Shown here one piece after another: positions 1 through 64,000 of a stretch of 64,000 nt of DNA. The DNA lies in the NCBI GenBank assembly GCA_034521495.1, contig JAXHMK010000010.1, positions 806,001 through 870,000 of the forward strand, read 5' to 3'. The notes beneath the pieces were generated by a model, which searched no databases, was not told the origin of the DNA, and saw only the letters and a list, made by a program, of their open reading frames with translations. A program made the position numbers and the translations under genes. This DNA is from Balneolaceae bacterium. Lineage in GTDB: Bacteria; Bacteroidota; Rhodothermia; Balneolales; Balneolaceae. The stretch's first letter is position 1. Every line of letters starts with the position of its first letter.

Positions 1-732
<732 letters not shown>

Positions 733-917
733 TTAATTGTAGGTTTGCAAATTATGTCAATATCATGATGATTATATGAATAATTTCCACCAATGCACCA
801 ATTGATGTTTACTATCAGTTGTATTTGACTTGGTTATTACATCAACATTAAACAGTAAAAAAATTAGGAACTTCTGTGTAAAACGGAGGATTGCTTAATA
901 AAAATCCTGGGAATGGC

Positions 918-2414
918 TTAGTCCCTCTTCTCATCCACTTCCAATGTTATCTCAGGATACTCTTTACCCAGATCTCTCAAATCGATATTTCGATCTCCGC
1001 GTAAATATTTATTAAAGAATGCGACTGAATAATCGTTGATCAATTCCGTGGCATTATACGGATCTGCTTCTCCGGCTTCGTTTATTGACTGAATCGGTAT
1101 CAAAAAGGGAATATCACTGAAATTACTGTGACCAAAACCATTTACTTTTAAATCGTACATAGCTGTTTCACTTCCATTGTGATAGATTAGATCATTCGGA
1201 GCAAACGTTGCAGAATCCCGAACAGCTTCAATTCTTAAAAAGGGTTTATTGAGTGTTGAATCGATCATATCTGCCCATTGAGCTCCATCCCAATTAATCC
1301 CGGCTTTCACCCTGGGATCGGTTAGCATCAATTGACCGGCTGTTGCTCCTCCTGCTGAGTGACCAAACGCTCCGATCTTATCAAGATTCAATTTGTTAAA
1401 AAACCGGTTATTGGTCTGTGAGTTCATTCTTTCCAATTCATCAATCACAAAAGAGAGATCCTCAGCCCACTGCCGCATCATCTCTGCATTGGGATAGATA
1501 TCGGATATTTCGCGAATAATATCTCGTTTTGCTGAATCACTATCAGCAGCCCAAAATTGATCTTCGAGTTCAACAATCTGCTCCCAGACATTCTCAAAAA
1601 TTTTGGATTCATATTGGTAATCAAAAGAGACTTTTCCCCCATCCGAAAAAACCGTTGCTATTGATTGATAGGGATGATTCACCGCAAATATGATGTATCC
1701 GTGGCTTGCTATTTCCGTCAAAAATGCTGCATACGTTGCAGGAGGAACATTGTACCCGTGGGAGAAAAGAAGAGCTGGAAATGTGGATTCCTGATCAGAG
1801 ATGAGCAGATCCTGATAAGCAAACGTTTCTATATGCCTCAAATGATTCAGCGTAAATGCAGGTAACCCATATTTCTTTGCAAAATACTCCGCTTCAAACG
1901 GGTGCATGTAATTCATTTGATTTACATTTGAATTCAAATCATCAGAGGGATACCAGGCACGAACCATTAATTTTCGATGGTCGTCAGGATTTTCTGTGAT
2001 GACCTCATGCCTGTCGGAATCTTCAAGCATGAACGTTGTTGTTCCGACTTTGTAGGTTCCCGTTGGTTCCGGCAGATCAAACACCGGCAGAATGGATCCT
2101 AAAACGGTGGATACAATCAATAGAAGAATTGAACATAAACCACCAACAATTCGAAGCCATTTTCGGTCAGTGTATCCCGATAAATTGTGCTGGCGTTTCA
2201 ACAGCCGAATTGACTGCAAAAGAAAAAACACCGAAAGTAAATAAGCCGGGATTATTTGCCACCGAAACCCTTCAAACAAGGCATGAAGGAAAACAAAAAA
2301 CAGCACCAGAAACGGTAAGTAGATTAAACTATTCGGCCGATTTCCTGGCTTTGTGAATAGAGAACATGCTAAAATAAAAAGAGTAACCAGGATACAAATT
2401 TCAAAAAATTGCAT
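918..2414 (-). CDS. Membrane-anchored PAF-acetylhydrolase-like alpha/beta hydrolase
   Basis: A 498-residue predicted serine esterase. Residues 1-110 hold about four hydrophobic segments (roughly 3-20, 30-48, 55-70, 88-110), so the enzyme is membrane-anchored. The rest is an alpha/beta hydrolase of the platelet-activating-factor acetylhydrolase / dienelactone-hydrolase-like type. An oxyanion-region motif FSHGYN lies near 217. The nucleophile elbow GHSAGG is at 351-356 (Ser353). NWDGAQW near 374 supplies a probable acidic residue, and GFGHSNFSD near 427 the probable catalytic His. This family hydrolyses short or oxidised acyl esters, but the natural substrate cannot be read from sequence. It lies upstream of katG on the same strand, with a 203-bp gap between them, and is probably a separate transcription unit. 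Confidence 0.8.
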   Translation of the reverse strand: MQFFEICILVTLFILACSLFTKPGNRPNSLIYLPFLVLFFVFLHALFEGFRWQIIPAYLLSVFFLLQSIRLLKRQHNLSGYTDRKWLRIVGGLCSILLLIVSTVLGSILPVFDLPEPTGTYKVGTTTFMLEDSDRHEVITENPDDHRKLMVRAWYPSDDLNSNVNQMNYMHPFEAEYFAKKYGLPAFTLNHLRHIETFAYQDLLISDQESTFPALLFSHGYNVPPATYAAFLTEIASHGYIIFAVNHPYQSIATVFSDGGKVSFDYQYESKIFENVWEQIVELEDQFWAADSDSAKRDIIREISDIYPNAEMMRQWAEDLSFVIDELERMNSQTNNRFFNKLNLDKIGAFGHSAGGATAGQLMLTDPRVKAGINWDGAQWADMIDSTLNKPFLRIEAVRDSATFAPNDLIYHNGSETAMYDLKVNGFGHSNFSDIPFLIPIQSINEAGEADPYNATELINDYSVAFFNKYLRGDRNIDLRDLGKEYPEITLEVDEKRD

Positions 2415-2452
2415 AAGTAAATATGATTTAGAGATGTGAAATCGATAAAGCT

Positions 2453-2610
2453 TTTCCAGGTCCCACTTATTTGAACGGTCAGAAGATCAGGTTAGATGAA
2501 ATACTAACCGATGGATTGAAGAACTGGAAAAACAGGGTCATTCATTAAAAGCCGAGGAATCTTCCATCCCCACGGTTCCAATCCAAACAGATAAAAAGTT
2601 ATCTATTTGA
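2453..2610 (+). pseudogene. Possible remnant of the 3' end of a lost gene
   Basis: Between the hydrolase and the MotA/ExbB-type gene the plus strand carries two short protein-like stretches in different frames. One runs from 2453 (FPGPTYLNGQKIRLDEILTD). The other begins after a stop in the next frame (RWIEELEKQGHSLKAEES) and ends at a TGA at 2608-2610, inside the opposing gene's 3' end. The composition looks like decayed coding sequence and not random intergenic DNA. I do not recognise the family, and the two stretches may be unrelated. Confidence 0.2.
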
Positions 2611-2958
2611 AACAATTGCTTTTAATCCAAAATAGAGAAGCCAGGCGATCACAAAGATCATCATCCCGTAAAGCGTCGTGATAGTTGAAACTTTGAGTCC
2701 GCCGGCTAACAACGCCGGAGAAACGGATCCCATCTGCTCTATTGCTGTAAATGCCTGGTACAAGCCCATAAACTGACCAAAGAAACCAAAAACCAATGCA
2801 AATATCCCAATTTCCCGAACCAGGGTTGGGGATGGTGATTTTGAATCATCTCTGCCGGGTTGCAGAAAGATATATCCTGCAGTTGCGATAACAGCAATTA
2901 AAATGATAGTTAGTATTCCCATGAATAGCGGGCCGCCCATATAAAATAGATCAAACAT
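2599..2958 (-). CDS. Small MotA/TolQ/ExbB-type membrane protein
   Basis: A 119-residue protein with three hydrophobic segments (about 8-32, 49-72 and 92-114). The second and third resemble the proton-channel core of MotA/TolQ/ExbB proteins, with the pattern SPALLAGGLKVSTITTLYGM near 79-98 corresponding to the conserved A-L-x-T-x-x-G-L-x-V-A-I-P-type helix. It lacks the large cytoplasmic loop of full-length ExbB/TolQ and is about half their length. No ExbD/TolR or TonB partner is adjacent. A proton-channel role is therefore inferred from fold only, and a structural membrane protein is also possible. It is divergent from the LytTR regulator with 106 bp between start codons. Confidence 0.6.
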   Translation of the reverse strand: MFDLFYMGGPLFMGILTIILIAVIATAGYIFLQPGRDDSKSPSPTLVREIGIFALVFGFFGQFMGLYQAFTAIEQMGSVSPALLAGGLKVSTITTLYGMMIFVIAWLLYFGLKAIVSNR

Positions 2959-3064
2959 AATTTTATCCTGTTTTGTGATTAAGTGTTCACAAGAAATGTA
3001 TCTTTAAAAGGCAGGTTTCAGCAATGTAGAAACACCGTCTAAAGATGTTATTCGTCGATAAAAG

Positions 3065-3874
3065 ATGGCATTCTGCGATAAAATCAGGATTTTTCATCAA
3101 AAACAATGCAGGCAGGTAAACATATACTTATTTTGGATTATGGCCGGGATCATTCTGGTCATTGGCTTTGGAAACACCTATGGAGATTATCTCAATAGTT
3201 TCTACTTCGTCACTTTTCTTCTTCCTGTGGCAATGGCTACCTCCTACTTTTTCAATTACTATTTAGTACCGAACTATTTATTGAATAGAAATTACCTGAG
3301 ATTTTCAATCTACACGATCTATACAATTATCATCTCACTTTACCTGGAGATGGTTGTAGTGACAATTTCCTTCATCGTTCTGGCCAACTATCAGTATGAG
3401 GAATTGAACCCAATAATGACAAATATTTTTGTTTTAGGATTTGCCGTTTACCTGATTGTTTTGATCAAAGCATTTTTCCTTCTTTTCAGGAGAGTAAAAA
3501 ACAACGAATTCAAAGTTCAGCAACTGATGGAAGAAAAAGAAGCGCTGAAAACGGAGTTCATAACGATTCGGGCAGATCGAAAAAATCATCAAATAAAACT
3601 GGATGATATTATCTATCTCGAAAGTCTTAGTGACTATGTAAAACTTCACACATCTGATCAAACACTCACAACCCGGGAGACGATCTCTTCGTTTGAAAAA
3701 ACCCTGCCGGAAACGTTTATCCGGATTCACCGGTCGTATATTGTCAACCAAGAACATGTCAGTAATTTCAATTCAACCTCAGTAGAGATAGGTGATTTAG
3801 AATTGCCGATCAGCCGAACGTATAAATCTGATGCGATTTCCATACTTGAAGGGAAAGACTCAACTATGGCATGA
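3065..3874 (+). CDS. Membrane-bound LytTR-domain transcriptional regulator
   Basis: A 269-residue DNA-binding regulator tethered to the membrane. Four hydrophobic segments (about 21-36, 45-68, 79-106, 118-141) are followed by a short charged linker and a C-terminal LytTR domain (about 165-262). The domain is recognised from DIIYLESLSDYVKLHT, FIRIHRSYIVN and LPISRTYK. There is no receiver domain, so this is not a classical response regulator. Such TM-LytTR proteins are common in Bacteroidota and usually control nearby genes. The divergently transcribed MotA/ExbB-type gene is the obvious candidate target, which is inference. It converges with the symporter gene, leaving 8 bp between stop codons. 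Confidence 0.85.
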   Translation: MAFCDKIRIFHQKQCRQVNIYLFWIMAGIILVIGFGNTYGDYLNSFYFVTFLLPVAMATSYFFNYYLVPNYLLNRNYLRFSIYTIYTIIISLYLEMVVVTISFIVLANYQYEELNPIMTNIFVLGFAVYLIVLIKAFFLLFRRVKNNEFKVQQLMEEKEALKTEFITIRADRKNHQIKLDDIIYLESLSDYVKLHTSDQTLTTRETISSFEKTLPETFIRIHRSYIVNQEHVSNFNSTSVEIGDLELPISRTYKSDAISILEGKDSTMA

Positions 3875-3882
3875 AATAAGGA

Positions 3883-5391
3883 TTATCGAAACAGGTTGCG
3901 AATCCTGGAGACCCCCATAATTGTGATCAAGCCTGAAACCATCGCAAGAGTTCTGAATGGAAACAGATTCACTCCATCTTCAATCATAGGATAAGGCAGC
4001 ATAATTGGAATACCGAGCGTAGGGTCTCCCCCACCAAATCTCAAAAACGCAGCAACGATAAAACCGGCTACAGCGCCTGCCGAGTTTGCTTTGGGATCAA
4101 ATAAAGAACAGACCAGCGCGGGAAACAGCAGGCAGTACACAAAATCGCTGCACAGAAACCACAACTCATACACACTTTGAATGTTGAGGGCAATAAGCAT
4201 CGCGGCAATCCCAATGATCCAGATCATTCGCTGAACGAGTTTTCGGAGGGATTTCGTATCAATTTTTGGTTTGAAAAGCGGGCGATATACGTTCCATCCC
4301 GACATGGAGGATGCAGAAAGAATAGAGGAGTCAGCCGATGACATCACAGCAGCTGCAACGGCTCCCAATCCAATAATTCCCGCCCAGGCCGGGGTCAGAT
4401 AGCGGACTACCCACGGTAAAATTGAAGCTGCATCCGGCGGTGCAGGTGCGCCAATTGAACTCCAGTCAGCCACCTGCCCGATAATACCAATCATAACTGC
4501 AGGAACCGCGGCGGCAAGACAGACAAATCCCGCTATAACTGACAGACGAACGGCTGTTTTTGCATCCCGGGAGGCGAGTACCCGCTGGAAATAAACCTGC
4601 CATGGAATACCGCCAAGACTAAGCAACAGGGCGTAATCCCACCAGTTCCAGTAATAATTACCAAGGGCTTCTTTACTTGGCAAAAAACTGGCGGCAGCAC
4701 CAAACTGCTGTTGATACTGATCCCATGCCGCAGGCCAGCCTCCTACTGCATCGAGTGCAAACGGAATTGTAAGAGTGAGCCCCACAAACAGAAGAATAAG
4801 CTGTATAAAATCTGTGAGGGCAACTGCCCAAAGTCCACCCAACGCTGTATAAGCAATGGTGATTAAAGCGGATAGTATAATGGCAGTTGTAGTATCCAGA
4901 CCTGCAATTGCTCCAAATGTGGTTCCCAATGCGGTTAAAATAGCAGCCGTCCAGAACAACTCACCCGACAGAGCAGGTAAGAAAAACAGAGCTGAAACTC
5001 GTTTTCCAAACTTCTCCTCCAAAGGATCTAACATGGTTCGATATCCTCTGCGACGCATCTTTCGCGCAAAAAAAAGACCGCCAATAATCAGGCTCAAGGC
5101 ATAACCCCAGGGAGCCTGAACCCATACCAATCCGGAACTGTATGTGTACTCTGCCGTTCCGTTGATGTAACCTCCGCCCACCCACGTTGCACTCATCGTA
5201 AAAATAGCCAGGAACAATGGGAGTTTACGGCCGGCAAGAAGAAAGCTATCACTGCCGCCCCCTTTCTGTAGTTGTGCGGCGTACGCTCCAATCCCGAAAA
5301 TCAGGGAGTAAAATACCATCATAGAGATGTAAGCCGGCCAGCTCAGAGGGTTATCCGTAAAGAGATGTATTCCTAAACCAGACAGCAGCAA
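3883..5391 (-). CDS. Sodium:solute symporter, choline-transporter-like
   Basis: A 502-residue polytopic protein of the SSS/SLC5 family with about 13 hydrophobic segments. The stretch TMSATWVGGGYINGTAEY, the GYRTMLDPLEEKFGKR loop and the helix AYTALGGLWAVALTDFIQ resemble high-affinity choline transporters (CHT/SLC5A7-like). Known members couple Na+ to uptake of choline or similar solutes across the inner membrane. The divergent neighbour is phosphatidylcholine synthase, which consumes choline, so choline is the likely substrate (inference). The start is uncertain. In this frame only a TTG at 5391 precedes the first membrane segment, and upstream a 36-codon hydrophobic reading frame overlaps in another phase (separate entry). 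A one-base indel could join the two. Confidence 0.82.
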   Translation of the reverse strand: MLLSGLGIHLFTDNPLSWPAYISMMVFYSLIFGIGAYAAQLQKGGGSDSFLLAGRKLPLFLAIFTMSATWVGGGYINGTAEYTYSSGLVWVQAPWGYALSLIIGGLFFARKMRRRGYRTMLDPLEEKFGKRVSALFFLPALSGELFWTAAILTALGTTFGAIAGLDTTTAIILSALITIAYTALGGLWAVALTDFIQLILLFVGLTLTIPFALDAVGGWPAAWDQYQQQFGAAASFLPSKEALGNYYWNWWDYALLLSLGGIPWQVYFQRVLASRDAKTAVRLSVIAGFVCLAAAVPAVMIGIIGQVADWSSIGAPAPPDAASILPWVVRYLTPAWAGIIGLGAVAAAVMSSADSSILSASSMSGWNVYRPLFKPKIDTKSLRKLVQRMIWIIGIAAMLIALNIQSVYELWFLCSDFVYCLLFPALVCSLFDPKANSAGAVAGFIVAAFLRFGGGDPTLGIPIMLPYPMIEDGVNLFPFRTLAMVSGLITIMGVSRIRNLFR

Positions 5392-5461
5392 GAAGCCCGA
5401 TCAGCCATAAGGCAGGACGCATTGCCGCCTGGATACCATTTTTTATATTTTCATTATTCAT
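5351..5461 (-). CDS. Small hydrophobic ORF, or displaced N-terminus of the symporter
   Basis: An ATG at 5461 opens a 36-codon frame ending at TAA 5351-5353. It is rich in basic residues, then has a membrane-like core (PALWLIGLLAAVWF). It overlaps the first 41 bases of the symporter in a different phase. Two readings fit. It may be the true N-terminus of the symporter, separated by a single-base insertion near 5391-5396, giving an uninterrupted hydrophobic run into SGLGIHLF. Or it may be a small transporter-accessory peptide translated by coupling. The number of other single-base frame breaks in this window favours the first. Confidence 0.4.
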   Translation of the reverse strand: MNNENIKNGIQAAMRPALWLIGLLAAVWFRNTSLYG

Positions 5462-5525
5462 ACTTCAGCAAAAAATAGTTATATATGCTGACAGTTCTAA
5501 CGGCAATATCAATTACAAAAGAAAA

Positions 5526-6218
5526 ATGCTCAAACGTCTGAAGGCATGGACGGTACATCTTTTTACCGCAAGCGGAATCATAGCTGTTTTTATGGCCCTT
5601 ATTTCAACCGCCGAAAATGACTTTCGGACCGCAATGCTATGGTTAATCGCCGCTCAGCTGATCGATGGCGTGGATGGCACACTGGCTCGCAGATACAACG
5701 TACAGAAGGTGTTACCAAAAGTAAGTGGTAAGAGCATCGATTTTGTGATCGACTTTTGCGGATATGCCGTTATACCCGCATTTATGATTTACCAGGCTGC
5801 ACTAATGCAAGAGTGGGTTGGCCTTTCCATGGCATTATTAATTGTTTTTACATCTGCAATCTATTACGGAAAAACGGGGATGATTACGGATGATTTTTAC
5901 TTCAAAGGATTTCCGGTTATGTGGAACATGGCAGCTTTTTACCTGATATTCATCTTTAATTTTCCCGATACTTTAAATGCTGTTCTGATTTTTTTACTCG
6001 CCGTAATGCAGTTTCTTCCCATCAAGTTTGCTTATCCAAGTATGACCTCACGATGGAAACCCGCCACGTTAACATTTACAACAATATTAATGGTATCCAT
6101 GACGGGAATGTTGATTTTATATCCCAATTATCCCGATTTCCTATACTGGGGCCCTATTATCAGTCTTGATTATTTTGCCGTATTTGGTTTTGCTGCAACA
6201 TTTATTTTCAAAGAATGA
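5526..6218 (+). CDS. pcs: Phosphatidylcholine synthase (CDP-alcohol phosphatidyltransferase)
   Basis: A 230-residue inner-membrane enzyme that condenses CDP-diacylglycerol with choline to make phosphatidylcholine in one step. The N-terminal AWTVHLFTASG is characteristic of bacterial Pcs. The CDP-alcohol phosphotransferase signature is present as D50-G51-x2-A54-R55, then G68, D72 and D76, with the wider R-to-G spacing seen in Pcs and not in phosphatidylserine or phosphatidylglycerophosphate synthases. About seven hydrophobic segments follow. It is divergent from the choline-type symporter with a shared upstream gap, so the pair could be co-regulated from one control region. The organism is therefore predicted to make phosphatidylcholine from imported choline. 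Confidence 0.88.
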   Translation: MLKRLKAWTVHLFTASGIIAVFMALISTAENDFRTAMLWLIAAQLIDGVDGTLARRYNVQKVLPKVSGKSIDFVIDFCGYAVIPAFMIYQAALMQEWVGLSMALLIVFTSAIYYGKTGMITDDFYFKGFPVMWNMAAFYLIFIFNFPDTLNAVLIFLLAVMQFLPIKFAYPSMTSRWKPATLTFTTILMVSMTGMLILYPNYPDFLYWGPIISLDYFAVFGFAATFIFKE

Positions 6219-6296
6219 ACTATCTCGGGGCAGAGCCCACAAGGTATCAACACGTCCCAAATAATTTTAGGCTAACTATAATTTTTTCTTTAAGTG

Positions 6297-6317
6297 TCCC
6301 CTTTTTGGAAAGGGGGA
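6297..6317. repeat. Short hairpin (CCCCTTT/AAAGGGG) between pcs and paaA
   Basis: CCCCTTT (6298-6304) pairs perfectly with AAAGGGG (6309-6315) around a 4-base loop. It resembles the outer hairpins of the 7437-7598 and 37314-37445 elements and may be a fragment of one. It could also act as a weak terminator for pcs, but no T-tract follows directly. Confidence 0.45.
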
Positions 6318-6485
6318 ATTGTCTTTTCCGACCCAGAGAAGCAGGGAATTAAACCACTTTAGATTAAAGACAGCTGATTGATTTTATTTTTGATCAAACC
6401 ATACAAAAAAGCCTTTCTCTCCTTTGAAATGATTTAGCTATATTACCGTTAATAAAGTGTGTTATTAAAACAGAAAAGCGCTTTT

Positions 6486-7430
6486 ATGACTGAAGAAGAG
6501 AAAAGAGAAGCCTTCCAGGAACGGATCGATAATGGTGAAAAAATTGAGCCCAAAGACTGGATGCCGGACCGATATCGTCAGCAGTTAATTCGAATGATGA
6601 GCCAGCACGCCCACTCCGAAATTGTTGGAATGCTGCCCGAAGGAAACTGGATCACACGTGCTCCTTCCCTCAAACGAAAAATGGTGCTTCTTGCAAAAGT
6701 GCAAGACGAAGCGGGACACGGTATGTATCTCTACAGTGCCACTGAGACATTAGGAGTGCGTAGAAAGGATTTGATCGAAGATTATCTGTATGGAAGCGCA
6801 AAATACTCGAGTATTTTTAATTATCCCACGCTCACATTTGCTGATATTTGTGTGATAGGATGGCTGGTGGATGGTGCGGCAATTGTGAATCAAACCATGC
6901 TGGCTAAATCATCATACGGACCCTACTCCCGGGCGAATATCCGAATTTGCAGAGAGGAAAGCTTTCATAAAAAACAAGGGTATGAGATGCTCGCAAAAAT
7001 GGCTGATGGGACTCCTGAACAACAAAAAATGGCACAGGATGCCGTCAATCGCTGGTGGTGGCCAACACTAATGATGTTTGGCCCGCATGATGAAGATTCT
7101 CCAAATAGCGAAGAACTGATCAAATGGGGTGTAAAGACAAAGACGAATGATGAACTTCGCCAGGATTTTGTCGACAGAACCGTGATGGAAGCGAAGGCGA
7201 TTGGCATAACTCTTCCCGATTCTGAATTGAAATACAACGAAGAAACCGGGCACTGGAATTTTGGTGAAATTCCGTGGGACGAATTCTGGAGTGTCATTAA
7301 AGGTGACGGCCCGATGAACCGCGAACGGATGAAAGCACGAAGAAAAGCCTACGAAAAAGGTGAATGGGTTCGTGAGGCAGCAATGGAGTATGCGAGAAAA
7401 CAGAAGTTGAAAGAAGAAAAAGCGTCATAG
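6486..7430 (+). CDS. paaA: 1,2-phenylacetyl-CoA epoxidase, catalytic subunit PaaA
   Basis: The diiron oxygenase subunit that epoxidises the aromatic ring of phenylacetyl-CoA, working in the cytoplasm in a complex with PaaB, PaaC and a reductase. The ATG at 6486 gives 314 residues, the usual length. A GTG nine codons earlier (6459) is in frame but adds a poorly conserved tail. Family marks include [23 protein letters not shown], the diiron helix [45 protein letters not shown] (second Glu/His set), and [13 protein letters not shown]. It is the first gene of the paa operon, 267 bases after pcs. The next gene, paaB, is separated by a 162-bp palindromic repeat element. Confidence 0.96.
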
Positions 7431-7436
7431 TATTTC

Positions 7437-7598
7437 TCCCCTCTTGGGAGGGGAAAGTGAAATGAGCGTTCAGCGAATGAACTCGGGGTGGGTTCAATTG
7501 AATATCTATTTAAATAAGGGTTACACTTCAAGCCACGAAGAACCCACCCCTGATTGTTACGCTAAACGCTACACAATCTGTCCCCTCCCAAGAGGGGA
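7437..7598. repeat. Large imperfect palindromic repeat element, copy 1
   Basis: Two ~59-bp arms (7437-7495 and 7540-7598) are inverted copies of each other. Each begins with a TCCCCTCTTGGGAGGGGA hairpin, passes an AGCGTTyAGCG-like core and ends in GGGGTGGGTTC. A 44-bp spacer lies between. A related, more degraded copy is at 37314-37445. The element fills the paaA-paaB gap. It has no convincing coding content, and its palindromic ends suggest a MITE- or REP-like mobile unit. Confidence 0.75.
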
Positions 7599-7625
7599 AT
7601 TAAAAACTGAAACAAATTTTCATTA

Positions 7626-7931
7626 ATGACTAAGAATTCAAACAATCAATCTGAATGGCCTCTTTGGGAAGTTTTCTATCAACCCAAAGACGGGAAACCG
7701 TTTGAGCACGCCGGAAGTGTTCATGCTGCCGATGCGGAAATGGCAATGCAAAATGCCCGGGATACCTATGCCCGGCGAAGTGAAGGAATCGCAATTTGGG
7801 TGGTTCCGTCTGATCAGATCACGGCTTCAACCACCGAAGATGAAGAACCGTTTTTTGATCCCGCGAATGATAAACCGTATCGGCACCCACAGTTTTACAG
7901 TACGCCGAGAGCAGTGAAGAAGAGAAAATAG
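7626..7931 (+). CDS. paaB: 1,2-phenylacetyl-CoA epoxidase subunit PaaB
   Basis: A 101-residue structural subunit of the phenylacetyl-CoA epoxidase complex. It is recognised from WPLWEVFYQPKDGKPFEHAGSVHA near the N-terminus, the NARDTYARRSEG stretch, WVVPSDQI, and a C-terminal FFDPANDKPYRHPQFY. Length and motif order are normal for PaaB. In characterised systems PaaB bridges the PaaA-PaaC heterodimers and is needed for reductase coupling. It sits between paaA and paaC but is separated from each by repeat-rich spacers, unlike the tight spacing usual in paa operons. Confidence 0.95.
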   Translation: MTKNSNNQSEWPLWEVFYQPKDGKPFEHAGSVHAADAEMAMQNARDTYARRSEGIAIWVVPSDQITASTTEDEEPFFDPANDKPYRHPQFYSTPRAVKKRK

Positions 7932-7938
7932 TATTTGT

Positions 7939-8063
7939 ACAACGGGCAGCTTGCCCGTTATCTCCCAATGAAAATCTAGATTAATATTGTATAACATGGA
8001 TTGTGGAGCCGGACAAGCTGTCCGGCCTACAAACATCACTGGCGCAAGCGTCTCGCTTGTGCC
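7939..8063. repeat. Three tandem short palindromes (families A, B, C) between paaB and paaC
   Basis: Hairpin A (7939-7957) is AACGGGCA/TGCCCGTT with loop GCT. Hairpin B (8008-8026) is GCCGGACA/TGTCCGGC with loop AGC. Hairpin C (8041-8063) pairs GGCGCAAGCG with CGCTTGTGCC around TCT. All three families recur in this window: A at 8903 and 9536, B at 9667, C at 8959, 27469 and 34170. They look like REP-type units. Confidence 0.85.
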
Positions 8064-8107
8064 TTTAATTAGGTGAGACGGAAAATTCAGTACAAGACTG
8101 TCAAAAA

Positions 8108-8896
8108 ATGAGTACACTCGATATCAAACCCGAAACTAAAAACAAAATACTCGTCGAAGTCATGCTTCGGCTGGCGGATGATCGTCTGATCCACGGCCAC
8201 CGTCTTTCCGAATGGACAGGACACGGACCGGAGTTGGAGGAAGATCTTGCACTTGCCAACGTTGCATTAGATATGATTGGACATGCCGCGGCACTTTACA
8301 GCTACGCTGCAGAAATTGAAGGAAAAGAGGATGAGGATTATTACGCCTATTTTCGCGATGACATCGATTTTAAAAATGTGGCAATGATGGAGCTGCCAAA
8401 AGGTGATTTTGCCTTTACCATTGCCCGGCTTTTTCTCTTCAGTGCATACAGTTACCATCTCTACAAAGATCTAATTCAAACTGTCGAAGATGAGCAGCTC
8501 AATGGAATGCTTCAGAAACATTTCAAAGAGATTAAATACCATCTGCGCCACAGCCGGGAATGGGTGTTACGATTGGGAGACGGAACTGAAGAGAGTCACA
8601 AGCGAATTCAGAATGCTTTTGATGAAATCTGGATGTACACCGGTGAACTTTTTGATCTGGATGAGGCCGATCAAGCAGCTATTGAACAACGTTTATTTGT
8701 GGATGTTACTGCTTTCAGGAATGAATGGAAAAGTTTGGTTAATGAAGTACTAAAAGAAGCAACGCTCAACGTTCCTGATGACGACCAATATATGTTTTCA
8801 GGTGCGAGACAGGGCCGGCATACGGAGTATCTGGGCAGATTACTGGCAGAAATGCAGTTTTTAAGACGATCATACCCGGATGCGGAGTGGAAATGA
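8108..8896 (+). CDS. paaC: 1,2-phenylacetyl-CoA epoxidase subunit PaaC
   Basis: A 262-residue ferritin-like structural subunit that pairs with PaaA. Recognisable stretches are RLADDRLIHGHRLSEWTGHG near the N-terminus, EDLALANVALDMIGHAAALY, the KGDFAFTIARLFLFSAY helix, and KYHLRHSREWVLRLGDGTEE. It ends in SGARQGRHTEYLGRLLAEMQ and a short tail, as in typical PaaC. In characterised complexes PaaC has the diiron-protein fold but does not hold the active metal site. The start ATG lies 45 bases after hairpin C. A gap of 115 bp with two further hairpins separates it from paaD. Confidence 0.94.
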   Translation: MSTLDIKPETKNKILVEVMLRLADDRLIHGHRLSEWTGHGPELEEDLALANVALDMIGHAAALYSYAAEIEGKEDEDYYAYFRDDIDFKNVAMMELPKGDFAFTIARLFLFSAYSYHLYKDLIQTVEDEQLNGMLQKHFKEIKYHLRHSREWVLRLGDGTEESHKRIQNAFDEIWMYTGELFDLDEADQAAIEQRLFVDVTAFRNEWKSLVNEVLKEATLNVPDDDQYMFSGARQGRHTEYLGRLLAEMQFLRRSYPDAEWK

Positions 8897-8902
8897 AAGT
8901 AC

Positions 8903-8982
8903 AACGGGCAGCTTGCCCGTTACTTTATAATGGAAATTATAGATTTTAAGATAACCAAGGACACAAGCGAGACACTTGCGCC
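8903..8982. repeat. Palindromes A and C between paaC and paaD
   Basis: A perfect second copy of hairpin A (8903-8921) starts seven bases after the paaC stop. An imperfect copy of hairpin C lies at 8959-8982 in the opposite orientation to the one at 8041. Confidence 0.8.
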
Positions 8983-9011
8983 ATCTCAGTCTATTTACCA
9001 TCTACTGAAAC

Positions 9012-9528
9012 ATGAAACAAAAAACAGAACTCATATCACAAGATAAAATCTGGTCCTGGCTTGAAGAAGTGACCGATCCAGAAATTCCTGTACTTAATGT
9101 AGTGGAGATGGGAATTGTGCGAGACGTTAAGATAGATGAGGACCAGGTAACTGTGAAAATCACCCCTACTTATTCCGGTTGCCCTGCGATGAATGCGATT
9201 GAAATGGCGATTCATCAAACCTTGAAGAAAAAAGGAATCGGATCTTTCAAAATCCTTACCGATTATAAAGAAACATGGACAACAGATTGGATGACGGACG
9301 AAGCTAAACTAAAATTGAAAGAGTATGGCATTGCTCCTCCTGATAAAACAGATGCAGATTCTGAGGATTACCTGATCGGATTAAAAAACTCCCAAAAAGT
9401 GGTGCCATGCCCCTATTGTGAATCAACAGAAACAGAAGCTTCAAAGTGAGTTTGGATCCACAGCCTGCAAAGCACAATATTACTGTAACGAATGCGAACA
9501 ACCTTTTGAGCATTTTAAGTGTATTTAA
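9012..9528 (+). pseudogene. paaD: PaaD (DUF59, MIP18-type), frameshifted near its C-terminus
   Basis: PaaD is thought to help mature the metal centre of the phenylacetyl-CoA epoxidase. The frame from ATG 9012 shows the MIP18/DUF59 core (EVTDPEIPVLNVVEMGIVRD, TPTYSGCPAMNAIE) and reaches CPYCESTETE. It then stops at 9447-9449 after 145 residues. In the next phase the sequence continues exactly as a PaaD C-terminus (LQSEFGSTACKAQYYCNEC, then EHFKCI) and ends at 9526-9528. One extra base near 9433-9437 explains the break. As read, the protein loses the later Cys residues of its CxxC...CxxC metal-binding tail. It is either a sequence error or a damaged gene. The epoxidase genes around it are intact, which favours an error. 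Confidence 0.88.
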
Positions 9529-9535
9529 AAAGTAC

Positions 9536-9685
9536 AACGGGCAGCTTGCTCATCGTAGCTTAAAAATGATGATATAGTTTTTATTGACTTTCAAACCACA
9601 GTTTTAATTAGTATTCCAAAGAGTTTTCTTATATACACGAATCATTTCACCATTAAAACTACATTTGCCGGACAAGCTGTCCGGC
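9536..9685. repeat. Palindromes A (degraded) and B between paaD and paaG
   Basis: A decayed copy of hairpin A starts at 9536: its left arm AACGGGCA is intact and its right arm has drifted. A perfect copy of hairpin B lies at 9667-9685, ten bases before the paaG start. Confidence 0.75.
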
Positions 9686-9695
9686 GTACAAATCC

Positions 9696-10481
9696 ATGTC
9701 TCTAATACTTACCGATACTTCAAATCAAATTCTCACTATCACACTTAACCGGCCGGATAAGTTTAACAGCTTTACCGAGCCGATGGCACTGCAATTACAG
9801 GAAGCACTCAAAAAGGCAGAATCTGATGAAGTTCGTTGTGTAATTTTAAATGCGAATGGAAAGGCATTTTGTGGCGGACAGGATCTTCCTGAAGTTGTTA
9901 ATCGGGAAGAAAAGGAGGATAAGTATGAACTATCCGATACTGTTCGAACAAGTTATAATCCTGTCATCAGAGCGATTCGTAAACTGCCGAAGCCTGTGAT
10001 ATGTGCTGTCCAGGGAACAGCAGCTGGTGCCGGTGCTAATATAGCGTTTGCATGTGATATTGTTGTTGCATCCGAAGAAGCAGTATTCGTTCAGGCATTC
10101 AGTAAAATTGGGCTCATTCCTGACAGCGGCGGAACATTCTTCCTTCCACGTCTCATTGGAATCGCACGGACCAATGCACTTTATCTTCTGGATGAAAAGA
10201 TCACTGCCGATAAAGCTGTTGAGATCGGATTAATTTATAAATCCGTCGAGACAGATCAACTTGAAAATGAGGTGAAATCTATCGCTCAAAAACTGGCATC
10301 CATGCCTACGAAAGCGTTTGGATTATATAAGGATGCCATCAATCAAACCTTTGAAAATGACCTGGATCAACAGCTTTCACTGGAAGCAGATTTGCAGAGT
10401 GAAGCTGGAAAATCCAATGATTATAAAGAAGGGGTTCAAGCTTTTTTGGAGAAACGCATACCGAGTTTTAAAGGAAAATAG
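9696..10481 (+). CDS. paaG: PaaG-type ring-epoxide isomerase (enoyl-CoA hydratase family)
   Basis: A 261-residue crotonase-fold enzyme. In the pathway PaaG isomerises the ring-1,2-epoxide of phenylacetyl-CoA to the seven-membered oxepin-CoA. The oxyanion-hole regions are FCGGQDL (58-64) and AVQGTAAGAGANIAFACD (104-121). Asp143 in GLIPDSGGTFFLPRL corresponds to the acid/base residue typical of PaaG, where ordinary enoyl-CoA hydratases have Glu. Assignment as PaaG and not PaaF rests on this PDSGGT motif and on position in the operon. The toxin gene of the antisense TA pair ends 10 bases downstream. Confidence 0.87.
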   Translation: MSLILTDTSNQILTITLNRPDKFNSFTEPMALQLQEALKKAESDEVRCVILNANGKAFCGGQDLPEVVNREEKEDKYELSDTVRTSYNPVIRAIRKLPKPVICAVQGTAAGAGANIAFACDIVVASEEAVFVQAFSKIGLIPDSGGTFFLPRLIGIARTNALYLLDEKITADKAVEIGLIYKSVETDQLENEVKSIAQKLASMPTKAFGLYKDAINQTFENDLDQQLSLEADLQSEAGKSNDYKEGVQAFLEKRIPSFKGK

Positions 10482-10490
10482 AAAAGACTT

Positions 10491-10901
10491 TCAGACATAT
10501 TCAAGATGATGCCCAAAGGGAGTATTTTTCATTCCGTTAAAAAATCGTTTATCAGCAGTAAATATTTTTTCATCAAACTCTATTGCAACCGCTAAATAAC
10601 ATGCATCATATAAAGAAATGGAAAGAGCCGAAGAGAGATCAAAAGCGATGTTCGAAATCAAAGAATATGGAATTATTTCAAAAGGAATGTTTCTAATCTC
10701 CTGATACATTTTATTCGCGTCCTCTCTGTCAACCAGTTTTTGGCGGACTTTTTTGGTGACAACCGCATCAAATTCAATGAAAAAAAGATCCGGAGCCATC
10801 ATTTTGTTATGGCTTTTAAAGATCTCCCCGGCCATTTCGTAACCCGTTTCAGGCAGAAACCATTTAATGGCCACACACGCATCAATAACAGGAATGCTCA
10901 T
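10491..10901 (-). CDS. vapC: PIN-domain toxin, VapC-type ribonuclease
   Basis: A 136-residue PIN-domain protein, the expected length for VapC toxins, which are Mg2+-dependent RNases cutting tRNA or other RNA. The four acidic residues of the active site are in the right order: Asp7 (VIDACVAIKW), Glu43 (FFIEFDAVV), Asp99 (SLYDACYLA) and Asp117 (FTADKRF). The start overlaps the antitoxin stop by 4 bp (ATGA), indicating translational coupling. The pair runs against the paa operon and sits between paaG and paaH. Confidence 0.9.
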   Translation of the reverse strand: MSIPVIDACVAIKWFLPETGYEMAGEIFKSHNKMMAPDLFFIEFDAVVTKKVRQKLVDREDANKMYQEIRNIPFEIIPYSLISNIAFDLSSALSISLYDACYLAVAIEFDEKIFTADKRFFNGMKNTPFGHHLEYV

Positions 10902-11134
10902 CGCTCCCTGTCCTCAGAAAGTTCTTCCCCACTGTCGGGAAATGATTTGCCTGAAGCTTTATATTTGACCAATATCTCATTCACTCTGCTTCGGGTCTCC
11001 TCAATATCGGGCTTTGCATGAAATTCGACCAACTCTTTAAGCTCTTCTTGTAGTGATCTGTTATTGCTACTCGCCCTCTCTTTTAGCCTCTTAAGAGTAT
11101 TTTTATCAATATTTCTGATTAGAACATCTGCCAT
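10898..11134 (-). CDS. vapB: VapB/FitA-type antitoxin
   Basis: A 78-residue antitoxin. The N-terminal 40 residues (VLIRNIDKNTLKRLKERA, then NNRSLQEELKELVE) match the ribbon-helix-helix DNA-binding domain of Arc/FitA-type antitoxins, which starts by naming a short beta-strand and then two helices. The charged C-terminal half (ETRSRVNEILVKY, PDSGEELSEDRER) would wrap the toxin. It is upstream of vapC on the minus strand with a 4-bp overlap. Autoregulation is likely through the repeated ATGATATC boxes about 25-40 bases upstream. Confidence 0.85.
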   Translation of the reverse strand: MADVLIRNIDKNTLKRLKERASSNNRSLQEELKELVEFHAKPDIEETRSRVNEILVKYKASGKSFPDSGEELSEDRER

Positions 11135-11156
11135 ATTTATTCTATAATAAGTTTTT

Positions 11157-11176
11157 ATGATATCATAATGATATCG
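11157..11176. promoter_or_regulatory. Likely VapBC operator: two ATGATATC boxes
   Basis: A perfect palindrome ATGATATCAT (11157-11166) is followed one base later by ATGATATCG (11168-11176). Such paired short palindromes just upstream of a ribbon-helix-helix antitoxin gene are the usual autoregulatory operator. The site also lies about 90 bases upstream of paaH on the other strand, so binding might affect that gene. Confidence 0.55.
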
Positions 11177-11262
11177 TTTTTTAATCAGTTTTACAACTCT
11201 TGGTTTTGACGTATGAATGATTATTTTCTGATAGTAAAACTTTTAGCAAAAATATCAAGAAA

Positions 11263-12432
11263 GTGAAAAAACGCATACATATAGGAGTTGTTGGAGCCGG
11301 AACGATGGGGTCCGGAATTGCCCAAATCGCAGCCACGCATGGTCATGAAGTTTACCTGTTTGATGCGTATAAAGATCAGCTCGAAAAATCAGAACAGGGA
11401 CTTCTGAAAATTCTGAACCGCCAGGTGACAAAAGACCGGATGACACAAAAAGAGATGGATGGTATACTCAACAGAATTCATTTTGTCGATCACCTGAATG
11501 ATTTTGATAGCTGTGAGATCGTGTTTGAAGCGATTATTGAAAATCTCCAGGCAAAAAAAGATCAGTTTGCCAGGCTTGAGGGAATTGTAAAAAGATCATG
11601 TATTTTGGCAACCAACACCTCCTCCCTCTCCATCGCTTCCATATCTTCTGCCCTCAAAAAACCTGGACGATTTCTTGGAGTTCATTTTTTTAATCCTGCT
11701 CCGGTTATGAATCTTGTGGAGATCATCCCGGGAATATCAACATCCGGTGAGATTACTGAGAAAGTTCAATCACTCATCAGCGATTGGAAAAAAGTGACTG
11801 TTATCGCAAAAGATACTCCCGGATTTATTGTCAATCGTGTAGCTCGTCCGTTTTATGGTGAAGCTCTCCGAATATATGAAGAAGGAATTGCGGATGTTGC
11901 AACCATCGACTGGGCAATGAAAGAGATCGGCGGTTTTAAAATGGGACCGTTTGAGTTGATGGATCTCGTGGGGAATGATGTGAATTATGAAGTAACGGAG
12001 ACCATCTTTAAAGAGTTTTACTATGATCCCCGGTTCAAACCTTCATTTGCACAAAAGCGCCTTGTAGAAGCCGGCAGATATGGCAAGAAGACAGGTATCG
12101 GCTTCTATAACTATGATGATCCGTCAAAAAATCCCGAGCCAAACAAGGATAAAAAAATTGGGCAAAAAGTTTTCAATCGGATTTTAACGATGCTGATCAA
12201 TGAAGCCGCCGATGCCGTTTTTATGAATGTAGCATCGATCGAGGAGGTTGATCTGGCGATGAAAAATGGCGTAAACTATCCTAAGGGACTTCTTGAATGG
12301 GCGGATGAAATCGGCCTGGGTGTAATTTTAAACAGGATAGAAGCTCTCCAGGAGATGTATGGCGAAGATCGGTATCGCCCCAATCCTTTGCTAAAACGGA
12401 AAGCAGCGAAAGGAGAACAGTTTTATGAGTGA
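11263..12432 (+). CDS. paaH: 3-hydroxyacyl-CoA dehydrogenase PaaH
   Basis: An NAD-dependent dehydrogenase oxidising 3-hydroxyadipyl-CoA to 3-oxoadipyl-CoA late in phenylacetate breakdown. A GTG at 11263 starts the Rossmann domain directly (VGAGTMGSGIAQ, residues about 10-21), so there is no room for a later start. NTSSLSIASIS and GVHFFNPAPVMNLVEI carry the catalytic Ser/His region. DTPGFIVNRVARPFYGEAL marks the linker to the helical domain, and a second C-terminal 3HCDH domain follows (GLLEWADEIGLG near 345), giving the 389-residue two-domain form. It overlaps paaI by 8 bp. The vapBC insertion leaves about 780 bp between it and paaG, so it may need its own promoter. Confidence 0.9.
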   Translation: MKKRIHIGVVGAGTMGSGIAQIAATHGHEVYLFDAYKDQLEKSEQGLLKILNRQVTKDRMTQKEMDGILNRIHFVDHLNDFDSCEIVFEAIIENLQAKKDQFARLEGIVKRSCILATNTSSLSIASISSALKKPGRFLGVHFFNPAPVMNLVEIIPGISTSGEITEKVQSLISDWKKVTVIAKDTPGFIVNRVARPFYGEALRIYEEGIADVATIDWAMKEIGGFKMGPFELMDLVGNDVNYEVTETIFKEFYYDPRFKPSFAQKRLVEAGRYGKKTGIGFYNYDDPSKNPEPNKDKKIGQKVFNRILTMLINEAADAVFMNVASIEEVDLAMKNGVNYPKGLLEWADEIGLGVILNRIEALQEMYGEDRYRPNPLLKRKAAKGEQFYE

Positions 12433-12862
12433 TTCCTCGAAACCATCTGCTGAGACGATTGTAAAACACATGCTGCAACATGATGCATTCAGCCAGTGGT
12501 TGGGCATTGAACTGATTGATGTTAAAGAAGGAGCATGCACTTTAAAATGCACTCTGACTGACAAAATGCTGAACGGTTACAAAATTGCTCATGGTGGTAT
12601 CATTTTCTCACTGGCGGATAGCGCCATCGCTTTTGCATCTGCTTCGTATGGACGCCTGACAGTAGCTATTGATCATTCTATCTCGTTCACGAAAAAAGCT
12701 GTCTCTGGTGATGCTCTCACGGTAAAAGCCAAAGCACTATCAATGAAATTTAAAACCGGTGTTATACATGTGGATATCACAAATCAACACGATGAATTAA
12801 TTGCAGTAATCAAGGGAACGGTTTATCGGAAAAGTGAAGAATTTAACCTTCAAAAAATATAG
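12425..12862 (+). CDS. paaI: Acyl-CoA thioesterase PaaI
   Basis: A 145-residue hotdog-fold thioesterase. PaaI hydrolyses ring-hydroxylated phenylacetyl-CoA and related dead-end thioesters, freeing CoA. The key motif AHGGIIFSLADSAIAFA (about 57-73) holds the HGG and the conserved Asp of the PaaI subfamily, with QWLGIELIDVKEG earlier. It begins inside the last codons of paaH (8-bp overlap), so the two are translated together. This is the last recognisable paa gene here. paaE, paaZ, paaJ and paaK are not in the window. Confidence 0.9.
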   Translation: MSDSSKPSAETIVKHMLQHDAFSQWLGIELIDVKEGACTLKCTLTDKMLNGYKIAHGGIIFSLADSAIAFASASYGRLTVAIDHSISFTKKAVSGDALTVKAKALSMKFKTGVIHVDITNQHDELIAVIKGTVYRKSEEFNLQKI

Positions 12863-12970
12863 ATCACTTTCTAAAATCGGACAAAAACAGTAGGGTATCA
12901 GGCAGCTATTTGATAACTTTTAGTGATGTCCAACGTAACAGAATAGTAAAATCACACTTTACAATAGCAG

Positions 12971-14131
12971 ATGGGTTTAAAAAATGAAACAAGGTCTTCG
13001 TATAGCACTAAAGCTTTTTACGAAGAATATGTAACGGGGATGAACTCTAAGCAACTCGGTAAGGAGTTTCAATCCGATTCAGAACGAATAAAGCAGTTAT
13101 ATCACGATGCACTGCAGGAGCAAAATCCCGGTCTGCCAGCCGAACGAATACCTGTAGTGCAAAAATTTTTAAGCCTGCTCTCCTCCCTAACCAAACGTCT
13201 TAATCCGGTTCGAAGGCTTGTATTTGGCATTTCAGTTGTAAGTTTTGTTGCTCACTATGTTTTTTCTTTTGTGGGATTATCAGGTTTTCTCATTCACCCC
13301 CTTTTCCTGCCGCTTTCTTTTACGGGTATGCTATTAATTCTTCTGATTGAACTTCTTGAAAAATCTGACGTTCAAAAAGAACTCGATTTTGCCCGGGAAA
13401 TTCAACTCAGTCTGTTACCTCCATCGAATGTAAAATTCAATCACCTTGAAATGTATTCCTTTGCAGCTACAGCTCAGGAAGTTGGCGGAGACTATGTAGA
13501 TATTATTGAATCAAAAACAGGCACATATATTTTAATAGCTGATGTTTCTGGTAAAGGAATGAGCGCAGCTTTGTACATGGTTCGAATTCAGGCACTGGTT
13601 CATCTATTGATTAAAAAAATGGAGCCCAGTCCTAAGGAGTTGTTTATGGAGCTCAATAACTATGTGAAATCAAACAAAAGAGATAAGACATTTGTAACAG
13701 CTTGCGCCGCTTTTTTTCCCCATGGCGAAAATCATTTTAACTTTGCCCGTGCCGGACACAATATACCGCTTGTTTTCAGTAAAAAGCATGATGCCACCTT
13801 TCGGCTGGATACGGATGGTTTTGCTCTCGGTATGACCAGTACGAATGCACTTGGCAAAAAACTTCAGGAAAAGAAGTTTCTGTTTGAGCCCGGAGACAGC
13901 CTTCTTCTGTACACAGACGGACTTGTTGAGGCCCGAAATGATAAAAATGAAGAGTATGGCGAGGAACGCCTCGACGGCATTTTATCAATCTACGGATCAC
14001 TGCATGCCAAGACGATTACTCAAAAAATTCGCTCTTCTATTGATCTGTTCATCGGGGATGAAAAACCGATCGATGATATCACTTTTACGACCATTCATAA
14101 GAATGAACCGCCTAAAAATTTAGCTGAGTAA
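12971..14131 (+). CDS. Membrane-associated SpoIIE/RsbU-type PP2C phosphatase
   Basis: A 386-residue serine/threonine phosphatase of the PPM family, as used in partner-switching control of anti-sigma-factor antagonists. Residues about 75-125 hold two hydrophobic segments. The phosphatase domain starts with REIQLSLLPP, then EVGGDYVD (metal-binding Asp), ADVSGKGMSAAL, RAGHNIPLVF, LLLYTDGLVEARN and DDITFTTI. All metal-ligand aspartates expected for activity are present. No GAF, PAS or HAMP sensor is visible, so any signal probably comes through the N-terminal 130 residues. No STAS or anti-sigma partner is adjacent. Its 3' end overlaps the convergent transketolase gene by 12 bp. Confidence 0.87.
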   Translation: MGLKNETRSSYSTKAFYEEYVTGMNSKQLGKEFQSDSERIKQLYHDALQEQNPGLPAERIPVVQKFLSLLSSLTKRLNPVRRLVFGISVVSFVAHYVFSFVGLSGFLIHPLFLPLSFTGMLLILLIELLEKSDVQKELDFAREIQLSLLPPSNVKFNHLEMYSFAATAQEVGGDYVDIIESKTGTYILIADVSGKGMSAALYMVRIQALVHLLIKKMEPSPKELFMELNNYVKSNKRDKTFVTACAAFFPHGENHFNFARAGHNIPLVFSKKHDATFRLDTDGFALGMTSTNALGKKLQEKKFLFEPGDSLLLYTDGLVEARNDKNEEYGEERLDGILSIYGSLHAKTITQKIRSSIDLFIGDEKPIDDITFTTIHKNEPPKNLAE

Positions 14132-16123
14132 TTTCTCTGCGTTTTCAATAATAGAATTAACAGTTAAGCCAAGGTGTTCATAAGCCTCTTCATACGGTGC
14201 AGAGGTTCCAAACCTGTCTAAGCCCATTGCAATTCCCTTACTGCCAACCCATTGGTGCCAACCTAATGTAGTCGCTGCTTCAATAGAGATTCGGTTTTCT
14301 ACAGCTGGTGGTAAAATTTTGTTCCTGTATTCCTGAGGTTGTTTTTTAAAAATTTCAATACATGGCATACTTACAACTCTCACTGCTGTACCATCTTCTT
14401 CCAATTTTTCAGCCGCTTCCAGAGCAAGGTGAACTTCTGATCCTGTAGACATAAGAATTAAATCCGGAGAATCTGCACTCTCTTTTTTGAGAATGTATGC
14501 ACCTTTTTCAGCACCGGATACATCTTCATATTTAGTTCTGTCAATTGTTGGCAGTGATTGACGAGTCAATATCAAAAGTGAAGGCCCATCTTCTCTTTCA
14601 ATAGCAGATTTCCAACTGATGGCGGTTTCATTTGCATCAGCAGGTCTGAGCAGATGTACATTCGGGGTAGCCCGAAGCGCCCCGAGATGTTCAATAGGCT
14701 GGTGTGTAGGGCCGTCCTCTCCCAATCCAATACTATCATGGGTAAACACAAAAATAGACGGTATTTCTGAAATAGCTGCAATTCGTATCGATGGTTTATT
14801 ATAATCTGAAAATACAAGAAATGTACCTCCATAAGGTATTATACCTCCGTGAAGAGCCATACCATTTAGCGCAGCAGCCATACCATGTTCGCGAACTCCA
14901 TAGTGAAAGTTTCGTCCCATCCTGTTTTCAGCACTAAAAGATGATACATGTTCCATCTCAGTTTTGGTACTGCCGGCAAGATCGGCAGAACCACCTAATA
15001 AGTTCAAAATATGTTTACCAATGCTGTTTAAAACAACACCAGATGCTTTTCTGCTTGCCATTCCATTTTCATCAGCATCAAATTCAGGAAGTATTTCATC
15101 CCAATTATCAGGCGTCTTTCGACTTACAAAATTCTTAAATAATTCACTCTCATCCGGAAAATCTTTCTCATAAGCCGAGAGCTTATCATTCCATTTATTT
15201 TCCAGTTTCGCACCAGCTTCCACAGCTTTGCTCATATGCTCATATACGTCATCAGAAACCTGGAATTTTTCATCTGGATTTAAACCCAGCTTTTCTTTGG
15301 TAATTTTAATTTCATCTTCCCCAAGTGGTGCTCCGTGCGAATCGGCAGTTCCCTCTTTATTCGGACTCCCAAATCCAATTTTACTTTTACATTCAATGAG
15401 CGAAGGGGTATCAGTTTTTTTAGCTTTTTTGATTGCTTCCTCAATTTGAGTGTGATCGTGACCATCAATCACCTGAACATCCCAACCGTAGGCCTCAAAA
15501 CGTTGTTTGGTATTGTCGGTAAATGCCAAATCAGTAGAACCTTCAATCGATATCTTATTTGAATCGTACAGATAGATAAGCTTGCTTAGCTTTAAGTGTC
15601 CGGCCAAAGATGCTGATTCATGAGAAATTCCCTCCATCAGATCTCCGTCACTCACAATTGCATACGTGTAATGGTCGATCAAATTAAATTGATCTTTGTT
15701 GAAGGTTTCAGCCAAAAACTCTTCTGCAATCGCCATTCCCACACCTGTTCCCAATCCTTGTCCTAAAGGGCCGGTAGTTGTTTCTACACCGGGTGTTAAA
15801 CCAAACTCAGGATGACCAGGTGTCTTACTGCCTAACTGCCGGAAATTCTTAAGTTCATCAAGAGGCAGATCGTAGCCGGTAAGATGCAACAGCGAATAAA
15901 GAAGCATGGAACCATGACCGGCAGAAAGAATAAATCGATCACGATCAAACCAATTTGGATTTTTGGGATTATGCTTTAAAAATTTGGTCCAAAGTACATA
16001 CGCAACATCTGCCATTCCCATTGGCATGCCGGGATGGCCGGAATTAGCTTCTTGAACAGCATCCATAGCTAATCCGCGAATAGTATTTGCACAGGCTTGA
16101 TCGATTGTATTGGTTGTAGACAT
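14120..16123 (-). CDS. tkt: Transketolase
   Basis: A 667-residue thiamine-diphosphate enzyme of the non-oxidative pentose phosphate pathway, moving two-carbon units between sugar phosphates in the cytoplasm. N-terminal NSGHPGMPMG and HNPKNPNWFDRDRF, the ThDP motif SDGDLMEGISHE through LIYLYDSNKISIEG, and the pyrimidine-domain GVREHGMAAALNGMALHGG are all in order. THDSIGLGEDGPTHQP and the C-terminal domain with SIEAATTLGW complete a normal-length enzyme. The start ATG at 16123 follows the TPR gene's terminator, so tkt probably has its own promoter in 16124-16200. The 3' end overlaps the convergent phosphatase gene. Confidence 0.96.
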   Translation of the reverse strand: MSTTNTIDQACANTIRGLAMDAVQEANSGHPGMPMGMADVAYVLWTKFLKHNPKNPNWFDRDRFILSAGHGSMLLYSLLHLTGYDLPLDELKNFRQLGSKTPGHPEFGLTPGVETTTGPLGQGLGTGVGMAIAEEFLAETFNKDQFNLIDHYTYAIVSDGDLMEGISHESASLAGHLKLSKLIYLYDSNKISIEGSTDLAFTDNTKQRFEAYGWDVQVIDGHDHTQIEEAIKKAKKTDTPSLIECKSKIGFGSPNKEGTADSHGAPLGEDEIKITKEKLGLNPDEKFQVSDDVYEHMSKAVEAGAKLENKWNDKLSAYEKDFPDESELFKNFVSRKTPDNWDEILPEFDADENGMASRKASGVVLNSIGKHILNLLGGSADLAGSTKTEMEHVSSFSAENRMGRNFHYGVREHGMAAALNGMALHGGIIPYGGTFLVFSDYNKPSIRIAAISEIPSIFVFTHDSIGLGEDGPTHQPIEHLGALRATPNVHLLRPADANETAISWKSAIEREDGPSLLILTRQSLPTIDRTKYEDVSGAEKGAYILKKESADSPDLILMSTGSEVHLALEAAEKLEEDGTAVRVVSMPCIEIFKKQPQEYRNKILPPAVENRISIEAATTLGWHQWVGSKGIAMGLDRFGTSAPYEEAYEHLGLTVNSIIENAEKLLS

Positions 16124-16200
16124 GTAGTTGATTGAATTTATTTTAAATATTCTTGGTCAAAAAGATAGTCAAGTTCATCTCAACGCAAAAATGATTTTGC

Positions 16201-16233
16201 AAAAAAAAAGCCGCCCCACATATCGGGACGGCT
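16201..16233 (-). terminator. Rho-independent terminator of the TPR-protein gene
   Basis: Read on the minus strand, AGCCGTCCC and GGGGCGGCT form a 9-bp stem with one mismatch and a short loop. It is followed directly by a run of nine T. It lies 20 bases after the TPR gene stop and before tkt. Confidence 0.88.
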
Positions 16234-16253
16234 TTCAAATAAAGAAAATTAAT

Positions 16254-17285
16254 CTATCTTCCGCTGGCTGAATGCCCTTCGCACTTCAACTCAAATTGAA
16301 GTTCGTGGTTCGCTGGTTCTGTAAAATCACCATATCTTGCGTTTTCAAATGCAGAACATGCCGCTTCGAAGTTACCTTGTCCTTTCAAAGCTGTGCCAAG
16401 TTCAAAGTATATTTTTGCTTTGTCACTTACACCGCCATTATGCAGTTCCAGTGATTCTCTGGCATGCGATTCTGCATCAGACCAGTTGGCCCGTTTATTT
16501 GCAATTTCAGCTAATCTGTAAGGGATGTTATGCGATGATTCATTATAGTTTCGTGCTCTGTTCAGGAGTTCAATAGCTCTGCTAAACTGTCTTTCCTCCG
16601 AAAGATTTACAGCGCGGAAAACAAGCTCCTCTGCTGCATTTTCACGAGCATTATTAAGTGCTTGAGTGTTATTTGTTTGCTGTGCAATTTCAATTGCCCT
16701 GTCAAATTGAGCCAGCCAGCCTTCTACATCCGAGGGCTCCATTCTCTTCATAACTATAGCTTTTTGATACTGTGCAACAGCATAATTGGGATTTAATTCA
16801 AGAGCCCTGTTCAGGTCTGCTAATGCCTCCTCATAATTCTCTTGTCTGAAATGGAGTACAGATCTCACATATATAAGTTGTGGTACTGCGCCCCTTGCCT
16901 GTTGTGCAACCTGGTCGTTTCCAAACTCTTCAGCTACTTCCTGCGACTCCTGGAAATATTCAATCGCTGTATTTATTGCTTCCATTGAGCGTTCACTTTG
17001 ATACTGCTGATAAGCTCGTGAAGCCCGGGTGCCATAAATTCTTGGAAGCCGTTCTTCAATCAGATCCACTATATCAGTCAATTCATTTTCTCGAGCAACA
17101 CTGAGTGCATCTCTGTAGAGAGTAATTGCCTGGTCTAATTGATTTTGCCCGGCCATTTCCTGTGCTTGGTTATAAAGCTGAATAGCCTCACCCCTCGCTT
17201 CGTCCTGAGCCATTGATAATTCTGCGAAACCCAACATAATAACAGCTGCCAGGCATTGTGTAAGTATAATTTTAAGTGATTTCAT
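16254..17285 (-). CDS. Secreted/periplasmic tetratricopeptide-repeat protein
   Basis: I place the start at ATG 17285, which begins a clean signal peptide (MKSLKIILTQCLAAV, cleavage after a Ser-Met-Ala site). A longer frame from 17333 only adds an unlikely tail. The mature part, about 320 residues, is a chain of TPR helices. Consensus-like repeats include AIQLYNQAQEMAGQNQLDQA, AITLYRDALSVAREN, NYEEALADLNRALELNPNYA, AIELLNRARNYNES and the last FEAACSAFENARYGDF. TPR arrays mediate protein-protein contacts. No catalytic domain is present and a specific role cannot be assigned. It has its own terminator and is apparently a single-gene unit. Confidence 0.75.
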   Translation of the reverse strand: MKSLKIILTQCLAAVIMLGFAELSMAQDEARGEAIQLYNQAQEMAGQNQLDQAITLYRDALSVARENELTDIVDLIEERLPRIYGTRASRAYQQYQSERSMEAINTAIEYFQESQEVAEEFGNDQVAQQARGAVPQLIYVRSVLHFRQENYEEALADLNRALELNPNYAVAQYQKAIVMKRMEPSDVEGWLAQFDRAIEIAQQTNNTQALNNARENAAEELVFRAVNLSEERQFSRAIELLNRARNYNESSHNIPYRLAEIANKRANWSDAESHARESLELHNGGVSDKAKIYFELGTALKGQGNFEAACSAFENARYGDFTEPANHELQFELKCEGHSASGR

Positions 17286-17404
17286 GTGAAATATAGTTTG
17301 TTTTGTTTCCTTCCAAGTAAACGCGATAAACATAATGAAATTATTTATACAAAATCATTATTTAAAATCTAAATATTTAAACAGCACTTTGGCAAAAATG
17401 TTTC

Positions 17405-18115
17405 TTAGTATGAAAAGTTTGGTTCTGGCTCTTTATCCTCATAAAAATCACAAATATGTTGCACTGCATCATCTACATCATCCGTTAAATAGAAAATATC
17501 CATATCATTTTCATGGATATAACCATTTTCGATCAACTTTTCCTGAATCCATTCAACCAATCCCTGCCAATACTCTTTACCTATGAGAACGATAGGGATT
17601 TTCATGATCTTCTCAGTTTGTATTAACGTAATTGTTTCAAATAGCTCATCAAGTGTTCCAAAACCACCCGGTAAAACTATAAATCCCTGAGCATATTTTA
17701 CAAACATCACTTTTCGAACAAAAAAATATTTGAAATTAATTACATAATTGGGAGATACATACCGGTTAACGCCTTGTTCTTTGGGCAATTCAATGCCAAG
17801 TCCTACAGATTTTCCGTCGCTGTTAAAAGCTCCTTTATTTGCCGCTTCCATAACTCCGGGGCCGCCACCAGTGATTATTCCAAACCCGTTATCAGAAATA
17901 GCTTCAGCAGCTTTAACGGCCAGTTCGTAATATTCTGAGCCCGGTTTTACACGTGCAGATCCAAATATTGAAATACAGGGGCCCACTCGCATTAGAGTCT
18001 CATATCCGTCTACAAATTCACCCATAATTTTAAAAATACTCCATAAACTTCGGCTGCTTTCCGATTCAAACTGATCTGCATCAATATTATTGGAAAAAAC
18101 TTTTGGCTTCTGCAT
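17405..18115 (-). CDS. LOG-family nucleotide-binding protein
   Basis: A 236-residue Rossmann-fold protein of the LOG / TIGR00730 family. The two defining motifs are GGGPGVMEAANKGAF (about 82-96) and LPGGFGTLDELFE (about 148-160). Characterised members are phosphoribohydrolases that release free bases from nucleoside 5'-monophosphates, the reaction that makes active cytokinins in plants. In bacteria the physiological substrate is often unclear. The gene starts 3 bases after the DUF5683 stop and probably belongs to the same parA-parB-DUF5683 transcript. Confidence 0.87.
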   Translation of the reverse strand: MQKPKVFSNNIDADQFESESSRSLWSIFKIMGEFVDGYETLMRVGPCISIFGSARVKPGSEYYELAVKAAEAISDNGFGIITGGGPGVMEAANKGAFNSDGKSVGLGIELPKEQGVNRYVSPNYVINFKYFFVRKVMFVKYAQGFIVLPGGFGTLDELFETITLIQTEKIMKIPIVLIGKEYWQGLVEWIQEKLIENGYIHENDMDIFYLTDDVDDAVQHICDFYEDKEPEPNFSY

Positions 18116-18118
18116 ATA

Positions 18119-18745
18119 CTATTTTTTTAAAAATGAAAATTTAACCTGAATTCCCAGGCTTCTCTCAGCCAAAATTGTTGGCTGAACCGTTGCTCTGGCA
18201 CTTAGATCATCCGAAACATCAAAATTTCGCATATGAGCAAAAATATAAGCGTCAATCGCATTTAATCCGTAAGCAAGACCTATAATGACAAACATCAAAT
18301 CACGCCGATTTCTCAAATTGTTCCTGTTTGACTGAAGTTGATTTGCATTTACTCCTTCCAAACGTTCCGGAGTCGGCCCGAATTTTAAATCACTATCTTC
18401 CCCCTGGGTTGTGTTGTAATAGGCAGCACGATAGTCTTTATACTGTCCATTCACATAAGATGTGTATACTCCAAGCCCTGCAAATACACCATAGATAATG
18501 GGTACCTTCCAAATTTGATTGTTTATGACCTGTCCCCATCCCGGAATAATCAGCGATTTGTACAAAACTGACGTTGGATTTGGATATTCGCTGGATTGTG
18601 TTGTGTCTTCCTGCGAAAAATTCTGAGTAGAATATTGATGCAGCCTGTTTTCGAGCAGGCTGTAATTCGGCTGCAGCAACGATTGCTGAGCGTAAGAATT
18701 GAAAGTGATAAAAAAGAATACAAGAAAAAGATTAACCCATTTCAT
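18119..18745 (-). CDS. DUF5683-family membrane protein
   Basis: A 208-residue protein with an N-terminal signal (MKWVNLFLVFFFITFNSYAQ). The conserved central region SLIIPGWGQVINNQIWKVPI leads into a hydrophobic segment, and a second membrane-like segment lies at about 150-170 (LMFVIIGLAYGLNAIDAYIFAH). This matches the DUF5683 pattern common in Bacteroidota-type bacteria, where the gene often sits beside parB. The function is unknown. The start overlaps the parB 3' end by 14 bp, indicating translational coupling within the par operon. Confidence 0.75.
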   Translation of the reverse strand: MKWVNLFLVFFFITFNSYAQQSLLQPNYSLLENRLHQYSTQNFSQEDTTQSSEYPNPTSVLYKSLIIPGWGQVINNQIWKVPIIYGVFAGLGVYTSYVNGQYKDYRAAYYNTTQGEDSDLKFGPTPERLEGVNANQLQSNRNNLRNRRDLMFVIIGLAYGLNAIDAYIFAHMRNFDVSDDLSARATVQPTILAERSLGIQVKFSFLKK

Positions 18746-19649
18746 CGAAAAGTTGAATCAATCGTTCTAAATCTTCATCCGAGTAGTACTCAATCCGGAT
18801 CTCTCCTCCCTTTGCCTTTTGTTTGATGTTTACTTTCGTACTTAGCTGTTTTCGCAGTCGTTTTGAAACATCATCTAAAAACGGGTTGTTTTTTGGGGCA
18901 GGTTTTTTTGAAGATTTCTGTTCTTTCTTTTTATCGTAAGACTTTACAAGCTCTTCCGTTTGCCGAACAGACAAATCTTTCTTTTGAATTTCTTTCAGAA
19001 GCTTCTTCTGGTCATCCTCATTTTTTACATTGATCAATGACCGGGCATGACCGGTTGAAATGGATTCATCCCGCAGTGCGGCCTGAATAAATGCCGGAAG
19101 TTGCAGGAGTCGCAGCATATTGGTAACTGTAGAACGGTTTTTCCCAACCCTCTCAGCTACTTCATTTTGTGTGTAATCACATTCGTCAATTAAGCGTTGA
19201 TAACCCATCGAAATTTCGAGAGGATTTAATTCTTCCCGCTGTATATTTTCAATCAAAGCAAAAGCAATTATCTGTTCATCATTTGCTTCACGGATGTATG
19301 CAGGAATCTTCTTCAGTCCGGCAAGTTTAGTTGCTCGTAACCTGCGTTCTCCACTGATGAGCTCAAATCGTTTCTCCCCTATATGGCGAACAGTTATAGG
19401 CTGAATTAATCCATGTTTCTTGATGGATGTTGCCAATTGTTCAAGAGCTTCCTCTTTAAAATCGCTTCTGGGTTGATGCGGATTGGGGCGGATATTGTTT
19501 ACTGGAATTTCCAGAACAATATTTACACGATCAGCGGGCTCTATAGGTACGGCGGTCTTGGTATTTTGTGATTTTTCCTGATCATCTGAATCCTCTTTAT
19601 ACTCAGGAAAAAAAGCTCCAAGACCTCTACCTAACACTTTTTTAGACAT
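18732..19649 (-). CDS. parB: Chromosome-partitioning protein ParB
   Basis: A 305-residue centromere-binding CTPase clamp that loads at parS sites and works with ParA in chromosome segregation. The ParB/Srx domain runs from IRPNPHQPRSDFKEEALEQL through the CTP-binding motif GERRLRA (about 118-124). The central helix-turn-helix is NEVAERVGKNRSTVTNMLRLL (about 166-186). A basic linker with several KK pairs precedes the C-terminal dimerisation helix. It begins 6 bases after parA and overlaps the DUF5683 gene. I did not see a canonical parS sequence in the window. Confidence 0.95.
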   Translation of the reverse strand: MSKKVLGRGLGAFFPEYKEDSDDQEKSQNTKTAVPIEPADRVNIVLEIPVNNIRPNPHQPRSDFKEEALEQLATSIKKHGLIQPITVRHIGEKRFELISGERRLRATKLAGLKKIPAYIREANDEQIIAFALIENIQREELNPLEISMGYQRLIDECDYTQNEVAERVGKNRSTVTNMLRLLQLPAFIQAALRDESISTGHARSLINVKNEDDQKKLLKEIQKKDLSVRQTEELVKSYDKKKEQKSSKKPAPKNNPFLDDVSKRLRKQLSTKVNIKQKAKGGEIRIEYYSDEDLERLIQLFDEMG

Positions 19650-19655
19650 AACGCA

Positions 19656-20456
19656 TTACGATTTAGACAGCGCGGGACTCGATTTAAACATCTTTTTATT
19701 GTTGTTGATAATTTCCCGGGCTAATGAGAGATAATTTTTAGCACCTGTACTGGAAGCATCATATAAAATAGCCGGTTTCCCAAAACTGGGAGCTTCTGCA
19801 AGACGTATATTTCGAGCAATAATTGTTGAAAATACCCTGTCATCAAAATATCGTTTTACTTCCTCCGCTACCTGATTTGAGAGACGAGTCCGTGTATCGT
19901 ACATCGTGAGTAATACGCCTTCAATTTCAAGCTCCCGATTCAGATGTTGCCGGACTATCTTAATAGTGTTTAATAGCTGTCCTAAACCCTCTAAAGCAAA
20001 ATACTCACACTGAACGGGAATCATCACAGAGTTCGATGCGGTAAGTGCATTTATTGTTAATAATCCCAGAGAGGGTGGACAATCAAAAATAATGAAGTCA
20101 TATTTGTCCCGAATACCTTCAACTGCCTTCAGCAGTATTCGCTCTCTTTCATTTCTGTCAACCATCTCAATTTCAGCACCCACAAGATTAATGTGAGATG
20201 GTACAAGATCCAGATAGGGTAATTCTGTTTCGCGAATAGCATCCTCTACGTCTATACCGCCTACCATCACTTCGTATACCGAATTTGATACATTTTTAGA
20301 CTCAATACCCAGTCCGCTTGTGGTATTGCTTTGAGGATCGGTATCTATAATCAGAGTAGGATGCTCAATAACAGCAAGGCTTGCAGCAAGATTGATTGCT
20401 GAAGTTGTTTTACCAACCCCGCCTTTTTGGTTGGCAATTGATATGATTTTTCCCAT
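19656..20456 (-). CDS. parA: Chromosome-partitioning ATPase ParA (Soj)
   Basis: A 266-residue deviant-Walker ATPase. The P-loop is [17 protein letters not shown] (about 10-26) with the signature lysine. [14 protein letters not shown] (about 39-52) is the Walker A' region and [15 protein letters not shown] (about 124-138) the Walker B region. The C-terminal part, including [16 protein letters not shown], is typical of chromosomal Soj/ParA and not plasmid ParA, and there is no N-terminal HTH. First gene of the parA-parB-DUF5683-LOG unit. A DnaA-box-like 9-mer lies 71 bases upstream of its start codon. Confidence 0.95.
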
Positions 20457-20526
20457 TCGCTTTCAGGGGTTAATTAATTCTGACAATTTTTAATATAAGC
20501 CTCACCTTATAGCTAACCAAAAGAAG

Positions 20527-20535
20527 TTATTCACA
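20527..20535 (+). promoter_or_regulatory. DnaA-box-like 9-mer upstream of parA
   Basis: TTATTCACA fits the DnaA-box consensus TTATNCACA exactly. It is a single site in the 166-bp gap between parA and the anti-sigma gene. parAB usually lies near the origin, so it may regulate parA or hint at oriC nearby, but no cluster of boxes is present. Confidence 0.35.
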
Positions 20536-20622
20536 TTTTAAAGTGGAAAACTTATCTCTATTTATTCCCAAGTAACTGATAAATAGTAACTAAGAGAATT
20601 TTTGCAAAATACACAGATCAGT

Positions 20623-21225
20623 TTAGTTTCCGCTGCCTGTCAACTGAAGTTGTTGTCGTCCGGAGGGTTCACCGACAGGATTTACAGGTGTTAGCTTCTT
20701 AAAACTTTCATTTCTGATGGAATCTGCCATCAAAGAAGTTCCCGAAGCAGCCTGTCCCTGAAAATAAAGTATTTCATTATTATCTACCCAGGGTTGTGTT
20801 CTATGCGAAGAGGGTGAAGATGTAGTTGCAGGTTGCGAAAGGAGTTGTGTACCACCAGCCGTGACAGAGGCCGATTCAGCTTGTTGATGACTGCTTTTTT
20901 TGTTGTCTTGCGAATCATCAATTAAAAATATTCCCGATGTAATGCCAACTAATAGAATAGCTGCCGCTGAATAAAAAATTGGCCTCCAGTACGCACTATT
21001 AGAACTTTGAGAATTGTTTTTTGCGGATTTATAGACAGCATCTACAACATGAGCGGGCGGACAAATGGGCTCAAGTTGATCAAGATTTTTAGAAATTTTT
21101 TTTAATGACTCAACCTCGATCAAAAGATCACTGTCATTTTTAAGATCCCTCTCGAATTCGAGTTTCTCGGAGGGGTCCATTTCATTGTATATGTAAGCTA
21201 TGCTTCGATTTTCCCTGGTACTCAT
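20623..21225 (-). CDS. Anti-sigma-factor-like single-pass membrane protein
   Basis: A 200-residue protein whose start overlaps the stop of an ECF sigma gene by 4 bp. Residues 1-75 are helical and charged (IAYIYNEMDPSEKLEFERDL, then VESLKKISKNLDQL), resembling the cytoplasmic sigma-binding region of Bacteroidota anti-sigma factors, though the HxxxCxxC zinc motif of classical ZAS domains is not visible. One transmembrane segment follows (about 84-102, IFYSAAAILLVGITSGIFLI). The outer part is low-complexity, rich in Ser, Thr and Gln. The role as antagonist of the neighbouring sigma factor is inferred from topology and coupling. Confidence 0.7.
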   Translation of the reverse strand: MSTRENRSIAYIYNEMDPSEKLEFERDLKNDSDLLIEVESLKKISKNLDQLEPICPPAHVVDAVYKSAKNNSQSSNSAYWRPIFYSAAAILLVGITSGIFLIDDSQDNKKSSHQQAESASVTAGGTQLLSQPATTSSPSSHRTQPWVDNNEILYFQGQAASGTSLMADSIRNESFKKLTPVNPVGEPSGRQQLQLTGSGN

Positions 21226-21857
21226 ACACTATTTGATTCCTTCTCATGTTCCTCGTCGAACATTTTACGAAGATTGATCAGAGCATATCTCATTCTGCCC
21301 AGTGCCGTATTAATTGAGACATCTGTCAAATCAGCTATCTCTTTAAAAGGCATTTCGTAGTAATGTCGCAACATCACTACCGTTCGTTGTTCTTCGGGCA
21401 AATTCGATATATGCTTCATCAAACTTGACGTTGACTCATCCAGCTCAAGTTTTTCATCCTGAGCCATAGAATCCTCATCTGGCAATCTGTCGTAAAAATC
21501 AGTTTTCGACTCTTTATCATACGAGGATGTAACGTCTACAAATCGTTTTTGTTTTCTGATATGATCAATTGTTGCATTATGAGCAATTCTCATAACCCAG
21601 GCGATCCATTTTCCTTGTTCATTGTACGTATCATCCATTTTTGTGATGACCTTTGTGAACGTTTCCTGGAAAATATCATTCGCCGTTTCACGATTTTTTA
21701 TCATGCTAAAAATGTAGGAATACACTTTTGCCTGATGGCGATTCATCAACTCTTTAAATGCCAGTTGATCATCATTTTCCCTGAACAGATGTACTAATTC
21801 ACGATCTTTCATCTGTTCGTAATTTTTTGGTATGTGGTCTGAGTTATTAAGTCTCAT
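21222..21857 (-). CDS. ECF-type RNA polymerase sigma factor
   Basis: A 211-residue sigma-70-family factor of the ECF class. Region 2 spans about 28-98 with ANDIFQETFTKVITKM and the promoter-melting WIAWVMRIAHNATIDHIRKQ. Region 4 is LPEEQRTVVMLRHYYEMPFKEIADLTDVS through LGRMRYALINLRKMF (about 148-200). Region 3 and region 1.1 are absent, as in ECF factors. It is coupled to the membrane protein downstream (ATGA overlap), the usual sigma/anti-sigma arrangement. The 212-bp gap to uvrC should hold its promoter, possibly autoregulated, but I could not identify an element with confidence. Confidence 0.9.
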   Translation of the reverse strand: MRLNNSDHIPKNYEQMKDRELVHLFRENDDQLAFKELMNRHQAKVYSYIFSMIKNRETANDIFQETFTKVITKMDDTYNEQGKWIAWVMRIAHNATIDHIRKQKRFVDVTSSYDKESKTDFYDRLPDEDSMAQDEKLELDESTSSLMKHISNLPEEQRTVVMLRHYYEMPFKEIADLTDVSINTALGRMRYALINLRKMFDEEHEKESNSV

Positions 21858-22069
21858 AATTTTCGGGTCTATAATAGTGCTACTTCATGAGAGAAACAAT
21901 ATTCAACAAAGCGCCATTCACTCTATGAACTTGCCTCCATTTATTTAAAATACAACATAAAACATGCCAACACCCAGTTTATGACGAACTTTCATAGTCA
22001 CCTAAACCAAGCTTTACTCATATTATAGAACACAAATAAACTTATCTATAACATTTTCATGTTAAATGG

Positions 22070-23911
22070 TTAACTATTTTCTAAAGCCGTGAAATATTGA
22101 TACACCGCTTTTCCCGTCTTTTTACCAAGAAAGTCCTGAAGAGTTTCGAGTTCGCTCTCTTTTATTTTTTTTACCGAGCCAAAGTACTTTAATAGTTCCT
22201 GGGCTCTCTTTTGTCCAATTCCATCAATCTCTGTCAGTTCAGTTTTTAGCGTTCGTTTCCCTCTTTTTTGGCGATGGAATGCAATTGCAAACCGGTGGGC
22301 TTCATCTCTGGCGGATTGCAGCAGTTTTAAAGCAGGCGATTTTTTGGGTATCATAACCGGATCTGACTGTCCCGGTACAAACACCTCTTCAAGCCGTTTT
22401 GCCAATCCGGCCACTTCAACATGTTCGAGATAATCGATCTCTCTTAAAGCTTCAACAGCAGCATTTAGCTGACCTTTTCCACCATCAATTAAAACCAAGT
22501 CGGGCGGCTGCTGTTTCTCATTTTTAACACGCAAATACCTGCGCCTTACAACCTCTTTCATAGAGGCAAAATCATCTGCACCTTCCACGGTTTTTATATT
22601 AAACCGTTTGTACTCACTTTTTCGGGGTTTTGCATCCACAAAGCATACCATAGACGCCACAGGATCGGCTCCCTGAATATTAGAATTATCGAAGCATTCA
22701 ATTCTGCGCGGCAATCTTTCGAGTCGGAGAAACTCTTTCAAATCTTTAACTGCCTGCGGAATTCGGTTTCTCTCTGCTTTCTCTTTTTCCAATTTTCTCT
22801 CTCCCAATTTCAACTTTGCATTTGAGATAGCCATCTCAATAAACTGCCGCTTCTCTCCTATTTTTGGCACTTTAATCGGTACTTTTTTTCCGTGTTCTTC
22901 CCATAAATATCCACTCAACGGTTCTATATCCTCGATTTCATCACTCAGATACACTTCATCCGGAATTGCACCTGCAAACTGCCCTGTATAGTAATCCTCA
23001 ACAAAAGATTGCAGCATATTTCCACGATCTATTCCCTCAATATTCTTAAGAAACCGGTGAAATTTTCCAACCAGTTTACCCTCCCGGATTTTAAACAGAA
23101 CACCACACGCTTCACTCAGTTCTTCATCAATCTGTATAGCAAAAAGGTCCCGATCAACTTTCTTATCATCTACAATCTTCATTTTTTGATTGTATTTTTG
23201 CAGCGCCTGTAAACTGTCCCGAAGGCGTGCAGCTTCTTCAAACGCTAAAGCATCCGATGCGATCGACATCTCTTCTTTTATCTCTCTCATCAATTTTTCA
23301 GTTCTCCCGGAGAGAAGTCGTTCCACTTTCTCCATAGCGTTTTGATATCGCTCCAAATCCCAGTCTCCGGAACAGTTTTCCAGGTAATCATCAAAACACG
23401 AATGCCACTTTGGCATACCCTTCGATTTATCGATCAGCTTGGGTGAAACAGCACAGGTACAGAGATCAAATGTATTTCGAATCGTTTCCAGCATCCTCCT
23501 CATCTGCCCCACATGATCGTAAGGACCATAATATTTACTGCCGTCTGTAATCACTGTTCGGGTAGGAAATACACGCGGACGCTCATCTTTGGTGATACAG
23601 ATGTATGGATACGACTTATCATCCCGGTACATAATATTATACCTGGGTTGATGGCGCTTAATCAGTGTATTTTCCAGAATTAACGCCTCAGCTTCAGAGT
23701 CTGTAACAATCACTTCTACATCCACTATTTTATTTACCATCACACGAATTCGTCCATCGTGATTATTAGAATCCTGAAAGTAAGATCTCACCCTGTTTCT
23801 CAGCCGTTTTGCCTTTCCCACATAGAGATGGTTTCCTCGTTCATCCATAAACTGGTAAACACCCGGGCTTGTTGGTAAGTGAGCTATTTTTTCTTCAAGC
23901 GTTATAGACAT
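22070..23911 (-). CDS. uvrC: Excinuclease ABC subunit C
   Basis: The 613-residue nuclease of nucleotide excision repair, which makes both incisions around a lesion in the UvrB-DNA complex. The N-terminal GIY-YIG domain begins LPTSPGVYQFMDERGNHLYVG and continues KAKRLRNRVRSYF (about 12-47). A UVR motif that binds UvrB lies near 200-235 (LMREIKEEMSIASDALAFEEAARLRD, split by a short run). The RNase-H-like endonuclease domain has ECFDNSNIQGADPVASMVCF and LVLIDGGKGQLNAA. Tandem helix-hairpin-helix motifs close the protein (LTEIDGIGQKRAQELLKYFG). Full length and intact. It is divergent from the RluA-type gene, with 79 bp between starts. Confidence 0.97.
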   Translation of the reverse strand: MSITLEEKIAHLPTSPGVYQFMDERGNHLYVGKAKRLRNRVRSYFQDSNNHDGRIRVMVNKIVDVEVIVTDSEAEALILENTLIKRHQPRYNIMYRDDKSYPYICITKDERPRVFPTRTVITDGSKYYGPYDHVGQMRRMLETIRNTFDLCTCAVSPKLIDKSKGMPKWHSCFDDYLENCSGDWDLERYQNAMEKVERLLSGRTEKLMREIKEEMSIASDALAFEEAARLRDSLQALQKYNQKMKIVDDKKVDRDLFAIQIDEELSEACGVLFKIREGKLVGKFHRFLKNIEGIDRGNMLQSFVEDYYTGQFAGAIPDEVYLSDEIEDIEPLSGYLWEEHGKKVPIKVPKIGEKRQFIEMAISNAKLKLGERKLEKEKAERNRIPQAVKDLKEFLRLERLPRRIECFDNSNIQGADPVASMVCFVDAKPRKSEYKRFNIKTVEGADDFASMKEVVRRRYLRVKNEKQQPPDLVLIDGGKGQLNAAVEALREIDYLEHVEVAGLAKRLEEVFVPGQSDPVMIPKKSPALKLLQSARDEAHRFAIAFHRQKRGKRTLKTELTEIDGIGQKRAQELLKYFGSVKKIKESELETLQDFLGKKTGKAVYQYFTALENS

Positions 23912-23990
23912 GAAATTAAAATGACAGGGTTACAGCAAATGATTTTAACCGTTATCTTAAAAGTTAATCCAATGATAAATAACTAAGGAG

Positions 23991-24686
23991 ATGAAAACCA
24001 CCGGTACCGACCCCAATATTGAAATTCTTTTCGAGGATAATCACCTCTTGGCTGTAAATAAACCTGCAGGTATGCTATCACAAGAAGACCATACCGGTCA
24101 ACCAGATCTTTTAACACTTTGCAAAGAGTACCTGAAGCAGGAATACAACAAAAAAGGAAATGTGTTTTTAGGATTACTCCATCGTTTAGACAAACCTGTA
24201 AGTGGCGTAATGTTATTCGCAAAAACCTCGAAAGCTGCATCAAGAATCAGTGAACAGATTCGAAAACGATCCATCAAAAAAAACTATCACGCAGTTGTTG
24301 AGGGGGAATCACCCAAAAACGGGATGCTCCAGGATTACCTCCTCAAGGACAATCAAACCAATACTGTTTCGATTGCTTCCAAAAATAATAAACGGGCTAA
24401 AAAAGCAGAACTGTACTATCAAAGAGAAAAAGTTGAAAATAATCTCTCTTTATTAAACATAACTCTCATTACCGGACGACCGCATCAAATTCGAGTTCAA
24501 TTTTCGCATCTTGGCTATCCAGTTTGTGGGGATCAAAAATATGGCTCGAAACATACGTGTAATATATCTCTACATGCTACGCAATTAACGTTTTCACATC
24601 CAACTCTTAAGAAGGAGATAACGATACGCTCAAAACTTCCAACTGGTTTTCCATGGGATTTTTTTAATAAAAGTGATAGTATTTAA
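23991..24686 (+). CDS. RluA-family RNA pseudouridine synthase
   Basis: A 231-residue enzyme that isomerises uridine to pseudouridine in rRNA or tRNA. The catalytic motif GLLHRLDKPVSGVMLFAKT (about 62-80) holds the active-site Asp. The family start is LLAVNKPAGMLSQ, and LITGRPHQIRVQFSHLGYPVCGDQKYG closes the active site. There is no N-terminal S4 domain, so it belongs with the shorter RluA/RluC-like or TruC-like enzymes. The exact target nucleotide cannot be told from sequence. The structured element at 24694-24901 begins just after the stop. Confidence 0.87.
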   Translation: MKTTGTDPNIEILFEDNHLLAVNKPAGMLSQEDHTGQPDLLTLCKEYLKQEYNKKGNVFLGLLHRLDKPVSGVMLFAKTSKAASRISEQIRKRSIKKNYHAVVEGESPKNGMLQDYLLKDNQTNTVSIASKNNKRAKKAELYYQREKVENNLSLLNITLITGRPHQIRVQFSHLGYPVCGDQKYGSKHTCNISLHATQLTFSHPTLKKEITIRSKLPTGFPWDFFNKSDSI

Positions 24687-24693
24687 ATCGTTG

Positions 24694-24901
24694 AATGCGT
24701 TTACCGATGATCCAAAAAAATGTCCTTCCCCGCGATGGATTTCCATGAAAAAGCGTCTGAAGCCTAACTTTACCGAGGCTTCGGCAGACAGAAAGAGCGG
24801 ATCTCCTTTGCCCAAGACATCCTTTTAAGGCCAGCGTTACGTCTTCTTATAGCAAGTCCCCAAAAAGGAAGCTTCAAGGTACTTTGACCGGTAAACGCGT
24901 T
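24694..24901. repeat. Structured 208-nt element closed by a 13-bp stem
   Basis: The ends AATGCGTTTACCG and CGGTAAACGCGTT pair over 13 bp with only one mismatch, which would be a G-U pair in plus-strand RNA. Inside are a perfect ATGGA/TCCAT hairpin (24735-24746) and a two-part stem GTCTG-AAGCCT / AGGCTT-CAGAC (24755-24765 with 24776-24789). A 27-codon frame (24745-24828) begins inside it and its translation is protein-like (MKKRLKPNFTEASADRK...). It occupies most of the 357-bp gap between the pseudouridine synthase and the anti-sigma-like gene. It may be a structured RNA or a miniature mobile repeat. Confidence 0.5.
24745..24828 (+). CDS. Possible 27-residue small ORF inside the structured element
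   Basis: ATG 24745 opens a 27-codon frame ending TAA 24826-24828. It is basic and ends PLPKTSF. No good ribosome-binding site precedes it, and the frame coincides with the hairpins of the surrounding element. It is therefore more likely part of a repeat than a real gene. Confidence 0.2.
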   Translation: MKKRLKPNFTEASADRKSGSPLPKTSF

Positions 24902-25043
24902 AATTGATTATCTGATACCTGGACTTCCTAAAATCTATACAACTGTTGAATGATTGGATATTTCAATTTGTTGATCATTTATAGAGAAATAAATACAACT
25001 CTATGTTAAAGCTCGATGGCGAAATAAGTATTATTTAAGTCCC

Positions 25044-25927
25044 ATGGATAAGTTAGATCGTAAACAAGCGCTCATCCTCCTGCACTCTGTTGCAGACGGA
25101 GAAGCCAGCAATAAAGAGAAAGAGGCTTTCTTTGAGTTTATCAAAGATCATCCTGATATAGAGAAAGAGTACCAACAGGTGCTTGAATTGAAATTAGCGT
25201 TATCCGGTAAGTTGTCGAAAGAGTGTCCGGATTATCTTCGAAAACAAATATTTGATGCCATTGAGAGAGAGAAAAGGAACTTATTGATCAGGAGTGCACA
25301 ATGTCATCTGCCGATAATTCTATACTTTCCACATTGCTCTCGGGAGCATCCGGAAAAATAATAAGATACGTGTCTGCTGCTGCTGTTGTATTGATTTTTT
25401 CTTTAGTAACAGTACAAATTCTCGAGAATACTGACATGCAGGCACCGGCTGATGAAATAATTGTTGAGCAGATAGCTGCAGATCATTTTGTTTCATCTTC
25501 GGGTTCAATAATTGAGCCACATTTTTCATCCGCTTCTGTGCAGGAAGCAGAAGCGTATCTATCAGAAAATCATAATATAGATCTCACAATTCCCGAAATT
25601 GAAGGGGCAGAATTTACCGGCATTGTATTTTCAAATTTCATAGATGAGTTCACTACACCACTTCTTGAATACGTTCAACCGGACATCGGCGAGACTATTT
25701 ATATTTTTACATTTGAACTTGCCCAGGTTGAGGAACACACAACCCTCAAAAGAGATAAAAATGCGGTAGAATCCTGTCAGAAATCAGAAGATTTTTATGT
25801 TGCCGAAATTGACGGACATCATGTTGTTTCCTGGCATTGGGAGGATGACTGGTACACCGCAATTTCTAACCATGATGGGTATGCACTCGCCTCGCTTGTA
25901 GGGCCACTGAAAGATTCTTCAAATTAG
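25044..25927 (+). pseudogene. Anti-sigma-like membrane protein, frame broken once
   Basis: Two overlapping frames make one plausible protein of about 294 residues. The first (25044-25361) gives a helical acidic N-terminus, [20 protein letters not shown] through [17 protein letters not shown]. The second, in another phase, continues [17 protein letters not shown], a membrane segment ([19 protein letters not shown]), and an outer domain with [19 protein letters not shown]. One missing A in the AAAA run at about 25273-25276 restores the frame ([12 protein letters not shown]). The layout, a short cytoplasmic helical part, one membrane pass and an external domain, resembles anti-sigma factors, but no sigma gene is adjacent. 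An alternative is two real genes, the second starting at ATG 25301. The seamless join makes one broken gene likelier. Confidence 0.6.
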
Positions 25928-25930
25928 AAA

Positions 25931-27268
25931 CTATTCCAGTTCTTTTCTCTCCTCTAATGCTTTCTCCGTCATATCCTCAGGCAATTTTTTGGATGCATTC
26001 GCCCCAAGCTCTCTCAGTTTTTCGGCCTGTCCCACAAGATTTCCGGCGCCGGTAGAAAGTTGCTTCATAGCTGATTCGTAGGAATCACTTGTCTGGCGAA
26101 TTCGCTTCCCAACATCTTCAAGATTATCCACAAATCCCACAAACTTATCATATAGAAGTCCTCCGCGGCTGGCAATTTCCATTGCATTCCTGTTTTGGTA
26201 TTCCTGCTTCCAGATATTTTCAATAGTAGAGAGTGTAGCTAATAATGTGGTCGGGCTTACAATAATAATATTCCTCTCGAAGGCTTCATTATAAAGATCA
26301 GGATCGTTCTGCATTGCAACTCCAAATGCCGGTTCAATCGGGATAAACAATAACACAAAATCAGGGCTGTTAATCCCATGGATCTGATCATAATTTTTTG
26401 AATTCAGATTCCTAACATGTCCCCGAAGTGATTGAATGTGTTGTTTCAGATATTTCGTTTGCTCATCCAGATCATCTGTTGAGGAATATTTTTCATAGGC
26501 TGTCAGGGAAACTTTCGAATCTATAATCAATCTTTTTTCGTCCGGCAGTTTCACAATCACATCGGGTTGAAGGCGTCTTCCATCATCCATCGTGGTACTC
26601 TGCTGCGTTTCGTATTCAGAGCCCTTTTTTAAACCAGACCGCTCAAGAATTCTCTGAAGAATTACCTCTCCCCAATTTCCCTGTTTCTTGGTATCCCCTT
26701 TCAAAGCTTTGGTGAGGTTTTTAGCTTCCTCACTCATCTTCTGATTCATCTCCTGCAGCATCTTTAAATGCTGATCGAGAGCACTTCTCCCTTTGATATC
26801 CTCTTTGTGCGTCTCCTCGACTTGTTTTTTAAACTCAGATATCTTTTCACCCAGAGGTTTTAAAAGCTGATCGAGCTTCTCTTTATTCTGCTCGGTAAAC
26901 TTCTTTGATTTTTCTTCTAAGATCTCATTTGCCAGGTTTTTGAACTCCGTTCTGAACTGTTCTTGAAGCTCCTCCAACTGACCTTTTTGCTCGGAGAGTT
27001 TCTCTTGAAGGTGAGAAAATTCTGCCTGCAGTTTGGTGAGCTCTTTTTCGGCCTGATTGGCCCGATCTGTTTCTGCCGAGAGTTTCGCTTCAGCCCTCTC
27101 CATTTCAGTCGACAATCTCAATTCAGCTTGATCTGCCGTTTGAGCTAAATTTTCGTTTCGCTCTTCAAGTCTGCTCTGTTTCGATTTCCCGATGAAATAG
27201 GCCAAAGCAAAACCAATCACAAAAAATATAATTGCACTCAGCAGAATAGAGATATCCATGAATTCCAT
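25931..27268 (-). CDS. rmuC: DNA recombination protein RmuC
   Basis: A 445-residue member of the RmuC family, linked genetically to limiting inversions at short repeats and thought to be a nuclease-fold protein at the membrane. An N-terminal membrane segment (about 7-26) is followed by a long coiled coil (about 30-190) with many Glu/Lys/Gln heptads. The conserved core starts GNWGEVILQRILERSGLKKGSEY and runs through DVIVKLPDEKRLIIDSKVSL, SPDFVLLFIPIEPAF and IIIVSPTTLLATL. Length and order are normal. It converges with the anti-sigma-like gene at a 3-bp gap. Confidence 0.92.
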   Translation of the reverse strand: MEFMDISILLSAIIFFVIGFALAYFIGKSKQSRLEERNENLAQTADQAELRLSTEMERAEAKLSAETDRANQAEKELTKLQAEFSHLQEKLSEQKGQLEELQEQFRTEFKNLANEILEEKSKKFTEQNKEKLDQLLKPLGEKISEFKKQVEETHKEDIKGRSALDQHLKMLQEMNQKMSEEAKNLTKALKGDTKKQGNWGEVILQRILERSGLKKGSEYETQQSTTMDDGRRLQPDVIVKLPDEKRLIIDSKVSLTAYEKYSSTDDLDEQTKYLKQHIQSLRGHVRNLNSKNYDQIHGINSPDFVLLFIPIEPAFGVAMQNDPDLYNEAFERNIIIVSPTTLLATLSTIENIWKQEYQNRNAMEIASRGGLLYDKFVGFVDNLEDVGKRIRQTSDSYESAMKQLSTGAGNLVGQAEKLRELGANASKKLPEDMTEKALEERKELE

Positions 27269-27361
27269 TTGGTTTGATTTTTATGGAACATACAACTCAG
27301 GAGTGACAATTTCTGTCACCCTCCTGGAAATAATCTGATAAACTTCGAAACTTTTTTAGAG

Positions 27362-27492
27362 AAGCGGAGCTTCCAGAGTCCGTTCACGATGCTGGAGCTT
27401 CGGAACGAGTAAAACTTAAAAGATCAACATTTCATGACGCAAACGTCCACGTTTGTGACCTATATTGTGGGCACGAGCGAGACGCTCGCGCC
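27362..27492. repeat. Cluster of palindromes between rmuC and dnaJ
   Basis: The 254-bp gap holds three units. One hairpin pairs AGCTTCCAG with CTGGAGCT and is followed by CTTCGGAACGAGTAAAAC (27399-27416). That sequence recurs next to the IS110 region (39145-39162). A CGCAAACGT/ACGTTTGTG hairpin lies at 27436-27459. A family C hairpin (27469-27492, GGGCACGAGCG/CGCTCGCGCC) ends 30 bases before the dnaJ stop. Confidence 0.7.
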
Positions 27493-27522
27493 ATCTTCAA
27501 TCTAAGTCGTTCCTGCGGAACT

Positions 27523-28689
27523 TTATTGAAAGACATCTTTTATCTTCGAAAAGAATCCTTTCTCACGTTCCTGTGCACTTATGGGATCGAAATGATCTTC
27601 GCCCTGTATTGCCTTGATATGCTTTTTCTCTTCATCCGTTAAATCTTTCGGGATATATACATTCATTTTGATGAACTGATCTCCCACTCCGGAATTATTC
27701 AAACCTTTAATCCCTCGTTCTCTCATTCGAAGAAGTTTTCCGGGCTGCGTACCGGGTTCAATTTTCACTTTCGCTTTACCTTTCAGGGTGGGTACTTCTA
27801 CTTCCGTTCCAAGAATAGCATCAGGAATGCTGACCAAAAGATCGTAGTAGATATCATTTCCATCCCGCTCAAAATCTTCATGCTCTTTCTCTTCAATCAG
27901 AACAATCAGGTCACCCGGTTGGCCACCGCGAATTCCTGCATTTCCCTGTCGGCGAAGTGTAATATAATTTCCCTTGGCAACGCCTGAAGGAATATTCACC
28001 TTCATCTTTTCATTGCTCTTGTACCGGCCCTGGCCGCCACATTTACTGCACTTATTTTTGATGATTTTTCCTTCTCCCTGGCATGTTGGGCACGGCTGTA
28101 CATTTACAAATTGGCCAAACATGGTTCGCGATACCTGCCTGATCTCACCCACACCATTACATTTGGGACAGGTTTCGAAATCGGATTCCGTTTCAGCACC
28201 GGTTCCATTACATGAATCACATTTGATATGCTTCTTTACCTTAAGGGTCTTTTCAACACCTTCAGCAATCTCTTCGAGCGTCAGGGCAACGCTCAGCTTC
28301 ATATCAGAGCCCGGTCGCCCGGTTCCGCGCCTTCGCCTGCTTTGCCCACGCGATCCTCCGGCACCTCCAAATATATCACTACCAAAAATATCACTGAAAT
28401 GACTAAAGATGTCCTCAAAATTGGCATTTCCAAAATCGGAAGCGCCACCACCAAAACCACCGCCATTCAGGCCGGAATGTCCAAATTGATCATAGCGTTT
28501 ACGTTTTTCCGGATCCCGGAGAACTTCATAGGCTTCAGAAGCCTCTTTAAATTTCTTTTCCGCATCATCATCCCCTTTATTTCGGTCGGGGTGATACTTC
28601 ATTGCCAGTTTTCGATAAGCCTTCTTTAATTCCTGTTCACTGGCGTTCTTTTCTACACCTAAAACTTCGTAGTAGTCGCGTTTTGACAT
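27523..28689 (-). CDS. dnaJ: Molecular chaperone DnaJ
   Basis: The 388-residue Hsp40 co-chaperone that delivers substrates to DnaK and stimulates its ATPase. The J domain (1-65) contains the essential HPD at 33-35. A Gly/Phe-rich linker follows (about 73-115). Four CxxCxGxG zinc motifs ([32 protein letters not shown]) lie at about 155-220, and a C-terminal substrate-binding domain completes the type I form. It follows grpE by 9 bases. dnaK and hrcA are not in the window, so the grpE-dnaJ pair is separate from them here. Confidence 0.97.
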
Positions 28690-28698
28690 AAATTAAGT

Positions 28699-29304
28699 TT
28701 ATTCGCTTACAATTACCTTGGCGTGCCGTAACGTCTTGTCCCCTATTCGATAGCCGTTTTCCAATACCTGCAAAACAGTTCCGCTCTCAATAGAATCATC
28801 TTCTGGTTTCTGTCGCAACATCGCATCGTGCAGATCAACATCAAACGGAACGCCTGTTTCGTCAATTCGTTCAACATCATGCTTCTCCAGGACGTCCTCA
28901 AATTTATTAGCAATAAGCTGTACACCATCTACGTACGATGAGTTCGCATCATTTTCCTTCATTGACTGAAGGGTTCTGATTAAATCGTCGTTGATAGGCA
29001 AAAATGCTTCCAGTGCAGCCTCCCTCGCTGTTTGAAAAATTTGTTCCCGGTCACGGCGCATACGCTTCCGCATATTATCCATCTCTGCAGCCTTGCGAAG
29101 CTGGGAATCTTTAACCTTCTCCAGTTCTTCCTCAAGTTGATTAATCCGTTTTTGTTGCACTTCAATCAATTGATCGGTGTTGTCAATTTCTTCTTCAGAA
29201 AGTGATTCATCCACCTCTTCAGACAACTCACCGGCTTCATGTTCAATATTTTCAGCCATCTCAGCTTGTCTGTCTTCAGTCTGTTTTTCTTTCTCTAAAC
29301 TCAT
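28699..29304 (-). CDS. grpE: Nucleotide exchange factor GrpE
   Basis: A 201-residue DnaK nucleotide-exchange factor. An acidic, disordered N-terminus (about 1-45) is followed by a long dimerisation helix (IEVQQKRINQLEEELEKVKD, then LRKAAEMDNMRKRMRRDRE) and the C-terminal beta domain with GVPFDVDLHDAMLRQ and GTVLQVLENGYRIGDKTLRHAKVIV. These are family marks. Start ATG 29304. It is the first gene of a grpE-dnaJ unit. The 147-bp upstream gap shows no CIRCE-like inverted repeat that I can recognise. Confidence 0.95.
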   Translation of the reverse strand: MSLEKEKQTEDRQAEMAENIEHEAGELSEEVDESLSEEEIDNTDQLIEVQQKRINQLEEELEKVKDSQLRKAAEMDNMRKRMRRDREQIFQTAREAALEAFLPINDDLIRTLQSMKENDANSSYVDGVQLIANKFEDVLEKHDVERIDETGVPFDVDLHDAMLRQKPEDDSIESGTVLQVLENGYRIGDKTLRHAKVIVSE

Positions 29305-29451
29305 TAATTCTATCTAAAATCTTTTTTATTTCTTTGTTTGATGATAAAGTTTATAAAACCCTTACCAATCAGATATGTTAATTAAAGCAAATAGCATGCC
29401 ACAAGAATATTTCCATCTTGTATGTGACAATCTTTCGCTTCGTTTATTTTT

Positions 29452-29832
29452 TTAATCCTCGTAAAAGAACTCAATTAAATTCCCGTCCGGATCAGAAGCA
29501 AAAACAAATCGTCCCTTTTTTCGATTGGCAGGTCCACTTAGAATAGTTACTTCATGTTCTCTGAGAAAAGTTGCCATCTCATCCACTTCATCTTCTGAAT
29601 TAAGATAAAATCCAAAATGATCAACCCGAAAATCTCGTGAATTGGGATCGTAACTTGTTTCCGCTTCTACAATCACAAGTGTATCCTCCTTCCCGATTTT
29701 ATAGACAGCCATACTTTGGCCCATTTTCCGAACGAGCTCAAACCCAAGTATCTCTCCGTAAAATTCCTCAGAACGCTCAATTTCATTGACCCGAATAGTA
29801 ATATGGTTAATTCCGGTTGGTTTAAAATCCAT
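29452..29832 (-). CDS. VOC-family (glyoxalase-fold) protein
   Basis: A 126-residue vicinal-oxygen-chelate protein with two beta-alpha-beta-beta-beta modules. The likely metal ligands are His10 (GINHITIRV), a Glu in LVIVEAE, the His in RVDHFGFYL and the Glu in GNLIEFFYED. The closing signature DPDGNLIEFF is shared by glyoxalases, fosfomycin-resistance proteins and ring-cleavage dioxygenases. Substrate is unknown. It is a single gene. Downstream on the minus strand lies grpE, 147 bp away. Confidence 0.8.
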   Translation of the reverse strand: MDFKPTGINHITIRVNEIERSEEFYGEILGFELVRKMGQSMAVYKIGKEDTLVIVEAETSYDPNSRDFRVDHFGFYLNSEDEVDEMATFLREHEVTILSGPANRKKGRFVFASDPDGNLIEFFYED

Positions 29833-30038
29833 TCTTTTGTTATTAAATTTTTGTGTTATCTGAATTTTTTATCACTGATAAAAAAACAATTATTCAAGCT
29901 TTTAAGATAAGGTGATTTCAGAAGCTTTACAGAACTTTTGTGTAAATCACTCTTATCTATTTCTCAAAAAATTTATATCTCGGTCCAAAATCCGATCAGC
30001 CCGATCTTACACAGAAATCTATTGTTGTCTCAACCCAT

Positions 30039-30270
30039 ATCTGACAGTGTGTGAAGACCTGACAGCATTCCCGGTGCTTTTCCGGGGTTCTGATAGCGTC
30101 AGTAACTTTTTAAATAGATGAGTAGAGGGATTTGCATTACTGCCCGTCTGCACGCTGTATGTGCGGGCTGACGGGTTGGGGACACCCATCAGCCGGTAAA
30201 AACAACCGACAGATGGGTATTTCAAAGCCTCCGAGTATATGGCAATTTACAAACCTCAACGCTGTCAGAT
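30039..30270. ncRNA. Candidate multibranched structured RNA or hairpin element
   Basis: This 232-base stretch is closed by a 12-bp stem (30039-30050 with 30259-30270, one G-U). It holds three nested hairpins. The first is CTGAC/GTCAG enclosing CCCGG/CCGGG with loop TGCTTTT (30059-30102). The second is CCCGTC/GACGGG enclosing GCAC/GTGC (30143-30175). The third is ACCCATC/GATGGGT enclosing CGGT/ACCG (30184-30218). It fills most of the 496-bp gap between the VOC gene and an outer-membrane gene and contains no credible ORF. A relative of the first hairpin, with the same loop and compensated stem, lies at 39076-39111. Strand and function are unknown, and no known RNA family is recognised. Confidence 0.5.
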
Positions 30271-30328
30271 ACAGTGTGTGCTGACTGGTATCGACCGATA
30301 CTGCATCACTGAATTGACACTATGCGAG

Positions 30329-31633
30329 TTAAAACCGGGTGTTTACAATATTTGCAAACTCAGAACCAAATGTATAAGTCACCGCAAACGAACCTGATAA
30401 TGAGAAATCGGTTGCAAGTTCCCTGCGCTGCAAAAGAATGTCTTCGAGGGAGGCATCACCCGCCGGAAGTGTAATTTGATCCTGTATCATCTGGAAATTG
30501 GTCTGGAACCGAACAGAAAGTCCTTCGAAAATTCTAACTGAAAAACCTCCAAAAAATTCTGCTCTTCTTAACGATGTATCATGAAAATAGTGCGACCCAA
30601 TTAATCCACCGGATATACTGCCCCATGGCTGTTCAACATCCACAGCTCCACGAAATTGGTGACCAAGCAGATGCTGAGAGTTTTTATTAAAAATTGTAGT
30701 ATCAAAGAAATCGAAATAGGAGTATCCAATTTGATATTGCAGAGTTACCGCTTTTCTTGTGGCCAGCCTGTATGGAAAAAAACTATATTCAATACCTGGT
30801 GATATTTCCACTCGGTGACGAATATTCCGATCGTTTCGCGTTATGTAGTCAGCAAAAAGGCCAACTGACCAATGTTGATTTATACTTTTTATTGCATAAG
30901 TATCCAATCCGTGACGCTGAACTGAACTCTTTACATCTTCGTCTTCGCTCTGTTCAATTTCCACATATGTGTAATTAAAATACGGGCGAAATCTCAGTTT
31001 CCAATCTTCAGTAACCCGATCAGCAAATATGCCCCACCTTGAATCAAAATCTGTTCGGTTCGATTCCAACCCAAGACTGATTGAACCGACATATGCTTCG
31101 AAGATCCAGTAATTCCAGGGATCTTTCGGAGTTTCTAATTCGGTAGCTTGCAAACCGTCTGGTTCATGCATCAAGTTAAAAGAGGAGAATAATGAAGTTT
31201 GAGACAGATAGGGCATAAGGGCAGAAAACAGCACCTTGTTTAAACCATCCCTTATTTCACTGGTAGTTGCATTTCGTTGTGCAACATATTTCAAATCAAA
31301 TTGAATATCTGAAAAAGTACGCTGCCCTATAAATGAAATTTCATATTCTGTTGCTCCACTAACCATGGATGTTCGTGTTATGAATATGTGTATATCTGCC
31401 TGTTCGGGGTCACGAACGTAATTAACAAAAGGCAGTTCCGAACGGATGTAATCGAAATCACAAAAAGAGCAGTCAATGTAAACAAATGGTGCACTGTTAT
31501 TCTTGTATTCAGCTGACTCCCCATTCAGCGTATCAGCTTCTGTATTTTCCGGAACTTGGCCGGTAGCAGCTCTTGGCAGATAAAACAATATTAAAATGCA
31601 TAAATAAAATAACGGCTTGCAAGACTTTTTCAT
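30329..31633 (-). CDS. Predicted outer-membrane beta-barrel protein of unknown function
   Basis: I choose ATG 31633, which gives a signal peptide (MKKSCKPLFYLCILILFYLP, cleavage near Gly25) and 434 residues. A longer frame from 31669 adds only 12 unlikely residues. The N-terminal domain holds FVYIDCSFCDFDYIRSELPF and VNYVRDPEQADIHIFITR, a conserved module with two Cys. The rest alternates aromatic and polar residues in amphipathic strands and ends in TFGSEFANIVNTRF, with the terminal Phe typical of outer-membrane barrels. I do not recognise a named family with a known activity. Transcribed alone, facing the structured 30039-30270 element at its 3' side. Confidence 0.6.
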   Translation of the reverse strand: MKKSCKPLFYLCILILFYLPRAATGQVPENTEADTLNGESAEYKNNSAPFVYIDCSFCDFDYIRSELPFVNYVRDPEQADIHIFITRTSMVSGATEYEISFIGQRTFSDIQFDLKYVAQRNATTSEIRDGLNKVLFSALMPYLSQTSLFSSFNLMHEPDGLQATELETPKDPWNYWIFEAYVGSISLGLESNRTDFDSRWGIFADRVTEDWKLRFRPYFNYTYVEIEQSEDEDVKSSVQRHGLDTYAIKSINQHWSVGLFADYITRNDRNIRHRVEISPGIEYSFFPYRLATRKAVTLQYQIGYSYFDFFDTTIFNKNSQHLLGHQFRGAVDVEQPWGSISGGLIGSHYFHDTSLRRAEFFGGFSVRIFEGLSVRFQTNFQMIQDQITLPAGDASLEDILLQRRELATDFSLSGSFAVTYTFGSEFANIVNTRF

Positions 31634-31797
31634 CTGTATTGCCTTTTCAACTGTGTTATATTTAGCCAACTTTACTGATACAAAAAGTTTTTATTTCCTT
31701 TACTGTAAACTAAATTTAACAGTTTCCTGAATGATTCTTTAATCTTAGGATCTGAATGCAGTAGATTTAAATTTTTTTACCTAAAACCGTATTTAAT

Positions 31798-32481
31798 TTG
31801 TCAACATTATACCTGGTAGCTACCCCAATAGGCAATCTCAGCGATTTTTCTAAACGTGCGGTTGAAACCCTGAAATCTGTAGATTCGATTGCATGTGAAG
31901 ATACTCGTACTTCCGGTTTACTTTTTCAGCACTACGGAATAGACAAACCTACATTTTCTTTTCATCAGCACAATGAACATCACAAAGTAGAGCATCTTAT
32001 GAACCTGCTATCCGGCGGACAAAATGTAGCAGTTGTAAGTGATGCAGGTATGCCCGGAATTTCGGATCCGGGATTTCTTGCTGTTCGGGCGGCTCACCAG
32101 AATGGCCACAAGGTCTGCCCGATTCCGGGTCCAAGTGCCGTTACTGCTGCTATTGCCGCAAGCGGACTGCCGAGCGACCGGTTTCTGTTTGAGGGATTTC
32201 TTCCTCAAAAAAAAGGACGACAAACGAAGATTAAGGAGATTGCTGGTGCCGATATCACAACGGTGATCTATGAAAGTCCTTACCGGGTTGTAAAATTGAT
32301 AAACGGGTTGGCTGAATTTTGTGAAGGAACGCGATGGATTTGTGTGGCTCGGGAGATCACTAAAAAGTTTGAAGAGATCGACCGCGGACAACTTGCTGAA
32401 ATTGTTAGCCGTTGGAATGAAAAATCATCCATCAAAGGTGAGTTTGTAATCGTTATTGCCGGCAAAGATTACGAAGAATAA
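31798..32481 (+). CDS. rsmI: 16S rRNA 2'-O-methyltransferase RsmI
   Basis: Methylates the ribose of C1402 in 16S rRNA using S-adenosylmethionine. The start is TTG 31798, because the family's first motif LYLVATPIGNLSDFS begins only four residues later. Further tetrapyrrole-methylase-fold motifs are EDTRTSGLL, VVSDAGMPGISDPG, CPIPGPSAVTAAIAASGLP, FLPQKKGRQ and TVIYESPYR. It is 227 residues, close to the usual length. It is followed by lnt with less than 10 bases between, so the two are co-transcribed. Confidence 0.94.
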   Translation: MSTLYLVATPIGNLSDFSKRAVETLKSVDSIACEDTRTSGLLFQHYGIDKPTFSFHQHNEHHKVEHLMNLLSGGQNVAVVSDAGMPGISDPGFLAVRAAHQNGHKVCPIPGPSAVTAAIAASGLPSDRFLFEGFLPQKKGRQTKIKEIAGADITTVIYESPYRVVKLINGLAEFCEGTRWICVAREITKKFEEIDRGQLAEIVSRWNEKSSIKGEFVIVIAGKDYEE

Positions 32482-32490
32482 GTGTATTCT

Positions 32491-34059
32491 ATGAATCAAC
32501 CAACTAATCAAAACAAACAAGCTATCAGACTTTGGGATCGCCCCTGGGTGCTTTCAATCACTGCATCTATTCTTTTGGCGCTATCATTCCCGCCATTTAA
32601 TGTTGCCATTCTTCAAATTCCGGCGTTTCTCTGTCTCTTCAGAATTGGCTCCATTTCGGAGTCCAAACGCGAAGTAATTCTGTATGCATATCCCTCGTTT
32701 GTACTTTGGAATCTGTTTACCACATATTGGTTAATGATGGCAACCATTGCCGGCGGAATTGCCGCGATCCTGGCAAACGCAGCACTTATGTTAATTCCGC
32801 TTTTGATGATTCGAAGAGTTCAACAATCTGAGTTACATCCAATGTTGTCGGGCTTCTTCGCCGCTTCTATTTGGGTTAGTTACGAATTTCTCCATCACAA
32901 CTGGGATCTCTCCTGGCCCTGGCTAACACTCGGCAACGCATGGTCCAATCTCACAGGAGTGATTCAATATATATCTGTTACCGGAGTTTGGGGAATTTCT
33001 TTCTGGGTGATACTTACATCTTCTTTATTCTATGCATATCTCAATAAGTCTGAAAACCGGAATCTTCTCATCTCTTCAATTGCTGTATTGGTCATATTCC
33101 CGCTGTTCTCAATCATCTCAATGGTTACAATGCATTATGCCGATGAAGAAGAAATTCATGTTACTATTGTCCAACCCAATTCCGATTCTTATCAACGGTT
33201 CGGTGGAGAAGCATCCCTGGACGCTTTGACAGATAAACTTCTCCGCCTCTCGAATGAAGCCAGAACAGAAGAAACGGATGTCATCATCTGGCCGGAAAAT
33301 GCGGTCGATTCATCCCTCAGAGTTACAAGTCCGCAGTTTGATGTGATTAAAGATTCAGTGAAATCATGGAATACAAGTTTAATTACCGGCCTGGGGTTAA
33401 TAGAGATTTACGAGGAGGATCAAAAAAGGCCTCAAGTTGTCCGGGAGTCGAGCGGTGGAACAATTTATAATATTTTTAATGCCGCTCTTTTTATAAAAAC
33501 AGATCAATCTACAGAGATTTACCGAAAAGGTCGTCTCGTACCGATTGTGGAGCGATTTCCATTTGTCACATACTTTCAGCGATTAGACGTTTTTAGATGG
33601 ATGGATTGGGGGTCGGTTGTGGGGTACGGATTAGGCCAGGAACCCACTCTTTTTTCTGTTGATGGAAATAAAACTCCTGCTCTCATCTGCTACGATTCGG
33701 TTTTTCCGGGATGGGTCAATCAGTTTGCTAACAACGGGGCCGGCTTTCTTACAATTATTACCAACGACGGCTGGTGGGGCGACTCTAACGGTCACATACA
33801 GCATTTTGCTTACGCCCGCCTGCGTGCTATTGAACAGCGTATGTGGATCGCACGCTCAGCGAATAATGGAATCTCAGGAATTATATCACCTGACGGAAAA
33901 GTTCAAAAAGAGACTGAATACTGGACAGAAGATGCGTTTACGTTCACCATCTACAACTCCGATCATCAAACTATTTACAACCGATTTGGAGATTGGCTGG
34001 GATACTTATCTCTTGTTTCAACCGTTGTGGGTTTGATTGTGATACGAATTCGTCCGTGA
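32491..34059 (+). CDS. lnt: Apolipoprotein N-acyltransferase
   Basis: Adds the third acyl chain to the N-terminal Cys of lipoproteins at the outer face of the inner membrane. ATG 32491 gives 522 residues; GTG 32482 is an in-frame alternative. Six to seven hydrophobic segments occupy the first 215 residues and one more ends the protein. The carbon-nitrogen hydrolase domain has the catalytic triad regions IIWPENAVDSS (Glu), YRKGRLVPIVERFPF (Lys) and LICYDSVFPGW (Cys). NDGWWGDSNGHIQHFAYARLRAIEQRMW, a family hallmark, follows. It probably forms an operon with rsmI. Presence implies triacylated lipoproteins. Confidence 0.93.
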   Translation: MNQPTNQNKQAIRLWDRPWVLSITASILLALSFPPFNVAILQIPAFLCLFRIGSISESKREVILYAYPSFVLWNLFTTYWLMMATIAGGIAAILANAALMLIPLLMIRRVQQSELHPMLSGFFAASIWVSYEFLHHNWDLSWPWLTLGNAWSNLTGVIQYISVTGVWGISFWVILTSSLFYAYLNKSENRNLLISSIAVLVIFPLFSIISMVTMHYADEEEIHVTIVQPNSDSYQRFGGEASLDALTDKLLRLSNEARTEETDVIIWPENAVDSSLRVTSPQFDVIKDSVKSWNTSLITGLGLIEIYEEDQKRPQVVRESSGGTIYNIFNAALFIKTDQSTEIYRKGRLVPIVERFPFVTYFQRLDVFRWMDWGSVVGYGLGQEPTLFSVDGNKTPALICYDSVFPGWVNQFANNGAGFLTIITNDGWWGDSNGHIQHFAYARLRAIEQRMWIARSANNGISGIISPDGKVQKETEYWTEDAFTFTIYNSDHQTIYNRFGDWLGYLSLVSTVVGLIVIRIRP

Positions 34060-34169
34060 AATTTGACTCATAAGATGAATGATATAGAATACCGGCTGAC
34101 GATTGTGTTTTTCGCCTGCTGAATTCAACGCAGTTTACAATTTTATTTTCCTGAGTAAAAATTATTACA

Positions 34170-34192
34170 GGCACAAGCGAGACGCTTGCGCC
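34170..34192. repeat. Palindrome C in the lnt-dsbD gap
   Basis: GGCACAAGCG/CGCTTGCGCC around AGA is the most regular copy of family C here. The rest of the 402-bp gap (34060-34461) shows nothing else I can support. An 88-codon frame in it has no codon or motif support. Confidence 0.8.
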
Positions 34193-34461
34193 ATCCCGAA
34201 TTGCTTTATACTCATCTGATGAATTCATACGGCATCAATCTTCAAATTCAGATCAGAATTCATCGACACATTTTAACAAAATTTGATGCTATATTTAAGG
34301 ATGTAGTAAGTTTAGGTCTACACCTTCAAAAAAGAGTTCGCACTGTTACACTTTCGTTACTGTTTCGATACGAACGGATCATGAAAAAAAATGTTTTTAA
34401 CAGTACTTATCAGCATGAATTCCTTTTTAAAAGTTATCAAATTGATCAATAATTGACAGAT

Positions 34462-36627
34462 ATGAACAAGCTTCAAAAGCTTTTTACAGTTACAGTTTTT
34501 CTATTACTTCTAATCGGATTGCAAACCCTGCACGCTTTCCAGGTAAAAACCGATCATGCTGAAGTAGAACTGATCTCTGAACAATCTGCAATTGTACCTG
34601 GGGAACCCTTCTGGATCGGAATTCGCATGGATATACAGGAGGACTGGTATGTTTATTACAGGAATCCCGCAGATTCCGGTATGCCTTTAACTGTGGAATG
34701 GACTCACAAAAAAGATTTCAACATATCCGATATTAAATGGCCCTATCCTGAGTGGAAAGACATTCCGGGTGATCTGACAAGTTACGCGTATGCGGACAGC
34801 ATGCTCTATATGATGGAGGCCACCGCACCGGAGAACCTTGATCCCGGAGATAAAATAACGTTGCAAGCATCTGCAGACTGGTTGATTTGTGAGAATGTCT
34901 GTATCCCCGAAAGCGCCGATCTTGAACTTACGCTGGACGTCGCTGAAAATCCGTTGTTCAACGAAGATCATCTCTCCCTCTTTTCGCAAATGCGGGAAAA
35001 ACTGCCGGCCGATCTCGATTTTTGGGATGCATCTGCTGAGGTTGAAGGTGATTCCATCACACTAAAATTAACCACTGATGCATTTGATCTGCCTCAATAT
35101 TCAAATGTGATCTATTTCGCGAATGAGAAAGGGGAGATCGAAAATGGAGCTGATCAACCTTTCACTGTTGAGAATGACACTCTCACAATGAGTCTCCAAA
35201 AATCAGAGTACAAAACTGATGAAGTGGAACGGGTTTGGGGACTCGTCTATAATGAAGAAGGCTGGGATGAAAGTGGCCGAACCAAGGCGATGACAGTGGA
35301 TATCAATTTGAGCGGTGAGGTGACTGATTCATCTTCTCAGCCGGTTCTGTCGCAATCTTTTTTACTAATCCTTGGATTTGCTTTTATTGGTGGTTTGATC
35401 CTGAACCTGATGCCCTGTGTTTTTCCCATCCTCTCTATAAAAGTGATGAACTTTTTGCAGATCTCCGGGCATAATCCAAAGAAAGCAAAAATACACGGTT
35501 GGGTATTTGGCGCAGGAGTTTTAGCCTCATTCTTATTTCTTGCAGGATTGTTACTCTTATTGAGAGCCGGCGGACAGGAACTCGGCTGGGGATTTCAGCT
35601 TCAGTCACCCCCCTTCATTGCATTTATGACATTCCTCATGTTCGGCCTCGCCCTCAACCTGATGGGCGTTTTTGAGATCGGAAATTCGTTGATGAATGTT
35701 GCCGGTAGTGCTAAAACCGGTGAAGGTTTAAAGGGATCTTTTTTCAGTGGTGTTTTAGCTACAGTTCTGGCAACGCCTTGTACCGCTCCCTTTATGGGTA
35801 CCGCACTCGGCGCCGCAATCACCATGCCTGCAACTTCTGCACTCCTGGTATTTGCAGTCCTTGGATTTGGAATGGCCGTTCCATATATCATTTTATCATC
35901 ATTTCCAGCACTCATGAAAAAACTGCCCAAACCAGGGGCATGGATGGAAACCTTCAAACAGTTTATGGCCTTTCCGCTTTTTGCCACTGCAATCTGGCTG
36001 GCATGGGTGTTTGGGCAGCAAGTGGGCATTGATGGACTCACAAACCTCCTTATTGGCCTGCTCTTGATGAGCATGGGTATTTGGATTCTGAACCGATGGA
36101 AGGCAACACAAATCTCAAATGTATCGAGAATAGTGAGCCGCGCTTTTGTAATTCTGTTGATTGCAGGCGGATTCTTTATTTCTGCTTCTTCGAGCTCACA
36201 ACAACAGGCTAACGGGTCCTCCTCTGCAGCCCAAACAGACCAATATGGAATTGAATGGCAGGCCTATTCTCAAGCAGCATTAGATCAACATTTAGCTAAC
36301 AATCAAAATGTATTTCTTGATTTTACAGCGGCCTGGTGTATCACTTGTAAAGCAAATGAGCGAGTTGTATTCAGTTCCGATGAGGTAATAGATAAATTCA
36401 GAGATCTTGATTTTGTAATGATGAAAGCAGACTGGACAAATCGAAATCCGGAAATTACACGTGCACTCGAATCGTTCGGAAGAAACGGTGTTCCGCTTTA
36501 TGTGATCTACCACGAGGATCTCGATGAACCTATAATTTTACCGGAGCTTTTAACCCCCGGAATTGTATTGGATACACTCAACGAACTGCCTCAAGAAAGT
36601 TCTACGCTATCTATGAATGAATCATAA
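34462..36627 (+). CDS. dsbD: DsbD-type protein-disulfide reductase
   Basis: Carries reducing power from cytoplasmic thioredoxin across the inner membrane to periplasmic partners. ATG 34462 starts a signal peptide (MNKLQKLFTVTVFLLLLIG); a TTG three codons earlier is less likely. Residues about 22-270 form the periplasmic DsbD-N/ScsB-like domain, with ICENVCIPESADLELTL holding a Cys pair. Eight membrane segments (about 290-590) include NLMPCVFPILSIKV and TPCTAPFMGTALGA, the two Pro-Cys motifs that shuttle electrons. The C-terminal thioredoxin domain has FTAAWCITCKANE with a CxxC. A full-length 721-residue protein. The redoxin gene 46 bases downstream is a natural client or partner. Confidence 0.9.
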   Translation: MNKLQKLFTVTVFLLLLIGLQTLHAFQVKTDHAEVELISEQSAIVPGEPFWIGIRMDIQEDWYVYYRNPADSGMPLTVEWTHKKDFNISDIKWPYPEWKDIPGDLTSYAYADSMLYMMEATAPENLDPGDKITLQASADWLICENVCIPESADLELTLDVAENPLFNEDHLSLFSQMREKLPADLDFWDASAEVEGDSITLKLTTDAFDLPQYSNVIYFANEKGEIENGADQPFTVENDTLTMSLQKSEYKTDEVERVWGLVYNEEGWDESGRTKAMTVDINLSGEVTDSSSQPVLSQSFLLILGFAFIGGLILNLMPCVFPILSIKVMNFLQISGHNPKKAKIHGWVFGAGVLASFLFLAGLLLLLRAGGQELGWGFQLQSPPFIAFMTFLMFGLALNLMGVFEIGNSLMNVAGSAKTGEGLKGSFFSGVLATVLATPCTAPFMGTALGAAITMPATSALLVFAVLGFGMAVPYIILSSFPALMKKLPKPGAWMETFKQFMAFPLFATAIWLAWVFGQQVGIDGLTNLLIGLLLMSMGIWILNRWKATQISNVSRIVSRAFVILLIAGGFFISASSSSQQQANGSSSAAQTDQYGIEWQAYSQAALDQHLANNQNVFLDFTAAWCITCKANERVVFSSDEVIDKFRDLDFVMMKADWTNRNPEITRALESFGRNGVPLYVIYHEDLDEPIILPELLTPGIVLDTLNELPQESSTLSMNES

Positions 36628-36673
36628 AATAATTTTCATTCAACCTTCAACTATCATTCAAGCTCAAGCATCA

Positions 36674-37307
36674 TGAAAAAGTTAATTCTACTATTTTCTT
36701 TGATTTTTGCTGCTTCGTTGATCCTTAATCTCACCAGTGAAAGCGGGAAAAAAGAGCCGCTGATGCCACAGTTGGTGAACAAGCTCCTGAATTTGAAGTG
36801 ATAGGTGCAGATGGCACCATCTACAGCCTCTCAGACTTTGAAGGACAATATGTAATTCTTGAATGGCTGAACCACAGCTGCCCCTACATACAAAAACATT
36901 ACAACGGGGATAACATGCAGCAACTCCAGGAAAAATATACCGATCAGGGTGTTGTATGGCTTTCAGTTATCTCTTCCGCACCCGGAACCCAGGGATACAT
37001 GGAAGCTGAACAAGCCCAACAATCGATTGAAGAGCACGGAGCATCACCAACAGCCATTCTTCTCGATTCGGAAGGTGAAATGGGACGTGCTTACGATGCC
37101 CGTGTGACGCCGCACATGTTCATCATCGATCCCGATGGAGTGGTTCGCTATAATGGCGCCATCGACGATAAGCCAACTCCGCGCGCAAGCTCACTTGAAA
37201 CGGCTCACAACTACATCGATGCCGCAATGAATAGCCTTATGAACGGCGAAGAAGTGCAAGTGAAGAGTAATGAACCCTATGGTTGCAGTGTGAAGTATGG
37301 GACGTAA
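36674..37307 (+). pseudogene. Secreted redoxin/TlpA-like protein, frame broken in an A run
   Basis: ATG 36674 begins a signal-like N-terminus (MKKLILLFSLIFAASLIL) in one frame. The redoxin domain continues in another (ATVGEQAPEFEVIGADGTIY, then LSDFEGQYVILEW, NHSCPYIQKHY, RVTPHMFIIDPDGV, ending YGCSVKYGT). The frames meet at a run of six A at about 36749-36754. A seventh A, or a -1 slip on the run, gives a continuous protein of about 211 residues. The CPYIQKHY motif has a single Cys in the peroxiredoxin-like position, as in a family of redoxins often found with DsbD. It could reduce thiols or peroxides in the periplasm. Most likely an indel error, but slippage is possible. Confidence 0.72.
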
Positions 37308-37313
37308 TCGTTT

Positions 37314-37445
37314 CTCCCCTCTCGAGAGCGGAAAGTGAAATGAGCGCTTAGCGAATAAACTCGGGGTGTGTGGAGTTATTCATCTCAACCCCCTATCCTT
37401 CACTACTATGGTCGAACACACCCCTAAATCCCTCTCAAGAGGGGA
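37314..37445. repeat. Large imperfect palindromic repeat element, copy 2
   Basis: The left part (CCCCTC...GCGGAAAGTGAAATGAGCG, CTTAGCGAATAAACTCGGGGT) closely matches the left arm of 7437-7598. The right part (CGAACACACCCCTAAATCCC, then CTCTCAAGAGGGGA) is a shorter inverted arm. It sits at the 3' side of the redoxin gene. The copy is more degraded than copy 1. Confidence 0.7.
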
Positions 37446-37511
37446 CTGTTCGCTCAATCCGCATTCACTACTATCGCCAATTGTACATAAATCCCTCTCA
37501 ATACTAATCTT

Positions 37512-37548
37512 ACTTGTTCCGAAGGTCTCCTTCGGTATCTGTTTAGCG
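37512..37548. repeat. Left arm of an outer inverted repeat around the IS110 region
   Basis: ACTTGTTCCGAAGG, 8 bases that complete a TCCGAAGG/CCTTCGGA hairpin, then GGTATCTGTTTAGCG. The reverse complement of 39127-39156 reads ACTCGTTCCGAAGG-A-GGTATATGTTTAGCG. The two arms thus bracket the insertion sequence in inverted orientation. A CTGGCAG/CTGCCAG hairpin follows at 37551-37577. Confidence 0.65.
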
Positions 37549-37763
37549 TCCTGGCAGAGTGCGATAGCTCCTGCCAGAGTCGCGTGGATCGGTTTTCGAG
37601 GGGAATGCCTTATCCCACAACTCTCATATGTTACATCTCCCATATGATTTGGAAATGTAACCATTTGAAACGTTTTTATGAACATTGCTGAACAAGGAAT
37701 GGGTCTGGTACTTCCTTCCCAACTCTAAACACCAGTTCGAGCACCGCTTGTGCTGGATGTACT

Positions 37764-37927
37764 CTGTCAGGTATATCCGGGCCCATTTTTCTGTCGTTGA
37801 CCTCCAACAGTACCTATTGTAATTGCTTTCGAGTCGGCTCGTAGCAATATCACCAATTTATGAGACATGCTGGGTGCGTCAGGATCCTGTTTAGCGTTTA
37901 AATGTGAACCAAAACTTCATAATACCC
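37764..37927 (+). ncRNA. Candidate bridge RNA in the left end of the IS110 element
   Basis: In IS110-subgroup elements the non-coding left end encodes a bridge RNA that pairs with donor and target DNA and guides the recombinase. Here the longer non-coding end is upstream of the transposase, as in that subgroup. It holds a two-tier hairpin, ATTGCT and AGCAAT enclosing CGAG/CTCG (37819-37846 region). A GTTG/CAAC hairpin precedes it. The guide loops could not be matched to the flanks by eye, so this is inference. Confidence 0.4.
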
Positions 37928-39025
37928 ATGATTTACAGCCTTGGTACCGATATGTCCAAAGATGAGTTCAGTGCGTGTCTGCAACGCTACAATCTTTACG
38001 AACAAACCTACCATCTACTTGCCCGCAAAACTTTTGCAAACAAACTCTCTGGTTTTAAAGCCTGTATGCGTTGGTTGAGGAGACACACCAACAAACAACC
38101 AGCCCCGGTTCGTGTGACGATGGAAGCCACCGGCGTGTATTATGAACCACTGGCCCTGCATATTGGCCAGCATCACCCGGAGATTCATCTGGCCGTGGTC
38201 CTGCCCAGTCAATCAAAAAAGTTTATCGAATCTCAGGGATATCGCAGTAAAACCGATAAAATTGATGCTGAGGGACTCTCGCTGATGGGAGCCGAACGCA
38301 AGCTGTCTGCGTGGAAGGGAATCGATCCGTTTTGGCGGGAATTGCGGTCCATGACCCGTACGCGTTCGGAATTGTTGGAGCAGCGCACACAGTTGCGTAA
38401 CCAACTTCACGCCCTTTCCCACAGCGGGCAGCCAGCCCGTTATGTTGACGGAGCTCTACAGGAGTGTATTCAGACACTCAGTGAGCAAATTGACAAGCTG
38501 ACCCGTCTTATCAAAAAACACCTGAAGTCTCGCAACGATCTGAAGACCTCGGTCGCTTGTCTGAAAAGTATTCCCGGGATCGGCATGCTGACGATTGCCT
38601 GCATCCTGGCTGAGACCAACGGATTCGCTGAGTTCCACAGCATTTCTCAGTTAATTTCCTTTAGCGGTTATGATGTGGTGGTCAAACAATCCGGCAAATG
38701 GACCGGACAACCGAAAATTTCCAAAAAAGGCTCCAAATATATCCGCAAGACGATGTATATGCCTGCCTCGACCATTGTGCGGTGTGAGCGGGGTCCGGTA
38801 TATGAATTATACCAGCGACTGCTCTCGGTCCACAATGTGAAGATGAAGGCCCACGTAGCTGTTCAGAAAAAACTACTGACCTACATGTATGTATTGTGGA
38901 ATAAACAACAAACATTTGATCCGGATGTCATTCAAAACCAACGCAACCAACATCAAACAAAGATAGCCCCTCCATCAGCTGACGGAGAGGCTACAGTAGA
39001 TACATCACATGCAAAAGCATCATGA
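37928..39025 (+). CDS. IS110-family transposase (DEDD recombinase)
   Basis: A 365-residue recombinase from ATG 37928; a GTG at 37904 adds eight residues and is less typical, as the family usually starts a few residues before the first Asp. The N-terminal RuvC-like DEDD domain shows Asp8 (LGTDMSKDEF), Glu66 (VTMEATGVYYE), Asp110 and Asp113 (YRSKTDKIDAEGL). A coiled helical section follows (MTRTRSELLEQRTQLRNQLH). The C-terminal Tnp_20 domain has LKSIPGIGMLTIACILAE, SFSGYDVVVKQSGK and KGSKYIRKTMYMPASTIV, the last carrying the probable catalytic Ser. The reading frame is intact, so the element may be active. Confidence 0.92.
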   Translation: MIYSLGTDMSKDEFSACLQRYNLYEQTYHLLARKTFANKLSGFKACMRWLRRHTNKQPAPVRVTMEATGVYYEPLALHIGQHHPEIHLAVVLPSQSKKFIESQGYRSKTDKIDAEGLSLMGAERKLSAWKGIDPFWRELRSMTRTRSELLEQRTQLRNQLHALSHSGQPARYVDGALQECIQTLSEQIDKLTRLIKKHLKSRNDLKTSVACLKSIPGIGMLTIACILAETNGFAEFHSISQLISFSGYDVVVKQSGKWTGQPKISKKGSKYIRKTMYMPASTIVRCERGPVYELYQRLLSVHNVKMKAHVAVQKKLLTYMYVLWNKQQTFDPDVIQNQRNQHQTKIAPPSADGEATVDTSHAKAS

Positions 39026-39126
39026 TGTTCTTTGAACTCAAAAACTATAAAAATATATTGATTTTTAACACAGTACCTGACAGGAACCGAAAAGCACGGT
39101 GCTCTGTCAGGTTGTTTGACTCAAAC

Positions 39127-39156
39127 CGCTAAACATATACCTCCTTCGGAACGAGT
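39127..39156. repeat. Right arm of the outer inverted repeat
   Basis: Reverse complement partner of 37512-37548 (shared ACTyGTTCCGAAGG and GGTATnTGTTTAGCG, where this arm lacks 7 bases). Its CTTCGGAACGAGTAAAAC part is also found at 27399-27416, so the arm belongs to a dispersed repeat family. Confidence 0.65.
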
Positions 39157-39194
39157 AAAACCCAATCAATCATCCGATGAATTTTATTTACACT

Positions 39195-41033
39195 TCAATT
39201 TGAATACAGCATCTCTCCCAACCCTGTAAAGCGCTGGGTTTCTCTCCTCATTCCCCTCTCAAAGAGATCCAGGTCTCCATACAGCGAAAAACTCTCTCTC
39301 GCCCTGGTGATGGCCGTGTAGATCAACTCCTTCGTCAGAATTGATGTATCTTTTTGAGGTAGTAAAAAGTTTACATGATTAAATTCCGAACCCTGGCTTT
39401 TATGTACGGTTAGAAAATAAGCAGGATCGAAATGAGTGAGCCGATGAGGCTTGAATCGTTTGATCTCTGATCCGGTTTCCACATATACCCAAAATGTATC
39501 CTCCCTGTCCTCCAGGCAAACTCCAAGATCACCGTTAAACACCCCAAGATTGTAATCATTTTGAGTAATCATAATCGGCCGTCCGTGATACCAACCCTTC
39601 TCCATTTGCACTACACGCTCAGAAGCTAAACGTTCTTCGATCAACCGGTTGAGCCGCTCTGTTCCTGTCAGTCCCCTTCGAAGTACCATCAGCCAGATCG
39701 ATTTTTTCCATAGCTCCATCATCTCATTTGGAGTTCGGATCTCTTCACATCTTTTAATTTTCTGCGTCAGATCTTCCAAAATATGTTGAATATCTTCTTT
39801 TTGATAATTGAATGGTTGATGATGCAGATCTGAATATTTATCAAAAACAGAGTTCACATCTTCATTCTGTATATTTTGGTTTTTGACGATATCAGACAAC
39901 CGCCCGATTCCACTCGATTCATCAAACCGATAACTCTTGGTGAGATATACAATCGAATCACTGATTTGAGATTCAGCATGATCCGGCAATTCATCTGAAA
40001 TCCCAAACTTCTTCAAAGCCTGAATCGTTACCGGTAAAAAGCTATTCTCTGTTTTCTGACACAGATCTGCAAATACCGCCCCAGCCTCTACCGATGCAAG
40101 CTGATCTTTATCCCCAAGCAAAATTAATTTTGTATTCTCACTAAGGTGATCCACCAATCGGTACATCAGCGAGAGATCCATCATGGAAGCTTCATCCACA
40201 ATGATCAAATCCTGGCGCAGGTTTTTCTTTTCAACCGGCGGTAACAATCCACTCGATTCCGTTCCCGATAACAACCGGTGTACAGTCTTCGCCTCACTCG
40301 GAAAATGCCGGAGTTCCTCTTTACTCAAATTCAATTTTTTCAGCTCACGGTTCAGCGCTTCACCCATTCTTCCTGCGGCCTTCCCGGTCGGCGCTGCAAG
40401 GGCGATGTTCAATCGTTCACCTGACAGTCTCTGGTGCAGTGCGAGAATCCGTGCAACCGTCGTGGTTTTTCCCGTTCCGGGTCCGCCGGAGATGATTAAA
40501 AACGGCTTAAACAACGAAAGCGCAGCAGCCACTTTCTGCCAGTTGATATTATTTTCCTCTTCCGGGAAGAAATGACTCAGATTTTGTACTGATATATCAT
40601 CTATATCAGTTATCGAATTTTTTGATATATTATCTTTAATCCATTGTCCTGCAATATATTCATAGTACCAATACCGCCTGAATGTAAGTCGATTTTCACT
40701 CAGTATGAGTGGTTTCATATCACCGGGAGATCCCACAATAGGACTCGTTTTTACCTCCGAAACATTCAAATTTTCTCTCTTTAATAAAGAGGAATTCTCA
40801 AGATCCAGCCCAAGGATTTCAACCCACTCCTGCGGGCTCCGGTCGAGCGGTAAACAGGTATGACCTGCCTTAATAAAGAGTGAAAGAAATACTGTACACA
40901 TCCGAATTCCATCGTCCAGTTTGCCATATTCCCTCTCCAAAAAGCGTAACATTTCCCGCTCATAAATTTCAATCCAGCCGGACTCAACTCCCTCCTCAAA
41001 CCAATCCTTTATAAATGATAATTGCCCGCTCAC
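39195..41033 (-). CDS. recD: RecBCD enzyme subunit RecD
   Basis: The 612-residue 5'-to-3' helicase subunit of the RecBCD double-strand-break repair enzyme. An N-terminal helical domain (1-115) contacts RecB. Walker A GGPGTGKTTTVARIL is at 183-197, motif II is IIVDEASMMDLSL, with LILLGDKDQLASVEAGAVF (motif III). The C-terminal UvrD_C_2 part contains LTVHKSQGSEF. Length is normal for RecD, unlike the longer RecD2. The start overlaps the recB stop by 4 bp, so translation is coupled. It is the last gene of recC-recB-recD. Confidence 0.94.
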   Translation of the reverse strand: MSGQLSFIKDWFEEGVESGWIEIYEREMLRFLEREYGKLDDGIRMCTVFLSLFIKAGHTCLPLDRSPQEWVEILGLDLENSSLLKRENLNVSEVKTSPIVGSPGDMKPLILSENRLTFRRYWYYEYIAGQWIKDNISKNSITDIDDISVQNLSHFFPEEENNINWQKVAAALSLFKPFLIISGGPGTGKTTTVARILALHQRLSGERLNIALAAPTGKAAGRMGEALNRELKKLNLSKEELRHFPSEAKTVHRLLSGTESSGLLPPVEKKNLRQDLIIVDEASMMDLSLMYRLVDHLSENTKLILLGDKDQLASVEAGAVFADLCQKTENSFLPVTIQALKKFGISDELPDHAESQISDSIVYLTKSYRFDESSGIGRLSDIVKNQNIQNEDVNSVFDKYSDLHHQPFNYQKEDIQHILEDLTQKIKRCEEIRTPNEMMELWKKSIWLMVLRRGLTGTERLNRLIEERLASERVVQMEKGWYHGRPIMITQNDYNLGVFNGDLGVCLEDREDTFWVYVETGSEIKRFKPHRLTHFDPAYFLTVHKSQGSEFNHVNFLLPQKDTSILTKELIYTAITRARESFSLYGDLDLFERGMRRETQRFTGLGEMLYSN

Positions 41034-44000
41034 AGCTGCACCTCCAATTCGTTTGTCAGGCTTTCAATCACAATCTCATCCGGCTTATGAAACCAGACAC
41101 CGCCGTCCTCCCCTTTTCGCATTCCGCGAACAAAAAGATAGGCCACTCCGCCAAAATCTCTCTCATAATCAAATTCCGTTATTCGTGATTTCAAATACTT
41201 CAAAAGAGCCACAGTGTAGAGGTGATATTGCACATCATACGAAGCGTTGTAGATCTCTTCCTTCAAATGTTCGCGGCTATAATCTGCCAATGTATCTCCC
41301 AAATAGTTCGATTTGTAATCAACGATATAGTATCTCCCGTTTTGCCGCACAATCAGATCAATAAAACCCGTTAAAAAGTTTTTTATCCCATTCTTCGATG
41401 TCTGCTGAACCTTGTCCCTTGACCGAATAATCTTCAGGATATTCTCTAACGATGGCTGCTTTGTCTTAAAATGAAATTCCATCTCCCGGAGCTGCTCATG
41501 ATCTTTTACCTCACTCAACATTAGTCCGGGAATATCTGCTGAAACAACATTACGAATCATATTCTGGGTGACTGTCATCCACTTTTGATCAATCTGATAC
41601 TGGTCTAAAACCTTTTCAATAACAGATGAATGATCATCGCTGAGAGCCGTATCAAACCTAAAGTTTTGATCCTCAAAAAGTTTATGAATCGCCGTTCCCG
41701 CAGTAGCTCCCCGCGGAAAAGTAAAGATGTTCAAATCGCGAATCTCCTCTCTCTGTTGATGTATAGCCGAGAGATACGAATCCATTACCTGATCATAGTC
41801 CGGCTCACCGGGGGCCGCCTTGTGGCTCGTCAGAGATGAAAAACTCTCCACTTGTCTCTGGATATCTAAATTTAAGCGGCCGTTATACTTACTCACTTGC
41901 AACTGCCCGGATCTGTCCCAAACTCTTTCTGACCCCTCCTCTGTTTTTTCATCCGCTTCCCTGATTGTTAATTCGATCGCCCCGTCAGATTTTTGCTCCA
42001 ATTCTCTGAACAAGTTAAGAATGGTCTCATCTGTAAAATCTGTCTCAGCTTTCAGTTTTGATCTGTTTTGGATAATCTCCCTCACAGTTTCGTGATCCAT
42101 CAAAGAAGATACCACCCCCGAACGCAGAGAGGCATCGTGATGCGCCCAGGGAATTACGCAAAGATATTTTGCACGTGTTACCGCCACATAATATTTCCGG
42201 ACCTCCTCAGCGGTATTTTCAATACGGCTTTGATAAACTGCCTCATCCATTTCCCCGCCCGGCATCTGATCATACCGTATGACAGGATCACCATGTTGAT
42301 CGTGGTATTCAGTCAGAAGTTTCTTGCTATTTGCTTTCTTCACATCCCAAAGCGTGGGACAAAATACGACCGGGAATTCCAGGCCTTTACTATTATGAAT
42401 TGTACTGATCTTCACCAGGTTTTGGTCGCTTTCCAACAACAAGGTTTTCTCGTCATCTTTATCGGGGTCGGCCATCTCATCCACAAACCAAGAGTGCAAT
42501 GCATTCGGGTCGAACTTACCCTCCTTTTCAGCTTTTGCGCAAATATCCGCCAGTTGGTATAAGTTGGTGAGAATTCGCTCGGAGCTTGAAAACTGAGCCA
42601 GTTTGGCAATTCGTTCACCCGAAAAAAGAAGTTTCCTGAACATTGGATAAAAACCATCCCGCAGCCAAACTTCTTCCAACTCCTGCAGTTCATCAATCAA
42701 TATTTGCCGCTGATCCCCTTCAATTGATAGCTCGTAAAGTTCATTCAGGTTCTGTCCCCAAAAACCAGAGACAAGAGCATTATTCACGGCCGTTCGATTA
42801 TACGGATCCAAAATGGCAGTCATCACAGTCTCGAGTCGACGTGCCTCAGCGGATTCAAATACCTTCTCTCTCGAATAGGTCACAGAATCAATACCGGCCT
42901 CTTTTAGCCTTCTCTTCATCTCTTCCGCGTGCTTATGACTTGAAACCAATACAGCAATATCCCCCGCCTCCAGTTTCCGGTTTTTGATTAATACTTCTCC
43001 CTCCTCTGCCCTTCGCAATAGTCTTGCGATCTCTCGAACCGTTTGAGAAAATACAAACCGGTTGGCATCATCTTTACTGGATTCAATTCCCGGTTTCGTG
43101 ATCAATTGAATTTTACTTGAACGTTTTTCATCAATCAAAAACTGATCTTCCAACTCCGTCTGTCCCGTATCTACGTCCAAATATTCAATCCCCTTTTCGA
43201 TAAACGGCTGGGCGGAAAGCCCAAATAATGTGTTAACTGCTTTGTTGAAACTCGGCGTGCTTCTAAAATTTTTATGAAGTGTATATTGCTCCACAAATGA
43301 TTCATCTCTTGCCTGGATATAGGTGTAAACATCCGCTCCGCGAAATGCATAAATCGCCTGTTTTGGGTCGCCGATCATCACCAAAGAGGATTCCGTTTTC
43401 TGAGATGGATAAATTGAATTGAGGATTGAGTACTGAGTGGGATCTGTGTCCTGGAATTCATCAACCAGTGCAGCGGGATATTTCTTTTGAAGAATTTCCG
43501 GTAAGCTTTCCGAATCGACTAAAGCCCTCTCTACACTGTTTAAAAGATCATCGTAAGTAACTGTATTGGAATTAATTGAGAGTTTTTCTCGTATTTTTTC
43601 AATTTCTTCAACTGCTTTCTGAATGAGGGTTGTTTTTACCTTGTCAAACTCTTGAACTCTTTCAAAATACTCGTCACAGACTTTAAAAAAGGGGTGGTTG
43701 GGGACTCTGTTCGTACCGGATTTCAAATTCTCAGGATCGTTAATATATCGGGATGTGAAGTATTTTAACTGATCAAATCTATCCATCGAAAATGAAGAAT
43801 CATCAGCGAACTTTTGCATCTCCCTGATCCGCGATTCAACATTTTTCTTCGTGTAATATTTCAAATCGCATTGAAGCAGTTCCTGTCTGACAGCCGCTTT
43901 CTCAGCATTCCACAAATCAACAACATCCCGCCGAATTTTTAGCAGATCTCCCAGGTAACCAACCGCATCATCAAGCCCCTCTCCTTCAAGCTTCGCATAC

Positions 44001-44596
44001 GGCTTACTGAAAATCACACTCAGTTGATCTCTCAATTCTGATGGTGAATCCGCAATATCTAAAAGTTTTGAGATGTAATACTTTCCAGCTTCGGTGTCGC
44101 TATATCGATTCATAAAATTTCGCCAGAAATCTTCAACAGCCTGAGTCAATAGTTCGTCTTGCTGAACGACTTCAAAATCAAACGGAGTTCCGGCTTTGAG
44201 CGCCTCCTCTTTCAATATTTTCTGACAAAATCCGTGAATGGTAAACACCTGGCTGTCATCGAAATTTTGAATTGCTGCCCTGAGGCGTTGAATAGCTTCC
44301 TCCCTGTGAGCAACCTGATCCACCAACTCGTTTGCAAACGCATCATTGGATTCGATCTTCTGTTCCAGGCTGACCAAACACTCTTTCAGCCGCCTGAAAA
44401 TTCTCTCTTTGAGTTCGGCCGTCGCTTTTTTGGTGAATGTCATCACCAATATCTGATCCACATCCAGTTTTTTCTCAATCAGAAGACGGATATAAAGGGC
44501 CGTTAAGGTATAGGTTTTCCCGGTACCAGCACTGGCCTCAATTAGAATTCGCGGTTTCCAGTCAATATCATACAGTGAATCGATCGGTTTCATCAT
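41030..44596 (-). CDS. recB: RecBCD enzyme subunit RecB
   Basis: The 1188-residue 3'-to-5' helicase and nuclease that also loads RecA after Chi. Walker A is EASAGTGKTYTLTALYIRLL (about 20-39); AALVDEFQDTDPTQYSIL holds the DEFQD motif II, followed by VMIGDPKQAIYAFRGADVYT. Motif IV-VI regions include HKNFRSTPSFNKAVN, STIHNSKGLEFPVVFCPTLW and YYVAVTRAKYLC. The C-terminal nuclease domain has GTAIHKLFED and GFIDLIVRQNGRYYIVDYKS, carrying the catalytic Asp-Asp-Lys. Full length and intact. It overlaps recC by 29 bp and recD by 4 bp. Confidence 0.95.
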   Translation of the reverse strand: MMKPIDSLYDIDWKPRILIEASAGTGKTYTLTALYIRLLIEKKLDVDQILVMTFTKKATAELKERIFRRLKECLVSLEQKIESNDAFANELVDQVAHREEAIQRLRAAIQNFDDSQVFTIHGFCQKILKEEALKAGTPFDFEVVQQDELLTQAVEDFWRNFMNRYSDTEAGKYYISKLLDIADSPSELRDQLSVIFSKPYAKLEGEGLDDAVGYLGDLLKIRRDVVDLWNAEKAAVRQELLQCDLKYYTKKNVESRIREMQKFADDSSFSMDRFDQLKYFTSRYINDPENLKSGTNRVPNHPFFKVCDEYFERVQEFDKVKTTLIQKAVEEIEKIREKLSINSNTVTYDDLLNSVERALVDSESLPEILQKKYPAALVDEFQDTDPTQYSILNSIYPSQKTESSLVMIGDPKQAIYAFRGADVYTYIQARDESFVEQYTLHKNFRSTPSFNKAVNTLFGLSAQPFIEKGIEYLDVDTGQTELEDQFLIDEKRSSKIQLITKPGIESSKDDANRFVFSQTVREIARLLRRAEEGEVLIKNRKLEAGDIAVLVSSHKHAEEMKRRLKEAGIDSVTYSREKVFESAEARRLETVMTAILDPYNRTAVNNALVSGFWGQNLNELYELSIEGDQRQILIDELQELEEVWLRDGFYPMFRKLLFSGERIAKLAQFSSSERILTNLYQLADICAKAEKEGKFDPNALHSWFVDEMADPDKDDEKTLLLESDQNLVKISTIHNSKGLEFPVVFCPTLWDVKKANSKKLLTEYHDQHGDPVIRYDQMPGGEMDEAVYQSRIENTAEEVRKYYVAVTRAKYLCVIPWAHHDASLRSGVVSSLMDHETVREIIQNRSKLKAETDFTDETILNLFRELEQKSDGAIELTIREADEKTEEGSERVWDRSGQLQVSKYNGRLNLDIQRQVESFSSLTSHKAAPGEPDYDQVMDSYLSAIHQQREEIRDLNIFTFPRGATAGTAIHKLFEDQNFRFDTALSDDHSSVIEKVLDQYQIDQKWMTVTQNMIRNVVSADIPGLMLSEVKDHEQLREMEFHFKTKQPSLENILKIIRSRDKVQQTSKNGIKNFLTGFIDLIVRQNGRYYIVDYKSNYLGDTLADYSREHLKEEIYNASYDVQYHLYTVALLKYLKSRITEFDYERDFGGVAYLFVRGMRKGEDGGVWFHKPDEIVIESLTNELEVQL

Positions 44597-47500
44597 CCTC
44601 CTCCTCCATGTAATCCATCATTCGACCCATGATTTGCCGGTATCGATCCGTAATAAATTCTCGCCGAAATTCTACTCCCTCTCCGAGTAAAGCCTGGACC
44701 GCAAGATCACTATTTTCGCCAAACGAATAATCGTCTGTATTAAACGCCTTCGCAGCTTTTTTATATGAATCTGTTTTCTCATCTCTTTCCCTCTCTTCAA
44801 ATGCATAGAGTGTTTTCGGGAAAAAGGTTTGAGGGGCTGTCACGCCTTCTCTGTAAAAATCGATCAACTCCGTCAAAATCTCATCAGCATTCTGAACCGG
44901 CCGAAACACTTTCTTTTTAGGTTCTCCTTTTTTCAATTCACAAAAAAGAAGAGAGTTCTTTTCTCTAAAGTGATCGTTTACAGCTCCACACAAATGTTTT
45001 ATCCAGCTATCGAGTGCCACCTTACCGGAAAAACCGGAAGGCGTGATATCTACAAATTGAGCTTCTGAATAGCTGGTCAAATTTCCCTCAAGTTGATGAT
45101 CGCCTATAGATACATTCACCGGAAATTTATGCAGATTGGGATCAATTCCGGCATTTTTTAGGATGGAAATCGCTGTGCGGACATTTTTTTTAATATCCAG
45201 CACTTTCCGCTCACCCGACCACCCCACCGGTACCGCGCCGGATTGCATTAAATACTCCTGAATCTGTTGATCTGACATACTCTCCAATACCCAGCCGAAC
45301 ACTCTTTGAAACAGAATATGTTTTTCGAGATGATCCAGCTCAAATTCATCCTTCTCCTGGTCAGATTCTCTCAATGAAACCTCAAACCGCTTTCGCAAGA
45401 ACCAACGGATTGGATTGCTGTAGAAGCGTGATAACTCATCAATCTGAATCGGTTCTTCTGATTCTTCCAGAGGAATAGGTTTATGAATTTTCAATCCGGA
45501 CATTGAATTTTCATCATCCTGTATTGCCTGAGCGGTTTGTAAATAAACTCCTGAATAATTTTTCTTTGATTCAAAATTTGTACGCGAAAATCCCGAGAGA
45601 GCTTCCTTTTTAATGATCTTTTTCACTTCGATTCCTGATGAATTTGAGATCACATCCACCCATTCACTCACAATGGTAGACGGCGGAATCTCCTCATTAT
45701 CTACCGGACTTTGACCGATGAAACTACAATAATGAACCTCACCAGCAGCCATGATTGATTCAAGAAAAAGATTTCGATCCTCGTTCTTCCGATTTCTTTC
45801 TCCCGGCAGCGGATTCTGAGCCATCAAATCGAAATCGGGGCTGATCTGTTTGCGCGGAAAATTACTCTCGTTCAGGCCGATCAACGCGATGATCTTAAAC
45901 GGAATACTCCGAACCGGCACCATAGAACTGAATGTAACACCCTTTGTGAACAACGCACCGGAGGCTCTGTATCGGTCCAGCAAAGAGCTTAGTTCACTCT
46001 TAAAAAGTGAAAAGGAGATTTTTCTTTCACATCCCGCAACCTCAGCCTGCTCCTGAATCTGCCCCATCGTTCGTTTGATAGTCTGTGCCTCCACGCTCTC
46101 CAGGAGTAGATCATCAAAAATAGATTTCATACGATCTGTCAGCCATTTTGACCAATCGCCACAAGATTTCTTTTGTTTGACCTCCTTCCGCATATTATCC
46201 AGCTGGGAAAGGTAGTTGGAAAATGCTGACCAGGTTTGCTGATCATTTGTCGTCCGTATAGACTGATAAAGAAGCATCTCATCCACAACTTCTCCCTCTT
46301 TTCCGCCTAATAGATTCCCAAACCAACCCCGTCGCAGTGCCGAACTCCAGGTCTGCAGCTCTTCTGGCGGCTGATCAAACTCTTTTCTGTGATTCGCATC
46401 CAATCCCCAAACCACATGATTTTCTTCGATCCACCGTTTTAGCTTGTGGCAATCCGATTCTGAAATCCCATAGGATTGATAAACCGGTTTCATCATAAAA
46501 AGATCAATTACGTCCGATTGTTTAAATCTGGAATCGATCAAGGACAACAGTCGCAGAAGGGCTCTCTCGATTCCCACATCCGTTTGTCTTGCAGAATATC
46601 CGGCGTGATATGGAATGTGTGGAACGTCATTTTCAGCCTGATCAAATACCGCTTTGATATACGGCCGATAGGTATCCAGATCCGGAGTGGCTACAAGAAT
46701 ATCATCGGGATGAAGCGTATCATCTTCTTCAAATTTCTCCAGTAAAAACTGGTGTAACACCTCAATTTCCCGAAGCGGACTGTGGCAGGAACGAATCTCT
46801 ATTCCCGTGATATCACCCTCACTATTTGAGATATTTTTGACCGGATTTCCGTTTAGAATATTGTTCTGGACCTGATTCAAAGACCGGTTCTCTGAAATTT
46901 TAGAATGAAGATTTAAAGTTTCATCAGGACCTAAACTATTTATGACTTCATGGATACTAACTGACTCTTTACCAATAACTTGAAATAGTTCATTTTGATT
47001 ATTTTCAAGCTGTTTTGTTAGTTCAACCTGGAAAATGAAAACATCTGATTGATCTCCTGCTTTTTTTAATAACTTTATTATTGGCATCGGCAATAATCCA
47101 GGATTCAGAACAAAGAGTGAATCATCCGTTTCAACAGTTTTCCTTGATAATGCTGTTGCGATTTCAACATAAAGCTCCGCCCGGTTTTTTACTTTTTGAT
47201 TCCCTGACTCTTTCCATGAATTGTTCAATAATCGCCAGAGTTCCGACTGCCACTGTTCATCCCCTTCTCCTGATTTTCCCTGCTGCCATCCCAAAATCAT
47301 CAACGGCCTGTAAACAAGATATTCATCAAACACAGAAGCGATCTGTCCGGCCAGTTGAAAAACAGCTTGCTCCCTCCTATCATCCGGCTGACTTTGAACA
47401 TACCGATCCAATATCCCGAACTTCTCACGCACTTTTTCATCATTCAGCAACTGGAATAACGACCATTTCATCGGCTGCAGATCGGATGGCAGAAGTTCCG

Positions 47501-47741
47501 GAAGGTCAGGGTAGATTTTTCGGATTTGTCTCCAGAGCCACTCTGCGGGAAGTATACACTCCATGTTTGCTGCAATCCCGTTATTTTCTGCCGCAAAAAG
47601 TTTAAACCATCGCGCCGTATCCAAATTCGGGACAATGATTTTTTGAGAAACAAACGGATCATCAGGAGCTTTTTCCGCTAACTTTTCAGCCAGCTCCCCG
47701 GAAAGTATTTTTAGATTATGGCTCTTGGTAAGATGAATCAT
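44568..47741 (-). CDS. recC: RecBCD enzyme subunit RecC
   Basis: The 1057-residue subunit that scans for the Chi sequence and splits the DNA strands. Family marks include the start HLTKSHNLKILSGELAEKLA, FDEYLVYRPLMILGWQQGK, IEIRSCHSPLREIEVLHQFLLE, VATPDLDTYRPYIKAVFDQ and IPFKIIALIGLNESNFPR. As expected for RecC, it resembles an inactive helicase-nuclease and shows no functional Walker A. The Chi octamer recognised here cannot be predicted. It is the first gene of the operon. A 209-bp gap separates it from the divergent glycosyltransferase region. Confidence 0.93.
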   Translation of the reverse strand: MIHLTKSHNLKILSGELAEKLAEKAPDDPFVSQKIIVPNLDTARWFKLFAAENNGIAANMECILPAEWLWRQIRKIYPDLPELLPSDLQPMKWSLFQLLNDEKVREKFGILDRYVQSQPDDRREQAVFQLAGQIASVFDEYLVYRPLMILGWQQGKSGEGDEQWQSELWRLLNNSWKESGNQKVKNRAELYVEIATALSRKTVETDDSLFVLNPGLLPMPIIKLLKKAGDQSDVFIFQVELTKQLENNQNELFQVIGKESVSIHEVINSLGPDETLNLHSKISENRSLNQVQNNILNGNPVKNISNSEGDITGIEIRSCHSPLREIEVLHQFLLEKFEEDDTLHPDDILVATPDLDTYRPYIKAVFDQAENDVPHIPYHAGYSARQTDVGIERALLRLLSLIDSRFKQSDVIDLFMMKPVYQSYGISESDCHKLKRWIEENHVVWGLDANHRKEFDQPPEELQTWSSALRRGWFGNLLGGKEGEVVDEMLLYQSIRTTNDQQTWSAFSNYLSQLDNMRKEVKQKKSCGDWSKWLTDRMKSIFDDLLLESVEAQTIKRTMGQIQEQAEVAGCERKISFSLFKSELSSLLDRYRASGALFTKGVTFSSMVPVRSIPFKIIALIGLNESNFPRKQISPDFDLMAQNPLPGERNRKNEDRNLFLESIMAAGEVHYCSFIGQSPVDNEEIPPSTIVSEWVDVISNSSGIEVKKIIKKEALSGFSRTNFESKKNYSGVYLQTAQAIQDDENSMSGLKIHKPIPLEESEEPIQIDELSRFYSNPIRWFLRKRFEVSLRESDQEKDEFELDHLEKHILFQRVFGWVLESMSDQQIQEYLMQSGAVPVGWSGERKVLDIKKNVRTAISILKNAGIDPNLHKFPVNVSIGDHQLEGNLTSYSEAQFVDITPSGFSGKVALDSWIKHLCGAVNDHFREKNSLLFCELKKGEPKKKVFRPVQNADEILTELIDFYREGVTAPQTFFPKTLYAFEERERDEKTDSYKKAAKAFNTDDYSFGENSDLAVQALLGEGVEFRREFITDRYRQIMGRMMDYMEEEDDETDRFTV

Positions 47742-47950
47742 AGATTGCTTTTTGGGATGATACAGATTTTGATCTCAATCCGAAAATAGCAAATTGGTAT
47801 GACACCTGATGTCACCTCACACCAAAAAACGGTCTTTTAATTTCATATAGATATTTCAACAGGGCAATGAAATTCAATATCTTGTAATCTTAAATAATCA
47901 TAACTCATCTATTATTGGTTAACCTCAATTGAAATTACATCGATAAAGAA

Positions 47951-48688
47951 TTGCTTCTCACAGTCGTTATTGTCACTAAAAATCCCGGTTCAGACATTTT
48001 TGCAACTCTTGCCAGTATTCTTCCATTGAATGATGAATCGGTAGAGGTTTTGATCAAGGATAATAGTGATGACGATTCACTAAAAGAGATTAACCGATGT
48101 TTTCAATTTACTAATTTTAGGTATGAACACTCATCCGATGATGGTATTTATGATGCGATGAATCAGGCAATTGAACTGGCAGAAGGTGATTATCTCTATT
48201 TCTTGAATGCGGGGGACACCTACATCGATTGTGATTTATTGAATATTTTGGAAAAAGATAATTCTAAAACAGATTTCTTCTACGGGAACATCATTAACCT
48301 TCATCCATTCGCACGCCAGATTTCATATTCAAAGTATATTAATAAATACAGCGTATATCTTCGGCGTGTTTGCCATCAGGCCATAGTAGTAAAAAAAGAA
48401 GTTTTTAATCAGCTTGGTTTTTTTGATACAGACCTGAGTGTTAATGCTGATTATCTCTTTATGTTAAAGCTTTTTGATCGGTTTAAGGGAAAGTCACTTC
48501 AAAAACTCATCAGTATATATAAAGGCGACGGACTTTCTTACAAATATACATTGTCGGTCAAAGAAAAAAATCATTTGAAGAAGGAGCTAAAAAAGTTCTA
48601 TAATCCAATAGAATTGGTTCTTCTTGGTATCAGTAAGATTCTGCTTTCCTGGTTTATCACTGTTAAAAATTTCAACAAGCCGAAATGA
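47951..48688 (+). CDS. Glycosyltransferase family 2
   Basis: A 245-residue GT-A-fold glycosyltransferase. The start is a TTG at 47951, as the family start LTVVIVTKNPG follows at once and the only earlier in-frame codons, back to a TGA, offer no ATG. The nucleotide-sugar site includes VLIKDNSDDDS and HSSDDGIYDAMNQAIELAEG, and YLYFLNAGDTYID carries the DxD-like metal site. The DGIYDAMNQ motif recalls colanic-acid-type enzymes such as WcaE. First gene of the rightward polysaccharide cluster. It overlaps the next gene by 4 bp (ATGA). Donor and acceptor are unknown. Confidence 0.87.
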   Translation: MLLTVVIVTKNPGSDIFATLASILPLNDESVEVLIKDNSDDDSLKEINRCFQFTNFRYEHSSDDGIYDAMNQAIELAEGDYLYFLNAGDTYIDCDLLNILEKDNSKTDFFYGNIINLHPFARQISYSKYINKYSVYLRRVCHQAIVVKKEVFNQLGFFDTDLSVNADYLFMLKLFDRFKGKSLQKLISIYKGDGLSYKYTLSVKEKNHLKKELKKFYNPIELVLLGISKILLSWFITVKNFNKPK

Positions 48689-49794
48689 AGATTTTATTTC
48701 TACTTCCGGCTCTAACCGATTCATATACGCGAAAGCGAGTTACTATGATCAATAAATTAGATGTTGATTGTACTGTTCTCGGATATGATAGAGAACATTA
48801 TGAAGCAAGTCCGTGGGAGCTTGAAACGGTGTCTTTAGGTCGGTTGACACACGCAAGGCTTCTCAAAAGAATCCCTGTGATGATTAAATCTATTTTTAAA
48901 ATTCGCAAGAAAATTAAATCGTTCGATGTGCTCTACTGCTTTAATTTTGACATTCTTTTTATTGGTTGGCTGAGTACAATTTTTATACAAAAAGATATAA
49001 AAATTATTTACGATTTAGCGGATATTCATAAGGTTCTCGGTGGAACTGGCTTCCTGTCAACTGTCTTCCGATCAATTGAAAGATTTTTATTGAAAAGAAC
49101 TACAATGGTGGTTGTCGCCTCACCCGCTTATATCGATGGATATTTTCATAAAATTCAGCATGCCGACAACAGGTTTTTTGCGATAGAGAACAAAATGCTT
49201 CCAGGTGTAAAATCATCAAAGAATAGAGTAAGGTCTGGCTATAAATCAAAAAAAGGAGTCTTAAAGATTGGATATTTTGGGATGTTACGCTGCGAGACTT
49301 CCTTAGATTTTTTGCATCGGCTTCTGGTTAAGAATAAAGATAAATTTGAATTACTTCTTGCGGGGATCTTCCTTCAGACAGAATCATACAAACCAAATTT
49401 TCAAAAATTAGAAAACGCCAGTTACTACGGTGCCTTTGTGTATCCGGACGATCTGCCCAAATTATACAATTCAGTTGATATTATTTGGGCAGCTCACATG
49501 CACGGCGAAACAAATAGTAAATGGTCAATGTCGAACCGTTTTTACCAGGCTTGTTTTTATAAACGCCCGCTGATAACCCAGGCAAATACCCAGGATTCTG
49601 AACGGGTAGAATCTTACAATATCGGTGCCACTCTTGACCTTAATGACTTTGACTCCTCTGAAAAAATCATTCACTCCATTAACAAGGAAAAAATGGAAAC
49701 CTGGAGAAGAAATCTGAACAGTTTACCTACCGAGGTTCATACCTATACCGGCGAACATGCAAAACTGATTAACTTGATTAAATCGTCCGGTTGA
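48685..49794 (+). CDS. Glycosyltransferase family 4-like
   Basis: A 369-residue GT-B-fold enzyme. The N-terminal domain starts MKILFLLPALTDSYTRKRV and includes DVLYCFNFDILFIGWLST and KIIYDLADIHKVLGG. The C-terminal donor-binding domain has KIGYFGMLRCETSLDFLHRL, YGAFVYPDDLPKLYNSVDII and the nucleotide-sugar contact near SNRFYQACFYKRPLI, where the usual Glu of E-x7-E is poorly matched. The start overlaps the preceding stop (ATGA). Likely adds one sugar during repeat-unit assembly on the cytoplasmic side. Specificity unknown. Confidence 0.8.
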   Translation: MKILFLLPALTDSYTRKRVTMINKLDVDCTVLGYDREHYEASPWELETVSLGRLTHARLLKRIPVMIKSIFKIRKKIKSFDVLYCFNFDILFIGWLSTIFIQKDIKIIYDLADIHKVLGGTGFLSTVFRSIERFLLKRTTMVVVASPAYIDGYFHKIQHADNRFFAIENKMLPGVKSSKNRVRSGYKSKKGVLKIGYFGMLRCETSLDFLHRLLVKNKDKFELLLAGIFLQTESYKPNFQKLENASYYGAFVYPDDLPKLYNSVDIIWAAHMHGETNSKWSMSNRFYQACFYKRPLITQANTQDSERVESYNIGATLDLNDFDSSEKIIHSINKEKMETWRRNLNSLPTEVHTYTGEHAKLINLIKSSG

Positions 49795-49812
49795 TGTAAG
49801 CAGCTTTTTGAT

Positions 49813-50913
49813 ATGATCACAGATAAATTTGAGAACCATTTACGATTTTCCATTGATTGGTTGATTAAAAGCAGGCATATATCAGGTGGTTCAAGCGCAT
49901 ATTATGCTCCTCTTTTTGGATGGAGCAAACCCTATCCTGAAACAACCGGCTACATCATTCCAACTCTTCTCGAATACTATCATTACTCGGATTATAAACC
50001 TGCGTATGAAACGGCTCTTGAATTTGGGGAGTGGCTTCTGTCGATTCAATCGGAACAAGGATATTGGAATGCCGGCCAGCATCCGCCAGAAAAGAAAGAC
50101 CCAAGCGTATTCAACACGGGGCAAATTTTATTTGGTTTGAAATCATTGCTCGAAGAGACAAACGATACGAAATGGGCAATTTCGCTCGATAAAGCAACTG
50201 GATGGTTATGTGAGTCAATCGATGAAAATGGCTACTGGAAATCGGGACACTATCGCGGATTTAATCCAACCTATTATTCCCGTGTTGCCTGGGGAATACT
50301 GTTAGCTTCCACTGTTTTGGATAACAAATCGTATCGAAAAAAAGCGATCCTGGTTTTGGATTCTCTGATCAAAAATAAAAACCCTAACGGAACTTTTAGC
50401 GGCTGGGGATTTGATGAGCACGGACCTGCTTTTACACATACCATTGCTTATACCCTGCGCGGATTTATGGAATCTTCAATCGATGTAGATGACTGGGAGA
50501 AATATGGAGCGAAAACCGAACAGGCACTGCAAAAATTTTATACCCTGGCTGAATTAAAAAATGGACGTTTGGCAGGACAGTACGACGAAGAGTTCTCCGG
50601 CACTGAAACCTATAGTTGTATTACAGGAAATTTTCAGATTGCCCTCTGTTTGATGAGGTGGTATGAGAAAAACAACGATCTACGGCTGCTAAATGCCTCT
50701 TCAAAGCTGATTGAATTTTCTATCGGCAGCCAGTCTACTGCTTTTTCACTATTCTCTCATAAGGGAGCTATTCCCGGATCAAAACCATTTTGGGGACGAT
50801 ATATGATGTTCCGCTACCCAAATTGGTCTGCAAAGTTTTGTGCAGATGCGTTACTTTTGTTTTTGAAACTGTACAAAAAAGAATCTGACCGATGGGACAT
50901 CGCGGAGTCGTAA
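49813..50913 (+). CDS. Predicted alpha/alpha-barrel protein of a polysaccharide cluster
   Basis: A 366-residue protein without signal peptide. It is made of repeated helical hairpins with aromatic Gly/Trp-rich turns, such as SEQGYWNAGQHP, DENGYWKSGHYRGFNPTYYSR and GTFSGWGFDEHGPAFTHTIAY. These resemble (alpha/alpha)6-type folds of prenyltransferase/squalene-cyclase-like and some glycoside-processing proteins. I recognise no catalytic signature. Similar genes often stand beside heparinase-like and formyltransferase genes in exopolysaccharide clusters, as here. Its last 22 bases overlap the formyltransferase gene. A role in maturing or trimming the polysaccharide is only inferred. Confidence 0.55.
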   Translation: MITDKFENHLRFSIDWLIKSRHISGGSSAYYAPLFGWSKPYPETTGYIIPTLLEYYHYSDYKPAYETALEFGEWLLSIQSEQGYWNAGQHPPEKKDPSVFNTGQILFGLKSLLEETNDTKWAISLDKATGWLCESIDENGYWKSGHYRGFNPTYYSRVAWGILLASTVLDNKSYRKKAILVLDSLIKNKNPNGTFSGWGFDEHGPAFTHTIAYTLRGFMESSIDVDDWEKYGAKTEQALQKFYTLAELKNGRLAGQYDEEFSGTETYSCITGNFQIALCLMRWYEKNNDLRLLNASSKLIEFSIGSQSTAFSLFSHKGAIPGSKPFWGRYMMFRYPNWSAKFCADALLLFLKLYKKESDRWDIAES

Positions 50914-51710
50914 TAACAGCCGGATTTGACAAATCTGAAGCAGCCACCTGTTTGGTTGAGCTGTTTAAACAGAAAGGTGTGCCAGTTAAAGGAATTATTG
51001 TCGTTAGTCCCTACTCACTTCGGCGTATTCGGTTTTTTTTAAAAAAAAAGGAATTTTCAACCATAGTAGAATCTATTCGACGTCTTGCCGGTTTTCAAAG
51101 ATCCATCTCAAATGACAGATCAAAAATAATTAAACAGTTTAGAAGTGAACGTCAAATCTCTATTCAATCTTTAAAAAAATGGGCTAAAGTAAATCAGGCC
51201 AAGATTATTTCTGTAAACAGATTAAACTCTGATCAAGCAATTCACTTTTTAAAAGAAACTGATCCTCAGTGGCTCGTTTACAGCGGTGGCGGAATTCTGA
51301 AAGAACCTGTAATTAACCAGATGGATGGCAGAATTTTAAATGCTCACCAAGGCCCACTACCGGAAATTCGAGGCATGAATGCGGCTGAGTGGTCGATCCT
51401 GCTGGATCAAAAACAGGAAGCTACGATTCACCTGATTGACCGGGGAATTGATACGGGAAAAATCATCAAAAGTATTCCATATTCTATTGAAGAGAATGAT
51501 GATATTGAATCCATTCGGGAAAAAGCAATTATCAAAGGAATTGAGGGGTTAATCGAAGTCGGTTCGAAAGAAACACTTGAGATGTTTAACGTTCGGGAGA
51601 ATCATTCTGAATATCGGCAGTGCTATACGCTCTCGTACGTAATGAAAGAAATGCTCCAACAAAAATTAAAGGCCAAAAAGAAAAGGAGTTCAGGTGTTCA
51701 AAAAGATTAA
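50892..51710 (+). CDS. Formyltransferase-domain protein
   Basis: A 272-residue protein with a C-terminal formyltransferase catalytic domain. QWLVYSGGGILKEPVINQMDG leads into ILNAHQGPLPEIRGMNAAEW with the catalytic Asn and His, then ATIHLIDRGIDTGKII with the Asp. The three-residue N-H-D set of methionyl-tRNA formyltransferase and sugar N-formyltransferases is therefore present. The N-terminal half is divergent and basic and lacks the start typical of Fmt, so it is not the housekeeping enzyme. Context suggests formylation of an amino-sugar using N10-formyl-tetrahydrofolate (inference). It overlaps neighbours on both sides (22 and 17 bp). Confidence 0.75.
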   Translation: MGHRGVVITAGFDKSEAATCLVELFKQKGVPVKGIIVVSPYSLRRIRFFLKKKEFSTIVESIRRLAGFQRSISNDRSKIIKQFRSERQISIQSLKKWAKVNQAKIISVNRLNSDQAIHFLKETDPQWLVYSGGGILKEPVINQMDGRILNAHQGPLPEIRGMNAAEWSILLDQKQEATIHLIDRGIDTGKIIKSIPYSIEENDDIESIREKAIIKGIEGLIEVGSKETLEMFNVRENHSEYRQCYTLSYVMKEMLQQKLKAKKKRSSGVQKD

Positions 51711-53286
51711 GCAGTCTCTACAAACACTGGCCTATGTTACTCCAAAGCAATTTTTCTATCGGATTAAATATTTGTTGACACCTGTACGATCTCTCAAAAT
51801 TAAACGCAGTCAGGGCAATACAAAACCAAATTCAATTCGATGCCTACCAATCCCAGCATCTAAAAAACTTATTGAAAAGACGGATTCCGGTTATCATGTT
51901 ACTGTTCTGAATTTGTCGAAAAATTACAAAAACCAAATTAATTGGGCTGATGATTCCTATGGTCAACTTTGGAATTATCATCTTCAATATGCTGACTTTT
52001 TAAAGCAGGATAATTTGTCTGCCGCCGAAAAAGAGTATCTTTTACTTAACCTGTATGAGTGGCTGAAAGTTGGGAAGTTAAAACCGGAACCCTATCCCGC
52101 TTCGTTGCGGATTATGAATCTCCTTCGTTTTTTATCAGAAAACAAAAAGAATATTGATAAGGAAACAGAATTAACAGACTATCTATACTCGGAACTCCAC
52201 TTTCTCGAAAATCGACCCGAGTATCATTTGTTGGGTAATCACCTGATGGAGAATGCATTTGCCCTGTTGATGGGAGGTATTTTTTTTCAAGAAGAAAAAT
52301 GGGCTAATCTTGCAAAGCAGATCTTTTCTGAACAGGTGCCGGAACAGATCTTATCAGATGGCGGTCATTTTGAACGGAGTCCAATGTACCATCTCATTCT
52401 GTTATTTCGGTTTCTCGAGGCCATCTATTATTTACCTCAGGATTCAGAATTGCATTCACGTTTTACCGAAACAGCTAAGAAAATGCTAGGCTGGATTGAT
52501 CAAATGAGTTTCCGAAATGGGGATTTGGCTCATTTCAATGATTCAACAGATCATCAAGCCCATTCCAAGAAACAGATTCTTGAAATGGCCCGGCAGTGTG
52601 GAATTAGTGAGTATAGATCGTCATCTCTCAGTGACTCCGGATACCGAAGATTTTCAGATGGGAATGCAGAACTCTTAATTGATGCCTGTGGAATTAAACC
52701 TGAATACCTGCCGGGGCACGCTCATGCTGATTCACTCTCATTCATCCTATACTATGGCGGGCAACCCATTATTATAGATCCGGGAGTTTCAACATATGAA
52801 GCCAACGAGCGACGCAATTGGGAGCGTTCAACAAAAGCACATAATACGGTTACATTTAAAGGGCAAAATACAGCTGACGTTTGGGGGAAATTTCGAGTTG
52901 CAAAACGTCCGGATGTTAAAATTATGGAGGAGACAGGTTTTGAATTTAATCTGCGTCTGAATCATAAACTTAAATCAGGTGAAAATTTTGAACATCAAAG
53001 AACGTTTACATGCGCAGATTATGTAATTGATATTTCCGATACAGTAAACCTGGAAACACCAGTTGAGGGCAGGCTTCATTTTCATCCTGATATAAAAATT
53101 CAGGAACTGAGAAAAAATGTAGTTATACTTGATAACGGGACTGAGATAGAATTACAGAACATTTACCACGTCGAAAAGTTTACATACAAATACTCAAAAA
53201 CATTCAACATTCGGACTGAAGCCGTTGGAATCAGATACGAGTTTGAACACAATGCATCACTAAGAATTACTTTTCCCAGTACATGA
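51694..53286 (+). CDS. Heparinase II/III-family protein
   Basis: A 530-residue protein starting at GTG 51694. Residues about 60-300 form an alpha-helical toroid, with the marker PEYHLLGNHLMENAFALLMGG near 175. The C-terminal heparinase II/III beta-sandwich has LPGHAHADSLSFILYYGGQP, IIDPGVSTYEANERRNWERST and KAHNTVTFKGQN, with candidate catalytic His and Tyr residues. No signal peptide is evident. In exopolysaccharide clusters this family is thought to lyse or edit the uronic-acid-containing polymer. It overlaps the formyltransferase gene before it and, by 4 bp, the glycosyltransferase after it. Confidence 0.82.
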   Translation: MFKKIKQSLQTLAYVTPKQFFYRIKYLLTPVRSLKIKRSQGNTKPNSIRCLPIPASKKLIEKTDSGYHVTVLNLSKNYKNQINWADDSYGQLWNYHLQYADFLKQDNLSAAEKEYLLLNLYEWLKVGKLKPEPYPASLRIMNLLRFLSENKKNIDKETELTDYLYSELHFLENRPEYHLLGNHLMENAFALLMGGIFFQEEKWANLAKQIFSEQVPEQILSDGGHFERSPMYHLILLFRFLEAIYYLPQDSELHSRFTETAKKMLGWIDQMSFRNGDLAHFNDSTDHQAHSKKQILEMARQCGISEYRSSSLSDSGYRRFSDGNAELLIDACGIKPEYLPGHAHADSLSFILYYGGQPIIIDPGVSTYEANERRNWERSTKAHNTVTFKGQNTADVWGKFRVAKRPDVKIMEETGFEFNLRLNHKLKSGENFEHQRTFTCADYVIDISDTVNLETPVEGRLHFHPDIKIQELRKNVVILDNGTEIELQNIYHVEKFTYKYSKTFNIRTEAVGIRYEFEHNASLRITFPST

Positions 53287-54472
53287 AACGAATCCTGTAC
53301 TTAACATTTTATTTTAGGCCTGACTTATGTGCCGGTTCTTTTAGAAATTCTCCCCTTGTGGATGAGCTGGCAAAGCAAGTTGAAGGCAAGAATATTACCA
53401 TTGATGTCTTTACCACAAGTCCTAACCGATACGCAACATTCCGAGAAGACTTCAAAGAAAACGAACAGCTCGGAAATGTTTTCATCGAACGCATTGTGGT
53501 TCCATCGCATGAGAGTGGTGTGAAGGATCAAATAGTGAGTTTTAAAACGTATTTTTTTGAAGTTCTTAAGAGAACAAGAAACAGGAAATATGACCTGGTT
53601 TTTGCATCCTCCAGCCGGTTTTTTACTTCGTACCTTGGTTATTTAATAGCCAAACGAAATAATGCTTTGCTATATCTTGATATTCGTGATCTATTTAGTG
53701 AGACCATTAAGAACGTTTCAAAGAATCCGTTAATCAAATATTTAGTGACACCCTTTGTGAAGAATCGCGAAAAAAAAGTCTTTAATTATGCCTCGCATAT
53801 AAATTTGATTAGCGAAGGTTTTGAAGGAGATTTCATTACGTTTCAGGCAACCAATTTTTCATTTTATACACACGGAGTTGATCCTGTTTTTATAAAAGCT
53901 CAGAACCAGCGGGTGCCTCAAAATGGAAAGATTAAAAAAATAATTTATGCCGGAAATATTGGGGATGGTCAGGGACTGCATAAAATAATTCCTGAAGCTG
54001 CTAAACTTCTGGACGGAGAATATTTTTTCAGGATTATCGGAGATGGCGGTGCTAAACAAAAGCTTCTTAATAAATTACAAGAATTGGACGTAAACAACGT
54101 GGATATAGTAGAACCGATGAACCGAGATGAGATTGTTGAAGAATACAAAGATGCCGATATTTTACTTATACACCTTAATAATCTTCCAATTTTTAAAAAA
54201 GTTCTTCCGTCAAAAGTATTTGAACTCGCTGCTGTTGAAAAACCGATTTTAGCTGGTGTAAATGGATATGCCCAACAGTTTTTGAATGAAAATATTGAGG
54301 GTTCATTTATATTTGACCCGGAAATGTAGATGGGCTGATGAGTCAGATCAAAAATATAGAAAAATTCTTCACAAGCGGAACATCAATAAATAATAGCAGG
54401 TTTATTAATCAGTTCCATCGACAGAGAATCAAAGAACAGATGGCGAACTCTATTTTGAGTTATTTGAGATAA
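53283..54472 (+). pseudogene. Glycosyltransferase family 4 (WbuB-like), frameshifted near the end
   Basis: The frame from ATG 53283 is a GT-B enzyme (ILYLTFYFRPDLCAGSFRN, KYDLVFASSSRFFTSYLGYL, KKIIYAGNIGDGQGLHKIIPEA, LPSKVFELAAVEKPILAGVNG). It reaches GSFIFDPEM and stops at 54327-54329. In the next phase the family C-terminus continues (VDGLMSQIKNIEKFF, then FHRQRIKEQMANSILSYL) to TAA 54470-54472. One A missing at about 54320-54324 restores FDPENVDGL. The full protein would be about 396 residues. Without the tail, the last helices that cross back onto the N-domain are lost. Confidence 0.82.
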
Positions 54473-54562
54473 AATCTCTTATTTTGTAACCAAGTCGGAG
54501 TGTTAATTGCTTAATATTTTTTTCAATCGGTTACTAAGAAATTTTATTAAAGGAGATGATAA

Positions 54563-54706
54563 ATGTTTCATAGTAAAATTACGAATCGGGATGGAGTTCT
54601 TAATAAAGTGATTATCACCATGCATCAATACGCAAAAGTCCCGATCTCCCTTCTGTCGATAAATCTTATGGACATTATTTACTATCTGATCATTATATTT
54701 GTCTGA
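54563..54706 (+). CDS. Possible 47-residue small protein with strong ribosome-binding site
   Basis: ATG 54563 is preceded by AAAGGAGATGATAA, a near-perfect Shine-Dalgarno at good spacing and unusual for this genome. The frame runs 47 codons and ends in a hydrophobic segment (MDIIYYLIIIFV). No family is recognised. It lies in the 401-bp gap between the glycosyltransferase and the Wzi-like gene. It may be a remnant of a lost gene. The rest of the gap shows nothing else I can support. Confidence 0.3.
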   Translation: MFHSKITNRDGVLNKVIITMHQYAKVPISLLSINLMDIIYYLIIIFV

Positions 54707-54873
54707 GAAAAAATATAATCTCTTTTCTCATAATTATGCTGAAAAAGATTCAGAATTAGCCATAAACTTCAGCTCTGTCATGAGTAAATATTTTTTTGGC
54801 AACACAAACATTCAATAACTACTTATAATTTTATTGACAAGTTTGGATTTAAACTTACGAGCTTAGTACCCAT

Positions 54874-56532
54874 ATGCAAAAACTGTTCTACAAATCTATA
54901 CTACTTTTTTTTATTCTAATATTATCTCAGAAAAGTGGGTTTACACAAAGCCTTTCTATTGGTGATCCATTTGAATCATACATCCGTCTGTTAGGTACCG
55001 ATGGAAATATCAATGATCAACCTTCTTTTAATCTCCGTCCAATTTATTTTAAAGATAATCTGTCTGATTCCATATCTGATCAATTGCATCCCTGGCAAAA
55101 ACATCCTTTTTTCCAACAAGAGGATAGTAATTCGGAGCTTAATATTCAGCTGTTAGCTCCACAGTTGATGACTACTTTTAATAGTCATCTTCCAGTTGGT
55201 CAGAATGACGGGGCTTTGTGGCAGGGAAAGGGTTTAAACACCTTACTTTCAAGTGGATTTTCAGCTTCATATGGCCTTATCAGCACTTCATTTCAACCAC
55301 AATTCATATTCAGCCAAAATCTTGATTTTCAATTATCACAATTTCCACCACCAGGTGGCATTACTGAATTTGGAGATCCACGAAGTTACTCCGCTGTCAT
55401 AGATCAACCACAACGGTTCGGAAATGGAGCCTTAAGTAGATTTCATCCCGGCCAGTCCTGGATTAGATTAGAATATGATGGTGTTTCGGCTGGTATTTCA
55501 ACAGAAAATATTTGGAGCGGGCCTGCATTCCAAAATCCGATTATATTCAGCAACAATGCGCCCGGTTTTTTACATGCTTTTATTGGTACATATAAACCAG
55601 TCAAAACCCTAATTGGTAATTTTGAATGGCGGTTTCTTGGAGGGCGTTTGACAGAATCAAAATATTTTGATGAAATTAACTCCAATGATAAAAGATTCAT
55701 CAATGCTCTGATTCTTAATTATAGTCCCTCTTTTATACCTGGGCTGCATATAGGTGGAACCAGAATGATTCAAAAGTACTATCCTCCAAATGGTATTGAT
55801 TTTTCTGACATTACAGAAATATTTCAACCTTTTCTGAAAGACAAACTTAGGAGTCAAGATAACCCAAGTGGCAATTTAGGTTCTCACCAAATGATCTCTT
55901 TATTTGCAAGGTGGGTGTTTCCCTCCTATGGAATGGAAGTTTATACAGAATGGAGCCGAAATGATCATGCCGGAGATTTCCAAGATCTACTCCGTCACTT
56001 TGAACATGCCAGAGGGTATGTTCTTGGATTGAATAAAAAATTTGAACTTTCTAAATATAGATGGCTTACAACTAATATTGAAGTAACCCAACTGGAGGTA
56101 CCCCGTTTAGAAGAATTCAGACATACCGGTTCTTACTATAACAATGGTGAAGTTCCTCAAGGATTTACAAATCGTGGACAACTTTTAGGCGCTGGCATCG
56201 GCCCTGGGTCAAACAACCAGAGAATTCTGCTTAACTATTATCATCCAAAAGGGCTATGGGGATTCTCACTGAACCGAATTGTTCATCATAATGACCGGCT
56301 CTACCAACTCTACAAGAGAAATTTACTGGAAAGAAAACCCTCAGAACTTCATAATGTGGAATTTCGAGTTGGATTTCATGGACTCCGCTTCATCGAAATT
56401 CACAATTTTGAAATCCAAGCCGATCTCTACTGGAGCCATTTTCTGAATTACGACTACCAGTTCAAGAATGACCGGAATAATCTGAACCTGCAACTAAGTG
56501 TTCGGTATTTTTTACCTGGAATGATTCGATAA
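54874..56532 (+). CDS. Capsule-assembly Wzi-like outer-membrane protein
   Basis: A 552-residue protein with signal peptide (MQKLFYKSILLFFILILSQK, cleavage near Thr25). It opens with a conserved module SLSIGDPFESYIRLLG and HPWQKHPFF. A large beta-barrel then carries Wzi-family features: LPVGQNDGALWQGKGLNTLL, PGQSWIRLEYDGVSAGISTENIW, NNAPGFLHAFIGTYKP, and a late LLGAGIGPGSNNQRI. Wzi-type proteins hold capsule or other surface polymer at the outer membrane. It is the last rightward gene and converges with the leftward half, 15 bp apart. A paralogue with an inserted LysM lies at 58771-60658. Confidence 0.8.
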   Translation: MQKLFYKSILLFFILILSQKSGFTQSLSIGDPFESYIRLLGTDGNINDQPSFNLRPIYFKDNLSDSISDQLHPWQKHPFFQQEDSNSELNIQLLAPQLMTTFNSHLPVGQNDGALWQGKGLNTLLSSGFSASYGLISTSFQPQFIFSQNLDFQLSQFPPPGGITEFGDPRSYSAVIDQPQRFGNGALSRFHPGQSWIRLEYDGVSAGISTENIWSGPAFQNPIIFSNNAPGFLHAFIGTYKPVKTLIGNFEWRFLGGRLTESKYFDEINSNDKRFINALILNYSPSFIPGLHIGGTRMIQKYYPPNGIDFSDITEIFQPFLKDKLRSQDNPSGNLGSHQMISLFARWVFPSYGMEVYTEWSRNDHAGDFQDLLRHFEHARGYVLGLNKKFELSKYRWLTTNIEVTQLEVPRLEEFRHTGSYYNNGEVPQGFTNRGQLLGAGIGPGSNNQRILLNYYHPKGLWGFSLNRIVHHNDRLYQLYKRNLLERKPSELHNVEFRVGFHGLRFIEIHNFEIQADLYWSHFLNYDYQFKNDRNNLNLQLSVRYFLPGMIR

Positions 56533-56547
56533 TTTATCATTTTAGAA

Positions 56548-57772
56548 TTATTGTAAAAGCTGTTGATAAAGCTCCAAATATTTTTTTGTGATAGTATCCG
56601 CACCATAATTTTGTTCAACTTTCTTGATAGCTTCTTCCCTAATTGATTTCTTGTTCTGTTTATTTAATACGTATTGAACTCCCTTAATCATATCATCTAT
56701 CTGGTATGAAATAGCCAAATATCCGTTGATTTTGTGATCAATAATATCAGATGAGCCGGTCTTATCAAAACAAACAACGGGAGTTCCGCAGGCCATAGAT
56801 TCGGCTACTGTTTTTCCAAATGCCTCCATTCTCGACGGGGAGATATAAACGTCAGCGGCAGAGTAAGCCTTTCTTAGTTCATCACTCTCAAGGAAACCAA
56901 GATATCGAATACCTGGTTGATTCTTTTTTAACTCAATTGGATTATGCCTTCCAAAAAAAACAATCTCAACATCAAATTTTATTTTTTTCAAGATATCAAT
57001 CAGGATATCATAGCCTTTGTAAGCAGAATTCAAATATTGAGCACCAAATAATAAAACTGGTTTATCTTCAGATAGACTTAAATGTTGCTTCGCCTCACTC
57101 CTGTCAACAGGAAAAAAGCTTTTCAAATCAATATTATTTGAAATTGTTTCAATTCTGAAATCTCTAAGTAATCTGCTTTTTTTTGCTTGTTTTGAGATCC
57201 ATTCACTGATACCAACAAACGTAATATGTTCCGGGTAATGCCTTTTTTTTCTTTTCTGAAGATATGTTGATAAATCGCTCTCGTGGGTACTGCCAAGATG
57301 TGGGCAGCCTCCACATGAATCAATAAATCGTTCACATTCAAGGGAATAGTGACACCCTCCGGTCATCGGCCACATATCTCTCAATGTCCAAACAATAGGT
57401 TTTTTAATTTGGGCAAGATTTTTGATGTCAATAAATCCATTACAAACCCAATGCAGATGAATGATATCCGCTTGTCTGTATAGTTCATTTTTAATGAAAT
57501 TATAACCTGTCAGTCCGGGACTGAACTTAATGTCGGGTTGGTCCTCATAAAATAATTTATAGCTATTATCCACCTTCGTTCTGATTTTAGAAGCCAGACA
57601 ACCCAGTACACTCTTTGAGACAGAAACTACATTTTCAAAATCCTTGTGAATAAATGAGTTTGTGAGAATAGTGGATTGAACTCCGGATGATAATAGATCT
57701 TTATGAAGTATGTATGCACCTTTAGCCGCTCCTTCATTTCAGATTACCGGCAACCAAATGGAGTACCTTCAT
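56548..57772 (-). pseudogene. Glycosyltransferase family 4, frameshifted near its N-terminus
   Basis: The first codons from ATG 57772 read MKVLHLVAGNLK and stop. In the next phase NEGAAKGAYILHKDLLSSGV continues as the normal GT4 start and runs to the stop at 56548. One extra A in the AAA run at about 57736-57738 separates the two; removing it gives GNLNEGAAKG. Further motifs are VWTLRDMWPMTGGCHYSLEC, CGGCPHLGS (a Cys cluster), VLLFGAQYLNSAYKGYDIL and SRMEAFGKTVAESMACGTPVV (donor-site Glu pair). The expected length is about 408 residues. The start lies directly after the stop of the upstream gene (TAA-ATG). Confidence 0.83.
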
Positions 57773-58683
57773 TTAAAAAACCCTGGCAATTTTAATCATA
57801 AATCGTGGAATCAACAGTCTCCAAAGTTTACCGTTTTCCTTCTTCACTGTCTCTTGTGTATAATTTTTATCAACCTTTAAAACGGTTGGATGTTCCAGAT
57901 CTTTCTTCTCCTTAAAATGACCAACTGAATCCACACGCGTCTGAAATTTGTGTGTAGCCCCCTCTCCGAGGCCAATATTTTTTACCATATTTTCTTTGGG
58001 GACAATTGTATATCTTTTATTCATCAAAAGTGAAAGAGCCCACTGGTAATCCCAGGTATCTACTTTACCTTCTTTTAAATCACTGATTGTCTTTCGCCTG
58101 TAAATATATTCATGGAATGAAGATGTGTTCTTAAAAAGGGTGACCATATCACCCATCCCGAAATTGTGGTGAATGTCAATATCCAAGTCCATAATCCGAT
58201 CTTTCCATGTAGCCCACCCCCAAATATAAGACCGTGTAGAAAGAAAATAGTCTCCCTCAAATTGGTTTTCATATTTACCAAATTCATTTCTACCTGTAAT
58301 CATCCCGATCCGTCTGTCATTTTTATAAAGCTCCAACAACTCTTCACAATAATCAAAAAAAACTGGTGCAGGCAAACAATCGTCTTCAAGAATAATTCCT
58401 TGATCCTCATCCAGAAAAAACCATTTCAAAGCTTCATAAACAGCCTTTTTTACACCCAGATTTTCGGGCTGAAAAAGTATTTTTACCTCAATATCTTTTA
58501 TCAATATTGAGTTAAGATGTATTTCCTTACTTTCTCAACTTTTTTACTGTCTTTCAAATCATTTGGCTTGGGTCCATCACCAGCTATATAAATTCTCTTC
58601 GGGTGTGCTTTGTTAATTTCAGCCAACACTCTTTTTACTGTATTTAGCCGATTATAGGTAAGCAGGAGAACAGAAGTTTTCAA
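57773..58683 (-). pseudogene. Glycosyltransferase-like protein, frameshifted after 59 residues
   Basis: ATG 58683 opens MKTSVLLLTYNRLNTVKRVLAEI, a GT2/GNT-I-like start, and stops after KYILTQY. The other phase continues SILIKDIEVKILFQPENLGV without a gap, then WFFLDEDQGIILEDDCLPAP (a DD-type metal site), RSYIWGWATWKDR and TWDYQWALSLLMNKRYTIVP. One missing base near 58506-58510 explains the break. The full product would be about 303 residues and resembles the family sometimes annotated as haemolytic-protein HlpA-like or nucleotide-diphospho-sugar transferases. Substrate unknown. Confidence 0.75.
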
Positions 58684-58770
58684 AATGTTTAATTTGGACT
58701 ATTCATTCAAATTTGAACAGACTTGCCACTTTACAAACATTTAGAATACCCATTAAGATATAAGTTCAAG

Positions 58771-60658
58771 TTACCGTAAAAAATTATCGAAATTATACCG
58801 AAGGGTGAATTGCAGATTTGTATTGTAAACTGTTGGATTTTCAAAATCCAGAGTACCATGTTCGTGATGAAAGAACTTGGTTCTGTATAAATCAACCTGA
58901 AGTTCCAGCCTGTCTAACAAAAACACCAATGTATTTACACCAAAACGGAATTCCACTTCATTCACGATGCGTGGATTTCTTATTCCCCAAGGCCTTTCAC
59001 CGATTACCATATAATTCTCATAGAGCCGGGTATTATCGTGCACAATCCTGTTGAATGAGATTCCAAACATTCCTTTTGGCAAGAAATAGGAAAGGTGAAC
59101 TTTTTGGCTGTTTGAACCGGGGCCAATGCCAGCGCCTAAAAGTTGTCCCTCATGAGTATACCCCTGAATCACTGAACTGCTTCGATAAAAAGGCTGAGAA
59201 GGACGAAATTCAATGGATCGTGGTCTTTCAATCTGGGTTAACTCGAAATTCAGTGTGAGCCAGTGCTGGGTAGCCAGATTAACTCGTTTAAAAAACCCCA
59301 TGGTATAAACACGTGAATACTCGGGTTCCAATAGAAGGTCCCGTAAGCTTTTAGGAGGTGTATTTCTTGCCCATTCAGCATAAAATTCGAATCCATAATC
59401 GGGTATTCTCCATCGGCTGAACAGTGAAAACATCTGAAGCCTGTCTATATCAGATGGCTGACCGGATTCCATACGTCGAAAGGCTAAAAAATAGTCCCCA
59501 AATGACAGATCTGACTGAGGTTTAACTGCAATCTTCGATAGCCCTACATGTAAACCTTTGATATACTTGGGAGAATAGATAAGCGTGAGCCCATTTATCA
59601 TTCTTGAATCGTTAGACTCATCTTCATCAAAATAGTCGGATTCATCTAATCTGCCCCAAAAAAGTTCCCCTTCAAACGAGCCTATTCCTGTCTGAAACGG
59701 TTTGTGAGTGCCTATAAAAATGCGGAGAAATCCGGGAGCGTTATTACTCATCATAATCGGATTATAAATGGCCGGACCCAACCTCATATTAGCTGTAGAG
59801 AATCCGGCACTAAATTCGTTATACTCAGCACGAATCCATGATTGTCCCGGATCAATCTTACTGATCGGATCTGAACCAAATCGCTGGGGATAATCAATTA
59901 CACTGAATTCATATCCAAAGTCAGAAATCCCTTCCGGTGCAGGCCATCTCGAAAGCGGGAATTCTTTATTTGTGTTATATATAAAATTCGGACGGACAGA
60001 AGCTTTAACAGGACCATACGAGAAGTATGCCCCGGCCGAAATCATTGAGTTCAGTCCCTTCCCCTGCCACAATGCCCCGTCGTTTTGTCCGATTGGATAG
60101 TTGTTGTTATAAGTTGTTTTAAGAATTGGTGTATAATATTCCAGAGTCCATCTTGAGTCTGATGGTTCTTTTTGTATCTTTTTTACAACTTTAGCTACAG
60201 ATGTCTTTGGTTCTTCTACAACTAACTCCTGATCGATATATAAGGTATTGTTCTCAATATTGTTCCATTCAATGAGCTCCGCTTCTGTAATCCCATACAT
60301 TCGACTAATTCTGTAAACCGTTTCTCCCTGTTTCACCTTGGTGGGTCTGAACCGAATCTTGTGTTGTCACTTCTTCAATGATTTCAATAAACTCCACATC
60401 TTTCCCGAAAAAAGGATGTGTACTCCATGGGTGAGTTTCTTTCAGTTCAAGTTTTTGTAAATAATCCTCGGCAGATACAGACCGCAACATGAGTGAAGGC
60501 AGTTGAGCACTGTCATTTTCTGTTTCCAGAAGACGAAGGTATTGAAACATCGGGTCACCCACAGTCATCGTCTGTGAACAAGCAACCTCCACATTCACTA
60601 CAAATATTGTAACAGATGTAAAAAGGAGAAGAAATAAACGATTAAATACGGACTTCAC
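58771..60658 (-). pseudogene. Wzi-like outer-membrane protein with inserted LysM domain, frameshifted
   Basis: ATG 60658 starts a signal peptide and the same module as the paralogue at 54874 (TMTVGDPMFQYLRLLE, HPWSTHPFF). The frame ends at 60305. The other phase continues KVKQGETVYRISRMYGITEA, ELIEWNNIENNTLYIDQELVV, a clear LysM domain, then the barrel (YPIGQNDGALWQGKGLNSMI, PGQSWIRAEYNEFSAGFSTAN, LLGAGIGPGSNSQKV). One extra C in the CCC run at about 60340 (minus-strand CAGACCCACC) breaks the frame; removing it gives QTTKVKQGET. The repaired protein is about 628 residues. LysM usually binds peptidoglycan, so it could tie this polysaccharide anchor to the wall. Confidence 0.78.
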
Positions 60659-60762
60659 TTCACGATAACTTTGATCTAAATAAAATAAATACTTGTAATA
60701 TGCATTATGGGGCTCAGTATTAGCAAACTAAAATATCTTTAAAATATGATTCATTCAATTAT

Positions 60763-61860
60763 TCAACTATAATTCAATACTCTTTTATATAGTCCAGATA
60801 ATTTATCTTTATAGTCATCAGGATTAAAGTTTTGCTTAGCCAAGCGTTTCCCCTCGCCGCCTGTTTGTTCTCTTAGTTCAGAATCTTCTATAAGTTTCGA
60901 AATTTTCTGTATATAGCACTCTTTATCATCTGGTTCGCATAAAAATCCATTGATCCCCTCCTGAACGCTATCTGGTTGTCCGCCAACATTAGATACCACG
61001 CAGGGCAACCGGTTAACCATTGCATCCAATACCGAAAAACTGTGATTTTCGATCTTACTCGGCTGAAAATAGATAGAGGCACCGGCATAATATTTTCTGA
61101 CATCATTCTTAAAACCAGGAAAATGTATTCTATCGTCATCATTAGTTTTTTCCTTGAACTCTTTTAACAAAACTCCATCACCCAACCAGATAAATTCTAC
61201 ATTTTTGTACTTCTGCGTAATCCTTCGTGCGACATCCAGCCAGACTTCAGGATTCTTATACTCAACCATATGCCCCAAAGTCAAGACGGTGATACGATCA
61301 CTCTTTTCTCTAACGGGTAGTACCGATACATGATTTTTTCTGTAACAGTTGTGAAGAACTGCGGTCTGATCATTCGGGTACCCCCAGTTTTTGATAACTG
61401 ATTCCGCCGCCGCCCTGGAAACTCCGCATATCCACTGATTTTTATCAGATAACAAACTGAACATTTTAAAAAACAACCGGAATGGTTTCTTCAGATCTTT
61501 CTGTATGGTATGGAGAAGATAAACCATTGGATATTTACGGGTAAAAAAGTAGAGTGCATGTTGAGTTGTTCCGATCGATGCTACAACCATGTCCGGTTTG
61601 AACTGTTTCAAAACAGGCCCGTAGTTCAGATGCTCATAAAATACCGTGGTAAACATATTGTCAAAAAAAGCAGATCGTTTTATCAATTCTGTAAATGTAA
61701 ATCCCATTCCGGTGATAAATCGTTTGATCTCTTCATCGCTGCCCGGATCGATAACCACATGGGTTTCGTAACCTTTAGAATGGTGTGCATTCAGTATTCG
61801 CTTGAATGCCTCCCTTGTCCCTCCATTTTTACCAAATTGGGCAATCAGCAGGATTTTCAT
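60763..61860 (-). CDS. Glycosyltransferase family 4
   Basis: A 365-residue GT-B enzyme. It begins MKILLIAQFGKNGGTREAFKR, then KPDMVVASIGTTQHALYFF. The donor domain has ITVLTLGHMVEYKNPEVWLDV, VEFIWLGDGVLLKEFKEK, FPGFKNDVRKYYAGASIYF and FQPSKIENHSFSVLDAMVNRL, in which the usual Glu-x7-Glu appears as Glu...Asp. VVSNVGGQPDSVQEGINGFL completes the site. Intact. It lies between the Wzi/LysM gene and a GT2 gene on the same strand, with gaps of 104 and 56 bp. Confidence 0.88.
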   Translation of the reverse strand: MKILLIAQFGKNGGTREAFKRILNAHHSKGYETHVVIDPGSDEEIKRFITGMGFTFTELIKRSAFFDNMFTTVFYEHLNYGPVLKQFKPDMVVASIGTTQHALYFFTRKYPMVYLLHTIQKDLKKPFRLFFKMFSLLSDKNQWICGVSRAAAESVIKNWGYPNDQTAVLHNCYRKNHVSVLPVREKSDRITVLTLGHMVEYKNPEVWLDVARRITQKYKNVEFIWLGDGVLLKEFKEKTNDDDRIHFPGFKNDVRKYYAGASIYFQPSKIENHSFSVLDAMVNRLPCVVSNVGGQPDSVQEGINGFLCEPDDKECYIQKISKLIEDSELREQTGGEGKRLAKQNFNPDDYKDKLSGLYKRVLNYS

Positions 61861-61916
61861 TTTAACAATTCATATTCACTTAAAATATTACGGTTTAATC
61901 ACTCCACCTTATCAGT

Positions 61917-63008
61917 TTATCCACTGGAGTATTTCTTGTTCCTTCTGAAAGCAAGTGAATTGAGAATCAGATAAAAAAGCTCTTTCACCGAAAAATGGAG
62001 ATAATATTTATCTCCCGAAAAGAAAAGTTTCCAGAGAATTTTCGGAGTGAATCTTTTATTTGTACTGCAATAATATTTAAAACTTTTCGCTTTGGTTCTA
62101 AACAAAGTGTCTTTCAAATTTTCGCTAAACTCAGGCTCAATATATATCTGCCTTTTCTTATTTACATCAATCAAATAATCGACCCATTTACTGAGCTTAA
62201 TCAGTTCATCTTTTTCAAAAAAAGGAATTTCAAAAAAAAGTTTTTGATGTGTTTCAACCTCTTCTAACGTCACTTCACGAGATAAAAATTCCATCAGCAT
62301 CTCTACTCTAACGCCAGGTAAATCTTTAAGAGCTTGAAGTTGATTTTTACTCTTATTGTAATTTCCAGGAAGTTTAGTTCTTTGATCTTCATGTATTCGG
62401 TACCAGTGTAAAATTTTCGGAATATTAGCCAATTTTTGATGTTTTGCAATATCAACCCATAATCTGTAATCCTGACCTTTGGTATAGTTTTCATTATATC
62501 GTAGGCCTAATTCATCTAAAACATCCTTGCGTATGATTGATACAGGATGCCAGATACAATTATTGCAAAACAACCTTGCTAAAATTTCTTCATGTGTTTC
62601 AGGTGATTTCCAGATCGTTTCATTCTTCTTCCCCAGAGTTTTCATCCAGGCAGATGATACCGCAACATCTTTATGTGTATCCATAAAACTCACCTGCGTT
62701 TCCAAGCGATTTGGCAGGCTTACATCATCGGCATCCATTCTTGCAATATACTTTCCTTTGGCTACTTCCAATCCCTTATTAAGCGAAAAACTCAAACCCC
62801 GATTTTGCTGGTTTTTCATAAAAATAATCCGGTCATCCTTCGAGCGATAGAACTCAATAATTTCGCTCGTGGAGTCTGTTGAACCGTCATCAATGATTAA
62901 AAACTCAAAATCCTGGTACGTCTGATTTAATATACTTTCAATGGCTTTTCCGATATAGGATTCAGCACTGTATGTAGACATTAAGATGGATACAGTTAGA
63001 TTCATCAT
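61917..63008 (-). CDS. Glycosyltransferase family 2
   Basis: A 363-residue GT-A enzyme, starting at ATG 63008 (a second ATG follows directly). The family core is SILMSTYSAESYIGKAIESIL, FLIIDDGSTDSTSEII (nucleotide site), NRGLSFSLNKGLEVAKGKYI and ARMDADD (metal-binding DxD). WHPVSIIRKDVL and KGQDYRLWVDIAK lie at the acceptor side. The C-terminal 100 residues are less conserved and basic, with a hydrophobic end that might touch the membrane. Adds a sugar in the cytoplasm. Specificity unknown. Confidence 0.9.
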   Translation of the reverse strand: MMNLTVSILMSTYSAESYIGKAIESILNQTYQDFEFLIIDDGSTDSTSEIIEFYRSKDDRIIFMKNQQNRGLSFSLNKGLEVAKGKYIARMDADDVSLPNRLETQVSFMDTHKDVAVSSAWMKTLGKKNETIWKSPETHEEILARLFCNNCIWHPVSIIRKDVLDELGLRYNENYTKGQDYRLWVDIAKHQKLANIPKILHWYRIHEDQRTKLPGNYNKSKNQLQALKDLPGVRVEMLMEFLSREVTLEEVETHQKLFFEIPFFEKDELIKLSKWVDYLIDVNKKRQIYIEPEFSENLKDTLFRTKAKSFKYYCSTNKRFTPKILWKLFFSGDKYYLHFSVKELFYLILNSLAFRRNKKYSSG

Positions 63009-63044
63009 TCTTCTTTCTTCATTTAATCAATGCCATATTGATTC

Positions 63045-64000
63045 TCAACTACATAATTTCTGATGAATTTTTATAAGTGCAAATTTGAATCGTAACTTTG
63101 CAGTCCTGTAAAAACCGACTTGTTTATTTAAAAATGAGATAATTTCTCCAAAATTCACACGCTCATTATTCGAAGCACCGTCCATTAACTTTAGTATAGA
63201 ATGATCAATCCATTGATTTAGATCACCAGTTTTAAAATTTCCATAGATCTCCGGATGATTTTTAATCAGTTTTAAGATTTTAACACGGTCTTTTTTGAAC
63301 CCCAGGTTTCGCAAGCAATTATTCGTCTCCTGTAAATTGTGCAATCGGGTTTTTAAAAGCATTTTAGGTAAAACATATAGATCACCAACTGCCAGTAACC
63401 TAAGCCATTGCTCCCAATCCAGACTACAATAGATGGATTCACTGAAAAGTCCCACTTTTCCCAGGTCACTTTTACGAAAGATCGTACAGGTCGGTCCTCC
63501 TATCCAATTGCCATATTTAAGAACACTTTCTCGTGCCTTTTGTCTATTCATCTTACCCGGGGGTTTATTCTCGCGGTGTATTAAAGGAAGATTTTCATAA
63601 TGAAGAACACGATCATATTTACCAAAAAAACCTTCAAATGTGGTGACAAGTGAAATATGATCATCTTGTTCCAGAACATCTGTAGCATCCCTTAGGTAGT
63701 TTTCCAATAGAATATCATCCTGACAAAGTATCTTTACATATTTCCCACTGGATTTTTTTATCCCATTATTCCAGTTACCTCCAATTCCAAGACGCCTATC
63801 ATTTTGAAAAAATGATACCTTTGGTTCATCCAGATATTGATCAATAATCTCAACTGTCAGATCATTCGATAAATCATCGCAGATGATCAATTCATAATCA
63901 TCAAATGTTTGGTTTAATACCGATTCTATCGTTTCCTTAAGAAATTTCTCGCCATTGTATGTTGGTATAATTACACTTACCAAAGGTGATTTGTCTTTAT
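63045..64000 (-). CDS. Glycosyltransferase family 2, start beyond right edge
   Basis: The frame is open to the right edge. The visible codons KDKSPLVSVIIPTYNG show that the true start lies a few residues beyond 64000, so the TTG at 63983 is not needed. GT2 motifs are LIICDDLSNDLTVEII, RLGIGGNWNNGIKKSSGKYV, LCQDDILLE (metal site) and the later CSLDWEQWLRLLAVGD. At least 318 residues are present with the normal stop at 63045. It is 37 bp upstream of the next GT2 on the same strand and so is part of the leftward polysaccharide operon. Confidence 0.88.
   Translation of the reverse strand, partial: KDKSPLVSVIIPTYNGEKFLKETIESVLNQTFDDYELIICDDLSNDLTVEIIDQYLDEPKVSFFQNDRRLGIGGNWNNGIKKSSGKYVKILCQDDILLENYLRDATDVLEQDDHISLVTTFEGFFGKYDRVLHYENLPLIHRENKPPGKMNRQKARESVLKYGNWIGGPTCTIFRKSDLGKVGLFSESIYCSLDWEQWLRLLAVGDLYVLPKMLLKTRLHNLQETNNCLRNLGFKKDRVKILKLIKNHPEIYGNFKTGDLNQWIDHSILKLMDGASNNERVNFGEIISFLNKQVGFYRTAKLRFKFALIKIHQKLCS

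What the first reader, a model, noticed from the sequence alone, without database searches (positions are those of the whole stretch)
30039..30270. Compact multibranched fold in a gene-free 496-bp gap
A 12-bp closing stem encloses three consecutive two-tier hairpins over 232 bases. Each hairpin has a paired outer arm and a separate inner stem. Chance arrangement of four such elements in order is unlikely. It looks like an undescribed structured RNA, or a transposase-less relative of an RNA-guided mobile element.
Basis: partly seen in the sequence, partly recalled or inferred. Interest (0 to 1): 0.75.

Follow-up and report, generated by a model that had tools for sequence, protein, structure and literature searches.

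The report
Mobile DNA nested inside mobile DNA
The folded stretch is not one RNA but two small, gene-less jumping-DNA elements, one inserted into the other, each built around a mirrored pair of short palindromes; this is mostly ordinary, with a useful hint about how such palindromes spread.

Summary
The hairpins are real, but they are not one fold. Window 30020-30322 is an IS630-type MITE (a gene-less mobile element) carrying two REP-like palindromes, h1 and h2. A 108-bp IS5-type MITE (30125-30232) sits inside it, flanked by the duplication GAGTA. The inner element has 17 copies in this genome. Outer copies without it exist, six of them intact at about 150 bp, and the window minus the insert aligns with empty relatives. 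Full IS elements with matching ends occur in related genomes: IS630 in L326, IS5 in L306 and L299. The 12-bp closing stem is seen only in this copy; 29 homologues pair about as random sequence does. So neither the single structured RNA nor the RNA-guided element is supported. The palindromes themselves change in compensatory ways. In four related genomes h1/h2-type palindromes bracket a RAYT-like gene, broken in one, so h1/h2 are REPs riding in a MITE. Another IS5-type MITE here carries an inverted pair of CGTC-tagged REPs, whose mover was left open in print (PMC3733652). New member of a known kind.

The parts
30020..30322 (+). Outer element: IS630-type MITE, TA at both ends, interrupted by the inner element (303 bp; 190 bp without the insert and one duplication)
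   Evidence: Ends located. First 16 bases match the ends of the IS630 in L326 at 11-12 of 16 (window) and 12-14 of 16 (intact own-genome copy). Six intact own-genome copies of about 150 bp.
   Evidence: 51 distinct homologues, 7 of 15 pairs with changes on both sides, 0 of 500 shuffles as high
30257..30290 (+). h2, inverted partner palindrome, diverged in this copy
   Evidence: 33 distinct homologues, 3 of 14 pairs with changes on both sides, 9 of 500 shuffles as high
30120..30124 (.). Left target duplication GAGTA of the inner element
30125..30232 (+). Inner element: IS5-type MITE, 108 bp, ends GAGGGATTTGCA and (rc) GGAGGCTTTGAA
   Evidence: 17 own-genome copies, the window included, at 88-100%. 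IS5-family elements with such ends: L306, L299.
30233..30237 (.). Right target duplication GAGTA
30142..30176 (+).
30184..30218 (-).
30039..30050 (+). Left arm of the 'closing stem', specific to this copy
30259..30270 (+). Right arm of the 'closing stem', really the 5' half of h2

Best explanation
Two non-autonomous DNA transposons are nested. First, an IS630-type MITE carrying an inverted pair of REP palindromes (h1, h2) inserted at a TA site just beyond the end of the 446-aa ORF. It aged: its left end and h2 are diverged. Then a 108-bp IS5-type MITE, itself carrying an inverted pair of another REP-like palindrome, inserted into the spacer between h1 and h2 and duplicated GAGTA. Shown here: the ends, the duplication, the multiple copies, homologous empty sites, matching autonomous elements in related genomes, and a RAYT-like gene bracketed by h1/h2-type palindromes in four related genomes. 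Inferred: that IS5- and IS630-family transposases supplied in trans made these two moves (no intact source was found in this genome), and that the palindromes are passengers with no shared RNA fold.
For: The block 30124-30232 recurs in 16 other own-genome places as a unit, and the outer halves are joined directly elsewhere. Exact 5-bp duplication in 11 of 16 inner copies measured, the window included; the 17th, L353, shows ACTTA on both sides; also 21 of 33 other elements with such ends. Window minus insert aligns across the junction with L181 and L217. IS5-family transposases between matching ends: L306, L299 (NF033581). IS630 transposase between matching ends: 1201 bp in L326 (NF033545). Intact own outer copy against the IS630 left end: 27 of 32, where 20,000 random window positions reach at most 20.
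Against: No intact transposase bounded by either set of ends was found in this genome: 17 DDE_Tnp_1 and 8 DDE_3 matches are not; only a broken IS5 remnant is present (L308). The assembly is 97.4% complete in 22 contigs. The window's own outer ends match the IS630 at only 17-20 of 32, no better than the best random position; they are identified through the better-preserved copies. L326's transposase lies in two frames. Five of 16 inner copies lack an exact duplication (three have 4 of 5, two have none). No transposition was observed.
Confidence: 0.93

Rival explanations
1. A single structured non-coding RNA of 232 nt that folds as the reader drew it and acts as an RNA.
For: Folds better than shuffles on both strands. 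Individual hairpins keep pairing through double changes.
Against: Closing stem 13 of 13 here, but mean 7.6 and maximum 9 in 29 homologues, against a mean of 6.9 and 95th percentile of 9 for random sequence. Hairpins 2 and 3 belong to a different repeat. No Rfam match. Promoter-like sites 2 against 1.9 expected, terminator-like sites 0.
Confidence: 0.02
2. A transposase-less relative of an RNA-guided element (IS200/IS605-OMEGA or IS110 bridge RNA).
For: Mobile, gene-free, with imperfect hairpins; Y1-type genes exist in this genome (13 matches), and RAYT-like genes lie between h1/h2-type palindromes in four relatives.
Against: Terminal inverted repeats with a 5-bp duplication and TA ends fit DDE transposases. 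The partner genes in relatives are RAYT-like, not TnpB, IscB or IS110 recombinases. No search for a guide RNA beyond Rfam was made.
Confidence: 0.02
3. REPIN/BIME only: h1 and h2 were placed here by a RAYT (Y1) transposase and the terminal repeats are incidental.
For: h1 and rc(h2) share one plan; in relatives they occur singly, in inverted pairs or in tandem. RAYT-like genes are bracketed by h1/h2-type palindromes in L203, L219 and L218, and a broken one in L224.
Against: Six own-genome copies share IS630-like ends beyond the palindromes, and the inner copies share exact ends with distinct 5-bp duplications. This probably holds for the origin of h1/h2, not for the last moves.
Confidence: 0.05

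Closest known systems
IS5-family MITEs
   Same: No ORF, IS5-type terminal repeats, short target duplication, many near-identical copies
   Different: The interior is an inverted pair of REP-like palindromes; no intact IS source found in this genome
IS630-family MITEs (TA target)
   Same: TA at both ends; ends alike to a 1201-bp IS630 element in a same-genus genome
   Different: Carries h1/h2, which also occur without these ends across the genus
REP / BIME / REPIN palindromes with RAYT
   Same: Short imperfect palindromes, inverted pairs, compensatory changes; RAYT-like gene between them in four relatives
   Different: Here packaged between IS630-type ends; no GTAG or CGTC tag as defined in PMC3733652; the RAYT-like proteins score below NCBIfam's cut-off (43-48.5 against 80 bits)
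QMITE2 of Coxiella burnetii (PMC5896051; passages seen, some from the abstract)
   Same: A MITE that contains a REP and is itself a target for another mobile element
   Different: There a GTAG REP and IS1111; here untagged palindromes and a second MITE of an IS5 type

Membership tests
IS5-family MITE (inner) | Terminal inverted repeats shared with an IS5-family element | tested here: met
   Inner ends against L306 and L299 ends: 11-14 of 16, except one L306 end at 5-7 of 16 (degenerate or mis-bounded); transposases are IS5 family
IS5-family MITE (inner) | Target-site duplication | tested here: met
   GAGTA on both sides in the window; 11 of 16 copies exact
IS5-family MITE (inner) | Multiple dispersed copies, no coding capacity | tested here: met
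   17 copies; no ORF of 80 aa or more in the gap
IS5-family MITE (inner) | Autonomous partner in the same genome (not required of a MITE) | tested here: not met
   Only a broken remnant, L308
IS630-family MITE (outer) | Ends shared with an IS630-family element, TA target | tested here: met
   27 of 32 for an intact own copy; 17-20 of 32 for the window copy alone; TA at 30020-30021 and 30321-30322
REP/BIME palindromes (cargo h1/h2) | Short palindromes in many places, frequently inverted dimers | tested here: met
   Match in 22 of 28 genus genomes, this one included; 31 inverted h1-h2 pairs in the fetched set, the window's included
REP/BIME palindromes (cargo h1/h2) | GTAG or CGTC unpaired tag at one end | tested here: not met
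   No unpaired 5' tag in h1/h2 or A/B; h1 ends in CGTC, but on the 3' side and mostly paired
REP/BIME palindromes (cargo h1/h2) | RAYT gene flanked by the palindromes | tested here: met
   In four related genomes: L203, L219, L218 intact, L224 broken; 53-54% identical proteins. Not seen at the 13 own-genome Y1 loci; the own genome was not searched with this subtype
Single structured RNA | Whole fold conserved in homologues | tested here: not met
Single structured RNA | Transcript of defined length | not testable with these tools
   no expression data available

The most novel reading that the evidence does not exclude
REP palindromes change vehicle. Inverted REP pairs are captured between the ends of DDE-transposase elements (IS5, IS630) and then spread as MITEs, whether their own enzyme exists elsewhere (h1/h2, with a RAYT-like gene in relatives) or is unknown (CGTC-tagged REPs). 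REP families and MITEs in these bacteria would be states of one cycle: capture, spread as a MITE, decay of the ends, free palindromes. The 129-bp IS5-type MITE with a CGTC dimer and the window's two MITEs are three cases in one genome. The 41-bp palindrome reported around H. neapolitanus CGTC dimers (PMC3733652, section 7) reads to my eye like IS5-type ends, which I could not test.
Probability: 0.4. Interest if true: 0.55.

Novelty: new member of a known kind. Interest (0 to 1): 0.35.

Why it matters
It removes a candidate RNA that would look convincing by energy and by hairpin conservation, and it shows how nested palindromic MITEs imitate a multibranched RNA. It also offers a testable answer to a question left open in PMC3733652, namely what moves REPs that lack a dedicated transposase: capture by IS-type ends.

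Tried and rejected
Rfam over the window: nothing at gathering scores. DDE_Tnp_1 genes of the own genome as source: 17 matches, none bounded by either set of ends (L243 and L248 have a separate small MITE nearby, L254 and L256 one weak one-sided match). DDE_3: 7 of 8 own-genome matches looked at, the eighth (L331); none bounded. A 4-bp duplication for the inner element was my first reading; one search showed 5 bp with corrected boundaries. I first concluded that no Y1 gene lies near h1/h2. That profile was made from four seeds of one subtype, two of them identical, and was blind to another; a second profile reversed the conclusion. The short ~140-bp elements in G019 with outer-type ends carry another interior. 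No match: the G008 IS end in plasmids; the region in phages and plasmids. Papers: Balneolaceae + 'miniature inverted-repeat' 0; CGTC + REP + MITE + IS5 0; REP + MITE + IS5 family + target duplication 0. Searches gave listings only, apart from PMC3733652, PMC5896051 and PMC12306157 (passages; nothing on MITEs in the last). The library is open-access only.

Limits: 40 of 48 candidates were scored, so copy counts are lower bounds; the same holds for three genomes. h1/h2 homologues came from BLAST, so they lean towards similar sequence. For the pair counts I kept 51 of 75 h1 and 33 of 62 h2 hits (full enough and distinct). For h2, 'further pair types' were reached by 45 of 500 shuffles. The 29 homologues of the closing-stem test are not independent; six are near-identical own-genome copies. 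The 16 palindromes were picked by a pattern that already asks for near-complementary outer arms, so mainly the inner pairs inform; there 54 of 500 shuffles reach the number of double-changed pairs and 353 of 500 the number of pair types.

Full report
What is there. The 496-bp gap lies between two minus-strand ORFs, a 446-aa ORF without a Pfam match at E 0.001 and a glyoxalase-fold gene, next to grpE and dnaJ.

Two repeats, not one. A search of the window's own genome (4.57 Mb, 22 contigs) splits the region. Query 135-243 (window 30124-30232) recurs in 16 other places as a block of its own. The parts on either side recur elsewhere with query position 112 next to 261, in copies that lack the block. 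Reading the copies gives the inner element as 30125-30232, 108 bp, flanked by GAGTA on both sides. Of 16 inner copies that the script could bound, 11 have an exact 5-bp duplication, three have 4 of 5, and two have none; the seventeenth shows ACTTA on both sides (L353). Among 33 other elements with the same kind of ends in the fetched loci, 21 have an exact 5-bp duplication. My first reading was 4 bp; the boundaries were then corrected.

The outer element is 30020-30322. Six intact own-genome copies are about 150 bp long. Removing the insert and one GAGTA from the window leaves a spacer that aligns through the junction with spacers of relatives such as L181 and L217.

Who moves them. Ends like those of the inner element bound full-length elements in related genomes: L306 (1270 bp, 338-aa transposase, in another genus of the family) and L299 (1284 bp, 340 aa, same genus), both IS5 family by NCBIfam NF033581 and Pfam DDE_Tnp_1. 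One of the two L306 ends matches poorly. Ends like those of the outer element bound a 1201-bp IS630-family element in a same-genus genome (L326; NF033545). That transposase lies in two frames, and two partial copies lie at contig starts in G012. An intact own-genome outer copy agrees with the IS630 left end at 27 of 32 bases, where 20,000 random window positions reach at most 20. The window copy is diverged and reaches only 17-20, so it is identified through the better-preserved copies. In the own genome no DDE_Tnp_1 (17) or DDE_3 (8) match is bounded by either kind of end, and a broken IS5 remnant remains (L308). The transposase source is therefore inferred.

Closing stem: 13 of 13 in the window, G-T pairs allowed; in 29 homologues with both arms, best of seven registers, mean 7.6 and maximum 9; random sequence gives a mean of 6.9 with a 95th percentile of 9. 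Of four similar outer copies shown, two read CTGTCAG where the window has CTGACAG in the left arm, and the others read TTGTCAG and CTGTAAG, so the stem comes from a change in this copy within a motif repeated all through the element. Hairpins 2 and 3 are absent from the empty outer copies.

The palindromes themselves are conserved. h1: 51 distinct sequences, 93.2% of cells paired, 7 of 15 pairs with changes on both sides, 0 of 500 shuffles as high. h2: 33 sequences, 92.9% paired, 3 of 14 pairs with double changes, 9 of 500 shuffles as high. h1 and the reverse complement of h2 share one plan: three base pairs, a bulged base, seven base pairs, then an inner stem and loop. In the fetched loci they are found singly, in inverted pairs with spacers of about 6-78 nt (one less than the distances printed; the window's is 156), and in tandem. 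Matches occur in 22 of 28 genomes of the genus, this one included. An exact 44-base stretch of h1 was found in named records only in Balneolaceae bacterium GEM2.Bin42 (6 loci; records near the window's genome may be left out there).

h1/h2 have a RAYT-like partner in relatives. A first profile found no Y1 gene beside h1/h2. A second, made from the other Y1 subtype of this genome (L128-L132), found RAYT-like genes between h1/h2-type palindromes in L203 (G007; gene 1157-1795, palindromes at 1092-1125, 1943-1988 and 2020-2053), L219 (G003; gene 1228-1950, palindromes at 1108-1153, 1211-1244 and 1990-2023) and L218 (G018; gene 2910-3554, palindromes at 2690-2723 and 3625-3658). In L219 the ORF as listed overlaps the end of one palindrome, because its start codon is not settled. 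A profile of these three adds a gene broken into three pieces between two h2 in L224 (G011). The second and third intact proteins are 53-54% identical to the first, and all three share an invariant HFH motif. They match NCBIfam REP_Tyr_transpos at E 4e-11 to 8e-13, but below its curated cut-off, and Pfam Y1_Tnp only weakly in one. These are 4 places among 85 loci with h1/h2 in the set; all were fetched for their palindromes, so the telling point is a palindrome on both sides. The 13 Y1 loci of the own genome carry no h1/h2, but that search used Pfam Y1_Tnp, which hardly sees this subtype, so absence in the own genome is not shown.

The two palindromes of the inner element are inverted relatives of each other with a mismatch at one fixed place in 15 of 16 sequences. 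They also occur alone in this genome (L340, L345, L347 for A; L343 and L348 for B, read by eye) and in two relatives (L350, L351), or otherwise spaced (L341, L346). Across 16 sequences five pairs change on both sides (54 of 500 shuffles as high), while the number of cells with double changes and the covariation score exceed all shuffles, with the selection caveat given under Tried and rejected. One own-genome Y1 gene (L126, IS200-like) is flanked on both sides by a palindrome of similar plan, and another (L125) has one on one side; the other 11 of 13 show none of that plan close by.

Reading. These are REP palindrome pairs packaged between the ends of DDE-transposase elements. A third case in the same genome is an IS5-type MITE of 129 bp. 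Its ends give 118 + 121 pattern hits at up to two mismatches (16 + 9 for the reversed control; the inner family's ends are counted in as well). Its interior is CGTCATCCTGAACTTGATTCAGGATCTCC and an inverted relative, which fits the CGTC-tagged REP described in PMC3733652 (abstract, passages, sections 7 and 14 read). [quoted passage not shown] neapolitanus all CGTC-1 dimers sit inside a 41-bp palindrome. The consensus printed there resembles IS5-type ends to my eye; I could not test it. A REP inside a MITE has a precedent in QMITE2 of Coxiella (PMC5896051, passages read), so the packaging is not new in kind.

What remains open. Whether the own genome still holds a RAYT for h1/h2; whether any of this is transcribed; in which direction the traffic between MITEs and free palindromes runs.

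Noticed in passing
own genome, e.g. L061, L064, L075 (G000:C2:57536, C4:164784, C9:6129): A 129-bp IS5-type MITE in many copies whose interior is an inverted pair of CGTC-tagged REPs; 5-bp duplications are common.
   Followed up: partly
L203:1092-2053, L219:1108-2023, L218:2690-3658, L224:195-1059: RAYT-like genes (the last one broken) lying between h1/h2-type palindromes in four related genomes, a divergent subtype below NCBIfam's cut-off.
   Followed up: partly
L126:1324-2055 (G000:C9, about 672100-672830): A Y1 transposase gene flanked on both sides by CCGTCTGCTTTAGCTGACGG, similar in plan to palindrome A of the inner MITE; an inner MITE copy lies about 900 bp away.
   Followed up: partly
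L211 (G024:C18:6700-10333) and L200 (G004:C317): Tandem arrays of h1-containing units with periods of about 173 and 165 bp.
   Followed up: no
L132:1842-1989: An inverted pair of other palindromes (TTCCGAAGGAGACCTTCGGAA and a relative) beside a RAYT-like gene.
   Followed up: no
L257, L259 (G019:C36, C101): A ~140-bp MITE with outer-type ends but a different interior; 56 exact end-pattern hits in G019.
   Followed up: no
G000:C4:177416-178189: An inner-type MITE, an outer-type MITE and a 129-bp MITE lie within 800 bp, so such elements can cluster in gaps.
   Followed up: no
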